This document shows positions 1-45,263 of a DNA stretch of 45,263 nt, piece after piece. The DNA is taken from the NCBI GenBank assembly GCA_944386445.1, contig CALXBD010000089.1, positions 1-45,263 on the forward strand, given 5' to 3'. Under the pieces are notes generated by a model. That model saw only the letters and a program-made list of their open reading frames with translations, did no database searches and was not told the DNA's origin. The translations under genes were made by a program, and so were the position numbers. Within the stretch, counting starts at the first letter, position 1. Every line of letters begins with the position of its first letter. Origin of the DNA: an uncultured Clostridia bacterium. Its GTDB lineage: Bacteria > Bacillota > Clostridia > Oscillospirales > Ruminococcaceae.

Positions 1-745
1 ATTGGATATTTCGGTTGATATATTGGGTAATCAGTTCGGTCGGGAGATTTCCGGCGCCTCTGCCCATGCCATATACAGAGGAATCCAGTATAAGCGTCCG
101 TTTTGTCTGGATTTTGCCCAATATCTGGGCGTTGGAAAACGCCAGCTGCAGATTGTTGTGCCCGTGAAAGCCAATTTGAATGCCGGGCGCCATATTTTTA
201 TCAATCAGGTAAAACCGGTGAGAAACATCATTCCGATACATGCTGCCCAGGGTGTCCACAATATAAAACGCATAGGGATCCAGCTGATTCATCCGTTCTA
301 CCAGCTGCAGCAGCTCCATATCGCTGTAGAACACGGTGCCTACGGGCTGCATGAATAGCTGATACCCTTTTTCCTTGATAATATGCCCCCATTGGATCGC
401 CTGGTCGATTTCGTCCTGATGGAAGGTCAGCCGGATGCCTTCTATACCTTTTCCGTTATATGGCGTCAGCTCGGAAGGATGCAGTTCCTTTTCTCCGATG
501 GCGATCATGGCAACATATTTGCTGTGCCGCTCCCGCCGGGGAAGAAGCTCCTCTATTTCTTCTGTACTGCCAAATAAGGACACGTTAGGGTCGTGAACCA
601 TTCGCGTCAGAAATCCGCATTCGATGATATCAATATTGGCCTGTTCCAGCTTGTCTAAAATCGATGCGATAGGTTCTCGTCCAAAGGCCCAATCATTCAC
701 ATATCCCCCGTCCCGCAGCGTACAGTCCAATACTTGAATACTCAC
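1..745 (-). CDS. DRE-TIM (HMGL-like) aldolase/lyase, 3' end cut by window edge
   Basis: The reading frame opens with GTG at 745 behind AAAGGAG and overlaps the stop of the upstream CMP-sugar synthetase gene (GTGA). The protein begins VSIQVLDCTLRDGGYVNDW, the hallmark of DRE-TIM metallolyases (aldolase, citramalate and HMG-CoA lyase group). Further on come IGFHGHNNLQLAF, supplying the metal-binding HxH and a following Asn, and then SSVYGMGRGAGNLPTE, the usual glycine-rich late motif of 4-hydroxy-2-oxovalerate aldolase-type members. About 248 residues are visible and the C-terminus lies outside the window. Members of this family make or break C-C bonds next to a 2-keto acid. Its position as last visible gene of a glycan operon, right after a KdsB-like gene, suggests it shapes a 2-keto acid sugar precursor; that role is inferred, and the substrate is unknown. 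Confidence 0.85.
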   Translation of the reverse strand, partial: MSIQVLDCTLRDGGYVNDWAFGREPIASILDKLEQANIDIIECGFLTRMVHDPNVSLFGSTEEIEELLPRRERHSKYVAMIAIGEKELHPSELTPYNGKGIEGIRLTFHQDEIDQAIQWGHIIKEKGYQLFMQPVGTVFYSDMELLQLVERMNQLDPYAFYIVDTLGSMYRNDVSHRFYLIDKNMAPGIQIGFHGHNNLQLAFSNAQILGKIQTKRTLILDSSVYGMGRGAGNLPTELITQYINRNIQ

Positions 746-1485
746 AGACAGATTTCTCCTTTCTGAAGCTTCTCTCCAATAATTTTCCTAACATATTCCA
801 AATCCTTTGCAGTATCTACCGACAATGTCTGGGCTTCCACCGGAATCATTTTCAGCTTTTTTCCATGCTCAATAAACCGAAGCTCATTGATGTCTTCAAT
901 CTGTTCAATTTTGCCTCTAGGCGTTTCCGCAAAGAAGCGCAGAGCCTCCGGGGTGTAGCAGAGGATCCCCAGGTGCTTGTAGTAATCGAAATCCATGCTG
1001 GATTTGGGGTAGGGCAGGGGACTGCGGGACATTAACAGGGCAAAATTATCTTCATCTGTTACCACCTTGATGTTTGTACAGTCCACTGCTTCCACAGGAT
1101 TTTTGATTTTTGTCATCAGGTTTGCTGCAAAGAATCCTTCTGTCTGAGAGGGAACAACAGCATCTACCAGTTTTGCATCTATAAGGGGTTCGTCGCCGTT
1201 GACACACACATATAAATCTGCCGTTATGGTTTGCGCTGCTTCATAAATTCGCTCCGTACTAGTTCCATGCTTAGGAGATGTCATTACGCACGACAAGCCA
1301 TATCTGCTGCACGTTTCATAAATTTCTGTATTGTCGGTAGCAACACATACTTCGCTAATTTTTTTTGCCAGCTTTACACGGTTATACACCCACCAGATCA
1401 TAGGTCGCCCGCAGATATCCGCCAAGGGTTTTCCGGTCAGCCTGCTGGACCCATAGCGTGCCGGAATGATTGCCGCAGTATACAT
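742..1485 (-). CDS. KdsB-like CMP-sugar synthetase (cytidylyltransferase)
   Basis: Predicted to activate a 2-keto-3-deoxy acid sugar with CTP, giving a CMP-sugar for the neighbouring glycosyltransferases. Start chosen at the ATG at 1485, 9 nt after GGAGG, because the protein then begins MYTAAIIPARYGSSRLTGKP, matching the KdsB N-terminal nucleotide-binding motif; the frame is open farther upstream but that part lies inside the preceding gene. Other KdsB signatures are CVATDNTEI, MTSPKHGTSTERI, VNGDEPLI (VQGDEPLI in classical KdsB, so Gln is replaced by Asn), SPLPYPKS and IEQIEDINELRFIEHGKK. Length is 247 residues, normal for the family. Kdo itself is a Gram-negative LPS sugar, so in this Gram-positive-looking genome the substrate may be a Kdo-like capsule sugar rather than Kdo. 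Confidence 0.88.
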   Translation of the reverse strand: MYTAAIIPARYGSSRLTGKPLADICGRPMIWWVYNRVKLAKKISEVCVATDNTEIYETCSRYGLSCVMTSPKHGTSTERIYEAAQTITADLYVCVNGDEPLIDAKLVDAVVPSQTEGFFAANLMTKIKNPVEAVDCTNIKVVTDEDNFALLMSRSPLPYPKSSMDFDYYKHLGILCYTPEALRFFAETPRGKIEQIEDINELRFIEHGKKLKMIPVEAQTLSVDTAKDLEYVRKIIGEKLQKGEICL

Positions 1486-1486
1486 G

Positions 1487-3241
1487 CTATTTTTTCCTCC
1501 ATTTCTGGAACATTTCACCAAGCATCCGCAGCGGCTTGGTGATCCGCCAGCTGGTGGAGTTTTCATATGCAGCTATAACCTCCCGGGTTCGCTGCTCCAA
1601 CTGTTTCTGCACCTCTGCTGCTGGGATTCCAGTTATCGGTATTGAAGCAGATGATTGGACAGCGCCGGCTTTTTTGCCGCTCAGTTCCTGTTTATATAAA
1701 TTCCAGTTTTCTAAGATCCGTTCAGACCACATTTTTAGCACCTTGGCGCTGACCACCTCATATCCTTCCGGACAGGGATATTGAACCCATTTGCAGCAAT
1801 TCTCCCCGTCCTCCATGTCATAGGCCAGTACGCTTGGCAGATAGATCGAAATTTCTTTCTTTAAGAACTGTTTTCTGCCGTTGGGCCGTAGTCCAAAATG
1901 CAGAATCAAAAAATCTCGAAGCCGTTCCTTTAACGGCAGATATGCTTTGTTGAAGATCGTGTCTCCAAGATAGCTTTCCAGCAAAGCCTGTATCACATAG
2001 TGCCCCCGAACAGCTCCGAAACAGCCTGTCATCAGTGCTTCGTCGTCCTCGAAACCGAAAAAGATAGGATTTGTCCGAAGACGTTTCAAATTTAAATTTG
2101 CCCGCACTTCCGGCTTCAGCACGATTCCGCCGGTATCATACAGCAGCCGGAGTGCCTCATATTCTTCCACATACTCCAATTTTCCCTCCGTCCACGCTTT
2201 TTGCAAAGGCTTCGGTAAGGAATTTATATCGATGTTTGTTTCACAGATTTCAATCAGTTTTCCCTGCGGAAAATCGCGCTTTAATTCTTCTCGATAATCT
2301 TCGGGGATACCGCGCCCGAAGTGGACACAGATAAAAATTTCCGGTATGACTTTCTTATCCATGTATTCAAAAACTTTTTTGAGCTTTTGATCCCCGGCTA
2401 CATAGGAGTTCAGCATGATATCGCTTTTATACTCCTGCAGAAGTTCAATAAAGTCCGCCTGGAACAGCGTCCGCGACTGAAACATATTCCAGTAAAGCTG
2501 CTTGACGGCGCAGTAAACGACCTCCTCCCGATAAGCCGGGTCGCTTCGGTCGAGAAACCTGCGAAAAGCTTTCACGATGTCTACCATATCGCCGATTTGG
2601 CTGGTGGATATGGTATTAGAGCGCCGGAAGTAATTATAAAATGGCTTTGGCACATAGCCGATATGGGGATAACGGGTAATCAGAGAAGGAATCAGCGCGA
2701 TATCTTCAAACAGCATCTTTTCGTAGCTGTTGCTTTCCCAGATTTTCCGCCGGAACAGTTTGTTAACACTGTAAGTGATGTTGTTGCCGCGGGCAATGTA
2801 ATCGGAAACGTCAATGGTGCTTTCCGGATAGGTTACGGATACAGTGGTTCGGTTTTCTTCGACATAATGGATTTTTACGTCACACACGACGATATCGAAA
2901 TTACCTTCGACTGCTTTTTCGTACATTTCCTGATACATCTCAGGTTCCACCGTATCATCGGAATCCAAAAAGGCAATATACTCTCCGCAGGCTGCAGCGA
3001 CTCCGGTATTCCGCGCATACCCAAGCCCTTGATTTTCCTTGTGAATCACCTGAATCAAATCCGGATATTCCCTTGCATATCGGTCGCAGATCGCCGGAGA
3101 TTGGTCCATACTTCCGTCATCCACCAGAATGATTTCCTTTTCCTCCAGCGTCTGCGTCAGTACGGATTCCACCGCCCGTTCCAGATAATTTTCTACCTGA
3201 TATACCGGAATGATCACCGAAACCTTGATTTTATCTTTCAT
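1487..3241 (-). CDS. Two-domain glycosyltransferase: GT2 plus degenerate GT32-like domain
   Basis: 584 residues. Residues 5-210 form a GT-A fold GT2 enzyme: VSVIIPVYQVENYL, ILVDDGS, GLGYARNTG and the metal-binding FLDSDD at 91-96. Residues about 298-420 resemble the sugar-binding DXD domain of GT32 proteins (VEEYEALRLLYDTGGI, FFGFEDDEALMTGCFGA), but the expected GG(I/V)YLDTDV reads GGIVLKPEV at 371-379, so the metal-binding DXD is missing and this half may be inactive or only bind glycan. The tail (545-584) is charged and ends with NSTSWRITKPLR, a motif frequent at the end of polysaccharide-assembly proteins. It overlaps the preceding gene by 11 nt and is followed within 2 nt by the CMP-sugar synthetase. 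Acceptor and donor are unknown. Confidence 0.85.
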   Translation of the reverse strand: MKDKIKVSVIIPVYQVENYLERAVESVLTQTLEEKEIILVDDGSMDQSPAICDRYAREYPDLIQVIHKENQGLGYARNTGVAAACGEYIAFLDSDDTVEPEMYQEMYEKAVEGNFDIVVCDVKIHYVEENRTTVSVTYPESTIDVSDYIARGNNITYSVNKLFRRKIWESNSYEKMLFEDIALIPSLITRYPHIGYVPKPFYNYFRRSNTISTSQIGDMVDIVKAFRRFLDRSDPAYREEVVYCAVKQLYWNMFQSRTLFQADFIELLQEYKSDIMLNSYVAGDQKLKKVFEYMDKKVIPEIFICVHFGRGIPEDYREELKRDFPQGKLIEICETNIDINSLPKPLQKAWTEGKLEYVEEYEALRLLYDTGGIVLKPEVRANLNLKRLRTNPIFFGFEDDEALMTGCFGAVRGHYVIQALLESYLGDTIFNKAYLPLKERLRDFLILHFGLRPNGRKQFLKKEISIYLPSVLAYDMEDGENCCKWVQYPCPEGYEVVSAKVLKMWSERILENWNLYKQELSGKKAGAVQSSASIPITGIPAAEVQKQLEQRTREVIAAYENSTSWRITKPLRMLGEMFQKWRKK

Positions 3242-4328
3242 GGCGGCCCCCTAAATAATTCAGTATATGACGAAGTTCATAATGTGTCCGCGGCACGTAG
3301 TATTCCTGCCCGCTGAACTGACGGTGGAACTGTCTCAGATACCGTTTTAACACCTTATCCTCCTGCCACAATACTTTTCCCTCGAATAGTTCGTATAACA
3401 TCACCGTTTCTGTTTCCATCCCGAATACCAAACGGCTGGTCAATGCTCCGTTGGAACAGACGGTCACAACTGTTTTATTTTTCACATGTCCGTTTAAAAG
3501 AACCAGTTCCCAGGGTGCTTTGCAGGCGTATTGCCGCGTTATGCCCAACTGGTAAGGTATATTTTCCGGATTCCGTGGGTGGGGCTTTACCAGAAACCTT
3601 CCGCTTCCTGTGATTTCTTCACATTCCCGCATCAATTCCAGGTCGTTTGTCTTTAGACCTTCCGCCCGGAAAGATTGTTCCAAAAAAATGAAGTCGGCAG
3701 TTTCTTCAGGAGCCGTATAAGAAAAAACAAAATTCAAAAGCTCCCGGAATTTCTCATCTTTCGGATCGATTTTGGGCAGACGCCGGTTTGGAAGATTGTC
3801 TCTGCGCATAGCTAACCCAGGTTCATACAGGAGCACATACTCGATTTTATCTTTTATTTTGCGTCCGTCCGGATGAATGTTCACAGCAGCCCGATTCTCA
3901 CGCAGGTAATCGATCACATAAGTGGAAAAACCGTCTTCATAGCAGATGAAGGAGCACGGTTGATAGTAGTATCTGCAAGCCAGCATCCGGCTGAAGGTAT
4001 CATAATTCGAAAAGTATATCTGGCTGTAGTCCTGTAGTTCATCGCTAAGTCCCCACTGCAGAATCCGATTGACTTGACAGTAACCTTCGCTGATTTCTTC
4101 CTGAGTCCCCACCATATAGCGGCTGTTTAGGTCATGAGTTTTTGCAAATAGGATCCGACTGAAAAGTCCTGTTTCTTGCAGCTTAGGCAGATATTCTTCC
4201 AGCTGAGGGGTTACGTCTGTCAGCAGCAATTCTGCTTCTTGACCGTTTATCAGTCTGCAGCGGATGTGAATTGCTGTGACAAGCTGGTAAACGGAGTTTA
4301 CAATCATCAAAATAGGCTTATCAGGCAT
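3231..4328 (-). CDS. Sialyltransferase-like glycosyltransferase (GT52/polysialyltransferase-type)
   Basis: 365 residues. The N-terminus PILMIVNSVYQLVTAIHI matches the start of GT52 and related bacterial sialyltransferases, which have a GT-B fold and use CMP-sugar donors. The motifs conserved in bacterial sialyl/polysialyltransferases are visible: an acidic (E/D)DG as YEDGFSTY (EDG at 131-133), the HP motif as FLVKPHPRN (HP at 250-251), and a Ser-rich motif VCSNGALTS near 291. ATG at 4328 follows AGAAGGG; the gene overlaps both neighbours by a few nucleotides. With a KdsB-like gene 3 kb downstream in the same operon, the likely donor is a CMP-linked acidic sugar. Family placement is by motif only. 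Confidence 0.72.
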   Translation of the reverse strand: MPDKPILMIVNSVYQLVTAIHIRCRLINGQEAELLLTDVTPQLEEYLPKLQETGLFSRILFAKTHDLNSRYMVGTQEEISEGYCQVNRILQWGLSDELQDYSQIYFSNYDTFSRMLACRYYYQPCSFICYEDGFSTYVIDYLRENRAAVNIHPDGRKIKDKIEYVLLYEPGLAMRRDNLPNRRLPKIDPKDEKFRELLNFVFSYTAPEETADFIFLEQSFRAEGLKTNDLELMRECEEITGSGRFLVKPHPRNPENIPYQLGITRQYACKAPWELVLLNGHVKNKTVVTVCSNGALTSRLVFGMETETVMLYELFEGKVLWQEDKVLKRYLRQFHRQFSGQEYYVPRTHYELRHILNYLGGRHER

Positions 4329-5286
4329 GGCGGTCCCTTCTTATTTTCTTGATACAAAAATGCTTTTGCAGGTTTTCACAACCTGTAGAATCAAATGTGT
4401 AAATTACCGGTGGCTTTTTTCGCAGCAGATAGGGCAGCAGTTCCGCCGGAAATACATCCTTTATTACCTGGCTTTCCGGGAAAATGGCCTGATAGTCCAG
4501 TGTATCATCCGGATGGACCTTGATAATAAGCCGTTGGTTTTTCAAAACGGTTTCTCTGAGGCGCCGGTAAAGGTATTCCTGCTCTTTTGCACTCATGACT
4601 CCAAGATTAGCATAATGCTGGGTCAGTAAGACTGCTTCTGCAGATGTTCGGATCTTCTTTCGGACGAAAAAGTGAATGAGCCGTTCCCGTTCCAGGTATG
4701 GAAGCTTAGCCAATGCATCTTCTACCGAAAAATCCAGATAATGTTCCCCGGATACGTCCTGCGATTGGGCGCGTTTCAGGCAGATAACCCTGCGTATCCA
4801 GGGATTATCTCCGTTAAACAGTCCATATTTTAAAGCAATTTCCGCATGAAAGGGATAATTGATCTTCAGCGCCCGATAGAGTTCTTCCCACCGGTTGAGC
4901 ATTCCCGCTGCGTCTTCCAGAAATGTAAACGGAACGCGTTGATCGATTAAATAGAGCGAGAAGTAAAAGTGGGCGCCTGCAACATATACATCGGAAAAGG
5001 CTTTGATCTCATGGGGGATTAGCCGTTCATATGCACGTCGGACGCTGTTTTTGACAGTTTCCTCTGATTCATGGGGGATTTTCAGGTAAGGAAACAGGTA
5101 TACTTCGTCAAAAAAATGGGCCTTTTTCAATCGTTGGTACTGGGGATATTTACGACTGATAAAATCCGGCAGTATCAGCACAGAGCGGTCATTTTTATGA
5201 TACAGCAGCCGATGGAGGATTACTTCCAGCAGCTGATAGGAGCTGACCGCGTGATATAAGACATATTTATCCGATATGCGGTTCAT
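4321..5286 (-). CDS. Second sialyltransferase-like glycosyltransferase
   Basis: 321 residues. Opens DKYVLYHAVSSYQLLEVILH, similar in layout to the adjacent gene (short beta strand, then YQLL helix). It carries TFLEDAAGML (acidic ED at 124-125 in place of EDG), IIKVHPDD (HP at 258-259) and YTFDSTGCENL, which line up with the EDG, HP and Ser/Thr motifs of bacterial sialyltransferases. The two tandem genes therefore look like diverged members of one family, perhaps adding alternate residues of one CMP-sugar. Start ATG at 5286 sits inside the end of the HAD-fusion gene (20 nt overlap) with GGAGGAA upstream. Substrate not known. Confidence 0.65.
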   Translation of the reverse strand: MNRISDKYVLYHAVSSYQLLEVILHRLLYHKNDRSVLILPDFISRKYPQYQRLKKAHFFDEVYLFPYLKIPHESEETVKNSVRRAYERLIPHEIKAFSDVYVAGAHFYFSLYLIDQRVPFTFLEDAAGMLNRWEELYRALKINYPFHAEIALKYGLFNGDNPWIRRVICLKRAQSQDVSGEHYLDFSVEDALAKLPYLERERLIHFFVRKKIRTSAEAVLLTQHYANLGVMSAKEQEYLYRRLRETVLKNQRLIIKVHPDDTLDYQAIFPESQVIKDVFPAELLPYLLRKKPPVIYTFDSTGCENLQKHFCIKKIRRDRHA

Positions 5287-7264
5287 CCAGCAGTTCCTCC
5301 AATCCTTTCATAAAATCCTTGTTTTTTCTGCTGCATACGCTCAACATTGGCCCGTATGCGTCTCTTCCGCTGATGGGAAAGCAAAGGCCAAGCCTCTTTT
5401 CCGTTTCGGAAAATATCTGTACAAAATCCAGTATGCCCCGATGAATCTCTTCAATGCGTCCGGGATCCGTTCTGCTTTTTCTAAGCTGGACGACAGCTTC
5501 CCCTTTTTCATTTCGGTAAAACCCTCTTAATCCGCCTTCCGGCGCCCCTAAAAGTAACTCCCAATATAAATTGTACCCTTTCCATGGATCGTGAACTTTC
5601 CAAAGATCCCGATTTTTTCGTTGAGAAAACAAATAGCTGACCAGCTGCCCCCGGATGAAAAAACTTTCTGTATCATCCGGTTCCGGAGATTGACTGCCAG
5701 GCGTGCCTGCCAGAATCCCAATAATAGGGCAATTCAGCTTCCATAACCGGTTTACCGCATGATCCAACATGATTGCACCGCTTCCCGCCCAGCCAATATC
5801 CACGGCTGCTGCTTTAGAACATCCCTTCAGCAAGGCACTGTAGTAATCTCTGGCTGCTTCGGCCTGTACATCATAGTGTTTCAATACCTGATCCCATACG
5901 CGCAGCAAATAATCTTTAATCCGGATCGCTTTTTCAAATGTAAGTTCATCCTGCGGCGCTGCTCCTGCTGTTTTGGATATGGAATCGGACATGTCTGTGA
6001 TCTCCATGCTTTCCAGCACCTGATGAACGGAGAATCCCTGGTTGGCTTTATGCAGCAAAAAACGCTGCAAGTATTCGTGTTTGTAGTAACCGGCAGTCAG
6101 CTTTACAGCTGCCATCCGGGACCAGTAAGCATAAGCTGTTCTGTGGCTTTCTTCCGGATATAGTTGAAGGTATGTTTTCAACAGCACGGCTCCATCCCGT
6201 GAAAGAAACAGCAGCTTTTCAATCTGATGGGTCAATACATATTCGTGAATAAACCTGCAATATCCGATTGCAAACAACCCTCCATATATGAAACCGAACT
6301 CATATTCCCGGGAATATTGCTTCAGCCCGTTGTGAATATGAGCATTTACCAGTCCGCAATAGAAACTGCCGGTTATGGCGGAGAGATTTTCCGGGCGGTA
6401 GGGACTGCCTGTCCGGTTGACGTTGGGATATAGATACCCTTTTGCGCCATATCGTTCTGCCTGATGGATGTCGGCAATTTCATGATCCCCTATGTGGGCC
6501 CAACGGTTTGGGGACCCGATTGTTTTTTTTACGGTGCCGAAGAGTTTTCCATCTCCTTTGGAACCCATATGGTCACAGGAAACATAGCAGCTTTCAAAGG
6601 CTCTGTATCCGCAGTTCTCCAGCAGCTCCTGGACTCGCCGCTGTCCCAGATACATGTCCGAAATAACGATGAGGCGTTTTCCGTATTTCTGAAGCTCTTG
6701 TACCACCTTCAGCATATAAGGATTCGCAAAACAGCAGCGTTTCTCCCAGTTCCACTCTGTTTGGACACCGATCTTTCGGGAAATTCCGGTCTCACGCTCC
6801 AAAATTCTCCATATTTCTTCTATGGTGACCTCTCCGGTCCCGAATGCTTTCATTTTCTCCTGTCGAGCAGTGTTTTCCGCCTCTATGCGGAGCCGCTTGA
6901 AATGCGGATAGCGAAGGTCCATCCCAACCAAGAAGAATACGTCCGTTGGATGGGAAAACGGGCGGAAAATCAGTGTGTCAAATACGTCAAAGGATATCAC
7001 GTCATATTGTGCCAGACGTTTTGCGAATTGTTCCGGGGATTCCCGCAAAGACAAGGATGATTCGCTTCCGTCTGCATAAAGCTTTTTGATTTCGTTATGT
7101 GGAAAGTGATCCTGTCGGCAGGATAAATAGTAGCGAAGGTTAAGCCATAAAGCGTAAATCAGATTTTTTAACTGATTTCCGGGTTTTTGGCTTTTTTTGC
7201 GAAGATATTGGTCCCGGATTTCCGGAATCCGACCGACCAGAATCCCATAGATCCGATCTTTCAT
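5267..7264 (-). CDS. HAD-superfamily domain fused to FLxRDG/VDxGWxGS domain
   Basis: 665 residues with two parts. Residues about 85-285 are a HAD hydrolase: motif I SFDVFDTLIF (nucleophile D93), motif II IVISDMYL (S202), a GSKGDGKLF loop, and motif IV HIGDHEIADI (D259 and D264-265). Residues about 320-640 form a second domain with LLFLSRDG (353-358), YWSRMAAVK, AAVDIGWAGSG (488-496) and ELLLGAPEGG. The same four motifs occur in the 457-residue protein encoded at 8823-10196. Such HAD fusions are common in capsule and wall-polymer loci but their reaction is not established. It starts at an ATGA overlap with the ABC ATPase gene, indicating translational coupling. Confidence 0.75.
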   Translation of the reverse strand: MKDRIYGILVGRIPEIRDQYLRKKSQKPGNQLKNLIYALWLNLRYYLSCRQDHFPHNEIKKLYADGSESSLSLRESPEQFAKRLAQYDVISFDVFDTLIFRPFSHPTDVFFLVGMDLRYPHFKRLRIEAENTARQEKMKAFGTGEVTIEEIWRILERETGISRKIGVQTEWNWEKRCCFANPYMLKVVQELQKYGKRLIVISDMYLGQRRVQELLENCGYRAFESCYVSCDHMGSKGDGKLFGTVKKTIGSPNRWAHIGDHEIADIHQAERYGAKGYLYPNVNRTGSPYRPENLSAITGSFYCGLVNAHIHNGLKQYSREYEFGFIYGGLFAIGYCRFIHEYVLTHQIEKLLFLSRDGAVLLKTYLQLYPEESHRTAYAYWSRMAAVKLTAGYYKHEYLQRFLLHKANQGFSVHQVLESMEITDMSDSISKTAGAAPQDELTFEKAIRIKDYLLRVWDQVLKHYDVQAEAARDYYSALLKGCSKAAAVDIGWAGSGAIMLDHAVNRLWKLNCPIIGILAGTPGSQSPEPDDTESFFIRGQLVSYLFSQRKNRDLWKVHDPWKGYNLYWELLLGAPEGGLRGFYRNEKGEAVVQLRKSRTDPGRIEEIHRGILDFVQIFSETEKRLGLCFPISGRDAYGPMLSVCSRKNKDFMKGLEELLDEPHIG

Positions 7265-8031
7265 CCTGCCCCACCTTTCTGCATTTTTTCATACCGGTCA
7301 CATACTTCCTGCGGATCGCCCACAGCCTCCAGTTTCCCCTTTTCAATCCAGATCGCTTTGGTGCAGTTGCTGCGGATAACGGAAGGCGAGTGGGACACGA
7401 TCAGCACTGTTGAACCTCCATGAATCATTTCTTGAATGCGCGCTTCACTTTTCTTGCGGAAAAACAGATCTCCTACACTCAGCACTTCGTCCAGAATCAG
7501 TATTTCGGGAGTATCCTGCGCCGTCGCGATTGCAAATCCTAACCGCGACACCATGCCGGAAGAGTAATTCCGGACTTTTTCATCCATAAACCCTTCCAGT
7601 TCAGCAAATCTCACGATTTCTTCATATGTTTCATCCAGATACTTTTTGGAGTATCCAATCATTGCGCCATTCAGGTAGACGTTTTCCCGGCCGGTCAGTT
7701 CCGGGTCGAATCCTGTTCCCAGCGTCAGCAGCTGGATTTTATCCTGATCCGCTTCCACCTTGCCTTTGGTTGGTACCAGCACCCCGGCGATAATTTTTAA
7801 AATGGTGCTTTTGCCGGACCCATTCGTTCCGATGATCCCGGCTACTTCACCTTTGAACACCGTGAAGCTGACATCGTCCAGCGCTGTGAACGTTTCATAT
7901 TTTTGCCCTTTTCTGAACGCATTTATAAAAAGCTCCTTTAAGCTGGAAGACTCCTCGTGAGCCCGTCGAAACTGCATAGTTACATGCCTGACAGCGATTT
8001 CTGCATGTTCATTTGTCCTCTGCATCTCCAT
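7261..8031 (-). CDS. Polysaccharide ABC exporter, ATP-binding subunit (Wzt/TagH type)
   Basis: 256-residue ATPase powering export of an undecaprenyl-linked glycan across the membrane with the permease encoded just upstream. Walker A is GTNGSGKS at 68-75, the signature is NYSSGMVSRLGFA, Walker B is EILILDEVLSVGD, and the switch histidine lies in LIVSHS. The N-terminal lead RHVTMQFRRAHEESSSLKEL is typical of the Wzt/TagH/RfbB subfamily, in which a loop precedes the core. It lacks the C-terminal carbohydrate-binding extension found in O9a-type Wzt, so export probably needs no terminal-cap recognition by this subunit. ATG at 8031 follows GAGGAAATAA, 8 nt after the permease stop. Confidence 0.93.
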   Translation of the reverse strand: MEMQRTNEHAEIAVRHVTMQFRRAHEESSSLKELFINAFRKGQKYETFTALDDVSFTVFKGEVAGIIGTNGSGKSTILKIIAGVLVPTKGKVEADQDKIQLLTLGTGFDPELTGRENVYLNGAMIGYSKKYLDETYEEIVRFAELEGFMDEKVRNYSSGMVSRLGFAIATAQDTPEILILDEVLSVGDLFFRKKSEARIQEMIHGGSTVLIVSHSPSVIRSNCTKAIWIEKGKLEAVGDPQEVCDRYEKMQKGGAG

Positions 8032-8039
8032 TTATTTCC

Positions 8040-8813
8040 TCATATCTTCTGCATGATTCTATTTCTGCTTTTTTTAAAAAACAGATATCCTGCCAGGTAA
8101 ATTCCCGCCCCCCAGATCACCATCTGCAGCCATTCGCTCCCGGTAGGCGGAAGCCCTTCCATAATGGCTTTGCGGAAGCAATGAATATAAACGTACATCG
8201 GGTTCAGCTGGATTACCGTTCGGATCGTTCCCTGCAGCTGTTCCACAGGATAAAATATGGCGGAACAGTACATCCATAAAGTCAGTGCCACACCGTATAG
8301 ATGCCGGATATCCCCGAAGAACACGTATCCGGTGGCCAGCAGATAGGAGATGCCTACGGTAAAACTAAACAGCAGTATTAAAATAACCGGCGTTAAAAGG
8401 GCCGACCAGTTTAGTGCGATCCGGAATACTGCTAACATAATTCCGTAGGCAATAAAGGAATATCCCAGATTGATCAGCGAAGTATAGGCTCTGGTCAGAA
8501 TAAACAGATCCATAGGGATTCTCACCTTCATCAACAGAGACTTATTGTCTGCCAGAGCAGTCATTCCCGCCATTGTCGCCCCGGTAAACATCTGCCACAG
8601 AAGGTATCCTGTCAGATAATAGATCGGGTAGTTTTCGATGGAGCGCCGGAAAAGCTGGGAAAAAATCAGGGATAGGACCGTCATGGACAGCAGCGGATTC
8701 AGAACACTCCATACAATTCCAAGGTAGGACCGGGCATACTTGCGCTTGATTTCCCGGGCGGTTAGCTGTTGGATTACAAAGAAACGCTGTCTGTATTTTT
8801 GTGCCCGCTCCAT
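8040..8813 (-). CDS. Polysaccharide ABC exporter, permease subunit (ABC-2/Wzm/TagG type)
   Basis: 257 residues. The cytoplasmic N-terminus LTAREIKRKYARSYLGIVWSVLNPLL is the standard entry motif of ABC-2 polysaccharide/polyol-phosphate exporters (gate helix plus first membrane helix). About six hydrophobic segments follow, including LLTPVILILLFSFTVGISYLL and the late ALTLWMYCSAIFYPVEQL, a conserved pre-TM5 motif of Wzm/TagG proteins. Paired with the ATPase gene immediately downstream. ATG at 8813 lies behind AAAGGGG and AAGAAG. A capsule, teichoic acid-like polymer or other wall glycan could be the cargo. Confidence 0.92.
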   Translation of the reverse strand: MERAQKYRQRFFVIQQLTAREIKRKYARSYLGIVWSVLNPLLSMTVLSLIFSQLFRRSIENYPIYYLTGYLLWQMFTGATMAGMTALADNKSLLMKVRIPMDLFILTRAYTSLINLGYSFIAYGIMLAVFRIALNWSALLTPVILILLFSFTVGISYLLATGYVFFGDIRHLYGVALTLWMYCSAIFYPVEQLQGTIRTVIQLNPMYVYIHCFRKAIMEGLPPTGSEWLQMVIWGAGIYLAGYLFFKKSRNRIMQKI

Positions 8814-8822
8814 ACTTCTTGT

Positions 8823-10196
8823 TTACCCCTTTCCTTTTTGATATAGCTGCCGAAGCATCTGCCAGAGAGTATACTGCCATAAGTGCCAATTAACATGTTT
8901 GCCATATCGAATCAGACTTCCTTCGTACCATGCGCTTTGCTGCAAAGGCTTTGGCCGAATTCCCAGTTCCGATAGAAGATGGGGAAGCGCATGACCGGCT
9001 GCAATCCCTTGCTTAGACAAGGGCGCTGCCAACTGGAGGGTTTCGCCTGCCAATACATCGTCTGAAAAACGCACTCTCCCAAATAGTTCGACTTCTTTTG
9101 TGGAAGGATGACGCATGAATTGACACAGCAGTTCCCGCAGGACATGTCGTTCCTGACGGAGTTCTTCTTCTGTCAACCGTGGCGATGAACATGCGCCTGT
9201 CAGATTTTGAAAATCCTTAAAAAGAAACCGGTTTATCTCTGACGCAAGGAACTTGTTATACTCAGATATTTCCCCGAAACAGGGAAAATATTGATTTTCT
9301 TCTTTGCGATAGCCGATAGTCATCCCGTGAGGAGCTGTGTACACGGCTTCGAATACACAATTATTGAATAAAGCCTTTTCTGCTATTTCTCCTTCCGGCG
9401 TAAAATCATAGCAATGATAACTGTTTCTATCCACGGAACAGGGCAGTCCATATAATCCCCAATAATATCCTTCTAATTTTCTCTTTCGGCCCATGAGAGA
9501 CAGTGTATCTGTCAGGCTCTTCTGCATGGAACCCATCCAACCGCTGTCTACTAGGGCATCTGCCGTTTCTTCCATCAGGCCTTCCTGATAAAGGTAGCCG
9601 GTCAATAAATCCCAGGCTTTTTTGGAATGAGCATCCATCCACTCCATAAATGATGGACACAGCAGCAATTCTTCTTTCAGAATTGTCAGTTGTGCATCTG
9701 TGATGGCAGCATTCTGACCAAAGGGAAGCTGTAAAGCTTTCATGACAGACTCTCTCTCCGATGCCGTCAGCCCTGCCCGCTGCAAAACTTTTTTAGCCGT
9801 GACGCCGATACTTTTCCGGCACAGATAGTCAACGGCTTCGGAGTGGTTCAAGTGGTATAGCGGCTGCCGAAGGGAGAAGCGGGAACAGCAGAGATAGCGG
9901 CATTCCACTGTCAACTCGAATTTTTTACATAGGATTTGTGCTGCGTGGTATGGAAAATATCCATCCCGCGCAAGAAAGTACAGCCGTTTTTGTTGGTGTT
10001 TACACGCTTCTGCCAGGAGCCACCGCGTAAATCCGAACAGTACAGGAGCCAGTACATAGCTGCAGGTGATGGCCAGACTGTCCTCCTGGTCGCAATCCGC
10101 TATTCTGAGGGCTTCATACATCCAGGGCAGTTTTTTTAGATGTTTTTCATATTTGGCCTTTTGAATACGGCAGCTTTCAGAGTTTAGGACTTCCAT
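8823..10196 (-). CDS. Polysaccharide-locus protein with FLxRDG/VDxGWxGS domain
   Basis: 457 residues with no named family that I can assign. It shares ordered motifs with the C-terminal half of the HAD-fusion protein encoded at 5267-7264: LYFLARDGYF (74-79), CSRFSLR (104-110), ALVDSGWMGSMQKS (216-227), and FEAVYTAPHGMTIGY. This order and spacing make a common domain of roughly 300-350 residues likely. Here it has no HAD domain. No signal peptide or membrane segment is evident, so it probably acts in the cytoplasm on the growing polymer or its precursor. The start at 10196 lies 13 nt after AGGAGGT and overlaps the upstream GT2 gene by 20 nt. Confidence 0.7.
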   Translation of the reverse strand: MEVLNSESCRIQKAKYEKHLKKLPWMYEALRIADCDQEDSLAITCSYVLAPVLFGFTRWLLAEACKHQQKRLYFLARDGYFPYHAAQILCKKFELTVECRYLCCSRFSLRQPLYHLNHSEAVDYLCRKSIGVTAKKVLQRAGLTASERESVMKALQLPFGQNAAITDAQLTILKEELLLCPSFMEWMDAHSKKAWDLLTGYLYQEGLMEETADALVDSGWMGSMQKSLTDTLSLMGRKRKLEGYYWGLYGLPCSVDRNSYHCYDFTPEGEIAEKALFNNCVFEAVYTAPHGMTIGYRKEENQYFPCFGEISEYNKFLASEINRFLFKDFQNLTGACSSPRLTEEELRQERHVLRELLCQFMRHPSTKEVELFGRVRFSDDVLAGETLQLAAPLSKQGIAAGHALPHLLSELGIRPKPLQQSAWYEGSLIRYGKHVNWHLWQYTLWQMLRQLYQKGKG

Positions 10197-11022
10197 ATCT
10201 TAAAAAATTACCTCCTGCCTTTATCCGCCGGCGGATCTGATGCCTGGCTTTGCTGGGGATCAGTCCCACCAGAAGCGGTTTGAGTACGTAGGGCAAGGAA
10301 GATGGCTTTAAGATTCCCAACTTTCGGAATCCTGCCAAGCGCACGACAGTTTCCCGTATTCTTCGTTTATAGGCTCGCCTGGTTTCAGAATGGATGTCTT
10401 CCCGATACAGCAGCAGCGGTTTTTGCAGATTATATCCCTGATACCCTTTTTGATGAAGCCGCATAAACAGCTCATAATCTTCGCATAGAAGATTTTTTCT
10501 GGAAGTGCTGTATCCATGAACCTGTTCCAACACTTCTCTGCGAAACATAACAGATGGGTGGATATAAGGGGAGTAGTGTAAAAAGCTCGCTTTGTGCGGA
10601 ATCCTTGGCATTTTTAATTTGCCCCATACGCCATGGCTGTCTATCAATTCCGCATTACTTCCCACCCATGCGTATTCCGGATGGGATTCCAAAAAGCAAA
10701 TTTGCTTTTTCAGCCGGCCGGGAAGGGAAATATCATCGTCGTCCATCCGGGCAATATATGTTCCTGAGGACTGCCGGATACACTGGTTGAGGGCATAACC
10801 GAGTCCGCGATTTGTTTTTCCGCCGATGACCCGGATCCGTTGATCCATGGTTGCCGCCTTATTGATGAGTGGTTTATATTTTGTTTCCGAACCATCGTCA
10901 TAGATAAGCAGTTCCCATTCTGGAAGGTCCTGGTTGATGATAGAGTGGATCGCCTGCAGAAAGTACGCGGTATTGGGATTGTATACCCCCATAATGACGC
11001 TGACTGTTACTTTTTTTTCCAT
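10177..11022 (-). CDS. GT2-family glycosyltransferase
   Basis: 281 residues, a single GT-A domain. VSVIMGVYNPNTAYFLQAI, LLIYDDGS, NRGLGYALNQCI and the metal-binding YIARMDDDDIS mark the nucleotide-sugar site, and CEDYELFMRLHQKGY is the ED motif carrying the likely catalytic base. The basic C-terminal tail (KARHQIRRRIKAGG) may hold it at the membrane surface, as in WaaE/WbbL-like enzymes. ATG at 11022 follows GAGGAAATGG and overlaps the GT4 gene end by 16 nt. Acts in assembly of the polysaccharide repeat; sugar specificity cannot be read from sequence. Confidence 0.9.
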   Translation of the reverse strand: MEKKVTVSVIMGVYNPNTAYFLQAIHSIINQDLPEWELLIYDDGSETKYKPLINKAATMDQRIRVIGGKTNRGLGYALNQCIRQSSGTYIARMDDDDISLPGRLKKQICFLESHPEYAWVGSNAELIDSHGVWGKLKMPRIPHKASFLHYSPYIHPSVMFRREVLEQVHGYSTSRKNLLCEDYELFMRLHQKGYQGYNLQKPLLLYREDIHSETRRAYKRRIRETVVRLAGFRKLGILKPSSLPYVLKPLLVGLIPSKARHQIRRRIKAGGNFLRYGSPKL

Positions 11023-12215
11023 AATTCCATTTCCTCTGCTGGTTGGTCGATGCTGGCGTAGATTTCCCGCATGATCCGAATGGTGTTTGCTTTGCTAAAC
11101 GGTTCAGCGGAAGCACGGCAGCAGACTGACATCTCTTCTCGTTGTTTGGGGTTCATCCGCCGGATCATCTCGATCCCTTTCAAAAAACTTTCACTGTCAT
11201 CGTGTCTGCAAAGATATCCGTTCTTTCCATGCCTCATATATTCCCGTGTTCCACGGTTGTCAGACGCAATGACCGGTATACCCATTGCAAGCGCTTCCAG
11301 CCCTGCCATTCCGAGGCCTTCCCGTTTGGACGGAAAGACCGCTGCATCGGCCCCTCCAAGAATCTCCGGCATATTGGTACAGTAGCCGTATAGTGTAACA
11401 ACGTCCTCCAATTTCATGTTTTTAATCCATTCTTCCAGCCTCTGTCGGAAGAACCCGTCTCCGCAGATTCCATACCGTATATTTATCTGCCCATCAGAGC
11501 GTTCCCGCAGCTTTTTTAGAGCTTCCAATACGATCCGATGGTTTTTGTTTTCGTTCAGTTCTCCGGCTGAAACAAGAAAAAATGTATCAGTATCAATGTT
11601 CAACTGTTTTCGCCAATATTGCCGCTCTTCCTGCGTGGGCGGCCGAAACCGTTCTAAATCCAGTCCTGCTCCCGGGATCCGGTAAATTCTACCTCCCTTT
11701 TTAATTGGGAGTTTCAGGGCACTTTCATAATCTTCGGAATTGATCACAATCAGGACGTCTGTATATCTGGCAAGAAAACGCTCAGCCTGATAATAGAGCA
11801 GGCGATTGGTCAGCGGCGCTCCGCGATAAAAATGGAATCCGTGAGCCGTATAAATGATATGAATACGGCGATAATGGCTGAGTCTTCCCGCCAAACGCCC
11901 CAAAACTCCTCCTACCGGCGTGTGGCAGTGAATTGCCTGAATCGGATACTGCTTCATCAAATTGAGAAGTTCTTGCAGCGCCTGCCAGTTGTCCTGGAGA
12001 ATAAAAGGTGAGCGTGCAATTTCAATATGATGGATTAGCACCCCCATTTTTTGAAGCTCTGTTTCGTTGGAAATATATTCCGGTTCCCGCAAATTGGCAG
12101 CATAATGTACAACATACCCCATTTGCTGAAGAATTCGTACATTTTCCTGTTCGAATTTCCAGACAAAGTCTTTTGTAGTTGCCAAAATCAAAATATGTTT
12201 TTCGATGATGGACAC
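11007..12215 (-). CDS. GT4-family glycosyltransferase (first gene of polysaccharide operon)
   Basis: About 402 residues, GT-B fold. The acceptor half starts KHILILATTKDFVWKF; the donor half has LVSAGELNENKNHRIVLEAL and the family GT4 signature FPSKREGLGMAGLEALAMG with the E(x7)E motif, then PVIASDNRGTREY. It resembles N-acetylgalactosaminyl/galactosyl transferases that initiate or extend capsule repeats on the lipid carrier. I place the start at GTG 12215 (preceded by AGAAGGG), since an in-frame TTG at 12290 lies only 4 nt past a TATAAT box and has no ribosome binding site. If the TTG is used the protein gains 25 residues. It is the most upstream gene of the locus. Confidence 0.85.
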   Translation of the reverse strand: MSIIEKHILILATTKDFVWKFEQENVRILQQMGYVVHYAANLREPEYISNETELQKMGVLIHHIEIARSPFILQDNWQALQELLNLMKQYPIQAIHCHTPVGGVLGRLAGRLSHYRRIHIIYTAHGFHFYRGAPLTNRLLYYQAERFLARYTDVLIVINSEDYESALKLPIKKGGRIYRIPGAGLDLERFRPPTQEERQYWRKQLNIDTDTFFLVSAGELNENKNHRIVLEALKKLRERSDGQINIRYGICGDGFFRQRLEEWIKNMKLEDVVTLYGYCTNMPEILGGADAAVFPSKREGLGMAGLEALAMGIPVIASDNRGTREYMRHGKNGYLCRHDDSESFLKGIEMIRRMNPKQREEMSVCCRASAEPFSKANTIRIMREIYASIDQPAEEMELWKKK

Positions 12216-12293
12216 GACCCTTCTTTTGGGGTAAAACAGTAGCTTGGATGACAGCTCCGAGTTTGTCGAATCAATATCATTTTCACCCAAAAT

Positions 12294-12299
12294 ATTATA
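12294..12299 (-). promoter_or_regulatory. Possible -10 box of polysaccharide operon promoter
   Basis: A consensus TATAAT on the minus strand in an AT-rich stretch before the GT4 gene. No good -35 hexamer is present at 16-18 nt (AACAAG at 17), so an activator or a different promoter may be involved. It lies between the terminator of the upstream operon and the first glycosyltransferase gene, the expected place. Confidence 0.4.
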
Positions 12300-12333
12300 T
12301 TTTATTCTACCGGTTGCTTGTTGACCGCTTATA

Positions 12334-12363
12334 TAAAATAAGGCCGCCGGTTAATCGGCGGCC
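12334..12363 (-). terminator. Intrinsic terminator of Fe-S operon
   Basis: Perfect 8-bp stem GGCCGCCG/CGGCGGCC with a 6-nt loop, followed on the minus strand by TTATTTT. It ends the leftward operon of QueG-like genes just before the polysaccharide operon begins. Confidence 0.85.
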
Positions 12364-12374
12364 TTGCATGGCGG

Positions 12375-13316
12375 TTACTCTGTTTGAAAGCTTTCCAGTG
12401 GGAATGCCCACGGTGTCCGTTTCCGGAAGGGGGTTTTGAATTTTTTGCTTAAAACGCCTTTTTCCTCCAGATGAATGTAGCATGCTACATCACAGGCGCG
12501 TCCGCAAATGGAACATTGATAGCTGTGCATTGCTGGCGGATAAAAATGGATTTGATCCAGAATTTTCCGGGCTTTTTCGGGAGTCAACCGGGCTTCACCG
12601 GCAATGATCTCAAGACGATCCGGAAAATCGGAAAAGGCATCTGGCGGCATGAACGGATTACGGGTTCCATTTGCGCCGTTATAATAAACGGCACACTGCC
12701 ACGAATCTAAATGGCCGTTGTTGTCAATAGCGTGTCCCGGACATGCTTCTGCGCACTTCCCACAGCGGTCGCAAAGCATGGGTTCCCTGACCGGATCCGC
12801 TTCCAACTCCGCGTCGGTCAGTACAAAGCAGCAACGTACCATCGGCCCAAATTCCTGGGTCAGCAGTGCGCCGTGAAAGCTCTTTTCTCCCAGTCCACAG
12901 GCTACAGCTGCCTCGATAAAGTCAAACTGAGGTTCTGCTGTTTTCCTCCTGTAAACCAACGCGTATGCTACCTCCGGATTGGTACTGTTTTCGTCTTCCA
13001 TGATGGTTTGATGCCTTCTTTGAGGAATTCCCAAATATCCCTCTTCTTCCAAAAGCAGGCTTACTTGCAGTGCAGCTCCGGGCATGATGGTTTCTTCCAA
13101 CGTTTCTACACCCATGGTGGTATACTGGTAATAAGTAGAACCCTCTTCAATTCCCCGATAACACCCCCGCAGTACCCGGAACCCTAACCCGATCACGGTT
13201 TTTGTTTCGGGGAAGATGTCAAAAATCTTGTGATCCGGCGCAAATCGTTCCGCAGGGGCAAATCCTACCAGATCAGCCCCATAAGACTTCGCAGCCGCGA
13301 TAATCCGCTCTTTCAT
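12375..13316 (-). CDS. QueG-like double [4Fe-4S] protein, paralogue 3
   Basis: 313 residues from the ATG at 13316, which overlaps the preceding stop (ATGA) and follows AAGGAGG. The N-terminal half resembles the cobalamin-binding part of epoxyqueuosine reductase and reductive dehalogenases (KTVIGLGFRVLRG; AVACGLGEKS; LLTQEFGPMVR; FVLTDAELEAD). Two cysteine clusters follow: LCDRCGKCAEACPG (CX2CX2CX3C) and SICGRACDVACY (CX2CX3CX3C as seen with the preceding Cys), plus a conserved WQCAVYY. HEAT repeats of true QueG are absent, so tRNA modification is unlikely. It probably transfers electrons to, or reduces, an organic substrate. It is the last of three tandem paralogues; a cobalamin cofactor is possible but not proven. 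Confidence 0.8.
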   Translation of the reverse strand: MKERIIAAAKSYGADLVGFAPAERFAPDHKIFDIFPETKTVIGLGFRVLRGCYRGIEEGSTYYQYTTMGVETLEETIMPGAALQVSLLLEEEGYLGIPQRRHQTIMEDENSTNPEVAYALVYRRKTAEPQFDFIEAAVACGLGEKSFHGALLTQEFGPMVRCCFVLTDAELEADPVREPMLCDRCGKCAEACPGHAIDNNGHLDSWQCAVYYNGANGTRNPFMPPDAFSDFPDRLEIIAGEARLTPEKARKILDQIHFYPPAMHSYQCSICGRACDVACYIHLEEKGVLSKKFKTPFRKRTPWAFPLESFQTE

Positions 13317-14218
13317 AGCAAGCCTTCCTCCTTTAAGTGCCGATAACACGCGATGTCGCAAGCTTTCCCGCAAAGGCAAGGCGAGTAGCCGTTTTGCGTG
13401 TTGGGAAGAAAATTCAGCTTTGGATATAGTGCTCGGGCCGATTTCGCATCAAAACGTTTTTTACCGCAGCGGATAGCATCCTGTTCCGGATCACCCGCCA
13501 GAAAATCCTCCTCCTGAAAGGGATTAGAACGGTGGGCACCTTTATAGTATACCGAACACTGCCAGGTATCCAGGCCTTCCGGGCCAATGGCGTTGCCGGG
13601 ACAGGCATCTGCACATTTTCCGCAGTTGTCACAAAGTCCTCCGGGAAAAGCCGGGTCCGGTTCCAGCGGAGCATCAGTAATCAGAAATGCCCACCGCAGG
13701 AAAGGCCCATACTTTGGAGCCAGAATGTGACCGCTCAGTCCCACCTGGCCCAGTCCGCAGGCTTCAGCCGCCTTTCCAAAGTCGATCATTACGTCCGGAA
13801 CTGGCTTTCCAGGAGCCACGGCCACCGCATGAACCAGTTCATAGGTATCCAGCACCTCGGGATTCGTCGTTTTGTCCCCCTGTCGGCGCAGATTGGGAAC
13901 TGTGCGCTGTAGGCAGGCGTCCCATCCCTCATCCTCAATGAGCCTCGCCATTTTGATGAGGAAGATTTCCGCCCATTCCTCGTCTATGTATTTAACTCCC
14001 ATTGTCGTATAGGCGTAATGCTGCCGGCTGGTCTCCAGCAGATGGTAAAGTCCTCTCGGAACTGCAAATCCGAAGCCAATGATAGCCTTTGCCGCCGGGA
14101 GAATCTGCAATGGGTCTTTGGACAACGCTTCTCCTTTGAATAAGTCCAGGCTTCCGATTCCGCAGAGACTGGCTCCATATTCCCGTGCTTTCTCTTTAAT
14201 AAGCTGCGCAGTCAGCAT
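13313..14218 (-). CDS. QueG-like double [4Fe-4S] protein, paralogue 2
   Basis: 301 residues. KAIIGFGFAVPRGLYH and EACGLGQVGLSGHILAPKYGP match the QueG/RdhA-type core, followed by LITDAPLEPDP. Ferredoxin-like cysteines lie at C196, C199, C202 and C206 (LCDNCGKCADACPG), with a second set at C281, C283, C287 and C291 (CLCGKACDIACY) and the shared WQCSVYY (C221). Start ATG at 14218 is preceded by GAGGAGGG. It is 12 nt downstream of paralogue 1 and overlaps paralogue 3, so all three should be made together, perhaps as a heteromeric complex. No HEAT or corrinoid-protein domain is appended. Confidence 0.8.
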   Translation of the reverse strand: MLTAQLIKEKAREYGASLCGIGSLDLFKGEALSKDPLQILPAAKAIIGFGFAVPRGLYHLLETSRQHYAYTTMGVKYIDEEWAEIFLIKMARLIEDEGWDACLQRTVPNLRRQGDKTTNPEVLDTYELVHAVAVAPGKPVPDVMIDFGKAAEACGLGQVGLSGHILAPKYGPFLRWAFLITDAPLEPDPAFPGGLCDNCGKCADACPGNAIGPEGLDTWQCSVYYKGAHRSNPFQEEDFLAGDPEQDAIRCGKKRFDAKSARALYPKLNFLPNTQNGYSPCLCGKACDIACYRHLKEEGLL

Positions 14219-14230
14219 TCTGATCCCTCC

Positions 14231-15313
14231 TCACCGATCTAGCTTCCAGGGCTTTCCGGTCCGCAGCGGAGCCCGGAATCGTCCTTCCATACAGCCGCCT
14301 TTTTTCTCCAGCATGCTGACGCAGGCTCGGATACAGCCTCCGCACTTGGCCATATTGTAGCCTACCCAGCTGGGAAAGTATTTTTGCAGCGCCGTATATA
14401 CCTTCAAGATTTCCTGCTCGTCTGCAACGTCGGTTTTTCCTTCCAGCAAGTCAAGATCACCGTTTTCGTTTTTATCGAAGACCTCTTTGGGTACAAACGG
14501 ATTATAATATCGTCCTGCATGGGTATAAAAGGCGTAGCAGCGCCACATGTCAATATCGCCCCACTCGCAGATTTTGCCGTCCAGATCCACCCGGACTGTC
14601 CGGTCCATGGGGATGCACTGTCCAGGACATTCCCGGACACAGGCATAGCAGCGGCGGCACAACGGTTCTCCATGATACATCTCATCGTATTCCAGCTCTG
14701 CGTCCGTAAACAGAAAAGCCACCCGTTGAAGTGGTCCAAATTGTGGCGTCAATAGCATTTTACTGTAGCCAATTTCTCCCAGTCCGCAGGCTACGGCCGC
14801 CAGCCGGAACTGAAACTGTAAGTCCGGCGCAACGGTTCCTTCCCGGACAGGACGCGTAAACTGTACGGAACGATGATGGGCAGTCGAAGTCCGGGCGCTT
14901 TCGTTGACCTCGATTTGCTCTTCAGGCGAAAGAGTATTGCCGGGAGAGCCGTCCATATCCGAAACACAGCCCCGTGCGCCGGTATTACGGTAAACAAAGG
15001 CTTCATATCCTTCATCTTCGATTACCTTTCCCACTTGGTACAAAACCGCCGGGGCAAAAATTTCATTGATCCCGCCGTAGGCCATGGAAGGATACTGGTA
15101 AAACTGTGTTCCTTCTTCGATTCCCCGTTGAACCCCCCGGGGGATCCGGAAAATAAATCCGATTACACTTTTTGCTTCCGGAAACAGGAACCGGGGATTC
15201 ATCTCATCCGGAGCCCCTTTGAGCCGGGACATGGGAGCGATTCCACAAGCATCGGCACCGGCTGCGAGAGCCGCCTCTTTGATCATTTTACTGGTCAGCA
15301 CTTTACTCATCAT
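14231..15313 (-). CDS. QueG-like double [4Fe-4S] protein, paralogue 1 (largest)
   Basis: 360 residues. Same core as the two downstream paralogues: KSVIGFIFRIPRGVQRG, AVACGLGEIGYSKMLLTPQFGP, LFTDAELEYD, then CRRCYACVRECPGQCI and a shorter second set KCGGCIRACVSM, with WRCYAFY in place of WQCxVYY. It carries a unique insert of about 40 residues (around 110-150) that may form a substrate loop. The start codon at 15313 overlaps the upstream stop (ATGATG; the second ATG at 15310 has slightly better spacing from GAAAGG). Divergence among the three copies suggests different roles rather than simple duplication. Confidence 0.8.
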   Translation of the reverse strand: MMSKVLTSKMIKEAALAAGADACGIAPMSRLKGAPDEMNPRFLFPEAKSVIGFIFRIPRGVQRGIEEGTQFYQYPSMAYGGINEIFAPAVLYQVGKVIEDEGYEAFVYRNTGARGCVSDMDGSPGNTLSPEEQIEVNESARTSTAHHRSVQFTRPVREGTVAPDLQFQFRLAAVACGLGEIGYSKMLLTPQFGPLQRVAFLFTDAELEYDEMYHGEPLCRRCYACVRECPGQCIPMDRTVRVDLDGKICEWGDIDMWRCYAFYTHAGRYYNPFVPKEVFDKNENGDLDLLEGKTDVADEQEILKVYTALQKYFPSWVGYNMAKCGGCIRACVSMLEKKGGCMEGRFRAPLRTGKPWKLDR

Positions 15314-16371
15314 CCTTTCATATATTCTGTTGTCTCCATTCCCAGAGATATTTCCTCAGGCAGCCGGACGCGAATATTTTCGTAGACTTCGCTGCAGTAT
15401 CCGCAGCTGCCGCAGTTTTTCCGACAATGAAGAACCGTTTCCCCAAAGTCTTTCGGGAACTGGCCGTTTTCCAAAAGTTCCGGATAAAGGACTCCGGTGT
15501 GGTCCGGCTCCAGCAGCCCTAAAACGCTGCCGGAATACTTCTCCATACAATATGCTCTAAGGATTTGCGCCGGATGGGAGGTGACGCGGGTAGCCAGCTT
15601 CATGGCAGGGAACAGTCCTTCATATAAAGAGACGTCCTCCGGGCGGATGAAACCTACATCCCGAATCAAAGATACCCGTTTTTCGGGTTTTGTCAGGTAT
15701 TCTCGGCAGATACCGGGAAAATCATAGGCGTTGTCCATGGCTGCAATCTCTGCCTCATGAGACACCAGGTTGTCGTGAAAGGTGTGGGCCGGACAGTAGT
15801 TCATGCAGCCGCTGTTAGCCAGAGCAAACAGTCCCTTTCCGTTTTCGTGGCACCAATCCCGGAGTTCCTCTATGACTTCCAGATTTCGATTTTGTTCCCG
15901 CTGAAGGTAGAATTCATCAAAATATTCTGCCAGACAATCCATGCCCTGCTGCGTACCGATCCCCATATTTACCGAAGCGCGTACCTTCAGCTCCGGAAAA
16001 TTGTTTCGTATGAATTTGGCAATCAGCGGCGATGCTGTTGTCACCGAATGAATTTGGTATTTTCCTGCTAAGCTCTCTACCGTTCGTCCGACCTTCAGGA
16101 AAAACGCCCGGGACTGGCTGTCCTTTCCGTAACAATTCCCGTTAAAGAGCAGATTCAGCGGAATGCCGGCATCTGAAATGATTTTTAAATCCTCTGCCTG
16201 TTGTGTCTGGGCTTCCCATTCCGTCATCTCCCCGTTTTGGTACATCGTGCCCCGGCCGCTGGCAAAGTTGCCCCAGGAAAAGTAAACCTCATAAAGATGC
16301 TCCTTTTGCCGGAGAATCTCCTCCAAAAAATCCCGGGTAGGGCGCATTTGATAGCCTGCCATAAACTGCAT
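15310..16371 (-). CDS. U32 peptidase/UbiU-UbiV-like Fe-S protein
   Basis: 353 residues. A TIM-barrel-like protein related to the U32 'collagenase-like' group, which includes RlhA, TrhP and the O2-independent hydroxylase pair UbiU/UbiV. Cysteines suited to an Fe-S cluster are at C80, C189 and C193 (GCMNYCPAHTF), and a second group sits near the end: C316, C320, C323 and C326 (CRKNCGSCGYC), unusual for plain U32 peptidases. Other motifs: NLLFNGNCYG, VRASVNMGIG, FIRPEDVSLYEG. ATG at 16371 lies 9 nt after AAAGGA. As first gene of an operon with three Fe-S proteins, it may carry out a redox modification rather than proteolysis; that is inference. Confidence 0.72.
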   Translation of the reverse strand: MQFMAGYQMRPTRDFLEEILRQKEHLYEVYFSWGNFASGRGTMYQNGEMTEWEAQTQQAEDLKIISDAGIPLNLLFNGNCYGKDSQSRAFFLKVGRTVESLAGKYQIHSVTTASPLIAKFIRNNFPELKVRASVNMGIGTQQGMDCLAEYFDEFYLQREQNRNLEVIEELRDWCHENGKGLFALANSGCMNYCPAHTFHDNLVSHEAEIAAMDNAYDFPGICREYLTKPEKRVSLIRDVGFIRPEDVSLYEGLFPAMKLATRVTSHPAQILRAYCMEKYSGSVLGLLEPDHTGVLYPELLENGQFPKDFGETVLHCRKNCGSCGYCSEVYENIRVRLPEEISLGMETTEYMKG

Positions 16372-16389
16372 CAGCTCACGTCCTTTCCA

Positions 16390-16406
16390 AACAAAAGAAT
16401 TTTGTT
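16390..16406. promoter_or_regulatory. Inverted repeat in leader of Fe-S operon, candidate operator
   Basis: Perfect 7-bp inverted repeat AACAAAA-GAA-TTTTGTT, located just downstream of the presumed start of the leftward transcript and upstream of the U32-like gene. Its place suggests binding of a regulator, possibly the divergent AraC protein. Confidence 0.45.
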
Positions 16407-16414
16407 CTGATACC

Positions 16415-16443
16415 TTGATTATACAACCTCATCACCCTATAAT
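16415..16443 (+). promoter_or_regulatory. Promoter of AraC-type regulator gene
   Basis: TTGATT, 17-nt spacer, TATAAT, reading right to the regulator gene at 16497. The -35 overlaps the -10 of the opposite promoter. Confidence 0.7.
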
Positions 16444-16446
16444 AAA
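16418..16446 (-). promoter_or_regulatory. Promoter of U32/QueG-like operon
   Basis: Consensus TATAAT at 16418-16423 on the minus strand with a poor -35 (TTTATT) 17 nt away. A weak -35 with a perfect -10 fits an activator-dependent promoter, and it overlaps the divergent regulator promoter. Confidence 0.6.
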
Positions 16447-16496
16447 TAGAGAAACAAAAACTAAAACTTTCAAAAACAAAGATTTGGAGGAGTTTT

Positions 16497-17342
16497 GTGA
16501 GCAGCCGGAAACTGGAACCGTTTATCCGCTATGCGGAAAAGACCGATTACCTTCCCAACAGGGATTTTGTTTGTGCCTATGACTGTAGGCTGCTTTATTG
16601 CCTTAGCGGGCGGGGGACACTCCGCTTCGAAGACGCGGCCTATCAGCTTGTGCCCGGAACCCTGTGCCTGTATCCATCGGGTATCCGATATCTGCCGTTG
16701 AGCGCTGCGGAGGAGCCAATGCAGTTTGTCATTTTGAATTTTGATTATACCTGCAGCCATTCCGAGCAGGTGAATACTTTTGAACCGGTTCGTCCTGAGC
16801 TGTTCGATTCAAGACGATTCATTCCAAGCTGGGGTGAAACCGGGGAACCAAACTTTGAAAAACCACAAATTCTGCCGGATTTCCAGAACGTTGAAAACGA
16901 GCTTCTGGAGATTGTCAGAGAGTGGAAGATGAAACAGCTTCATTACCGGGAAGTCGCCTCTTCACTTCTGACTCCGGTTCTATATCGGGTTCTGCGCCGT
17001 TTAGCCGTCAGTACGCAAGGGGGCCAGAGGGTAGAGGAGGTGCTTGATTTTATTCATACGCATTATGCCCAGCATTTGGACTATGGCCTCATGGCGCAGC
17101 GCTTTCATTACCATCCATATTATTTAAATGCTCTCATAAAAGCTCGGACGGGACAGTCTCTGCATCGATACCTTTTGGGGTATCGGATCCGGGAGGCCTG
17201 CCGCCTGCTTGTATCCACCGATGACTTGGTCGGAGAGATCGCCCGTGCAGTGGGCTTTGAAAATAAAGACCATTTTTCAGCCAGTTTTAAAAAGATCATT
17301 GGGTTATCCCCGCTGCAGTATCGGAAGGAGCATAATCTATAA
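16497..17342 (+). CDS. AraC-family transcriptional regulator
   Basis: 281 residues starting at GTG 16497, 6 nt after GGAGG. Residues about 25-85 form a cupin-like sensor domain (LLYCLSGRGTLRFED, LVPGTLCLYPSGIRYLPL). Residues about 180-281 hold two helix-turn-helix units: LDYGLMAQRFHYHPYYLNALIKA and DLVGEIARAVGFENKDHFSASF, ending with the signature GLSPLQYRKE. The cupin suggests a sugar or small organic ligand. It is divergent from the U32/QueG-like operon with overlapping promoters and most likely controls it and itself. Confidence 0.92.
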   Translation: MSSRKLEPFIRYAEKTDYLPNRDFVCAYDCRLLYCLSGRGTLRFEDAAYQLVPGTLCLYPSGIRYLPLSAAEEPMQFVILNFDYTCSHSEQVNTFEPVRPELFDSRRFIPSWGETGEPNFEKPQILPDFQNVENELLEIVREWKMKQLHYREVASSLLTPVLYRVLRRLAVSTQGGQRVEEVLDFIHTHYAQHLDYGLMAQRFHYHPYYLNALIKARTGQSLHRYLLGYRIREACRLLVSTDDLVGEIARAVGFENKDHFSASFKKIIGLSPLQYRKEHNL

Positions 17343-17359
17343 CTTTTTTCTCGGGAAAA

Positions 17360-17393
17360 CGCAACAAAACCGGGGCCTTTAAAAGGCCCCGGT
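17360..17393 (-). terminator. Strong intrinsic terminator between convergent genes
   Basis: 12-bp stem ACCGGGGCCTTT/AAAGGCCCCGGT (17369-17393), followed on the minus strand by TTTTGTTGC. It ends the leftward Gfo/Idh operon and may also block rightward read-through from the AraC gene. Confidence 0.9.
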
Positions 17394-17440
17394 CAAAGTA
17401 TCATGTGATTTTCTTTTGAACAGGTTCATATCCTGCAATT

Positions 17441-18481
17441 TCAGATATTGGCCCAAACCCGTTTTTCAGCGGATTCCATAATTGCGTCCAACACCCGTTG
17501 GCAGGAAAGTCCTTCCTCCAGCCCAGGGGTGAAAGGATCCTTTTCCCCGCGAAGCATCCGGATAAATTCCCTCATTTGTACAGAGTGAGCAAAGTATTCC
17601 TCGGGAACGGCATGCTCCGCAAAAGCTCCGTCTTCCAGCATCCAGAGCCGGTCATTGTGGTTTAAATTGAAGCGCAGCGCTCCCTTATCCCCATAAATTT
17701 CCATGGAAATAGTATTTTTATGTCCGATTGCGCACCGGGTGATGCCAAAGGTTCCGATCGCTCCTCCAGAATATTCGGCCAGGAAATTGCAGGTGTCGTC
17801 TGTTTCCACTGGAGCCAGTTCCTCGCTGTCCAGCCGTTTCCGCCAGGGAACCACTGTCTGCAGATCTGCACAAACGCGTGTTACGGGTCCGGCCAGGAAA
17901 GTAGATAGATCGAGCAGATGAACTCCGAGGTCACCGGAAACCCCATAACGGGCGTATTCTTTTACAAAACGCCAATCCAGCCGGCGCCCTTCTATAAAGG
18001 CGCTGTCCTTCAGGTACTGCACATATACCGAATTGATTTTTCCTAATTTTCCATCTTCAACATATTTCCGCGCATACCGAACCGCCGGCATGAAACGGTA
18101 AGAAAAGCAGACCATTGCCGGAATCCCAGCCGCAGATGCCGCCTTGTAAAGGGCTTCCACTTCCTCCACGTTGATCCCTACTGGCTTTTCCACGCTGAAA
18201 GGCTTTCGTGCCGATACCGCTTCCATAGCCATGGGGCAGTGAAGGTAGTTGGGGGTACAAATGTCTACCGCATCCACATCCTCGCATGCAATCAGGGCCT
18301 TGTAATCGGAAAACTGCCGCTCTGATGGGACACCGTATTTTTCCGCTGTGCGCTTCAAGGCTTCCGGATTAATATCGCAAAGTGCGGTAATGGTCACGCC
18401 ATCCTCTTCGCTGAGTTGTGGAAGATGAACTCCATTTGCAATTCCTCCGCAGCCAATCAGGCCGATCCGAATAGGTTTCAT
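17441..18481 (-). CDS. Gfo/Idh/MocA-family NAD(P)-dependent oxidoreductase
   Basis: 346 residues. The Rossmann domain has IGLIGCGGIANGVHLPQL, CDINPEALKRTAEKYGV and the conserved EKPVG with catalytic-site Lys near 97. The C-terminal domain has the substrate motif SGDLGVHLLDL with the conserved His. These enzymes oxidise or reduce hydroxyls of sugars, inositols and related compounds. The ATG at 18481 overlaps the ThuA stop (ATGA) and follows AAAGGAG. ThuA plus Gfo/Idh is a recurring catabolic pair acting on 3-keto sugars (trehalose utilisation type), so a 3-keto glycoside route is plausible. Specific substrate unknown. Confidence 0.9.
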   Translation of the reverse strand: MKPIRIGLIGCGGIANGVHLPQLSEEDGVTITALCDINPEALKRTAEKYGVPSERQFSDYKALIACEDVDAVDICTPNYLHCPMAMEAVSARKPFSVEKPVGINVEEVEALYKAASAAGIPAMVCFSYRFMPAVRYARKYVEDGKLGKINSVYVQYLKDSAFIEGRRLDWRFVKEYARYGVSGDLGVHLLDLSTFLAGPVTRVCADLQTVVPWRKRLDSEELAPVETDDTCNFLAEYSGGAIGTFGITRCAIGHKNTISMEIYGDKGALRFNLNHNDRLWMLEDGAFAEHAVPEEYFAHSVQMREFIRMLRGEKDPFTPGLEEGLSCQRVLDAIMESAEKRVWANI

Positions 18482-19278
18482 TTGTTTTGCTCCTTTCCTC
18501 CGCTGCCGGGAAGATCCAAATGCTTTCGTTCCCGATCAGAACGTCCTTCAAATTTATCTTTTACAGGCTCCAACGCTTCATAATGTCCCAGAGTAGGGTG
18601 GGGACCTCCTGAAGGTTTTGCCCATTCTACGGCGTTTTTCAAAAGTTGTGAGATGTCCTCTCTGTAAAAAGTGGGGTATTCCTCATGACCGGGCCGGAAA
18701 TAAAAGATTTTTCCCAAACCGCGATAATAGCAGCAGCCGCTGCGGAAAACCTCTCCGCCGGAAAACCAGCTGATGAAAACAAGGTTGTCAGGCGCAGGAA
18801 CTTCAAAACGTTCTCCATATGTCTCTTCCTGAGGCAACTCTATGTATTCCGGCAACCCCCGGGCAATCGGATGCCCCGGCTCAATGACCCAGATGCGTTC
18901 CAATTCATCGTTTTCCCGCCATTTGGAGCGGCAAACCGTGCCCATAAGCCGGACGAAGGGCTTACACAGATGAGCTGAATGTAAAACAATGAATCCCATA
19001 CCGTCCAGTACCCGCAGTTGAACACGCTTTGCAATTTCATCCGGAATTTTGTCGTGAGCACAATGTGCCCACCAGACCAGGACATCCGTCTGATCCAGCA
19101 ATTCCTGGGACAGGCCGCATTCCGGATCTTCTAATGTAGCTGTGCGTACCTGATAGTGCTCGTTTCCTGCAAAAATCTGTCGGATTGCTCCGTGAATCCC
19201 CTCCGGGTAGACCTTTGCAATTTTGGGGGATTTTTCGGAAAGGAATTCATTCCATACGGTGATTTTGATAGGCTCCAT
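18478..19278 (-). CDS. ThuA-family protein (trehalose utilisation-like)
   Basis: 266 residues with the class I glutamine amidotransferase-like fold of ThuA: KITVWNEFLSEK, VLVWWAHCAHDKI, DGMGFIVLHSAH, VIEPGHPIARGL, GKIFYFRPGHEEYP. ThuA of rhizobia takes part in breakdown of 3-keto-trehalose-like products; the WNE and WWxHxxHDKIP motifs place this protein in that branch. ATG at 19278 follows GAAGGAGG. First gene of a two-gene operon with the Gfo/Idh oxidoreductase, divergent from an AraC regulator. The tail after residue 235 is charged and not conserved as far as I can tell. Confidence 0.88.
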   Translation of the reverse strand: MEPIKITVWNEFLSEKSPKIAKVYPEGIHGAIRQIFAGNEHYQVRTATLEDPECGLSQELLDQTDVLVWWAHCAHDKIPDEIAKRVQLRVLDGMGFIVLHSAHLCKPFVRLMGTVCRSKWRENDELERIWVIEPGHPIARGLPEYIELPQEETYGERFEVPAPDNLVFISWFSGGEVFRSGCCYYRGLGKIFYFRPGHEEYPTFYREDISQLLKNAVEWAKPSGGPHPTLGHYEALEPVKDKFEGRSDRERKHLDLPGSGGKEQNK

Positions 19279-19322
19279 TTAAATGCCTCCTTCATCCTGT
19301 TTTGGATTTTCTGCTTGCTATC

Positions 19323-19352
19323 ATTGTAATTTGCAGCCGTTTTTGTTACAAT
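19323..19352. promoter_or_regulatory. Symmetrical divergent promoter pair (ThuA operon and AraC gene)
   Basis: Inverted repeat ATTGTAA-N16-TTACAAT. On the plus strand it reads TTGTAA-N17-TACAAT toward the AraC gene; on the minus strand it reads exactly TTGTAA-N17-TACAAT toward the ThuA gene. Each -35 occupies the same bases as the other strand's -10. Confidence 0.75.
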
Positions 19353-19399
19353 GTATCTGTCGGTAGGATTTTTGTAAAAAAACGCAAATGGAGGCCGTT

Positions 19400-20251
19400 A
19401 TGCGAAAAATTGCTTTGCAGCAGCTTCAGGATATGGATGTTTCATTTTACCGGCTGATATCTATGCGGTATTCCTGGGCGCCCGGATCTGTGGATCGCTT
19501 TGTGGAGCGTGCGAGGGCTGATAATTTGTTGGTTTACCTCATCCACGGGGAACGTCACTATACTAAAGATGAAAACAGCAAAGAGGAGTTTCTGCAAATT
19601 GTAGGCGGAGATATTCTATTTGCCCCTACTGGAAGCAATTATGTTTCTACGCTTCAGCTCAAAGAGGGGGAAGCTTTCTCGGAAGGAATCTTTGTGAATT
19701 TTGCAATCCGGGATGAACAGGGACAGGAAATTTGTCCCGGTGACCTCCCTGTCTGGATGGCCCATGACATCGATGGACGATACTTTCGGATGTTTGAAAA
19801 ACTGCTAACTTCTGTGCTGCAGGGAAGCGGCGGAAATCTATCTTCCAAAGCACAGCTTTCGCGTCTCTTGCAGGAATTGATTGCCCAGGTCAGAATTCAG
19901 GATTCTTTTGGACCGGAATTGGAAGCAATATATCCTGCTGTCATAAGGCTGGAACGCTGCCCTCAGGAGCCTGTTTCGGTGCCGGAGCTGGCAAAGCTCT
20001 GCTTTTTGAGTGAGAGTACCTTTCGGAAAAAGTTCGAAACGTACGCTCACGTTTCTCCGATCCAATATCGAAATCGGATTCGGCTTCAGAAGGCGATTGG
20101 ACTCCTTCGAAACGGCATCTACACCGTGGAAGAAACGGCTGAGGCGATGGGGTATCACGATGCGGCACATCTCAGTAATGCTGTCAAAAAGGCAACAGGC
20201 ATGACACCAAGGGAGATCGCAGGAACAGTGTCCGATAATTCCGATACATAA
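19400..20251 (+). CDS. AraC-family transcriptional regulator
   Basis: 283 residues from ATG 19400, 5 nt after GGAGG; an in-frame ATG at 19388 overlaps that ribosome binding site and is less likely. N-terminal cupin-like domain (LLVYLIHGERHYT, VGGDILFAPTGSNYVS). C-terminal DNA-binding domain: PVSVPELAKLCFLSESTFRKKFETY, then TVEETAEAMGYHDAAHLSNAVKK and GMTPREIAG. Probably senses a sugar and regulates the divergent ThuA-Gfo/Idh operon. Confidence 0.92.
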   Translation: MRKIALQQLQDMDVSFYRLISMRYSWAPGSVDRFVERARADNLLVYLIHGERHYTKDENSKEEFLQIVGGDILFAPTGSNYVSTLQLKEGEAFSEGIFVNFAIRDEQGQEICPGDLPVWMAHDIDGRYFRMFEKLLTSVLQGSGGNLSSKAQLSRLLQELIAQVRIQDSFGPELEAIYPAVIRLERCPQEPVSVPELAKLCFLSESTFRKKFETYAHVSPIQYRNRIRLQKAIGLLRNGIYTVEETAEAMGYHDAAHLSNAVKKATGMTPREIAGTVSDNSDT

Positions 20252-20261
20252 ATGTATTGTT

Positions 20262-20296
20262 TAAAAAAAGAAACACCGGCAGGATTCCGCCGGTGT
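20262..20296 (-). terminator. Intrinsic terminator of FeMo-co-like gene
   Basis: 8-bp stem ACACCGGC/GCCGGTGT with loop AGGATTCC, followed on the minus strand by TTTCTTTTTTT. Lies between the AraC gene and the convergent NifX-like gene. Confidence 0.88.
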
Positions 20297-20316
20297 AAAG
20301 GTTAAGCTTTGAATTT

Positions 20317-20739
20317 TTAGTGATTTCCTGCACAGCCATGCTTGTCTTCGCCGCAGTGGCAGGAACCGCCCTCTTCGTGACCATGACAGTCATGCCCATC
20401 TTCGTGATGATGGCTGCATACAGTGTCGGGATTATAGCAAAGGTTCCCAGCCAAAAATGCTGCAACCGCTTCATCGGCAGAACCTGTTACGCCTGGATAA
20501 AGCTGAATCCCTGCCTGTGCCAATGCTGTCCGTGCGCCGCCTCCGATGCCCCCGCAAATAAGGACATCCACGCCGCACAGCTTTAGAAAGCCGGCCAGTG
20601 CCCCGTGACCGCCTCCAGACGGAGCAACAGTTTTCGATTCTTTTACTGCGCCGTTTTCCACAACATAAAGCTGGAACAAGGCTGTATGGCCAAAATGTTG
20701 AAATACTTGACCGTTTTCATACGGAACCGCAATCTTCAT
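20317..20739 (-). CDS. NifX/NifB-type dinitrogenase Fe-Mo cofactor-binding-like protein with His/Cys tail
   Basis: 140 residues. Residues 1-100 match the FeMo-co-binding-like fold (KIAVPYENGQVFQHFGHTA; GVDVLICGGIGGGARTAL; GVTGSADEAVAAFLAG), a family found in many anaerobes without nitrogenase. Residues 101-140 form a metal-binding tail very rich in His and Cys (CSHHHEDGHDCHGHEEGG, then CHCGEDKHGC). ATG at 20739 is 7 nt after AAGGAGG. Likely cytoplasmic carrier or sensor of an Fe-S/Mo-Fe-S or other metal cluster; no nitrogenase genes are nearby. Confidence 0.88.
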   Translation of the reverse strand: MKIAVPYENGQVFQHFGHTALFQLYVVENGAVKESKTVAPSGGGHGALAGFLKLCGVDVLICGGIGGGARTALAQAGIQLYPGVTGSADEAVAAFLAGNLCYNPDTVCSHHHEDGHDCHGHEEGGSCHCGEDKHGCAGNH

Positions 20740-20766
20740 AAATAAGCCTCCTTAGATATTTCTTCA

Positions 20767-20795
20767 ATTGTACACCCCTGAGGTGGAAAAGTCAA
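20767..20795 (-). promoter_or_regulatory. Promoter of NifX-like gene
   Basis: TTGACT, 17-nt spacer, TACAAT on the minus strand. The spacer contains a small inverted repeat CACC-N5-GGTG that could bind a regulator. Confidence 0.8.
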
Positions 20796-20879
20796 TAAGA
20801 TATACTTTTCCGGTATAAAATAGTCTTGTGTTCTTTGGGCGGAAATCTAAAAATAAGTAAAATTTTTGCTGAAAAAATA

Positions 20880-20909
20880 TTAGAACCCTGATTGGAATTA
20901 TGCTACAAT
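20880..20909 (+). promoter_or_regulatory. Extended -10 promoter of GH172 gene
   Basis: TGCTACAAT fits an extended -10 (TGnTACAAT at 20901-20909); the -35 TTAGAA at 20880 is poor. It lies 32 nt before the start codon. Confidence 0.55.
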
Positions 20910-20940
20910 AGTGTCAATACCTGTTGGAAGGATGATCTGA

Positions 20941-22020
20941 ATGTTTGATGGACTGAATATGGGAATGGGAAATCTGTATCTGCTTTCAAACGCCAAAACC
21001 CGCTCAATTTCTCCGGAAAATTTTACCGGAGAAAAAGGAAAGGGCGGCATGTGTGAACTGGAAAACGGCTCGGCTAAATCCGCAGCTCGGGAATTAGGAC
21101 GAGGATGGAAGGTCAATCCCTTTATCCGGATCCCGGCTGGGGAAACCTTTGTCATTGCTGATGTGGAGGGTCCCGGCTGTATCCAGCATATTTGGCTGAC
21201 CCCTACGGGCTTTTGGAGGAGTACCATTCTTCGGATTTACTGGGATGATCGGGAAGCGCCTTCCGTTGAGTGCCCCATCGGGGATTTTTTTGCCAGCGGC
21301 TGGAATGAGTTTTCCCAGATATCCTCTTTGGCCGTCTGTGTAAATCCTGGCAGCGCTTTTAACTGCTATTGGCCAATGCCGTTCCGGAAGCATTGCCGCA
21401 TGACGCTTGAGAATCGCAGTGATGATACGATTACCATGTATTATCAGATCGATTATACCCTTACGGATGTTCCGGAAGATGCCGGATATTTCCATGCACA
21501 GTTCAGGCGTGTGAACCCTTTGCCGTATAAATCCAACTATGTTATTTTGGACGGTGTCCGGGGAAAAGGGCAGTATGTCGGTACATACATGGCTTGGGGA
21601 GTCAATAACAGCGGCTGGTGGGGAGAAGGTGAGATCAAATTCTTCCTGGATGGAGATGGAGAATTTCCTACGATCTGCGGTACCGGTACGGAAGATTATT
21701 TCTGCGGCTCCTATAATTTCGAGAATAAAAAAGAGCATCGGTACCAGTCTTTTACCACTCCTTACGCCGGTATGGCCGTAACTGGCACAGATGGCCTATA
21801 CCGCAGTCAACTGCGTTTTGGCTTATACCGCTGGCATATTATGGATCCTATTCGTTTTGAATCAGACCTGAAGGTAACGATTCAGGCGTTGGGCTGGCGC
21901 AATGACGGGCGGTATCTTCCGCTGCAGGATGATATTGCCTCAGTGGCGTTCTGGTATCAGGATGGAGTGGCAGCGCCTTTTCCGGCTTTGCCCGATAGGG
22001 ATGCCTTGGAAGTTATTTAA
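20941..22020 (+). CDS. GH172 (DUF2961) glycoside hydrolase
   Basis: 359 residues. Members of GH172 act on furanosides (difructose dianhydride I, D-arabinofuranosides and related links). Family features seen: the opening KTRSISPENFTGEKGKGGM with the early ENxTG-type motif, PGCIQHIWLT, YWDDREAPSVECPIGDFF, YYQIDYTL, and the active-site region DGDGEFPTICGTGTEDYFCG followed by YRWHIMDPIRF. No signal peptide is present, so the enzyme should act in the cytoplasm on imported oligosaccharide. ATG at 20941 follows AAGGATG. A methyltransferase gene follows 22 nt later and may be cotranscribed. Substrate not predictable here. Confidence 0.9.
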   Translation: MFDGLNMGMGNLYLLSNAKTRSISPENFTGEKGKGGMCELENGSAKSAARELGRGWKVNPFIRIPAGETFVIADVEGPGCIQHIWLTPTGFWRSTILRIYWDDREAPSVECPIGDFFASGWNEFSQISSLAVCVNPGSAFNCYWPMPFRKHCRMTLENRSDDTITMYYQIDYTLTDVPEDAGYFHAQFRRVNPLPYKSNYVILDGVRGKGQYVGTYMAWGVNNSGWWGEGEIKFFLDGDGEFPTICGTGTEDYFCGSYNFENKKEHRYQSFTTPYAGMAVTGTDGLYRSQLRFGLYRWHIMDPIRFESDLKVTIQALGWRNDGRYLPLQDDIASVAFWYQDGVAAPFPALPDRDALEVI

Positions 22021-22042
22021 TCGTCTGAATAAAGGAGTTTTT

Positions 22043-22639
22043 ATGAAAAATTCAGATCAGATGCGGAAGTTTTTCGATCAGATGGCTTCCAATTGGGATA
22101 ATTTGCCCGCCGAAGCGGAAATCCGGGATGCTTTGGCTGAAAAAATGGCGATTCCTAAAGGCAGTGTCATTGCGGATATCGGCTGCGGGCAAGGTGTATT
22201 TTTCCCACATCTGCTGAAAACCTTTCCTAAGGAACTAATCGGGATTGATTTATCCGGGGAAATGCTCCATTATGCGGAATTGCTCCATCCGGAACCCAAT
22301 ATTCGATTGATTCAAGGAGATATTTTGGAAGTCGAATTGCCTTTGCTGGATGCAGCTGTCATGTATAATTGTTATCCGCACATATTAGACAAACAGGCGT
22401 TATCTAAACGGCTGGCTCAGCTGGTTCGGCCCGGCGGAATTGCTGCCATCGCTCACGGGGCGGGACGAGATATCATTAATGCCCGTCATCGGGAGGGCTT
22501 GGCATTTACGCTTTCTGTTCCGTTGGAAGCACCATATGTCGAAGCTGAAAAATTTCTTCCCTGGTTTCGGGCGGACGTTATGGAGGATGAACAGGGATGG
22601 TATCTCCTCCGTTTGATACGAACCGATAGACAAATCTAG
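22043..22639 (+). CDS. Class I SAM-dependent methyltransferase
   Basis: 199 residues from ATG 22043 after AAAGGAG. The frame stays open upstream but that part overlaps the GH172 gene. SAM motif I is VIADIGCGQGVFFPHLL; acidic motif II LIGIDLSGEML; motif post-I RLIQGDILEVELP; and LVRPGGIAAIAHGAGRD as the late strand motif. N-terminal SNWDNLPAE is typical of UbiE/Methyltransf_11-like small-molecule methylases. The substrate is unknown; HxxGRDxxN resembles a subset found in Clostridia next to metal or sugar genes. Confidence 0.88.
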   Translation: MKNSDQMRKFFDQMASNWDNLPAEAEIRDALAEKMAIPKGSVIADIGCGQGVFFPHLLKTFPKELIGIDLSGEMLHYAELLHPEPNIRLIQGDILEVELPLLDAAVMYNCYPHILDKQALSKRLAQLVRPGGIAAIAHGAGRDIINARHREGLAFTLSVPLEAPYVEAEKFLPWFRADVMEDEQGWYLLRLIRTDRQI

Positions 22640-22654
22640 TATTCATTTGGGCAG

Positions 22655-22712
22655 GCTCCATTTGGCCTTTCTCCAGTAATCTGACTGAGAGAAAGCCAAA
22701 TGGAGCTTTTTT
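22655..22712 (+). terminator. Long intrinsic terminator
   Basis: GCTCCATTTGG-containing stem of about 18 bp with one bulged C, loop about 15 nt, then TTTTTT. Ends the GH172-methyltransferase transcript. Confidence 0.92.
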
Positions 22713-22808
22713 AGGGTATCAACAAATCTCTATAAATACAAGTGAAATGCATATAAATGTATTAAAATAGTTTAAAATAAAATATTTTTGTATTTTTCCA
22801 AAAAACTA

Positions 22809-22837
22809 TTGCATATTTTTGAAATATGGTGTATAAT
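22809..22837 (+). promoter_or_regulatory. Strong promoter of the 68-residue protein
   Basis: TTGCAT, 17-nt spacer, TATAAT, within a very AT-rich stretch (about 22715-22870) that may act as an UP element. Transcription would start about 30 nt before the gene's AAAGGGG ribosome binding site. Confidence 0.85.
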
Positions 22838-22875
22838 CTAATCATAGAAATTCAACTTGGAAAGGGGCCCTGGTT

Positions 22876-23082
22876 ATGACGAATATGGAAGTTAAGAAAG
22901 CGCTGCTGTTGTTGGACAAGAAAGATTCGGCAAGAAGTCTGGCTGTTGCAGAAGAATTCTTGGAAAAAGGATACGATCTTTACGCACAGGGCGATATGGT
23001 GTTGTTTTTTAATCAAAACATGATCCCTGTAAGCTATTCGCCGGAAGTTTCACCAGCTTCGTTCGATTGCGTAATTCGGTGA
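22876..23082 (+). CDS. Small protein resembling the N-terminal half of an MGS-like domain
   Basis: 68 residues, ATG at 22876 behind AAAGGGG. The pattern KKALLLLDKKDSARSLAV, FLEKGYDLYAQGDMV, FFNQNMIPVSYS follows the strand-helix-strand-helix-strand order of the MGS-like allosteric domain of carbamoyl-phosphate synthase (compare the general LLSxxDxDKxxAxxLAxxLxxLGFxLxATxGTxxxLxxxGIPV pattern). The usual domain has about 100-140 residues, so only the first half is present and there is no phosphate-binding TEGT loop (QGDM instead). It has its own strong promoter and terminator, so it is expressed alone. Function is not known; the resemblance is by eye. Confidence 0.7.
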   Translation: MTNMEVKKALLLLDKKDSARSLAVAEEFLEKGYDLYAQGDMVLFFNQNMIPVSYSPEVSPASFDCVIR

Positions 23083-23111
23083 GATTCCGTACCAAATGAT
23101 AAACGTAAGAG

Positions 23112-23152
23112 AGGGAATTGGCATCGTTTGTTGACGAAGCCAATTCCCTTTC
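23112..23152 (+). terminator. Intrinsic terminator after small MGS-like gene
   Basis: 11-bp stem AGGGAATTGGC/GCCAATTCCCT with a 16-nt loop, followed by TTCGTC. Only a short T-run follows. Confidence 0.75.
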
Positions 23153-23226
23153 GTCAAAATGTGATATTCTCACAACATTAAGGCCACATTACAAGAGAAA
23201 AAATGGAAATATTCACAAAACGTTCA

Positions 23227-23255
23227 TTGACAAAAATTGCGATTGGGAGTATACT
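23227..23255 (+). promoter_or_regulatory. Promoter of MarR-citrate synthase operon
   Basis: Consensus TTGACA, 17-nt spacer, TATACT. The MarR-type operator follows directly. Confidence 0.88.
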
Positions 23256-23260
23256 TAAAA

Positions 23261-23282
23261 TTAGTAAACCTTTATTTACTAA
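23261..23282. promoter_or_regulatory. MarR-type operator
   Basis: Perfect inverted repeat TTAGTAAA-N6-TTTACTAA spanning the expected transcription start and lying just before the MarR ribosome binding site. Size and sequence fit MarR/SlyA operators, implying self-repression. Confidence 0.75.
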
Positions 23283-23297
23283 CCAGGAGGGGATCGT

Positions 23298-23831
23298 TTG
23301 GCAGAATGCGATTTTACCCCCCAGAGAAACTTGAATGATCGGAAAAGCCGATTGTTGTTTTTGGTCTCCATCTACCGGAAACTGATGCGGCCTTTGGAAG
23401 ATTGCTTCCGAGGGAAGTATACCAGTCTGCAATTGTGGACAATCTTGATCCTGGACGCGGGGGGACCCATGCCAATGGGGAAATTGGCGGAGGCTGTGCG
23501 GATTCCCAAACAGCAGATGTCCCGATTGGCAGAGGGCCTTGAGGCAGAGGGAATACTCGTGAAAAAAGTGGATCCCAATGACCGCCGCAGATTACTGGTT
23601 GGATTGTCAGAGCAGGCTTTGGCAGAAATGAACGCGGGATGGATGGAGTTCGAAAGGCGTGCAGAAGGACTGCTCTCTGTGTTGGATGAAAGCGAACGCC
23701 GTGAATTTAATGCAGCAGCAGATACCATGAATCGATTGCTGGTAAAGCTGCCAAGGGACGCGTTTGGACAGCTGAGACCAGAAAAAGCTGATTTTGAATC
23801 AGAAATCAATCATTGTGAACCGGAGTCGTGA
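23298..23831 (+). CDS. MarR-family transcriptional regulator
   Basis: 177 residues starting at TTG 23298 behind an ideal AGGAGGGG; the first in-frame ATG is much later, inside the domain. Winged helix: TSLQLWTILILDAGG, MPMGKLAEAVRIPKQQMSRLAEGLEAEG (recognition helix), and the wing KKVDPNDRRRLLVGLS with the conserved DxRR. The C-terminal helices dimerise. The gene begins an operon with citrate synthase 31 nt downstream and has its own palindromic operator. Ligand unknown; it may tie citrate synthase supply to a metabolite or stress signal. Confidence 0.9.
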   Translation: MAECDFTPQRNLNDRKSRLLFLVSIYRKLMRPLEDCFRGKYTSLQLWTILILDAGGPMPMGKLAEAVRIPKQQMSRLAEGLEAEGILVKKVDPNDRRRLLVGLSEQALAEMNAGWMEFERRAEGLLSVLDESERREFNAAADTMNRLLVKLPRDAFGQLRPEKADFESEINHCEPES

Positions 23832-23861
23832 CTGTATGACGGTCGGAAAGGTAGGAGAATT

Positions 23862-25232
23862 ATGGCAAGAAATACGGATTTTTTTGAAATTACACCTGAT
23901 ATCCAGCGGCTGACAGAACTTTGTATGAGTCATGACGCCATTGATCCTGCCCTTTATACCAAATATGATGTTAAACGAGGCCTGCGGGATATCAACGGCA
24001 AAGGCGTTCTGGCAGGACTGACGGAAATTTCGGATATTATTTCCAGCAAAATGGTGGATGGAAAAAGCGTCTCTTGTGAGGGGGAACTGTATTACCGCGG
24101 AATCAATATCAAGGACTTGACCAACGGATTTATCAAGGAGGATCGTTTCGGATTTGAAGAGACAGTGTATCTTCTCCTGTTTGGTCAACTGCCTACTCGG
24201 GAGGAAGGAAAGGAATTTAAGGAAATTCTTTCCAAATATCGTACCCTGCCGACCAATTTTGTGCGGGATATCATTATGAAGGCCCCGACTCCGGATATGA
24301 TGAATACCCTCGCCAGAAGCGTGCTGACACTTTATGCTTACGATGAAAAAGCCAACGATACATCTTTGCCAAATATTCTGCGGCAATGTATCGAAATGAT
24401 TGCGTTGTTCCCGCAATTGGCAGTTTACGGCTATCAGGCCTATTGCCACAATGCAGATCCAGCAAACAGCTTCTTTATCCATCCTCCCCGTCCGGAGTTG
24501 TCGACCGCGGAGAATATCTTACATATGCTCCGGATCGATAATAAGTACACAAAACTGGAGGCCCGGATTCTGGATTTGGCGTTGGTGCTCCATGCCGAAC
24601 ACGGGGGCGGTAATAACTCCAGCTTTACGACCCATGTGGTGGCTTCGTCCGGAACCGACGCCTATTCGGTGATCGCGGCAGCTTTGGGTTCACTGAAAGG
24701 CCCCAAACACGGCGGTGCAAACATTAAGGTCATGCGGATGTTTGAGGATATGAAGTCCCATGTCAAGGATTGGGAAGACGAGGATGAGGTGAGAGAATAT
24801 CTGAGAGGGCTGTTGAATCGGAAGGGCTTTGACCATTCCGGTCTGATTTATGGCATGGGCCACGCGGTTTACTCCCTCTCTGACCCCAGAGCAGATATTT
24901 TCCGCAGTTTCGTAAAATCTCTGTCGGAAGAAAAGGGACTTACAAAAGAATACAAGCTCTATTCTATGGTTGAGACCTTGGCACCGAAAGTGATCGGTGA
25001 GGAACGCCGGACTTATAAAGGCGTCAGTGCAAATATCGATTTCTACAGCGGTTTTGTATATCATATGCTGGGACTGCCGCCGGAATTGTACACCCCAGTT
25101 TTTGCCATGGCGAGAATTGCAGGCTGGAGCGCCCACTTGATGGAGGAAATCATCAACGCCGGCAAAATTATACGTCCTTCCTATATGAGTATCGGCGCAA
25201 GGCAGGAATATGTTCCGCTAGATCAACGCTGA
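23862..25232 (+). CDS. Citrate synthase (citrate/2-methylcitrate synthase family)
   Basis: 456 residues. Condenses oxaloacetate with acetyl-CoA (or propionyl-CoA) and in a fermenting anaerobe would mainly supply 2-oxoglutarate for glutamate. Catalytic residues are recognisable: H247 in LHAEHGGGNNSS, H334 in IYGMGHAVYSLSDPR, and D393 in ANIDFYSGFVYHMLG. CoA-binding region GSLKGPKHGGANIKVM is present. The N-terminal extension of about 60 residues (to SVSCEGELYYRGINI) is longer than in type I short enzymes. ATG at 23862 lies behind GTAGGAG. No aconitase or isocitrate dehydrogenase gene is near. MarR-led context is unusual. Confidence 0.92.
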   Translation: MARNTDFFEITPDIQRLTELCMSHDAIDPALYTKYDVKRGLRDINGKGVLAGLTEISDIISSKMVDGKSVSCEGELYYRGINIKDLTNGFIKEDRFGFEETVYLLLFGQLPTREEGKEFKEILSKYRTLPTNFVRDIIMKAPTPDMMNTLARSVLTLYAYDEKANDTSLPNILRQCIEMIALFPQLAVYGYQAYCHNADPANSFFIHPPRPELSTAENILHMLRIDNKYTKLEARILDLALVLHAEHGGGNNSSFTTHVVASSGTDAYSVIAAALGSLKGPKHGGANIKVMRMFEDMKSHVKDWEDEDEVREYLRGLLNRKGFDHSGLIYGMGHAVYSLSDPRADIFRSFVKSLSEEKGLTKEYKLYSMVETLAPKVIGEERRTYKGVSANIDFYSGFVYHMLGLPPELYTPVFAMARIAGWSAHLMEEIINAGKIIRPSYMSIGARQEYVPLDQR

Positions 25233-25237
25233 TGCAC

Positions 25238-25285
25238 AAAGCCCCATTATCAAACGGTGTAATAACTGTTTGATAATGGGGCTTT
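25238..25285. terminator. Bidirectional intrinsic terminator
   Basis: 18-bp perfect stem AAAGCCCCATTATCAAAC/GTTTGATAATGGGGCTTT with a 12-nt loop, flanked by A and T tracts in both directions. Ends citrate synthase (plus) and the convergent ArsR gene (minus). Confidence 0.92.
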
Positions 25286-25338
25286 CTATTTCAATCGGGA
25301 TAAAAGATTGTAAGAATGAGCATCCTGCCGGAAAAATC

Positions 25339-25716
25339 TTAATTTGCTTCCCGAAGGTGCTGAATCGTGGTCTGGATAATGTCTGCAATGTGATGGTCGT
25401 CAATGGAATAAAATACCTGTTTGCCGTCCTTGCGGAATTTGACGATCCGCCCGGAACGAAGCACTCTCAGCTGGTGTGAAACCGCAGACTGGGACAGTCC
25501 CACAATCTCACAAATGTCACAGACGCAAAGTTCTCCTGTCAAAAGGGCCGCGATGATTTTCAGTCGGCTGGAATCTGATAATGCCTTAAAAAATTCGCTG
25601 GTGTCAATGAGAGTATCATCATCCGGCATGGCAGTTTCAGCCCCCTCAATGGCTGAACCGTGATGATGATGTTCCTGGCAGACAGCTGCCTGAATAAAAT
25701 CCTCTGAATGATTCAT
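25339..25716 (-). CDS. ArsR/SmtB-family metal-sensing repressor
   Basis: 125 residues from ATG 25716 behind AGGAAGGG; the frame continues upstream through the promoter and is not used. The winged-helix core has LSDSSRLKIIAALL, QSAVSHQLRVLRSGRIV and the wing FRKDGKQVFYSI. Two metal sites appear to be present: an alpha3 site ELCVCDICEIV (C64, C66, C69), identical in spacing to the arsenite site of E. coli ArsR, and an alpha5 site with D107, H109, H120 and E123, matching the zinc ligands of SmtB. The N-terminus adds CQEHHHH. It is expressed alone, and no efflux pump or metallothionein is adjacent, so the regulon lies elsewhere. Confidence 0.9.
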   Translation of the reverse strand: MNHSEDFIQAAVCQEHHHHGSAIEGAETAMPDDDTLIDTSEFFKALSDSSRLKIIAALLTGELCVCDICEIVGLSQSAVSHQLRVLRSGRIVKFRKDGKQVFYSIDDHHIADIIQTTIQHLREAN

Positions 25717-25736
25717 TGTAACCCTTCCTATGCCTG

Positions 25737-25766
25737 AATATAATTTTATATATGAACAATTGTTAA
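25737..25766 (-). promoter_or_regulatory. ArsR promoter with palindromic operator
   Basis: Minus strand TTAACA, 18-nt spacer, TATATT. The -35 side is covered by AACAATTGTT within TATATGAACAATTGTTAAT (25748-25766), close to the ATATGAACA-type half-sites of ArsR/SmtB operators. Suggests self-repression. Confidence 0.65.
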
Positions 25767-25803
25767 TTTTTATTAGGATACACCTTTGCTTTTGTTTTGT
25801 CAA

Positions 25804-25960
25804 GCGCTACAAAGGAAAAATCTTGTACAAAGGGTTAAAAAAAGCCTAGCCATAGAGCGTAAATGTGGATAAAAAGCCATCTACCCGGGGCAGAAGCAGA
25901 CAAAATAAGAGAAAATTGTACAAAAGATGCAAAGAAAAACCGGATAGTTCACACAAAAAC
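25804..25960. other. Intergenic stretch without recognised feature
   Basis: Between the ArsR promoter and the V-ATPase promoter. A-rich, with a few short palindromes (TTGTAC twice), no convincing small ORF with a ribosome binding site, no recognised riboswitch and no tRNA. Confidence 0.5.
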
Positions 25961-25964
25961 ACTA

Positions 25965-25993
25965 TTGAAAAAGATATGGAACTGGTATATGAT
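25965..25993 (+). promoter_or_regulatory. V-ATPase operon promoter
   Basis: TTGAAA, 17-nt spacer, TATGAT, in AT-rich DNA about 77 nt before the first V-ATPase gene. Only good promoter seen ahead of the nine-gene run. Confidence 0.7.
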
Positions 25994-26069
25994 AAATATG
26001 CTCAATGAATAGTTGCAAAAAGAAATTTTTGCACTGGTTTTGCGAGGGGCAGGAGGTGTGATACATAGA

Positions 26070-26381
26070 ATGGACAACATTATCAAACAGATTTTGGAAA
26101 TTGATGCAAAGGCACAGGAAAAGTTGGAATGTGCCAGAGCCGAGAGAGACGCTATGAAAGTACAGGTCGATCAGGAGGCACAAAGAGCGGCAGAGAAGCT
26201 TCGTGAAGAGTGTGAGGCCCGAATCCAAAAAATTTATGATCGGGAAAAGGATGCAGCAGACAAAGAAGTGACAGAAATCCGTTCGGATACCGAAAAACGC
26301 CAATCTGCACTGGAGGCGTTGTTTGCGGAAAATCATGCCGCCTGGGCTGAAGAGGTCGCTGAAGCAGTATTGAATGCGTGA
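26070..26381 (+). CDS. V-type ATPase subunit G/H-like (peripheral stalk)
   Basis: 103 residues from ATG 26070 (AGGAGGTG upstream; an in-frame GTG at 26058 touches that ribosome binding site). Almost fully charged coiled coil: LEIDAKAQEKLECARAER, AEKLREECEARIQKIYDREK. This fits the small peripheral-stalk partner of subunit E, called G or H in different systems. Assignment rests on coiled-coil character and on being the first gene of the V-ATPase operon. Its stop overlaps a GTG of the next frame. Confidence 0.75.
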   Translation: MDNIIKQILEIDAKAQEKLECARAERDAMKVQVDQEAQRAAEKLREECEARIQKIYDREKDAADKEVTEIRSDTEKRQSALEALFAENHAAWAEEVAEAVLNA

Positions 26382-26419
26382 CCGCTCAGAACAGTCGGTA
26401 TATTGGAAAGGAACGGTCG

Positions 26420-27460
26420 ATGATGTTACGCATAAGCTCCGGAAACGCAATACTTGCTAAGATAAGAGCAATTTTCGGCAAGCGGTTGACTCAGGCAGAT
26501 TATGCCCAGATGGCGCGAAAACGCGATGTGGGAGAGGTGGCGGCACTCTTAAAGGAAAATCCGTCTTATCAGCAGGCGTTGAAAAATGTGAGTGAAACAA
26601 CTGTCCATCGAGGGCAACTGGAAGCAATCCTGAAAAAGGATATTTTTTATAAGTATTCTGTGCTGCGCAATTATGATCCGTCAGATAATGGGTTTTATGA
26701 TTTTATCATTGTACGGTTGGAAATCGATGAGATACTTCGGCGCTTAATGCTCATGCGGGCAAGCGATTCTACTGACTATGTGGTCGACATGCCTGCATTT
26801 CTGCTGAACCATACATCGTTTAACCTGATGGATTTGGCACATGCCACCGATACAAGCTCCCTGTTAGCGTGCCTTCAGAATACGCCATATGCGGGTGTGC
26901 TGCGTCAATGCTTGAATGGTAAGGAAGAAGAAAAAACGGATCTTCCGGCAATAGAACATGCGCTGTATATGTACTATTATCAATTCCTGTTAGGCGAAAT
27001 TAAAGAGCAGTTCCGGGGGAAAACCCGGGAACAGCTGGAAAAGGTCGTCCTGGCAGAAATAGAAGCCAAAAATATTCAGCTGATGTTCCGTTTAAAGTTT
27101 TACTACAAGCTTGAACCGGCAGAAATAAAAAGTCTTCTATATCCGTATCACTATCGGCTGAAAGCGCAGCGGCTTGATGCAGCACTGGCTGCTAAGGATT
27201 ATGACAGTATGCTGGCTGCGTTGGATTTCTTGTCACCGAGCGATCAGCAGTGGCCTGAAGAGGATGGAATAGAACCGTATACGCACCAGATTTGCTATCG
27301 GTTGGATCGTCGGCTGCTGCGGTTTACAACCAGCGCGCCGGTTGCAATGTATACATTCCTGGCCCTGCGGGAAATCGAAGTAAGCAATATCATTACGGTC
27401 ATTGAAGGCGTACGGTATCAGATCCCCCAGGAAGAAATATTGAAGATGCTGATATTATAA
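26420..27460 (+). CDS. ntpC: V-type ATPase subunit C (AC39/d-type)
   Basis: 347 residues from ATG 26420 behind GGAAAGGAA; a GTG at 26378 that overlaps the previous stop would add 14 residues without a good ribosome binding site. Soluble, helix-rich funnel protein that links the rotor ring to the central stalk. Family features include NAILAKIRAIFGKRLTQADYAQMA at the N-terminus, three repeats of alpha-helical layout, RLEIDEILRRLMLM, EIEAKNIQLMFRLKFY and the late LREIEVSNIITVIEGVRY, a strongly conserved C-subunit motif. Confidence 0.9.
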   Translation: MMLRISSGNAILAKIRAIFGKRLTQADYAQMARKRDVGEVAALLKENPSYQQALKNVSETTVHRGQLEAILKKDIFYKYSVLRNYDPSDNGFYDFIIVRLEIDEILRRLMLMRASDSTDYVVDMPAFLLNHTSFNLMDLAHATDTSSLLACLQNTPYAGVLRQCLNGKEEEKTDLPAIEHALYMYYYQFLLGEIKEQFRGKTREQLEKVVLAEIEAKNIQLMFRLKFYYKLEPAEIKSLLYPYHYRLKAQRLDAALAAKDYDSMLAALDFLSPSDQQWPEEDGIEPYTHQICYRLDRRLLRFTTSAPVAMYTFLALREIEVSNIITVIEGVRYQIPQEEILKMLIL

Positions 27461-27490
27461 AAGTAATCTTAAAGGTGGTGTTCCCTTACA

Positions 27491-29437
27491 ATGGCAATCG
27501 AAAAGATGCGGCTGGTGAATATCGTCGGAAATCTTCCGGATTTGGACGAAACTTTACTGAGCTGCATTCGAAGCGAAGTGTTTTCTCCGGAAATGGCCAT
27601 CAATACCTTGGATAAATCCAGCGGTTTTGCGGCTTTGACAGGAGAAAATGAGTACGCAGGCGCCTTAAAACAGCTGTATGATCTGGCGGAAGATATCCAC
27701 GCGGAATTATGCCGTGCGGATACAGATTCGGCGTTTACCTGTGACAAGGCAGCCGCTGAGGTGGCGCGGGTTTGCGCGGATGCTTCGGCATTGGCTGCAG
27801 AACAAAGGCAGCTGAAAGAACAAATCAATCAGCATGAACAGGCAAAGATTCAAATCCAGCATTTGCTTGGGTTGGATGCCAATTTCGATGACCTGTTTGC
27901 TATGAATTATGTGAAGGTCCGTTTTGGACGGCTTCCGGCAGACAGTTACCCTAAATTGGCATTTTATGAAAAGAAGACGTTCTTCTTCTTTGCGTTTGAT
28001 CACGATGATGAGTATTATTGGGGTGCCTATTTTGTGCCTGCTACCAAGGTTACGGTGGTAGATGATATCTTTAAGTCGCTCTACTTTGAGAGAACCTGGG
28101 TGCCGGATTATGTCCACAGTACGCCGGAGAACTCCTTGAAGGCCGTGGATGAAATGCTGGAAAAAGAGTCGAAGCGTTTGGAAGAGGTCCATAAGGCACT
28201 ATCCCAGATCCGGGAAAAGGAAGGTTCTGTACTCAATCAGGCATTTACAGTTTTAAAGGCGTTTTCGGATACGTTTGCTTTGCGCAAGTATGTGGCTGTA
28301 GTCAATAACCGTTTTTATTTGGAAGGCTTTGTGCCGCTTTCCGAAGAAGAGCGTTTCGTGGACGAAATGAGCAAGATCGGTACTGTTTCCTGCGTGCTGC
28401 AGCCTGATGACGCGAATCCGACACTGGTTCCGCCGACTCGTCTTAAAAACGGGCGCTTCTCCCGGCCGTTCCAGATGTTTGTGGAGATGTACGGAACCCC
28501 CGGCTATCATGATTTTGACCCGACATTCCTGGTGTCCATTACTTATACGCTGATGTTTGGAATCATGTTCGGGGACCTGGGACAAGGTTTGGTTTTGGCA
28601 TTGGCCGGAATTTTCCTGGCAGCAAAGACCAAATGGAAGGACTTCGGAAAAATCATGACCCGTCTGGGAGTATCCAGTATGGTGTTCGGCGTTGTTTATG
28701 GATCCGTATTTGGACTGGAACATGTGTTGGATCCTTTCTGGCAGATGTTCGGCTTTGAGTCCAAACCCATTGAGGTGTTTGATCCGGGTACAACCAATGT
28801 CTTGCTGCTGGGCGCGATTGCCATAGGTGTATGCTGTATCGTAATTGCTATGGGAATCAACGTCTTTTTGGGCTTCAAGTATAAAAATTATGAGAAGGCC
28901 ATTTTCAGCCAGAACGGAATCGCAGGTATGGTCGTTTATCTGGGAACTGTCATCGCGGTAGCTTTGCTGATGATGTTCCAGGTAAATGTTTTAAGCCCCT
29001 GGTTCATTCTGCTGGTAATCGTTCTGCCCCTGCTGTGCATCTTCTTTAAAGAGCCTCTGGGCAAATTCGTTGCACGGCATAAGGATATCAAGCCGGAAGA
29101 CGGCATGGGCGCTTATATCACAGAGAACATTTTTGAGATGATCGAATATATTTTGAGTTATCTTTCCAATACCATGAGCTTCCTGCGGGTAGGCGGTTTC
29201 ATTTTGTCCCATGCGGGCATGATGGCCGTGGTTATGGCTTTGGGAGAAATGTTCGGCGGCGTCGGCAATGCCCTGGTTCTTGTAATCGGCAACGTCTTTG
29301 TCATGTGCCTGGAGGGCCTGATTGTAGGTATTCAGGTGCTGCGTTTGGAATTTTACGAAATTTTCAGCCGCTTCTACAGCGGTGATGGAAAACCTTATCA
29401 GCCCGCTGCAATTTCCTATGAGCGGGAACAACACTAA
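27491..29437 (+). CDS. ntpI: V-type ATPase subunit I (membrane a-type subunit)
   Basis: 648 residues. The first roughly 320 form the cytoplasmic stator arm with coiled coils (LAAEQRQLKEQINQHEQAKI; EKESKRLEEVHKALSQIREK) and the KYVAVVNNRFYLEGFVP motif. Around eight membrane helices follow from FLVSITYTLMFGIMFGDLGQG. Near R566 in SFLRVGGFILSHAGM lies the essential arginine facing the rotor carboxylate. ATG at 27491 follows AAGGTGG. Translocates H+ or Na+ with subunit K. Typical size for bacterial NtpI. Confidence 0.95.
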   Translation: MAIEKMRLVNIVGNLPDLDETLLSCIRSEVFSPEMAINTLDKSSGFAALTGENEYAGALKQLYDLAEDIHAELCRADTDSAFTCDKAAAEVARVCADASALAAEQRQLKEQINQHEQAKIQIQHLLGLDANFDDLFAMNYVKVRFGRLPADSYPKLAFYEKKTFFFFAFDHDDEYYWGAYFVPATKVTVVDDIFKSLYFERTWVPDYVHSTPENSLKAVDEMLEKESKRLEEVHKALSQIREKEGSVLNQAFTVLKAFSDTFALRKYVAVVNNRFYLEGFVPLSEEERFVDEMSKIGTVSCVLQPDDANPTLVPPTRLKNGRFSRPFQMFVEMYGTPGYHDFDPTFLVSITYTLMFGIMFGDLGQGLVLALAGIFLAAKTKWKDFGKIMTRLGVSSMVFGVVYGSVFGLEHVLDPFWQMFGFESKPIEVFDPGTTNVLLLGAIAIGVCCIVIAMGINVFLGFKYKNYEKAIFSQNGIAGMVVYLGTVIAVALLMMFQVNVLSPWFILLVIVLPLLCIFFKEPLGKFVARHKDIKPEDGMGAYITENIFEMIEYILSYLSNTMSFLRVGGFILSHAGMMAVVMALGEMFGGVGNALVLVIGNVFVMCLEGLIVGIQVLRLEFYEIFSRFYSGDGKPYQPAAISYEREQH

Positions 29438-29469
29438 ACCCTGTACCGAATTTTTAGGAGGAATTACAC

Positions 29470-29898
29470 ATGAAAACCGTATTGCTTTTTACCCTGCCTT
29501 TGATCGCTTTGATTCTGACCGCAATGCCTTTGGTCCCTGTTTTCCGTAAAATGGTGACAGGCAAACAGGCAAAACATCGTTTGGTTGCAAATCTGTGCAG
29601 CTTCTTTGGCGTCTGCCTGCTGGCAGTGCTGCTGCCTGTCGGCGGTATGGTTTCCGCTGCTGGTGACGCCGCTGCTACCGCCAGTGCAGCCGGTATGGCT
29701 TATCTGGCTGCCGCTGTTTCCACTGGTTTGGCTTGTATCGGTGCTGGCGTTGCAGTTGCGTCCGGTGCATCTGCCGCTATCGGAGCAGTCAGCGAAGATC
29801 CCAAGAGCTTCGGTAAAGCACTGATCTTCGTGGTTTTGGGCGAAGGTATCGCAATCTACGGGTTGCTGATTGCAATTCTGATCCTGAACCGCGTTTGA
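29470..29898 (+). CDS. ntpK: V-type ATPase subunit K (rotor proteolipid)
   Basis: 142 residues, ATG at 29470 behind TAGGAGG. About four membrane helices. Only the C-terminal hairpin has the classical c-subunit signature: GACIGAGVAV-like Gly/Ala-rich helix (LACIGAGVAVASGASAAIGA), a polar loop SEDPKSFGK, and FVVLGEGIAIYGLLIAIL with ion-binding E125. The N-terminal hairpin has no carboxylate, so one ion site per four helices is expected, as in other pump-type V-ATPase K subunits. The Gln and Ser/Thr residues that accompany the Glu in known Na+ sites are not obvious, leaning toward H+; this is tentative. Confidence 0.92.
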   Translation: MKTVLLFTLPLIALILTAMPLVPVFRKMVTGKQAKHRLVANLCSFFGVCLLAVLLPVGGMVSAAGDAAATASAAGMAYLAAAVSTGLACIGAGVAVASGASAAIGAVSEDPKSFGKALIFVVLGEGIAIYGLLIAILILNRV

Positions 29899-29931
29899 GT
29901 ATTTGAATTTCAGAAAGGGGAGTGAATCAGT

Positions 29932-30240
29932 TTGCGCATGTTTGTAATCAGTGACAATAACGATACTTGGGTAGGAATGCGCCTGGCCGGCATCGAAGGA
30001 GTCGTGGTCCATGAATACGATGAGGTCAAGGAACAGCTGAACCGGGTTTGCCAGATTGATGATATCGGGATCGTGCTGATGACCAAAAAGCTGATCACCC
30101 TCTGCAAAGAAGAAGTCTATGATATCAAGCTGAATCAGAAACGCCCGCTGATCGTGGAAATTCCTGACCGGCATGGAGATTCCGATATCGGCGATTCCAT
30201 TACCAGCTATATCCGGGAAGCGGTCGGTATCAAGATTTAA
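29932..30240 (+). CDS. V-type ATPase subunit F (central stalk)
   Basis: 102 residues starting at TTG 29932, 7 nt after GGGGAGTG; an ATG two codons later is too far from the ribosome binding site. Rossmann-like F subunit: MFVISDNNDTWVGMRLAGIEG, IGIVLMTKKLITLCKEEVYD, RPLIVEIPDRHG and the C-terminal helix. Binds the rotor axis with subunit D and modulates ATP hydrolysis. In Enterococcus hirae naming this would be ntpG, so no symbol is given to avoid confusion. Confidence 0.92.
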   Translation: MRMFVISDNNDTWVGMRLAGIEGVVVHEYDEVKEQLNRVCQIDDIGIVLMTKKLITLCKEEVYDIKLNQKRPLIVEIPDRHGDSDIGDSITSYIREAVGIKI

Positions 30241-30270
30241 GGCCGGAACAGCAACAAAGGAGGTATTTCC

Positions 30271-30852
30271 ATGCCAGATGTCAACGAAAGGCTGACTCGA
30301 TTTGAAAAGGCCGTGTTTTCCGAAGTGGAAGCGAAGGCCAATGAGATTCTTTCAGAGGTTGATGCCTATAAAGAGGAAAAAGTGGCAGGAGCGCAGGATG
30401 ATGAGCTGCAGCAGTCCTATCAGAAAATTCAGCAGAAAATAGATGAGATCCGTTCGAACTTTGCAAAAGAAGTGACTCGTGAAAAACTTTCCGCCAAGCA
30501 GCAGCTGCTGCTGAAGCGGAAGGAGCTTACTGAAGCCCTCTTTCAGGAGGCCGGAAAAAAACTGGAGGCATATACAGCTTCCGGAGAATATGATGCCTGG
30601 CTTGAAAAAACGCTGAAAAAGGATCAGGCATATTTGTCAGAAGGCGCCAAGATTCTTGCGCGCGGCGAGGATGCGGAACGGATCCGGAAGCTGGCCGGCA
30701 GTGTGCCGGTAGAGGCATCCGCTTCCATCCGGCTGGGCGGATTTGTGATCGTCCAGGATGAAAAACAGATTTATCTTGACGAGACCTTCGATACCCGGAT
30801 GGAAACTGCTAGAGAGCAGTTCTACGCTTCTGGGAAAGCCGATCTGAAGTAA
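30271..30852 (+). CDS. ntpE: V-type ATPase subunit E (peripheral stalk)
   Basis: 193 residues. Long N-terminal helix (RFEKAVFSEVEAKANEIL, DELQQSYQKIQQKIDEI) pairs with the G/H-like subunit as peripheral stalk; the C-terminal globular part contains VPVEASASIRLGGFVI and the closing helix FDTRMETAREQFY. ATG at 30271 is 6 nt after AAAGGAGG. Length and layout are typical. Confidence 0.9.
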   Translation: MPDVNERLTRFEKAVFSEVEAKANEILSEVDAYKEEKVAGAQDDELQQSYQKIQQKIDEIRSNFAKEVTREKLSAKQQLLLKRKELTEALFQEAGKKLEAYTASGEYDAWLEKTLKKDQAYLSEGAKILARGEDAERIRKLAGSVPVEASASIRLGGFVIVQDEKQIYLDETFDTRMETAREQFYASGKADLK

Positions 30853-30868
30853 GGAGAGAAGTCAATTC

Positions 30869-32614
30869 ATGAATACCGTTTATTCCATCAACGGACCGGT
30901 CGTGAAGGTAAAAGATACACAGGATTTTTCCATGATGGAGATGGTCTATGTCGGCGAGCAGCGGCTGGTCGGCGAGGTCATCGGCATTACTGACCGCTTT
31001 ACGACGATTCAGGTCTACGAAGGCACAACCGGCCTTCATCCCGGCGAACCGGTTTATTCTACCGGTGCACCGCTGTCTGTTACTTTGGGCCCCGGCCTTC
31101 TGGCAAATATTTTTGACGGCATCGAAAGACCGCTGCAGGAAATTGCCAAAGGTTCCGGCGCTTATATTGATCAGGGCGTTAGCGTTTCTCCGGTCAATAC
31201 CGACAAAACATATGATGTCACCCTGACTGTAAAAGAAGGGGATACCCTCCACGCTGGAGATATTTACGCGACCTGTCCGGAAACACCTGCAATTGTTCAT
31301 AAGTGCATGTTGGCTCCGGGAATGGAAGGTACAATTGTTAAGGTGAGTCCTAACGGGGCTTATCGGGTGAATGATACCGTAGCAGTCCTGCGTACCCCGG
31401 ATGGCGAAGAAAAAGCGCTGACTCTCTGTCAGCGCTGGCCGATTCGTCGGCCTCGGCCTGTCAAAGAGCGGTTGCCAATCCAGCGTCCGCTGATTACCGG
31501 CCAGAGAGTCATCGATACCCTGTTCCCCATCGCCAAAGGCGGCGCAGCTGCTATCCCTGGCGGATTCGGTACCGGAAAAACAATGACCCAGCATCAGTTG
31601 GCTAAGTGGTGCGATGCCGATATCATCGTTTATATCGGCTGCGGAGAACGCGGCAACGAGATGACTCAGGTTCTGGAGGAATTCTCTCAGCTGGTTGACC
31701 CGAAATCCGGCCGTGCCATGACGGACCGTACAATCCTTATTGCCAATACCTCTAACATGCCCGTGGCCGCCCGTGAGGCCTCCATTTATACCGGCATTAC
31801 TCTGGCAGAATATTACCGCGATATGGGCTACCATGTGGCAATCATGGCAGACTCCACTTCCCGTTGGGCAGAGGCTCTGCGTGAAATTTCCGGACGGCTG
31901 GAAGAAATGCCTGCAGAAGAAGGATTCCCGGCTTACTTGCCATCCCGTCTGGCAGAATTCTACGAGCGTGCCGGATATATGGTAAACCTTAACGGTACAG
32001 AGGGTTCCGTAACAATTATCGGTGCAGTTTCTCCCCAGGGTTCTGACTTTTCAGAACCGGTTACACAGAATACCAAACGATTCGTGCGGGTGTTCTGGGC
32101 ACTGGATAAGGCACTGGCTTATGCTCGTCACTATCCTGCGATCAACTGGAATTCCAGCTACAGCGAGTATGTGGATGAGCTGAAGCCTTTTTACGACAAA
32201 CAGTACGGGGAAGACTTCCTGAAATGCCGTCAGCGGGTGTCCAATATCCTGATGGAAGAGGCTCAGCTGATGGAGATCGTCAAGTTGATCGGTGCAGACG
32301 TTCTGCCGGAAGACCAGAAACTGACCATTGAAACTGCCCGGCTGATTCGGGTAGGATTCCTGCAGCAGAACGCTTTCCATGCGGAAGATACCTATGTTCC
32401 TCTGGAAAAGCAGCTGGGAATGATGCAGGTGATTCTGTACTTCTATGACCAGGCAATGAAGAAAGTGAAAGAGGGAATTCCTGTGTCCTTGATTAATAAG
32501 ACAGGGATCGAGGATTCCATCGTGAAGATCAAGTATAATGTTCCGAATAATGATCTTGAGAAGCTGAAAGAATACTATCCCATGATCGACGAAAAACTGG
32601 CGGAGGTGAAATAA
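30869..32614 (+). CDS. ntpA: V-type ATPase catalytic subunit A
   Basis: 581 residues. Nucleotide binding and hydrolysis: P-loop GGFGTGKT (231-238), GCGERGNEMTQVLEEF with catalytic Glu, ADSTSRWAEALREISGRL, and a non-homologous bulge (about 115-185: APGMEGTIVKVSPNGAY) that separates V-type A from F-type beta. N-terminal beta barrel GPVVKVKDTQDFSM. ATG at 30869 follows AAGGAG. Very well conserved along its length. Confidence 0.98.
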   Translation: MNTVYSINGPVVKVKDTQDFSMMEMVYVGEQRLVGEVIGITDRFTTIQVYEGTTGLHPGEPVYSTGAPLSVTLGPGLLANIFDGIERPLQEIAKGSGAYIDQGVSVSPVNTDKTYDVTLTVKEGDTLHAGDIYATCPETPAIVHKCMLAPGMEGTIVKVSPNGAYRVNDTVAVLRTPDGEEKALTLCQRWPIRRPRPVKERLPIQRPLITGQRVIDTLFPIAKGGAAAIPGGFGTGKTMTQHQLAKWCDADIIVYIGCGERGNEMTQVLEEFSQLVDPKSGRAMTDRTILIANTSNMPVAAREASIYTGITLAEYYRDMGYHVAIMADSTSRWAEALREISGRLEEMPAEEGFPAYLPSRLAEFYERAGYMVNLNGTEGSVTIIGAVSPQGSDFSEPVTQNTKRFVRVFWALDKALAYARHYPAINWNSSYSEYVDELKPFYDKQYGEDFLKCRQRVSNILMEEAQLMEIVKLIGADVLPEDQKLTIETARLIRVGFLQQNAFHAEDTYVPLEKQLGMMQVILYFYDQAMKKVKEGIPVSLINKTGIEDSIVKIKYNVPNNDLEKLKEYYPMIDEKLAEVK

Positions 32615-34012
32615 ATGAGCGTACAGGTTTTAGGGCTCAAGGAAATCAACGGACCGCTGGTTGTGCTTGATAATGTAGAAGGCGTTGGCTACGACGAAAT
32701 GGCAGAGGTAATCCTGACAGACGGCAGCCGCCGGTTGGGACGTGTTGTCCAGATTGAGGGCAAACGGGTCGTGCTGCAGGTGTTCCAGGGGACCAGCGGC
32801 GTTGCGTTGAATAATGTCCGCACCAGTTTTCAGGGCCATCCGATGGAAATGCCTCTTTCTCCGGAAGTGATGGGACGTATTTTTAACGGCGCAGGCACTC
32901 CTGTGGACGGATTAGGACCTATTTTTGCTACCAAGCGGGAGGATATCAACGGAAAACCGCTGAATCCTGTTTCTCGCGAGTACCCCGTCAACTATATTCG
33001 TACCGGAATTTCTTCCATCGACGCCTTGGCAACATTGATTCGCGGACAGAAACTTCCGATCTTCTCCGGCTCCGGTATGAGCCACAATAAGCTGGCTGCC
33101 CAGATCGTAAAACAGGCCCGGATCAGCGACGATAAAGGCGAAAAATTTGCTGTGGTTTTCGCTGCGATGGGTGTTACCAACGATGTGGCAGACTATTTCA
33201 AACGGCAGTTTGAGGAATCCGGCGTTCTGGAACGGGTTGTTATGTTCTTGAACCTTTCCAGCGACCCCATCATCGAGCGTATTCTGACGCCTCGCTGTGC
33301 TTTGACAGTTGCAGAGTATTTGGCGTTTGAGCAGAATATGCATATCCTGGTTATCCTGACCGATATGACTTCCTATGCAGAGGCACTGCGGGAATTCTCC
33401 TCCTCTAAAGGCGAGATCCCCGGACGTAAAGGATATCCCGGTTATCTGTACTCCGACTTGGCGTCTATTTATGAACGCGCCGGTATCGTGAAAGGGATTA
33501 ACGGTTCCGTGACCCAGATCCCGATTTTAACAATGCCCAACGACGATATTACTCATCCGGTACCTGACTTGACTGGATACATTACCGAGGGCCAGATCGT
33601 ACTGGACCGGAACCTGGATCAGACTGGGGTATATCCGCCAGTTTCCGTGCTTCCGAGCCTGTCCCGTTTGATGAAGGACGGCATCGGTGAAGGCTATACC
33701 CGTGCGGACCATCCGGGAGTTTCCAACCAGTTGTTCTCTGCCTATGCAAAGGTGCAGGATGCACGGTCTCTGGCATCGGTTATCGGCGAGGAAGAGCTTT
33801 CTGAGGCCGATAAACGGTATCTGGAATTTGGCCGGATGTTTGAAAAACATTTCCTGAACCAGGGCTTTAGCGAAAACCGGACCATTGAACAGACTCTCGA
33901 TTTGGGCTGGGATCTGCTGTCCTTGCTGCCTCGGGAGGAACTGGATCGTCTGGACGATAAGCTGATTGATCAGTACTACGATCCGGAGCGCGCCGCCCGG
34001 TTCCGTCAGTAA
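32615..34012 (+). CDS. ntpB: V-type ATPase subunit B (non-catalytic)
   Basis: 465 residues starting directly after the A stop codon (TAAATG) with GCGGAGGTG upstream. Lacks a canonical P-loop ([16 protein letters not shown]), as expected for the regulatory B subunit, but keeps [34 protein letters not shown] and the arginine-finger region [17 protein letters not shown]. Forms the A3B3 head with subunit A. Confidence 0.98.
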
Positions 34013-34044
34013 AGGCAAATCCAATTTGAACGGGGGGCAATTTC

Positions 34045-34671
34045 ATGGCAGATCAGGTCTTTCCAACCAAAGGAAACCTATTAAATATTAAAAAGTCCCT
34101 GTCCCTGGCCAAACTGGGTTACGATCTGATGGACCGTAAGCGGAACATCCTGATCCGGGAGATGATGACCCTAATCAATACGGCTAAGTCTGTCCGGGAC
34201 GAGATCGATGAAACCTATCAGCGTGCTTATCGAGCTTTGCAGCGTGCGAATGTTACGTTAGGTGTCTGCCAGGACTTGGCGTTGTCCACACCGGTGGAAA
34301 CGGGTGTGGATATCACCTATCGGAGCGTGATGGGAGTCGAGATTCCTCATATCACTATAACGCCCCAGCAGGGAACGCCGTTCCATTATAGTATGCACAA
34401 CTCCAATTCGCAGTTGGACCAGGCATATGTCTGCTTTGTCAAGTGCAAAGAGTTGACTGTAACATTGGCCGAAGTGGAAAACAGTATTTACCGCTTGGCA
34501 GTTTCCATTAAGAAAACTCAGCGGCGGGCAAATGCACTGAAGAATATTGTGATTCCGAATTTCCAAGGGAACGTGGCTTTTATTACCAACGCGTTGGATG
34601 AAAAGGAACGGGAGGAATTTTCCCGCCTGAAGGTCATCCGCCACACCAAAGACAAGAAAATGGATGCATGA
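34045..34671 (+). CDS. ntpD: V-type ATPase subunit D (central rotor shaft)
   Basis: 208 residues. Two long antiparallel helices of the rotor axle: FPTKGNLLNIKKSLSLAK and LGYDLMDRKRNILIREMM at the N-terminus, and IKKTQRRANALKNIVIPNFQ at the C-terminus with the signature RANALKNIVIP. ATG at 34045 follows a GGGGGG stretch. Last gene of the operon, followed by a terminator. Confidence 0.95.
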   Translation: MADQVFPTKGNLLNIKKSLSLAKLGYDLMDRKRNILIREMMTLINTAKSVRDEIDETYQRAYRALQRANVTLGVCQDLALSTPVETGVDITYRSVMGVEIPHITITPQQGTPFHYSMHNSNSQLDQAYVCFVKCKELTVTLAEVENSIYRLAVSIKKTQRRANALKNIVIPNFQGNVAFITNALDEKEREEFSRLKVIRHTKDKKMDA

Positions 34672-34676
34672 AAATT

Positions 34677-34707
34677 TCCGCTGTCGGGGTTTCCGATGGC
34701 GGATTTT
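34677..34707 (+). terminator. Terminator of V-ATPase operon
   Basis: 11-bp stem TCCGCTGTCGG/CCGATGGCGGA with two G-U wobbles, 5-nt loop, then TTTT. Confidence 0.7.
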
Positions 34708-34824
34708 GCTGCATGACAAGGATATATTTTGTTGGCTGTTTTCGTACCCGTGAGAATGTGGGTGCATGAAAATACTGATTCCTTCTGACTTGGGCGGCAA
34801 ACGCTGAAAGAAATGGGTGATTCT

Positions 34825-35889
34825 ATGGAAAGAAGCAGCGCAATTTATCGCACGCAGCCGTTGGGTATCCTTTTTGAAGAGGAAAAGCATTATAATGCCT
34901 GGTGTCCCTCCGCGCTCCAATTTGACCGGCGTCTGGGAAAGTTTATCATGCTTATCTATAGCTGTGACGCCCATGCCCATACGATCTCATACCCTTACTT
35001 TACCACTATTCATCCGGATACGCTCAGAGCAGAGCAGCCTCGGCCATTGGTTTTCCGCACCTCCGATGGGAAGCCTGTGGAAAGCTGTGGCCTGTGTTCC
35101 TTTGTGTTGCTGGATTCCGGAGAATATGTGCTCATTACCCGTATCGATGGTAGGAATCACCGGGTAGTCAGCAGAGATTTCGGAAAAAGCTGGGAGTATA
35201 CAGGCCCTGTACAGCTGGATGGGCTAGCAGGGAAGGTAGACTTCTGGGGAATTTACCACGGCAACAATGGTCGGATTCTCGCAGGATACGACACAGCGCA
35301 CGCCGGGATTGCTTACAGCGATGACAACGGACAGAATTGGAAACATGTAAAGGTGCCTTTGGAAGAAGAGGGGCTGCGCGCTAATGAACCTTTTATCGTT
35401 CAACTGGAGGGAGACCGGCTTATGGCGTTTATTCGCCGTTCCCTGTCGGGGATTTCCGGTGAAGAGACAGCGTTGCTGGCCTTTTCCGATGACAACGGTG
35501 AAAGCTGGACAACAGCCCGTTCCTCCCGGTGTGTCCGGATGAACGCTTCCGACTGTACAGCAGTGGTCCACGATGGGATTTTGGAAGTATTTGCCCTCTC
35601 ACGTTTTCCCGTTGGCTCCGAACCCCAGAAGAGCACCGGCACAGTGGGAGAAATTCGCCACTACACAGCCTCTTTGGAAGAGGCTCGAAATGACTGCTTT
35701 ACTGATAGAGGTATTGTTGTGTCGTCTATTGCCACTGATCCCTATGGCGCAGGCGATTTTTCCACCCCTTGCTGTGCCGTGGATAATCAGGGGCGTCTGC
35801 TCATGGCCTATTTCGACGCTTCGCGTTCTGGAACAGTCGCTTATACAGAGAGTTGCCACTATTTTGTTAAGGCAGCCTTGGGCTGCTAG
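34825..35889 (+). CDS. Sialidase/BNR-repeat six-bladed propeller protein
   Basis: 354 residues from ATG 34825 (GGTGAT upstream); an ATG four codons earlier at 34813 is an alternative. Three Asp-box (SxDxGxxW) repeats are clear: SRDFGKSW, SDDNGQNW and SDDNGESW, marking a sialidase-type propeller. There is no signal peptide, so it should be cytoplasmic. A clear FRIP motif of GH33 is not seen, though VFRTSDGK and the Arg in FIRRSLSG could bind an acid group. It may hydrolyse or bind a sugar acid; a generic exo-alpha-sialidase name would be over-confident. It follows the V-ATPase terminator and has no clear promoter of its own. Confidence 0.75.
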   Translation: MERSSAIYRTQPLGILFEEEKHYNAWCPSALQFDRRLGKFIMLIYSCDAHAHTISYPYFTTIHPDTLRAEQPRPLVFRTSDGKPVESCGLCSFVLLDSGEYVLITRIDGRNHRVVSRDFGKSWEYTGPVQLDGLAGKVDFWGIYHGNNGRILAGYDTAHAGIAYSDDNGQNWKHVKVPLEEEGLRANEPFIVQLEGDRLMAFIRRSLSGISGEETALLAFSDDNGESWTTARSSRCVRMNASDCTAVVHDGILEVFALSRFPVGSEPQKSTGTVGEIRHYTASLEEARNDCFTDRGIVVSSIATDPYGAGDFSTPCCAVDNQGRLLMAYFDASRSGTVAYTESCHYFVKAALGC

Positions 35890-36017
35890 CGAGAATTACG
35901 TAAGTGGCCAATTGGCAGGAAAAATGTCGGGGCAGAATGTAAGTACCCGGAAATTGCGGCTCACTTTGCTTTGTATCAAGTTCAATTTGCCATAGCAATT
36001 TGTAGAGAAAAACGATA

Positions 36018-36039
36018 ATGCCTGTAACCATACAGGCAT
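36018..36039. promoter_or_regulatory. Inverted repeat upstream of MarR gene, probable operator
   Basis: Perfect ATGCCTGTA-ACCA-TACAGGCAT (9-bp arms). It overlaps a possible -10 GATAAT (36014-36019) and lies 21 nt before the start codon of a MarR gene, the normal place for a self-repression site. Confidence 0.7.
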
Positions 36040-36060
36040 GAATAGAAAAGAGGAAACCAA

Positions 36061-36543
36061 ATGGAGGACTTTCCCAGGGAACTGTTTTTGTCCCTTGTAC
36101 GAGCCAAAACTCTATTGGGCCATCTGCGGCCGGCGGAAAACCTTTCTCATGCAGAATATCGCCTTCTCACCATCTTGAAGCAGCATCGGGCACAGGAAAA
36201 TCTCCGGCAGCCGTCGGAGATTTCTCGGGAAATGGGCCTTCCAAAACCCGCTGTTTCAAAGCTTTTGGCCAGCTTGGAAGAAAAAGGGTATATCGAACGC
36301 TATTGTGACAGTCGGGATCATCGAATCGTATATGCCCGGCTTACCGCGAACGGAGAGCAGGACCTGGCTGAAGTTCAGCAGCGGTATAGGAATTTCTATC
36401 TACGGATATTTGAAGAAATGGGAGAAGAGGACAGCCGGGAAATGCTTCGGCTGATAAAGGCATTCTTTTCGCGGATCGAGGAAGAGATTCAAAAAGGCTG
36501 GCCGGTGCCGGATGAAGATGCAGAAAAAGGGAATACTCCCTAA
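36061..36543 (+). CDS. MarR-family transcriptional regulator
   Basis: 160 residues, ATG 36061 behind AGAGGAAA. Winged helix: LSHAEYRLLTILKQH, PSEISREMGLPKPAVSKLLASLEEKGYIE as recognition helix, and the wing CDSRDHRIVYARLT with the DxRxxRI motif. C-terminal helices for dimerisation. It sits 20 nt upstream of a DUF1622 membrane protein gene and very likely controls that two-gene unit. Confidence 0.92.
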   Translation: MEDFPRELFLSLVRAKTLLGHLRPAENLSHAEYRLLTILKQHRAQENLRQPSEISREMGLPKPAVSKLLASLEEKGYIERYCDSRDHRIVYARLTANGEQDLAEVQQRYRNFYLRIFEEMGEEDSREMLRLIKAFFSRIEEEIQKGWPVPDEDAEKGNTP

Positions 36544-36563
36544 AGTAAGGAAGAGGTGAATGA

Positions 36564-36932
36564 ATGGAACAATTTCATTCGATATTAAATCTGATTGTGG
36601 ATTGGGCCATCCTGTTTTTCGAACTGATGGGAGTAATTGTGATCCTGGTGTCAGGGGTGCAGGGAATCGTAGGCTACATCACCCGGAATCCATTGACACG
36701 GTTGAACTTGGCCAAGGGAATGGCGATGGGGTTGGAATTCAAACTCGGCAGCGAGATTTTGCGGACAGTAGTGGTCCGGGAATTTAAGGAGATCTTCACT
36801 GTCGCCGGAATCATTCTTCTGCGGGCAGCGCTGACCTTTCTGATCCATTGGGAGATCCGCAACGAGGAGGCTCATACAGGAGAAGCGGAAACAGCCCCGG
36901 AGCGTCCAAAATTTTCTTTTCGGAAAAAATGA
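36564..36932 (+). CDS. DUF1622 family membrane protein
   Basis: 122 residues, ATG 36564 after AGAGGTG. Three predicted membrane segments (about 8-34, a weaker one, and IFTVAGIILLRAALTFLIHWEI at 75-97), with the DUF1622 motif LAKGMAMGLEFKLGSEILRTVV and VREFKEI between them. The charged tail ends FSFRKK. The family is widespread with no established function. Cotranscribed with MarR. Confidence 0.88.
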   Translation: MEQFHSILNLIVDWAILFFELMGVIVILVSGVQGIVGYITRNPLTRLNLAKGMAMGLEFKLGSEILRTVVVREFKEIFTVAGIILLRAALTFLIHWEIRNEEAHTGEAETAPERPKFSFRKK

Positions 36933-36972
36933 AAAGATCCGCCTGTTTTATGAAACAGGCGGATTATCTTTT
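36932..36972. terminator. Bidirectional terminator between convergent genes
   Basis: Perfect 12-bp stem ATCCGCCTGTTT/AAACAGGCGGAT, 4-nt loop TATG, with AAAAG before and TATCTTTT after. Serves the DUF1622 gene and the leftward CofE-like gene. Confidence 0.9.
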
Positions 36973-37681
36973 AGTCAGTAAGTGGACGAATCACACCCAT
37001 AGGGGTCTGTTCTGTAGATTGGCCCAAAGGATTCTGACGGAGGACCTGCAGATAAAGATCCAAATCTGCGTTAGGATCAGAAGATCCTAAAATTTTTCCC
37101 CCGATATCGTTGAGGTCAATAATAAATACTGTCTCATTGTTTAACAGTGTTGAAAGGTGAGCTGCTGTTTCGTTGGGCTTGTCCGGCGCAGGAACCACAT
37201 AATGGTTATAAGGCGGAAGCGTAAACTCACAAGGACCATCCACCGCAGCGGCTTTGTAGCCGGCCACCCGATAGAACCATCCCTTCTGCCGAAACAGCTT
37301 GCCAATAGCGCCTACGACCGAAGCGAACAGGATCCGCGGTACACCGCATTCATTAAGCGCGCACTGCATGGTTTCGGGCATGGCCAGCCCGATACCATAA
37401 TCTGTTTTGCGGACAAAGCGGCAAAGGAATTTTGCCAGCCGTCCGGGTTTGATGTCATCAATTGGTTTGGCTTTCCCTTGGGTGCAGGCAACCATCTTTT
37501 CACTGAGAATCAAAATATCGCCAGGCTGCAGCAAAGGCTTGGCATACCAAAGTACGACCTCATCCAGATTGTCTTTTTCAGTTACCAAGTCTGTTGGAAT
37601 CGCATAGCAGGCAAAGCGCTTGTCCTGTACCTGTACAAATTCTTCCTTTTCAGGATTTACAACCAATTTGGGCTCTTTCAT
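36971..37681 (-). CDS. CofE-like F420-0:gamma-glutamyl ligase domain protein
   Basis: 236 residues from ATG 37681 behind AAGGAAAGG. Fits the F420 ligase family (PF01996): PGDILILSEKMVACTQGKA, KPGRLAKFLCRFVRKTDYGIGL, then CEFTLPPYNHYVVPAPD and FIIDLNDIGGKILGSS near the metal- and GTP-binding region. In methanogens and actinobacteria the family adds glutamate to coenzyme F420; other F420 genes are not nearby and most Clostridia lack F420, so a different amide ligation is likely. Monocistronic, with a good promoter. Confidence 0.82.
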   Translation of the reverse strand: MKEPKLVVNPEKEEFVQVQDKRFACYAIPTDLVTEKDNLDEVVLWYAKPLLQPGDILILSEKMVACTQGKAKPIDDIKPGRLAKFLCRFVRKTDYGIGLAMPETMQCALNECGVPRILFASVVGAIGKLFRQKGWFYRVAGYKAAAVDGPCEFTLPPYNHYVVPAPDKPNETAAHLSTLLNNETVFIIDLNDIGGKILGSSDPNADLDLYLQVLRQNPLGQSTEQTPMGVIRPLTD

Positions 37682-37712
37682 AGGGAACATCCTTTCCTTG
37701 ATTTCCAATTTT

Positions 37713-37742
37713 AGTATAGCACAGATTTCTGATTTTGTTCAA
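37713..37742 (-). promoter_or_regulatory. Promoter of CofE-like gene
   Basis: TTGAAC, 18-nt spacer, TATACT on the minus strand, about 32 nt before the start codon. Confidence 0.72.
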
Positions 37743-37875
37743 GGCAATTCAAGATTTTATCCTTCAGGGCAGAATAGTGCCGATACGCCTTTACTTATTT
37801 TATGACAGGCTGTACGAGATGTCAAGAATTTTAGCATCATTAATGTATTCTTAATAAATAGGGCAGGACATTGAA

Positions 37876-37949
37876 CCGAATTTTCGGATATCGCATCAAT
37901 AAAGAGAAGAATTACCTAAAAAAATCCGAGAAAGTTTCGGGATTTTTTT
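37876..37949 (+). other. Hairpins in a gene-free stretch, including a terminator-like one
   Basis: The 322-nt gap between the CofE-like and HD genes contains a small palindrome CCGAATTTTCGG (37876-37887) and a hairpin AAAAAAATCC/GGATTTTTTT (37918-37949) with an extra inner CCGA/TCGG pairing and a run of 7 T. It resembles an intrinsic terminator but no gene precedes it on the plus strand. I see no other recognisable element in the gap apart from the two promoters. Confidence 0.5.
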
Positions 37950-37969
37950 CTCGCGGAGGGCTGGAAATA

Positions 37970-37978
37970 TGGTATACT
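37970..37978 (+). promoter_or_regulatory. Extended -10 promoter of HD gene
   Basis: TGGTATACT, an extended -10, 25 nt before the start codon. No good -35 is seen because the hairpin occupies that position. Confidence 0.65.
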
Positions 37979-38003
37979 GGAATAGTATAAAGGAGGGAAA
38001 TGT

Positions 38004-38567
38004 ATGACCGATCGAGAGGAATTTTGCCGGATCTACAATAACGCAATTACACGTAAGGGCGCTGACAGATTGCTTAGCTGGCTGGAGCAAGGGGATTTTT
38101 TTACAGCTCCTGCCTCAACCCGATACCATTTAGCCGAAGATGGAGGGCTTTGCGCTCACAGCCTTCATGTTTATAAGCGGCTCAGCGCGTTAGTCAAGGC
38201 GGAAGCGCTGGAAGTCTCGGAGGAAAGCGCAGCTATTTGCGGGCTCCTTCATGATCTATGCAAGGCAGGTTTTTATAAAAAGGAAATGCGAAATGCGAAA
38301 ATAGGCGGAGTTTGGAAAGAAGTGCCCTACTATTCTGTAGAGGATCAGTTCCCCTATGGCCATGGGGAAAAAAGCGTTTTCCTGATAGAGCGGTTTCTGC
38401 GGTTGACAACGGAGGAAGCCTTGGCGATCCGCTGGCATATGGGCGGCTTTGATGAGGCTGCTCGGGGCGGTTCCATGGCAATCAATGGCGCGTATGGCCA
38501 GTGCCCTTTGGCGGTCTGTCTGCATATTGCCGATATAGAAGCAACGTATCTGGATGAAACCAAATAG
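38004..38567 (+). CDS. HD-domain phosphohydrolase
   Basis: 187 residues, ATG 38004 behind AAAGGAGGG. HD-type metal site: GLCAHSLHVYKRL (first His), CGLLHDLCKAG (HD pair) and later HGEKS and IRWHMGG and HIADIE (remaining His/Asp ligands). Resembles the small HD proteins common in Clostridia, sometimes with nucleotidase or phosphodiesterase activity. Soluble. Followed at 18 nt by an M42 peptidase gene in the same orientation, so probably one transcript. Confidence 0.85.
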   Translation: MTDREEFCRIYNNAITRKGADRLLSWLEQGDFFTAPASTRYHLAEDGGLCAHSLHVYKRLSALVKAEALEVSEESAAICGLLHDLCKAGFYKKEMRNAKIGGVWKEVPYYSVEDQFPYGHGEKSVFLIERFLRLTTEEALAIRWHMGGFDEAARGGSMAINGAYGQCPLAVCLHIADIEATYLDETK

Positions 38568-38585
38568 ATAGAAAGAAGGATCATA

Positions 38586-39629
38586 ATGGATGTCACCACT
38601 TATCGCGAAGAACTTTTTGAAACAGCAAAGCGGATCTTTGCTGTAGATAGTCCTTCCGGCTATACTGCTAATGTAATCAACTTGATTCGTTCCATGGCAG
38701 AGGAACTGGGGTATTCTTTCGAAACCAATCGCAAGGGCTGCGGAATTATAACCGTCGAAGGCCGAGATGCCGGTAAAACCGTGGGGCTTTCCGCTCACGT
38801 AGATACATTAGGCGCTATGGTGCGCTCCATTACTTCTGATGGACAGCTGATGTTTACCGTTGTCGGAGGGCCGATTCTGCCTACGTTGGACGGGGAATAC
38901 TGCAAAATTATTACCCGCGAAGGACAAACTTATACCGGTACCATTTTAAGCCTTAGCCCGTCTGTTCACGTTTTCCCGGACAGCGTGACCCGTACCCGGG
39001 ATGATTCCAACATGGCAGTTCGCATTGATGAGAAGGTGTCGTCAGCGGATGATGTGAAGAAACTGGGCATTCAGCCGGGCGATTACATCTTTTTTGACCC
39101 GAAAACCACGGTGACGACTTCCGGATTTTTAAAATCCCGCTTTATTGACGATAAGGGAAGCGTGGCCTGCCTGATGACCCTTTTGAAAATTATGAAAGCG
39201 GAAGGGTTGGTGCCTGCTTACCGGACCAAGATTTTCATTTCCGTTTATGAGGAAGTCGGCCATGGAGCCGCTAATATTCCGGAGGATGTTTCAGAGCTTG
39301 TGGCAGTGGATATGGGCTGTATCGGCTTGGATCTGTCCTGCAATGAGTATCAGGTGTCTATCTGTGCCAAGGATTCCGGCGGCCCTTATGACTATGAGTT
39401 GACCTCCCGGCTGATCCGTTTGGCCAAAGAAAACGGTGTCGATTATGCAGTGGACATCTATCCCCGATACGGCTCCGACGTAGGCGCTGCTCTCCGTGCC
39501 GGAAACGATATCCGGGGTGCTTTGATCGGACCTGGAGTCCACGCCTCCCACGGTATGGAGCGCACCCATGCGGAAGGCATGGAGAATACGATTCGTTTGG
39601 CGGGTCTATACCTTGGACTCTCGAAGTAA
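38586..39629 (+). CDS. M42 family metallopeptidase (glutamyl aminopeptidase-like)
   Basis: 347 residues. Di-metal aminopeptidase of the PepA/TET type: LSAHVDTLGAMV (first His-x-Asp), RFIDDKGSVACL (bridging Asp), YEEVGHGAA (catalytic Glu pair), AVDMG and SHGMERTHAEGMENT (last metal His). A dodecameric cytoplasmic peptidase is expected. ATG 38586 lies behind AGAAGGA. Normal family length. Confidence 0.92.
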   Translation: MDVTTYREELFETAKRIFAVDSPSGYTANVINLIRSMAEELGYSFETNRKGCGIITVEGRDAGKTVGLSAHVDTLGAMVRSITSDGQLMFTVVGGPILPTLDGEYCKIITREGQTYTGTILSLSPSVHVFPDSVTRTRDDSNMAVRIDEKVSSADDVKKLGIQPGDYIFFDPKTTVTTSGFLKSRFIDDKGSVACLMTLLKIMKAEGLVPAYRTKIFISVYEEVGHGAANIPEDVSELVAVDMGCIGLDLSCNEYQVSICAKDSGGPYDYELTSRLIRLAKENGVDYAVDIYPRYGSDVGAALRAGNDIRGALIGPGVHASHGMERTHAEGMENTIRLAGLYLGLSK

Positions 39630-39722
39630 TCCGTATTAAGCAAATCTTAAGAAAATATTCTGCCCATATTATGAACTCTATAACCGCAACGTGTTATTCT
39701 AAGAAAGGAGCTACTATCACCC

Positions 39723-40538
39723 ATGAGCGGAGTTCGCGCTGACTATCATATGCATACCCATTATTCACCGGACGGGCATTGTTCCCCACGGCAGATGTGT
39801 CTGGCAGCTTTGGAAAAGGGGCTGACGGAAATTGCCGTGACAGATCATTTTGAATTTTTTACCGACGGGCTTTTTTCGGATGGAAAATATCAGACGGAAA
39901 CGTTGGCCGCCTGTTATCAGGAGCTGGACGCCTGTGCTGAAGAGTTTTCCGGAAAACTTGCCGTGCGTAAAGGCGTGGAGATCGGCCAGCCGCAAACCGA
40001 CCCGGATCGGGCAGCGGAGGTTCTGGCCGCTTTGCCTTATGATTACGTGATCGGTTCGGTTCACAAGCTCAAAGATATAGACCTTGGACTGGTGGACTAT
40101 CCGGACGAAGTGATCCCGGGACGGGTTCGCGAAAATCTGGCGATGCTTTACGAACTGGCAGACCAGTATGATTATGACTGCCTGGGGCATCTGGACATCA
40201 TTAAGCGATATGCGGCAGTTCACGGGAAAAAGATTGACCTGATGGACTGGCAGGAGGAACTGGAACGAATTCTCCGGCGAGCGATTGAACGCGGAAAAGG
40301 CATTGAATTGAACACTTCCGGCCTGCGGCAGGCAGCCCGTGAAGCACTGCCGTCACTGAAGGTGCTGAAACTCTATCGTTCTTTGGGAGGAGAGATCCTG
40401 ACGGTAGGCTCCGACGCACATTTTGAGCGGGATGTAGCTGCGGGCTTTGAGACTGCCTGTGAGATGGCTTTGGAAGCCGGGTTCCGATACCTGGCCGTTT
40501 ATCAAAATCGAAAGCCCACGTTTTATCCCATCGCCTAG
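39723..40538 (+). CDS. PHP-family phosphatase (HisK/histidinol-phosphatase-like)
   Basis: 271 residues, ATG 39723 after AAAGGAG (12-nt spacing). PHP metal motifs: ADYHMHTHYSPDGHC, VTDHFEFF, GVEIGQPQ, YVIGSVHKL, CLGHLDIIKRYA and VGSDAHFERDV. This is the histidinol-phosphatase (HisJ/HisK) branch by size and by the late LEAGF motif; no other his genes are adjacent, so substrate may be histidinol phosphate or another phosphate ester. A C39-like gene follows 17 nt later. Confidence 0.87.
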   Translation: MSGVRADYHMHTHYSPDGHCSPRQMCLAALEKGLTEIAVTDHFEFFTDGLFSDGKYQTETLAACYQELDACAEEFSGKLAVRKGVEIGQPQTDPDRAAEVLAALPYDYVIGSVHKLKDIDLGLVDYPDEVIPGRVRENLAMLYELADQYDYDCLGHLDIIKRYAAVHGKKIDLMDWQEELERILRRAIERGKGIELNTSGLRQAAREALPSLKVLKLYRSLGGEILTVGSDAHFERDVAAGFETACEMALEAGFRYLAVYQNRKPTFYPIA

Positions 40539-40555
40539 CAGAAAGAAGGAACTTT

Positions 40556-41596
40556 ATGGGGATAAGAAAGAAGCGTTTGCTGTGGGGAAACATTCTGATT
40601 GGCATTCTTGTGATTGTACTGCTGATATCCTGGCTTGTAGCGGCAATTTTGGGAGTGCGCATCATCCGGATGTCCCACACCAATCTGTATACTAAGAACG
40701 TTGATCTTTCCAATGTTTACTTTCTGTCCCAGTTCCGTGAGGAGCCAGACCAAGCGGATGAGGATTTCTGGCGTACCTATTGGGAAAACCCTGATTTTTG
40801 GAATGAAATAGGTGCTGGCCTGACTATGATGTATGAGGAAGGCTTTTCCAGCAAGGAAATTTATCGGGAGGCTTACGCAGCTTATGGCGGCAGCAACATT
40901 GTATATATTCGAGATGCCATGGGGCTTACAGATGAAGAATTCCGGTATGTAATAGAAGATGTTCCATATTTGAGCCAGGAGGGAATCCTTCCCAACGGTT
41001 GTGAGGCTGTATCGGCTGCAATGCTGCTGCGGCATCGCGGTTTTGAGGTCGATCCGGTGGATTTTGTGGAACAGTACCTTCCTATGGAGCCTGTGGAAAT
41101 CAAATGGGGATGCCGTTACGGTCCTGATCCCAATGTAGCCTACGCCGGTGACCCGGCCAGTGAGGTGAACGGCTGGGGCTGCTTTGCGCCTGTAATCGTT
41201 GCCTCTATGGAGGCATATCTGAGCCAAACAGAAAATGGCAGTCAATGGAAGCCGGTGAATCTTTCGGGTCAGTCATTAGATCAAATATTCCTGAACAAGG
41301 TCCTCTTCCAGGATACGCCGGTGGCAATTTGGGTTACCATCGGGATGGAGGAGGTTGAGGAGGCTTATCAGTGGCAGTCCTACGATAAGGACGAGACTTA
41401 CCTATACCCAGTCAATCAGCACTGTATGGTACTGATTGGCGGAGACGCGGAAAATTACTATCTTTGCGATCCCTATGAGAGCAACGGTGTTGTTTCTTAT
41501 CCCCGGCGACAGGTGGAGATTTCTTTTCTTTCCATGGGCAGTCAGGCGGTAGCTCTGATGTCAACCTCTCCTTCGGAACAGGAGATTTTCTATTGA
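40556..41596 (+). CDS. Membrane-anchored C39-family peptidase-like protein
   Basis: 346 residues, ATG 40556 behind AGAAGGA. Basic N-terminus MGIRKKR, then one hydrophobic segment (about 10-33) without a clear cleavage site, so a signal anchor with the rest outside the cell. The papain-like C39_2 domain covers roughly 135-340: VPYLSQEGILPNGCEAVSAA with the catalytic Cys, VNQHCMVLIGG with the catalytic His, and YLCDPYES with the third residue (Asp). Could process peptides, wall proteins or bacteriocin leaders; no exporter is near. Confidence 0.83.
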   Translation: MGIRKKRLLWGNILIGILVIVLLISWLVAAILGVRIIRMSHTNLYTKNVDLSNVYFLSQFREEPDQADEDFWRTYWENPDFWNEIGAGLTMMYEEGFSSKEIYREAYAAYGGSNIVYIRDAMGLTDEEFRYVIEDVPYLSQEGILPNGCEAVSAAMLLRHRGFEVDPVDFVEQYLPMEPVEIKWGCRYGPDPNVAYAGDPASEVNGWGCFAPVIVASMEAYLSQTENGSQWKPVNLSGQSLDQIFLNKVLFQDTPVAIWVTIGMEEVEEAYQWQSYDKDETYLYPVNQHCMVLIGGDAENYYLCDPYESNGVVSYPRRQVEISFLSMGSQAVALMSTSPSEQEIFY

Positions 41597-41599
41597 TGA

Positions 41600-41629
41600 A
41601 AAACGCCGGCAGGAGTCCTACCTGCCGGC
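41600..41629 (-). terminator. Intrinsic terminator of EndoQ-UvrD gene
   Basis: 9-bp stem GCCGGCAGG/CCTGCCGGC with a 7-nt loop, followed on the minus strand by GTTTTT. Lies between convergent genes. Confidence 0.88.
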
Positions 41630-41644
41630 ACAATTTATATATGC

Positions 41645-44600
41645 TCAAAAGAGTTTCAGCTGACGGGCTTCGGGAGCAGGCTTTAAAGGACGGGCGCTGC
41701 TGCGAAGCACTTCGTCCGGCAGGTCCTCCAGAAATGGGGAGGGGTTCCCCGGAACTGTCAGAATCAGCTCCTCCCGTGCTCGGGTCATGCCCACATAAAA
41801 GAGTCTGCGTTCCTCTTCGAGATCAGCAGCTCTGCCGGGAGCATCCAGCGGCAGAATGGAATGGGCACATCCGCCAAGAAATACCACCGGAAATTCCAAC
41901 CCTTTGGAACCATGCAGCGTCATGATAGTTACGGCATCCGCAGTATATTGCTTTCCACCAGTTCGGGAAATATCTCCTTCTTCCCCAAGCGTCAGTGTTC
42001 GCAGCAGGGAATCCATATCCGGATGGAGAACAGCGGTATTCAAAAGCCGTTCCATGGGGACAGAGCCTGCCAGCGACCATTCCTCCATCCAGTGTTCCAG
42101 CAGCTTTCGGGGCTTTTCTTTGGAAAGCAATGGGGAGAATCTTTCCGTCAGCTGCAGACGCTTTTCTTCCGGAATGGATCGCAGAAGGGTCTTTTGCGCT
42201 GCCCCGTTCTCCGGATGCAGCAAACTTTCAAAGAAATTCAGCGCCTTCCGGACATCGGGGTCTGTCAGGAAAGATCCCCGGCCTGTTACCCGGAAGGGAA
42301 TCCCTTCCACCGTCAGGCATTTTTCCAGCACCTCGGTCTGCCGGTGGGTGCGGCAAAGGATCGCCATATCCGAAAGGCCCCGGGGCATATGTCCGTCTGC
42401 GGCATGGGCATCCAGCATATCGACGCCTCCGGCCATGCGGTTGATCTCCTTTGCTAGGAAAACCCCTTCTGAAAAATCATCCGGGAGCTGAATCACTCTA
42501 ACTGTCGGTCCGGAAGGGCAGTTGGGATGAAGAATCCGGGGCGGGCCGGGATTTTTGGAGATGACCGGCTCAGCCGCTTGGAGGATTTCTGGGGTAGAGC
42601 GATAATTTTGCGATAGCCGGATAATGCGAAGCTCCGGCAGGTCAGCGATAAGCCGCTCAAAACAGCGGGCGTCAGAACCGCGAAACCCATAAATGGACTG
42701 ATCCGGGTCACCGATGACAAACAGACTTTTCCCACCTTTGCTCCAGGCCGAGATCAGCTGATATTGAATCTCGTTAATGTCCTGGAACTCGTCCACCAGC
42801 AGATGGGTAAATCGCGAATCTGGCTCCGATTCCGGCCTGAGAAGAACCTGCCTTAAGAGGTCGTCAAAATCTACCAGACCATCTTCTTCCATCCGGCGGA
42901 TGTAAAGGCAACCTGCTTTCGAAAGGGATTCAGCATGGGAAGGAAGTGTGTTTTTCCACAGGGAGACTTCCTGAAGCAGCTTCCTTGGCGCTGCCTTTTC
43001 TCCCAGTTCTTTCAAAACCTCATCTGCCAGAGCCAGCGCGCCGCTTTCATCCAGCAGGGAAACTTCTCCCAGCAGCCTGAGACAAATCGAGTGGAACGTG
43101 CCGATGGTCATAGCAGCCGCAGCCCGTTTTCCCAGCATTTCTTCCAGACGGCGGCGCATTTCTCCGGCGGCCTTGTTGGTAAAGGTCACGGCGGTAATCA
43201 GCTTGGGAGCCACCTTCATCGTCTGCACCAGAAAGGCGATGCGGGCAGTCAGGGTCTTGGTTTTTCCGGTGCCTGGCCCGGCGATAACCGCAACAGCCGG
43301 TTCGGCGGCGGAAACTGCTGCCAGCTGCTCCGGATTCAGCGCGGAGGCAGGCGCGCTCGGTTCCGATGCTGCCTTTTTTTCGGTACTCCGCTTGGATGCC
43401 GGACGAGTGGCGGAAACAGCCTTCTGCTTTGAAGCAGACTGAAGGCCCGGGAAAAGCTGCATCTGTCCGGTGATGGCATTGATTTCTTCCGGGGAAAGAA
43501 GCTGGATTTTCCCGTATTCCCCATCAAATCCTGGTGTGCGCCGCACTTCTCCCAGCCGCAATCTCCGGACACCTTCAGCGACCAGAGGGCCGGCCGTTTC
43601 GGCGATCTCCTGCAGAGGAACTTCCCTCAGGATGTGAAATTCCGGTCCCAGCTCATGAAGCATGGCAAGGTACCGTTCCTGAGTGCGTGCAGAAGCGGCG
43701 GAAACACCTGTGGAGGCTGCAATCACTTCCGGCAGGGGGACGAGACTTTCAAAATTTCCCGGCACAGCATCCTTTTCCGGACGGTCAGCCAGTTGCTCGA
43801 CTCGGTGGAGAACGCCGGGAGTCAGCTTTTTTCCGCAAACTGGACAAATTCCACCCAACGCTTCCGCTTCGGAAGGCGAAAGACAGATGCCGCAGTTTCG
43901 GTGGCCGTCGAAGTGGTATTTTCCCTCTTCCGGAAAAAACTCGATGGTCCCGGCTAAGCCCTCCCCTGTGGAAATCGCTTTCGCCAAGGCGCTGTAGGAG
44001 AAGGGAATATCGAATAAAGTCGCTTCCCGGCCTAATTTTGACGGGGAATGGGCATCGGAGTTGGATACCAAATGCAGCCCGTCTAAAGCCGTTAGCCGCC
44101 GGTTCATGGGCGGGTCAGAAGATAGGCCGGTTTCCACCGCGGTAATGTGCGGGGTAAGGTCGCCGAAACACTCTTCAATCGTATCAAAGCCGGAAAAAGC
44201 TCCGAACAGTGAAAAATGGGGTGTCCAAATGTGGGCCGGGATAAAGATCGCTTCCGGGCAGACATCCAGGGTGATTTCCAGCAAGTCCCGGCAATCCAGC
44301 CCCAGGATGGGCCGGCCGTCAGAATGAAGGTTGCCGATAGCTTCCAGCCGCAGAGAAAGAGCGGCAGCTTCCGAAAACCCCGGCAGCAGGATCAGGCTGT
44401 GAACCTTCCGAACCCGTCCGTCTTTTTTATAAATGGAGCTGATCTCCCCGCTGACGACAAAGCGGGGCTTGACTCCTTCCGGCGCGTCCGGTAAGCGGAA
44501 TTCTGAGCGGAGACAATAAAGACCGTCCTCAGCAGGCTCTAACTTTTGCAAAAGCTCTTCCCGCCAGGCGGGATGGGTAAAATCTCCGGCCCCGATTAGG

Positions 44601-44704
44601 GAAAGACCCTTCCTCCGCGCCCAGAGTTCCAGCATTTCAGGATTCCCATCCCGGCTTGTCGCTCTGGAATAACGAGAATGTATATGAAGATCCGCAAGAA
44701 GCAT
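41645..44704 (-). CDS. EndoQ-like PHP endonuclease fused to UvrD/PcrA-type helicase
   Basis: 1019 residues, ATG 44704 behind GGAGGG. Residues 1-400 match EndoQ, an endonuclease cutting next to deaminated bases: LADLHIHSRYSRATS, GAGDFTHP, VVSGEISS (E87), VHSLILLPG, IPAHIWTPHFS and LVSNSDAHSPSKLG form the PHP metal site, and a zinc ribbon has C271, C274, C287 and C290. Residues 455-1005 are a UvrD helicase: P-loop AGPGTGKT (475-482), TFTNKAAGEM, VDEFQDIN, GDPDQSIYGFRGSD, SQNYRSTPEIL, MTLHGSKGLEFPVVFL, FYVGMTRARE. Clamp-binding-like peptides QMQLF (414-418) and C-terminal QLKLF (1015-1019) flank the helicase. Together it looks like a cut-and-unwind repair enzyme. The reaction is inferred. Confidence 0.9.
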   Translation of the reverse strand: MLLADLHIHSRYSRATSRDGNPEMLELWARRKGLSLIGAGDFTHPAWREELLQKLEPAEDGLYCLRSEFRLPDAPEGVKPRFVVSGEISSIYKKDGRVRKVHSLILLPGFSEAAALSLRLEAIGNLHSDGRPILGLDCRDLLEITLDVCPEAIFIPAHIWTPHFSLFGAFSGFDTIEECFGDLTPHITAVETGLSSDPPMNRRLTALDGLHLVSNSDAHSPSKLGREATLFDIPFSYSALAKAISTGEGLAGTIEFFPEEGKYHFDGHRNCGICLSPSEAEALGGICPVCGKKLTPGVLHRVEQLADRPEKDAVPGNFESLVPLPEVIAASTGVSAASARTQERYLAMLHELGPEFHILREVPLQEIAETAGPLVAEGVRRLRLGEVRRTPGFDGEYGKIQLLSPEEINAITGQMQLFPGLQSASKQKAVSATRPASKRSTEKKAASEPSAPASALNPEQLAAVSAAEPAVAVIAGPGTGKTKTLTARIAFLVQTMKVAPKLITAVTFTNKAAGEMRRRLEEMLGKRAAAAMTIGTFHSICLRLLGEVSLLDESGALALADEVLKELGEKAAPRKLLQEVSLWKNTLPSHAESLSKAGCLYIRRMEEDGLVDFDDLLRQVLLRPESEPDSRFTHLLVDEFQDINEIQYQLISAWSKGGKSLFVIGDPDQSIYGFRGSDARCFERLIADLPELRIIRLSQNYRSTPEILQAAEPVISKNPGPPRILHPNCPSGPTVRVIQLPDDFSEGVFLAKEINRMAGGVDMLDAHAADGHMPRGLSDMAILCRTHRQTEVLEKCLTVEGIPFRVTGRGSFLTDPDVRKALNFFESLLHPENGAAQKTLLRSIPEEKRLQLTERFSPLLSKEKPRKLLEHWMEEWSLAGSVPMERLLNTAVLHPDMDSLLRTLTLGEEGDISRTGGKQYTADAVTIMTLHGSKGLEFPVVFLGGCAHSILPLDAPGRAADLEEERRLFYVGMTRAREELILTVPGNPSPFLEDLPDEVLRSSARPLKPAPEARQLKLF

Positions 44705-44736
44705 GACAGGCCCTCCGTTTCAAAGGTTTCTCTATT

Positions 44737-44765
44737 ATCTTAACTCTTTTTGAAGACAGATGCAA
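44737..44765 (-). promoter_or_regulatory. Promoter of EndoQ-UvrD gene
   Basis: TTGCAT, 17-nt spacer, TAAGAT on the minus strand, about 33 nt before the ATG. Confidence 0.65.
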
Positions 44766-44840
44766 GCCGGAAGAAAAAGTAAAAAAAAAATGAAAAATAT
44801 GAACAGAAAGTTAACAAAACGTTCTTAGGGCAGAAGATTG

Positions 44841-44849
44841 TGATACAAT
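44841..44849 (+). promoter_or_regulatory. Extended -10 promoter of yicC
   Basis: TGATACAAT (TGn plus TACAAT); the -35 (GTTCTT, 17 nt away) is weak. About 73 nt before the start. Confidence 0.6.
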
Positions 44850-44921
44850 AAGAAAGGTGAATTGTCACCGGTTTTATGAAAAATCGTCCGGCTTTTCCGG
44901 AGAAAAGGAAAGGAAATGCAT

Positions 44922-45263
44922 ATGTTGAGAAGCATGACCGGATACGGCAGAGGACAGGCAATCGGCGGCGGATTCGATATTACTGTGGATATCAAATCGG
45001 TAAACCACAGATATTTCGAGTTTACGGCCAGAACCCCCAGGCAACTGGCATTTTTGGATGAGAAGCTGAAAACATTGATCCAATCATCCGTGAACCGCGG
45101 AAAGGTAGAAGCGGTGGTTACCACTGTTGCAGCAGGAGGCGCAGATCCGGAAATTGAAATCAATGAAAATGTGGCTAAAACTTATGTGGATGCCTTGCGG
45201 CAAATGAGAACCCCGCTGGATCTGCAAGATGACCTGAAACTCTCCCATCTGCTGCGGTTTCCA
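44922..45263 (+). CDS. yicC: YicC family endoribonuclease, 5' part (runs off window)
   Basis: First 114 residues. Begins MLRSMTGYGRG, the defining YicC N-terminus, then DITVDIKSVNHRYFEF, LDEKLKTLIQSSVNRGKV and the start of the next helix. ATG 44922 is 8 nt after AAGGAAAGG; an in-frame ATG at 44916 is too near that site. YicC degrades small RNAs; in Firmicutes it usually heads a conserved cluster with gmk and rpoZ, which would lie beyond the window. Confidence 0.95.
   Translation, partial: MLRSMTGYGRGQAIGGGFDITVDIKSVNHRYFEFTARTPRQLAFLDEKLKTLIQSSVNRGKVEAVVTTVAAGGADPEIEINENVAKTYVDALRQMRTPLDLQDDLKLSHLLRFP

Follow-up and report, generated by a model that had tools for sequence, protein, structure and literature searches.

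Known class III corrinoid enzymes and U32 proteins

The class III corrinoid enzymes, QueG and RdhA, require eight cysteines for their two [4Fe-4S] clusters. We know of no corrinoid-binding motif for class III corrinoid proteins, and the RdhB membrane partner is missing from some catabolic RdhAs. The 2015 paper on the QueG structure raised the possibility of additional families that depend on B12 and [4Fe-4S] but lack a recognizable motif (PMC4646009). U32 oxidases are described as hydroxylases and have the published motif CX6CX15CX3C (PMC11574389).

A four-gene operon beside a divergent AraC gene

The window, a stretch of 45,263 nucleotides from an uncultured Clostridia bacterium, contains all five genes that a preliminary description had reported, namely a U32-type gene and three QueG-like paralogues accompanied by an AraC gene (Table 1). 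The divergent AraC gene is followed by the U32-like P0004, then by three QueG/RdhA-type paralogues, A (P0003), B (P0002) and C (P0001), and finally by a strong terminator-like hairpin. The four genes from P0004 to P0001 are one operon. Overlapping junctions had been described for three of them; two junctions do overlap by 4 bp (P0004/P0003 at 15310-15313 and P0002/P0001 at 13313-13316), and P0003 is separated from P0002 by a 12-nt gap. For P0001 the ATG at 13316 is the probable start; a 334-aa alternative begins at a TTG within P0002. The next gene after P0001, past the hairpin, encodes a glycosyltransferase. The hairpin has the longest stem among eight terminator-like matches, a number at chance level (shuffle mean 6.9), and is used here for its stem and position only.

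Table 1. Features of the AraC-linked operon in the window
Feature	Coordinates	Strand	Description	Basis
P0005	16497..17342	+	AraC-family regulator, AraC_binding/Cupin_2-like N-terminal domain, GTG start	Pfam
Intergenic region	16372..16496	.	divergent AraC/P0004 region, 125 bp	
P0004	15310..16371	-	U32-fold protein (modelled), 353 aa, FHDN-x2-HE region	
P0003	14231..15313	-	paralogue A, 360 aa, two-[4Fe-4S] class-III-type, Tyr74 + Arg197	
P0002	13313..14218	-	paralogue B, 301 aa, Tyr70 + Arg175	
P0001	12375..13316	-	paralogue C, 313 aa, Tyr65 + Arg161	
Hairpin	12340..12365	-	terminator-like, 3' of P0001; 10-bp stem, 8 G-C pairs, T-rich tail	

The regulator, described earlier as a cupin-type AraC protein, matches the Pfam models HTH_18 (E 5.9e-22) and AraC_binding (21.6 bits against a cut-off of 21.1). 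Such a protein is compatible with a small-molecule inducer, without proving one. A divergent AraC gene lies within 1.5 kb in 62 of the 73 testable relatives. A search of the intergenic region for an AraC operator found one weak, imperfect 9-bp inverted repeat (16415-16423 / 16438-16446), and promoter-like matches, one of them at 16415-16443, are no more numerous than expected by chance (4 against a shuffle mean of 4.8). The window has no cobalamin riboswitch, nor any other Rfam family at gathering score. Three cobalamin riboswitches occur elsewhere in the genome; one precedes a Peripla_BP_2-FecCD-ABC gene set, with a fused double paralogue lying ~3.7 kb from that set.

The operon recurs in gut bacteria

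Relatives were found with P0003 as the query, and the best 80 of 189 were retained. All four genes are present in the same order in 71 of these 80, and thus the set is not a chance arrangement. Nine are incomplete, five of them at a contig end (L010, L025, L050, L066 and L073); P0004 is not detectable in four (L029, L059, L063 and L065). Gaps of at most 30 nt separate P0004 from P0003 in 68/75 relatives and P0002 from P0001 in 73/76. P0003 identity is 81-91% across the 80 relatives, a floor that is partly a selection artefact because these were the best 80 of 189 picked with P0003 itself. Median identities of the partner genes at the same loci, which that selection did not shape, are 65.9, 63.9 and 50.9%.

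The set is common to gut bacteria of plant-eating animals. Within the order its distribution is patchy, with paralogues in 21 of 245 genomes and the U32 gene in 16. The two co-occur in 15 of the 16 U32 genomes and 15 of the 21 paralogue genomes (Fisher p 2.5e-18 over the 245 genomes, relatedness ignored). None of 18 other same-family genomes examined carries the system, so the system may have been acquired by transfer or the contig mis-binned; no plasmid copies were found at E 1e-10. Simpler modules also exist, consisting of AraC with one paralogue and U32, or of AraC with two paralogues and no U32, and AraC adjoins these as well. Their listing is an undercount, because an overlapping-ORF filter lost some paralogue genes (for example, at L154, L155, L157 and L165). 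Among distant U32 relatives in the phylum, one locus (L125 of genome G032) reads AraC-U32-paralogue; five other stretches with a distant U32 gene were set aside for want of a paralogue match.

A Gfo/Idh or DUF5696 glycosidase-like gene lies directly downstream in 25 of 76 relatives (13 and 12, respectively), and a beta-lactamase-fold protein is encoded there in four. DUF5696 adjoins the operon in 2/10 genomes. The neighbors in the window were assigned, by reading, to families other than RdhB. The neighborhood survey, a check set beforehand, thus found the set in relatives and matched it to no characterized pathway in the profile libraries used here; no description of the system was found in open-licence PMC papers.

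Three paralogues with the features of class III corrinoid enzymes

All three paralogues carry the eight-cysteine set of the two-cluster enzymes, and these cysteines are invariant in every aligned P0001 (77/77), P0002 (77/77) and P0003 (81/81). The GLG motif and WxC are present in each window paralogue, and Pfam matched no HEAT-type C-terminal domain in them. In these respects the preliminary description was correct.

Its assignment of a QueG/RdhA core calls for more qualification. The scores of P0001, P0002 and P0003 against the RdhA model TIGR02486 (51.3, 53.5 and 38.1 bits) are below the cut-off of 160.35, a value exceeded repeatedly in each of three Dehalobacter-like genomes. Against the QueG model TIGR00276 they score 35.6, 40.4 and 30.4 bits, although its cut-off of 200 discriminates poorly here, being missed also by QueG-like genes of the order that bear the DYH motif (maximum 181, 0/59 genomes). 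Profile comparison and structure search support the QueG/RdhA class. With hhalign, P0001 matches QueG with E 2.6e-22 over 199 columns and RdhA with E 1.9e-18; P0002 and P0003 align to QueG in the core only, over 86 and 66 columns. All 44 Foldseek matches of the P0003 model at E ≤0.001 are QueG or RdhA, with the caveat that the model is of low confidence (pLDDT 59.8, from a too shallow alignment of 22 sequences 82-91% identical). CblD, MMACHC and nitroreductases appear only at E >0.1; TM is about 0.4 and rmsd often >8.

The RdhA-type catalytic pair of Tyr and Arg/Lys is, by alignment, present in all three paralogues. MAFFT places the Tyr in 74/77 P0001, 77/77 P0002 and 81/81 P0003 sequences and the Arg in 76/77, 77/77 and 81/81; the P0001 exceptions are three sequences with Phe for Tyr and one with Lys for Arg. 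By counting along alignments to solved chains, and by MAFFT, the Arg column corresponds to R305 of PceA and K488 of NpRdhA, and the Tyr column to Y426 of NpRdhA. Support for the Tyr match comes from MAFFT and from P0001, because hhalign of P0003 with RdhA left the two Tyr residues apart. The roles of these residues are taken from PMC4646009 and PMC10463259. By contrast, the DYH motif of QueG is absent from all P0001 (0/77), P0002 (0/77) and P0003 (0/81) sequences, whereas all 19 QueG-like proteins from 24 loci of the order carry it. Because the Tyr and Arg pair is present and DYH is absent, RdhA is the better mechanistic analogue.

In a tree, the paralogues form a clade separate from both Dehalobacter-like RdhA and QueG, under a program warning that long branches, RdhA among them, may be meeting. 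In the underlying alignment the QueG rows are out of register at the Tyr column, although QueG has a Tyr in DYH.

A U32-fold partner

As modelled, P0004 has a U32 fold. It contains 11 cysteines rather than the seven clustered ones first counted. Four (Cys 80, 189, 193 and 222) are invariant in 75/75 aligned sequences, and a C-terminal group (Cys 316, 320, 323 and 326) is present in 34/75. Kinship to UbiU/UbiV, which had been proposed, found no support beyond the fold: hhalign detected no significant similarity to E. coli UbiU, UbiV, TrhP or RlhA (probabilities 0.2-6.6%, single-sequence templates). The canonical CX6CX15CX3C is absent, the spacing being C-x108-C-x3-C-x28-C. Pfam U32 matches one of 33 P0004 members (E 0.0051), and NCBIfam matches none of the 33. 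MAFFT placed C222 near the third canonical U32 cysteine of the E. coli proteins, a placement discounted at such low similarity.

Possible functions

On balance, we lean towards an AraC-inducible catabolic module of corrinoid/Fe-S reductases acting on a small substrate that perhaps derives from glycosides. The AraC regulator would switch the module on, and its task is probably the degradation of a dietary compound. P0001-P0003 would be soluble class-III corrinoid-type enzymes, with a nitroreductase-like corrinoid-binding half and two [4Fe-4S] clusters. Electrons would pass via the clusters to the corrinoid, which would reductively cleave a bond of a small substrate other than RNA. This substrate may come from plant or host glycosides, and the conserved Tyr, paired with Arg, would supply a proton in the manner of reductive dehalogenases. 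The slowest-evolving paralogue, P0003, would likely be the main catalyst, and P0002 and P0001 further catalytic or electron-relay subunits. P0004 would carry a [4Fe-4S] cluster and partner the paralogues, either in electron transfer or in a coupled C-O step. For P0001-P0004 we infer cobalamin use, clusters, a complex, electron flow, a substrate and a reaction. Several observations weigh against this reading: the low-confidence P0003 model, the two Tyr residues left apart by hhalign, the short QueG alignments of P0002 and P0003, the Phe and Lys exceptions in P0001, the lack of a cobalamin riboswitch in the window, the glycosyltransferase gene that follows P0001, DUF5696 beside the operon in 2/10 genomes, and the 18 same-family genomes without the system.

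The preliminary description had suggested an undescribed O2-independent reduction or hydroxylation; reduction is favored here, and hydroxylation is not supported. In a U32-centered hydroxylation, P0004 would hydroxylate a small molecule, with oxygen perhaps from prephenate by analogy with proposals for UbiU/UbiV/TrhP/RlhA, and the paralogues would only supply or remove electrons. The tight pairing of U32 with paralogues, the four invariant cysteines and the hydroxylase activity of U32 oxidases would suit this role. However, nothing beyond the fold points to it, given the missing canonical motif and the hhalign results, and U32 is missing from the two-paralogue modules and not detectable at four loci of the larger set, so we regard it as rather improbable. 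It is also unlikely that the paralogues serve only in electron transfer or corrinoid activation, as ferredoxin-like proteins that perform no substrate chemistry of their own. Their best Pfam matches are Fer4 models, and P0003 weakly matches a corrinoid reductive activase (E 0.13), but both the N-terminal half and the Tyr/Arg pair are retained in full-length paralogues, and no corrinoid methyltransferase gene was noticed among the window neighbors read.

The same pair, together with RDH being the best NCBIfam match of all three paralogues, would be expected of true catabolic, cytosolic NpRdhA-like dehalogenases acting on halogenated natural or dietary compounds. In non-human gut metagenomes, PMC6048469 counts 59 genes for reductive dehalogenases, of which 53 come from rumen content. 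We nevertheless consider a dehalogenase role decidedly unlikely: the RDH scores, the clade apart from Dehalobacter-like RdhA and the carbohydrate-type neighbors speak against it, and a common halogenated inducer across so many gut lineages seems implausible. Because QueG and several U32 proteins modify RNA, and both protein types here are distantly akin to such enzymes, an RNA-modification set was considered too, but is very improbable. The genome has a separate QueG-like gene with DYH (G000:C145, L147), a HEAT-type domain was not matched, and AraC control and patchy spread fit catabolism better.

The operon is a concrete, widespread candidate for a further B12- and [4Fe-4S]-dependent family, with a candidate signature of eight Cys, Tyr, GPxxR, no DYH, AraC and often U32 neighbors. 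Tentatively, and with less confidence than for the reductase reading, it may represent a third class III corrinoid family beside QueG and RdhA. This family would catalyze reductions of a new kind, such as C-O or C-N cleavage of a glycoside-derived metabolite, would have diversified in gut anaerobes into AraC-controlled modules of one, two or three paralogues with or without U32, and would be the source of some 'reductive dehalogenase' genes of rumen metagenomes. If so, herbivore-gut metabolism includes new corrinoid chemistry that explains part of the corrinoid demand there, and 'reductive dehalogenase' matches in rumen data may need another reading.

Comparison with known systems

P0004 differs from described U32 proteins (MK0906, UbiU/UbiV, TrhP, RlhA) in cysteine spacing and in its lack of NCBIfam or significant profile matches, the latter to the four E. 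coli proteins. With QueG, the paralogues share the overall class and eight-Cys pattern, most extensively in P0001; they differ in lacking DYH, in their separate clade and in having Arg where five QueG sequences of the tree alignment have Phe. With RdhA (PceA, NpRdhA) they have in common the corrinoid-fold plus two-[4Fe-4S] layout, a GLGE-type motif, and the Tyr and GPxxR Arg pair. Unlike RdhA, they fall well short of the family cut-off and have N-termini that start inside the domain, where no twin-arginine leader was seen; an insert of ~50 residues separates their two groups of cluster Cys, and they have AraC and U32 partners beside them.

An operon of four genes opposite an AraC-type gene

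The genes for a U32-like protein (P0004) and three QueG/RdhA-type paralogues, A, B and C (P0003, P0002 and P0001), lie head to tail in the window; two of the three junctions overlap by 4 bp, and at the remaining one 12 nt separate the genes. With an AraC-type gene (P0005) opposed to them and a hairpin after P0001, the four genes form one operon, paired with a divergent AraC regulator gene. Searches of open-licence PMC papers turned up no account of the four-gene set.

Operon features and neighboring genes in the window
Feature	Position	Strand	Description
P0004	15310-16371	-	U32-like, first operon gene
P0003	14231-15313	-	paralogue A
P0002	13313-14218	-	paralogue B
P0001	12375-13316	-	paralogue C
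P0005	16497-17342	+	AraC-type, opposite the four minus-strand genes
Hairpin	12365-12340		3' of P0001; 10-bp GC-rich stem, T-rich tail
Genes beside operon	17441-20251		Gfo/Idh and ThuA families (Pfam); second divergent AraC-type gene (by eye)
Gene	20320-20739		Nitro_FeMo-Co family
Gene	20941-22020		DUF2961 family
Gene	23862-25232		citrate synthase

Searching 84,980 species genomes with P0003 as query produced 189 relatives, of which the best 80 were fetched. Their record titles point in large part to gut MAGs: by hand count, 49 of the 80 mention a site in the ruminant gut, two carry "Lapin" (read as rabbit) and one chicken, and many others give no host. Passages of PMC6048469 place 53 of 59 reductive dehalogenase genes from non-human gut metagenomes in rumen content.

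All four genes are found in unchanged order in 71 of the 80 relatives; among the remaining nine, the contig ends in five and P0004 is not detectable in four. Of the 73 loci whose upstream sequence is long enough, 62 have an AraC gene in divergent orientation no more than 1.5 kb away. Gaps of at most 30 nt separate P0004 from P0003 (68/75 loci) and P0002 from P0001 (73/76). At the P0003-P0002 junction, an extra gene is inserted in 29 of 77 loci (gap of 250-450 nt). It belongs to one cupin cluster in 20 of these 29, and seven more look by eye like the same cupin. This cupin-like gene (~110-120 aa; for example, L060:7263-7628 in a fetched locus) is absent from the window, and scores 21.5 bits against Cupin_2, under the cut-off. 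At the same loci, identity to the window's proteins has a median of 85.7% for P0003 (a figure raised by its role as query), 65.9% for P0001, 63.9% for P0002 and 50.9% for P0004.

Simpler modules and the host genome

In a survey of 245 genomes from the order, 21 match the P0003 profile (E <= 1e-30) and 16 match the P0004 profile (E <= 1e-15); 15 genomes match both (Fisher p 2.5e-18, relatedness ignored). In G420, the sole U32 genome without a strong paralogue match, the 4.9-kb contig bearing the U32 gene holds no paralogue.

Simpler arrangements were found on re-examining 34 stretches. One paralogue adjoins U32 in seven (L125, L159, L160, L162, L166, L219 and L220), all with an adjacent AraC gene. 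Two adjacent paralogues occur without U32 in 13, where AraC is adjacent in nine, one gene away in one (L121) and not called in three (L119, L120 and L225). The nine-locus module with adjacent AraC (L158, L161, L164, L216, L217, L221-L223 and L226; genomes G430, G433, G482, G492, G545, G556, G578, G604 and others) pairs a short paralogue (~280-307 aa) with a long one (~370-419 aa). Thus, both AraC control and the number of paralogues vary in modular fashion, and the window carries the largest set.

More distant U32 relatives (L141 in G022, L142 and L143 in G181, L144 in G228 and L145 in G151) retain the CxxxC group and the C-terminal Cys group. Their settings, read by eye, include a biosynthetic-looking cluster, a Dehalobacter-like genome where the loci are duplicated, and a position beside CRISPR-type genes.

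The set is absent from all 18 other same-family genomes in the order survey, and completeness and contamination of the window's genome are 86% and 2%. It is therefore possible that the contig (C89) was acquired by transfer or was mis-binned, which would mean another host and leave the system unchanged.

Possible corrinoid supply and neighboring genes

An Rfam search of the window returned no matches. Three cobalamin riboswitches are present in the genome (116.8, 113.8 and 58.8 bits; cut-off 31.5), and one of them, on contig C135, lies 5' of a BtuFCD-like set of binding-protein, FecCD and ABC genes. About 3.7 kb from it, a 761-aa protein consists of two paralogue-like units (G000:C135:14381-16666; L123:11382-13667); a sensor/regulator pair precedes its gene and, by eye, sugar-type ABC transporter genes follow. 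A separate DYH-bearing QueG-like gene is on C145.

Directly 3' of P0001 on the same strand, the genes annotated among the 76 loci include Gfo/Idh-family (13), DUF5696 (GH101-like; 12), beta-lactamase-fold (4) and weakly GH/epimerase-like (2) genes. DUF5696 is not abundant (10 genomes, each with one to four match rows), and adjoins the operon in two of the 10 (G635 and G544). The next gene after P0001 in the window, past the hairpin, encodes a glycosyltransferase. These neighbors make a link to a carbohydrate or glycoside suggestive only.

Relation to QueG and RdhA

P0001, P0002 and P0003 score 51.3, 53.5 and 38.1 bits against the NCBIfam RDH profile (cut-off 160.35), and 35.6, 40.4 and 30.4 bits against QueG (cut-off 200). 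The latter cut-off is uninformative here, because DYH-bearing QueG-like genes of the same order reach at most 181. Active-site residues tell more.

The eight cluster Cys are invariant across all three paralogues. The RdhA-type Tyr is present in 74/77 P0001 (three Phe), 77/77 P0002 and 81/81 P0003 sequences, and the Arg in 76/77 (one Lys), 77/77 and 81/81; the QueG motif DYH appears in none of these aligned sequences. Joint alignments with known families were made with MAFFT, and the Tyr and Arg columns were matched to PceA R305 and NpRdhA Y426 and K488 by tracing residue numbers through alignments with solved chains; the roles of these residues are as given in sections of PMC4646009 and PMC10463259. 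Alignment of P0001 to RdhA with hhalign pairs the two Tyr. With P0003 it does not pair them with each other, which speaks against the Tyr assignment.

Foldseek with a low-confidence P0003 model (pLDDT 59.8) found only QueG or RdhA chains at E <= 0.001 (44/44); the next matches (E > 0.1) are the B12 chaperone CblD, nitroreductases and human MMACHC. A 51-protein tree, for which the program warned of long branches, groups 21 window-type paralogues with 21 simpler or distant ones in a third clade (97/97), apart from four RdhA and five QueG proteins. The simpler or distant paralogues carry the Tyr in 20/21 and the Arg in 21/21.

Most likely, each paralogue would use two [4Fe-4S] clusters to relay electrons to a putative corrinoid, which would attack a small substrate. 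By analogy with RdhA, Tyr aided by Arg would donate the proton. P0003, the most constrained paralogue, is probably the main catalyst. P0004 would bear another cluster and either help to deliver electrons or take part in a coupled C-O step.

Judged from sequence, the paralogues fall outside RdhA by score and outside QueG by their lack of DYH. They probably work like a class III corrinoid enzyme, the class of QueG and RdhA, with a predicted cofactor, complex and reaction whose reductive class is suggested by homology.
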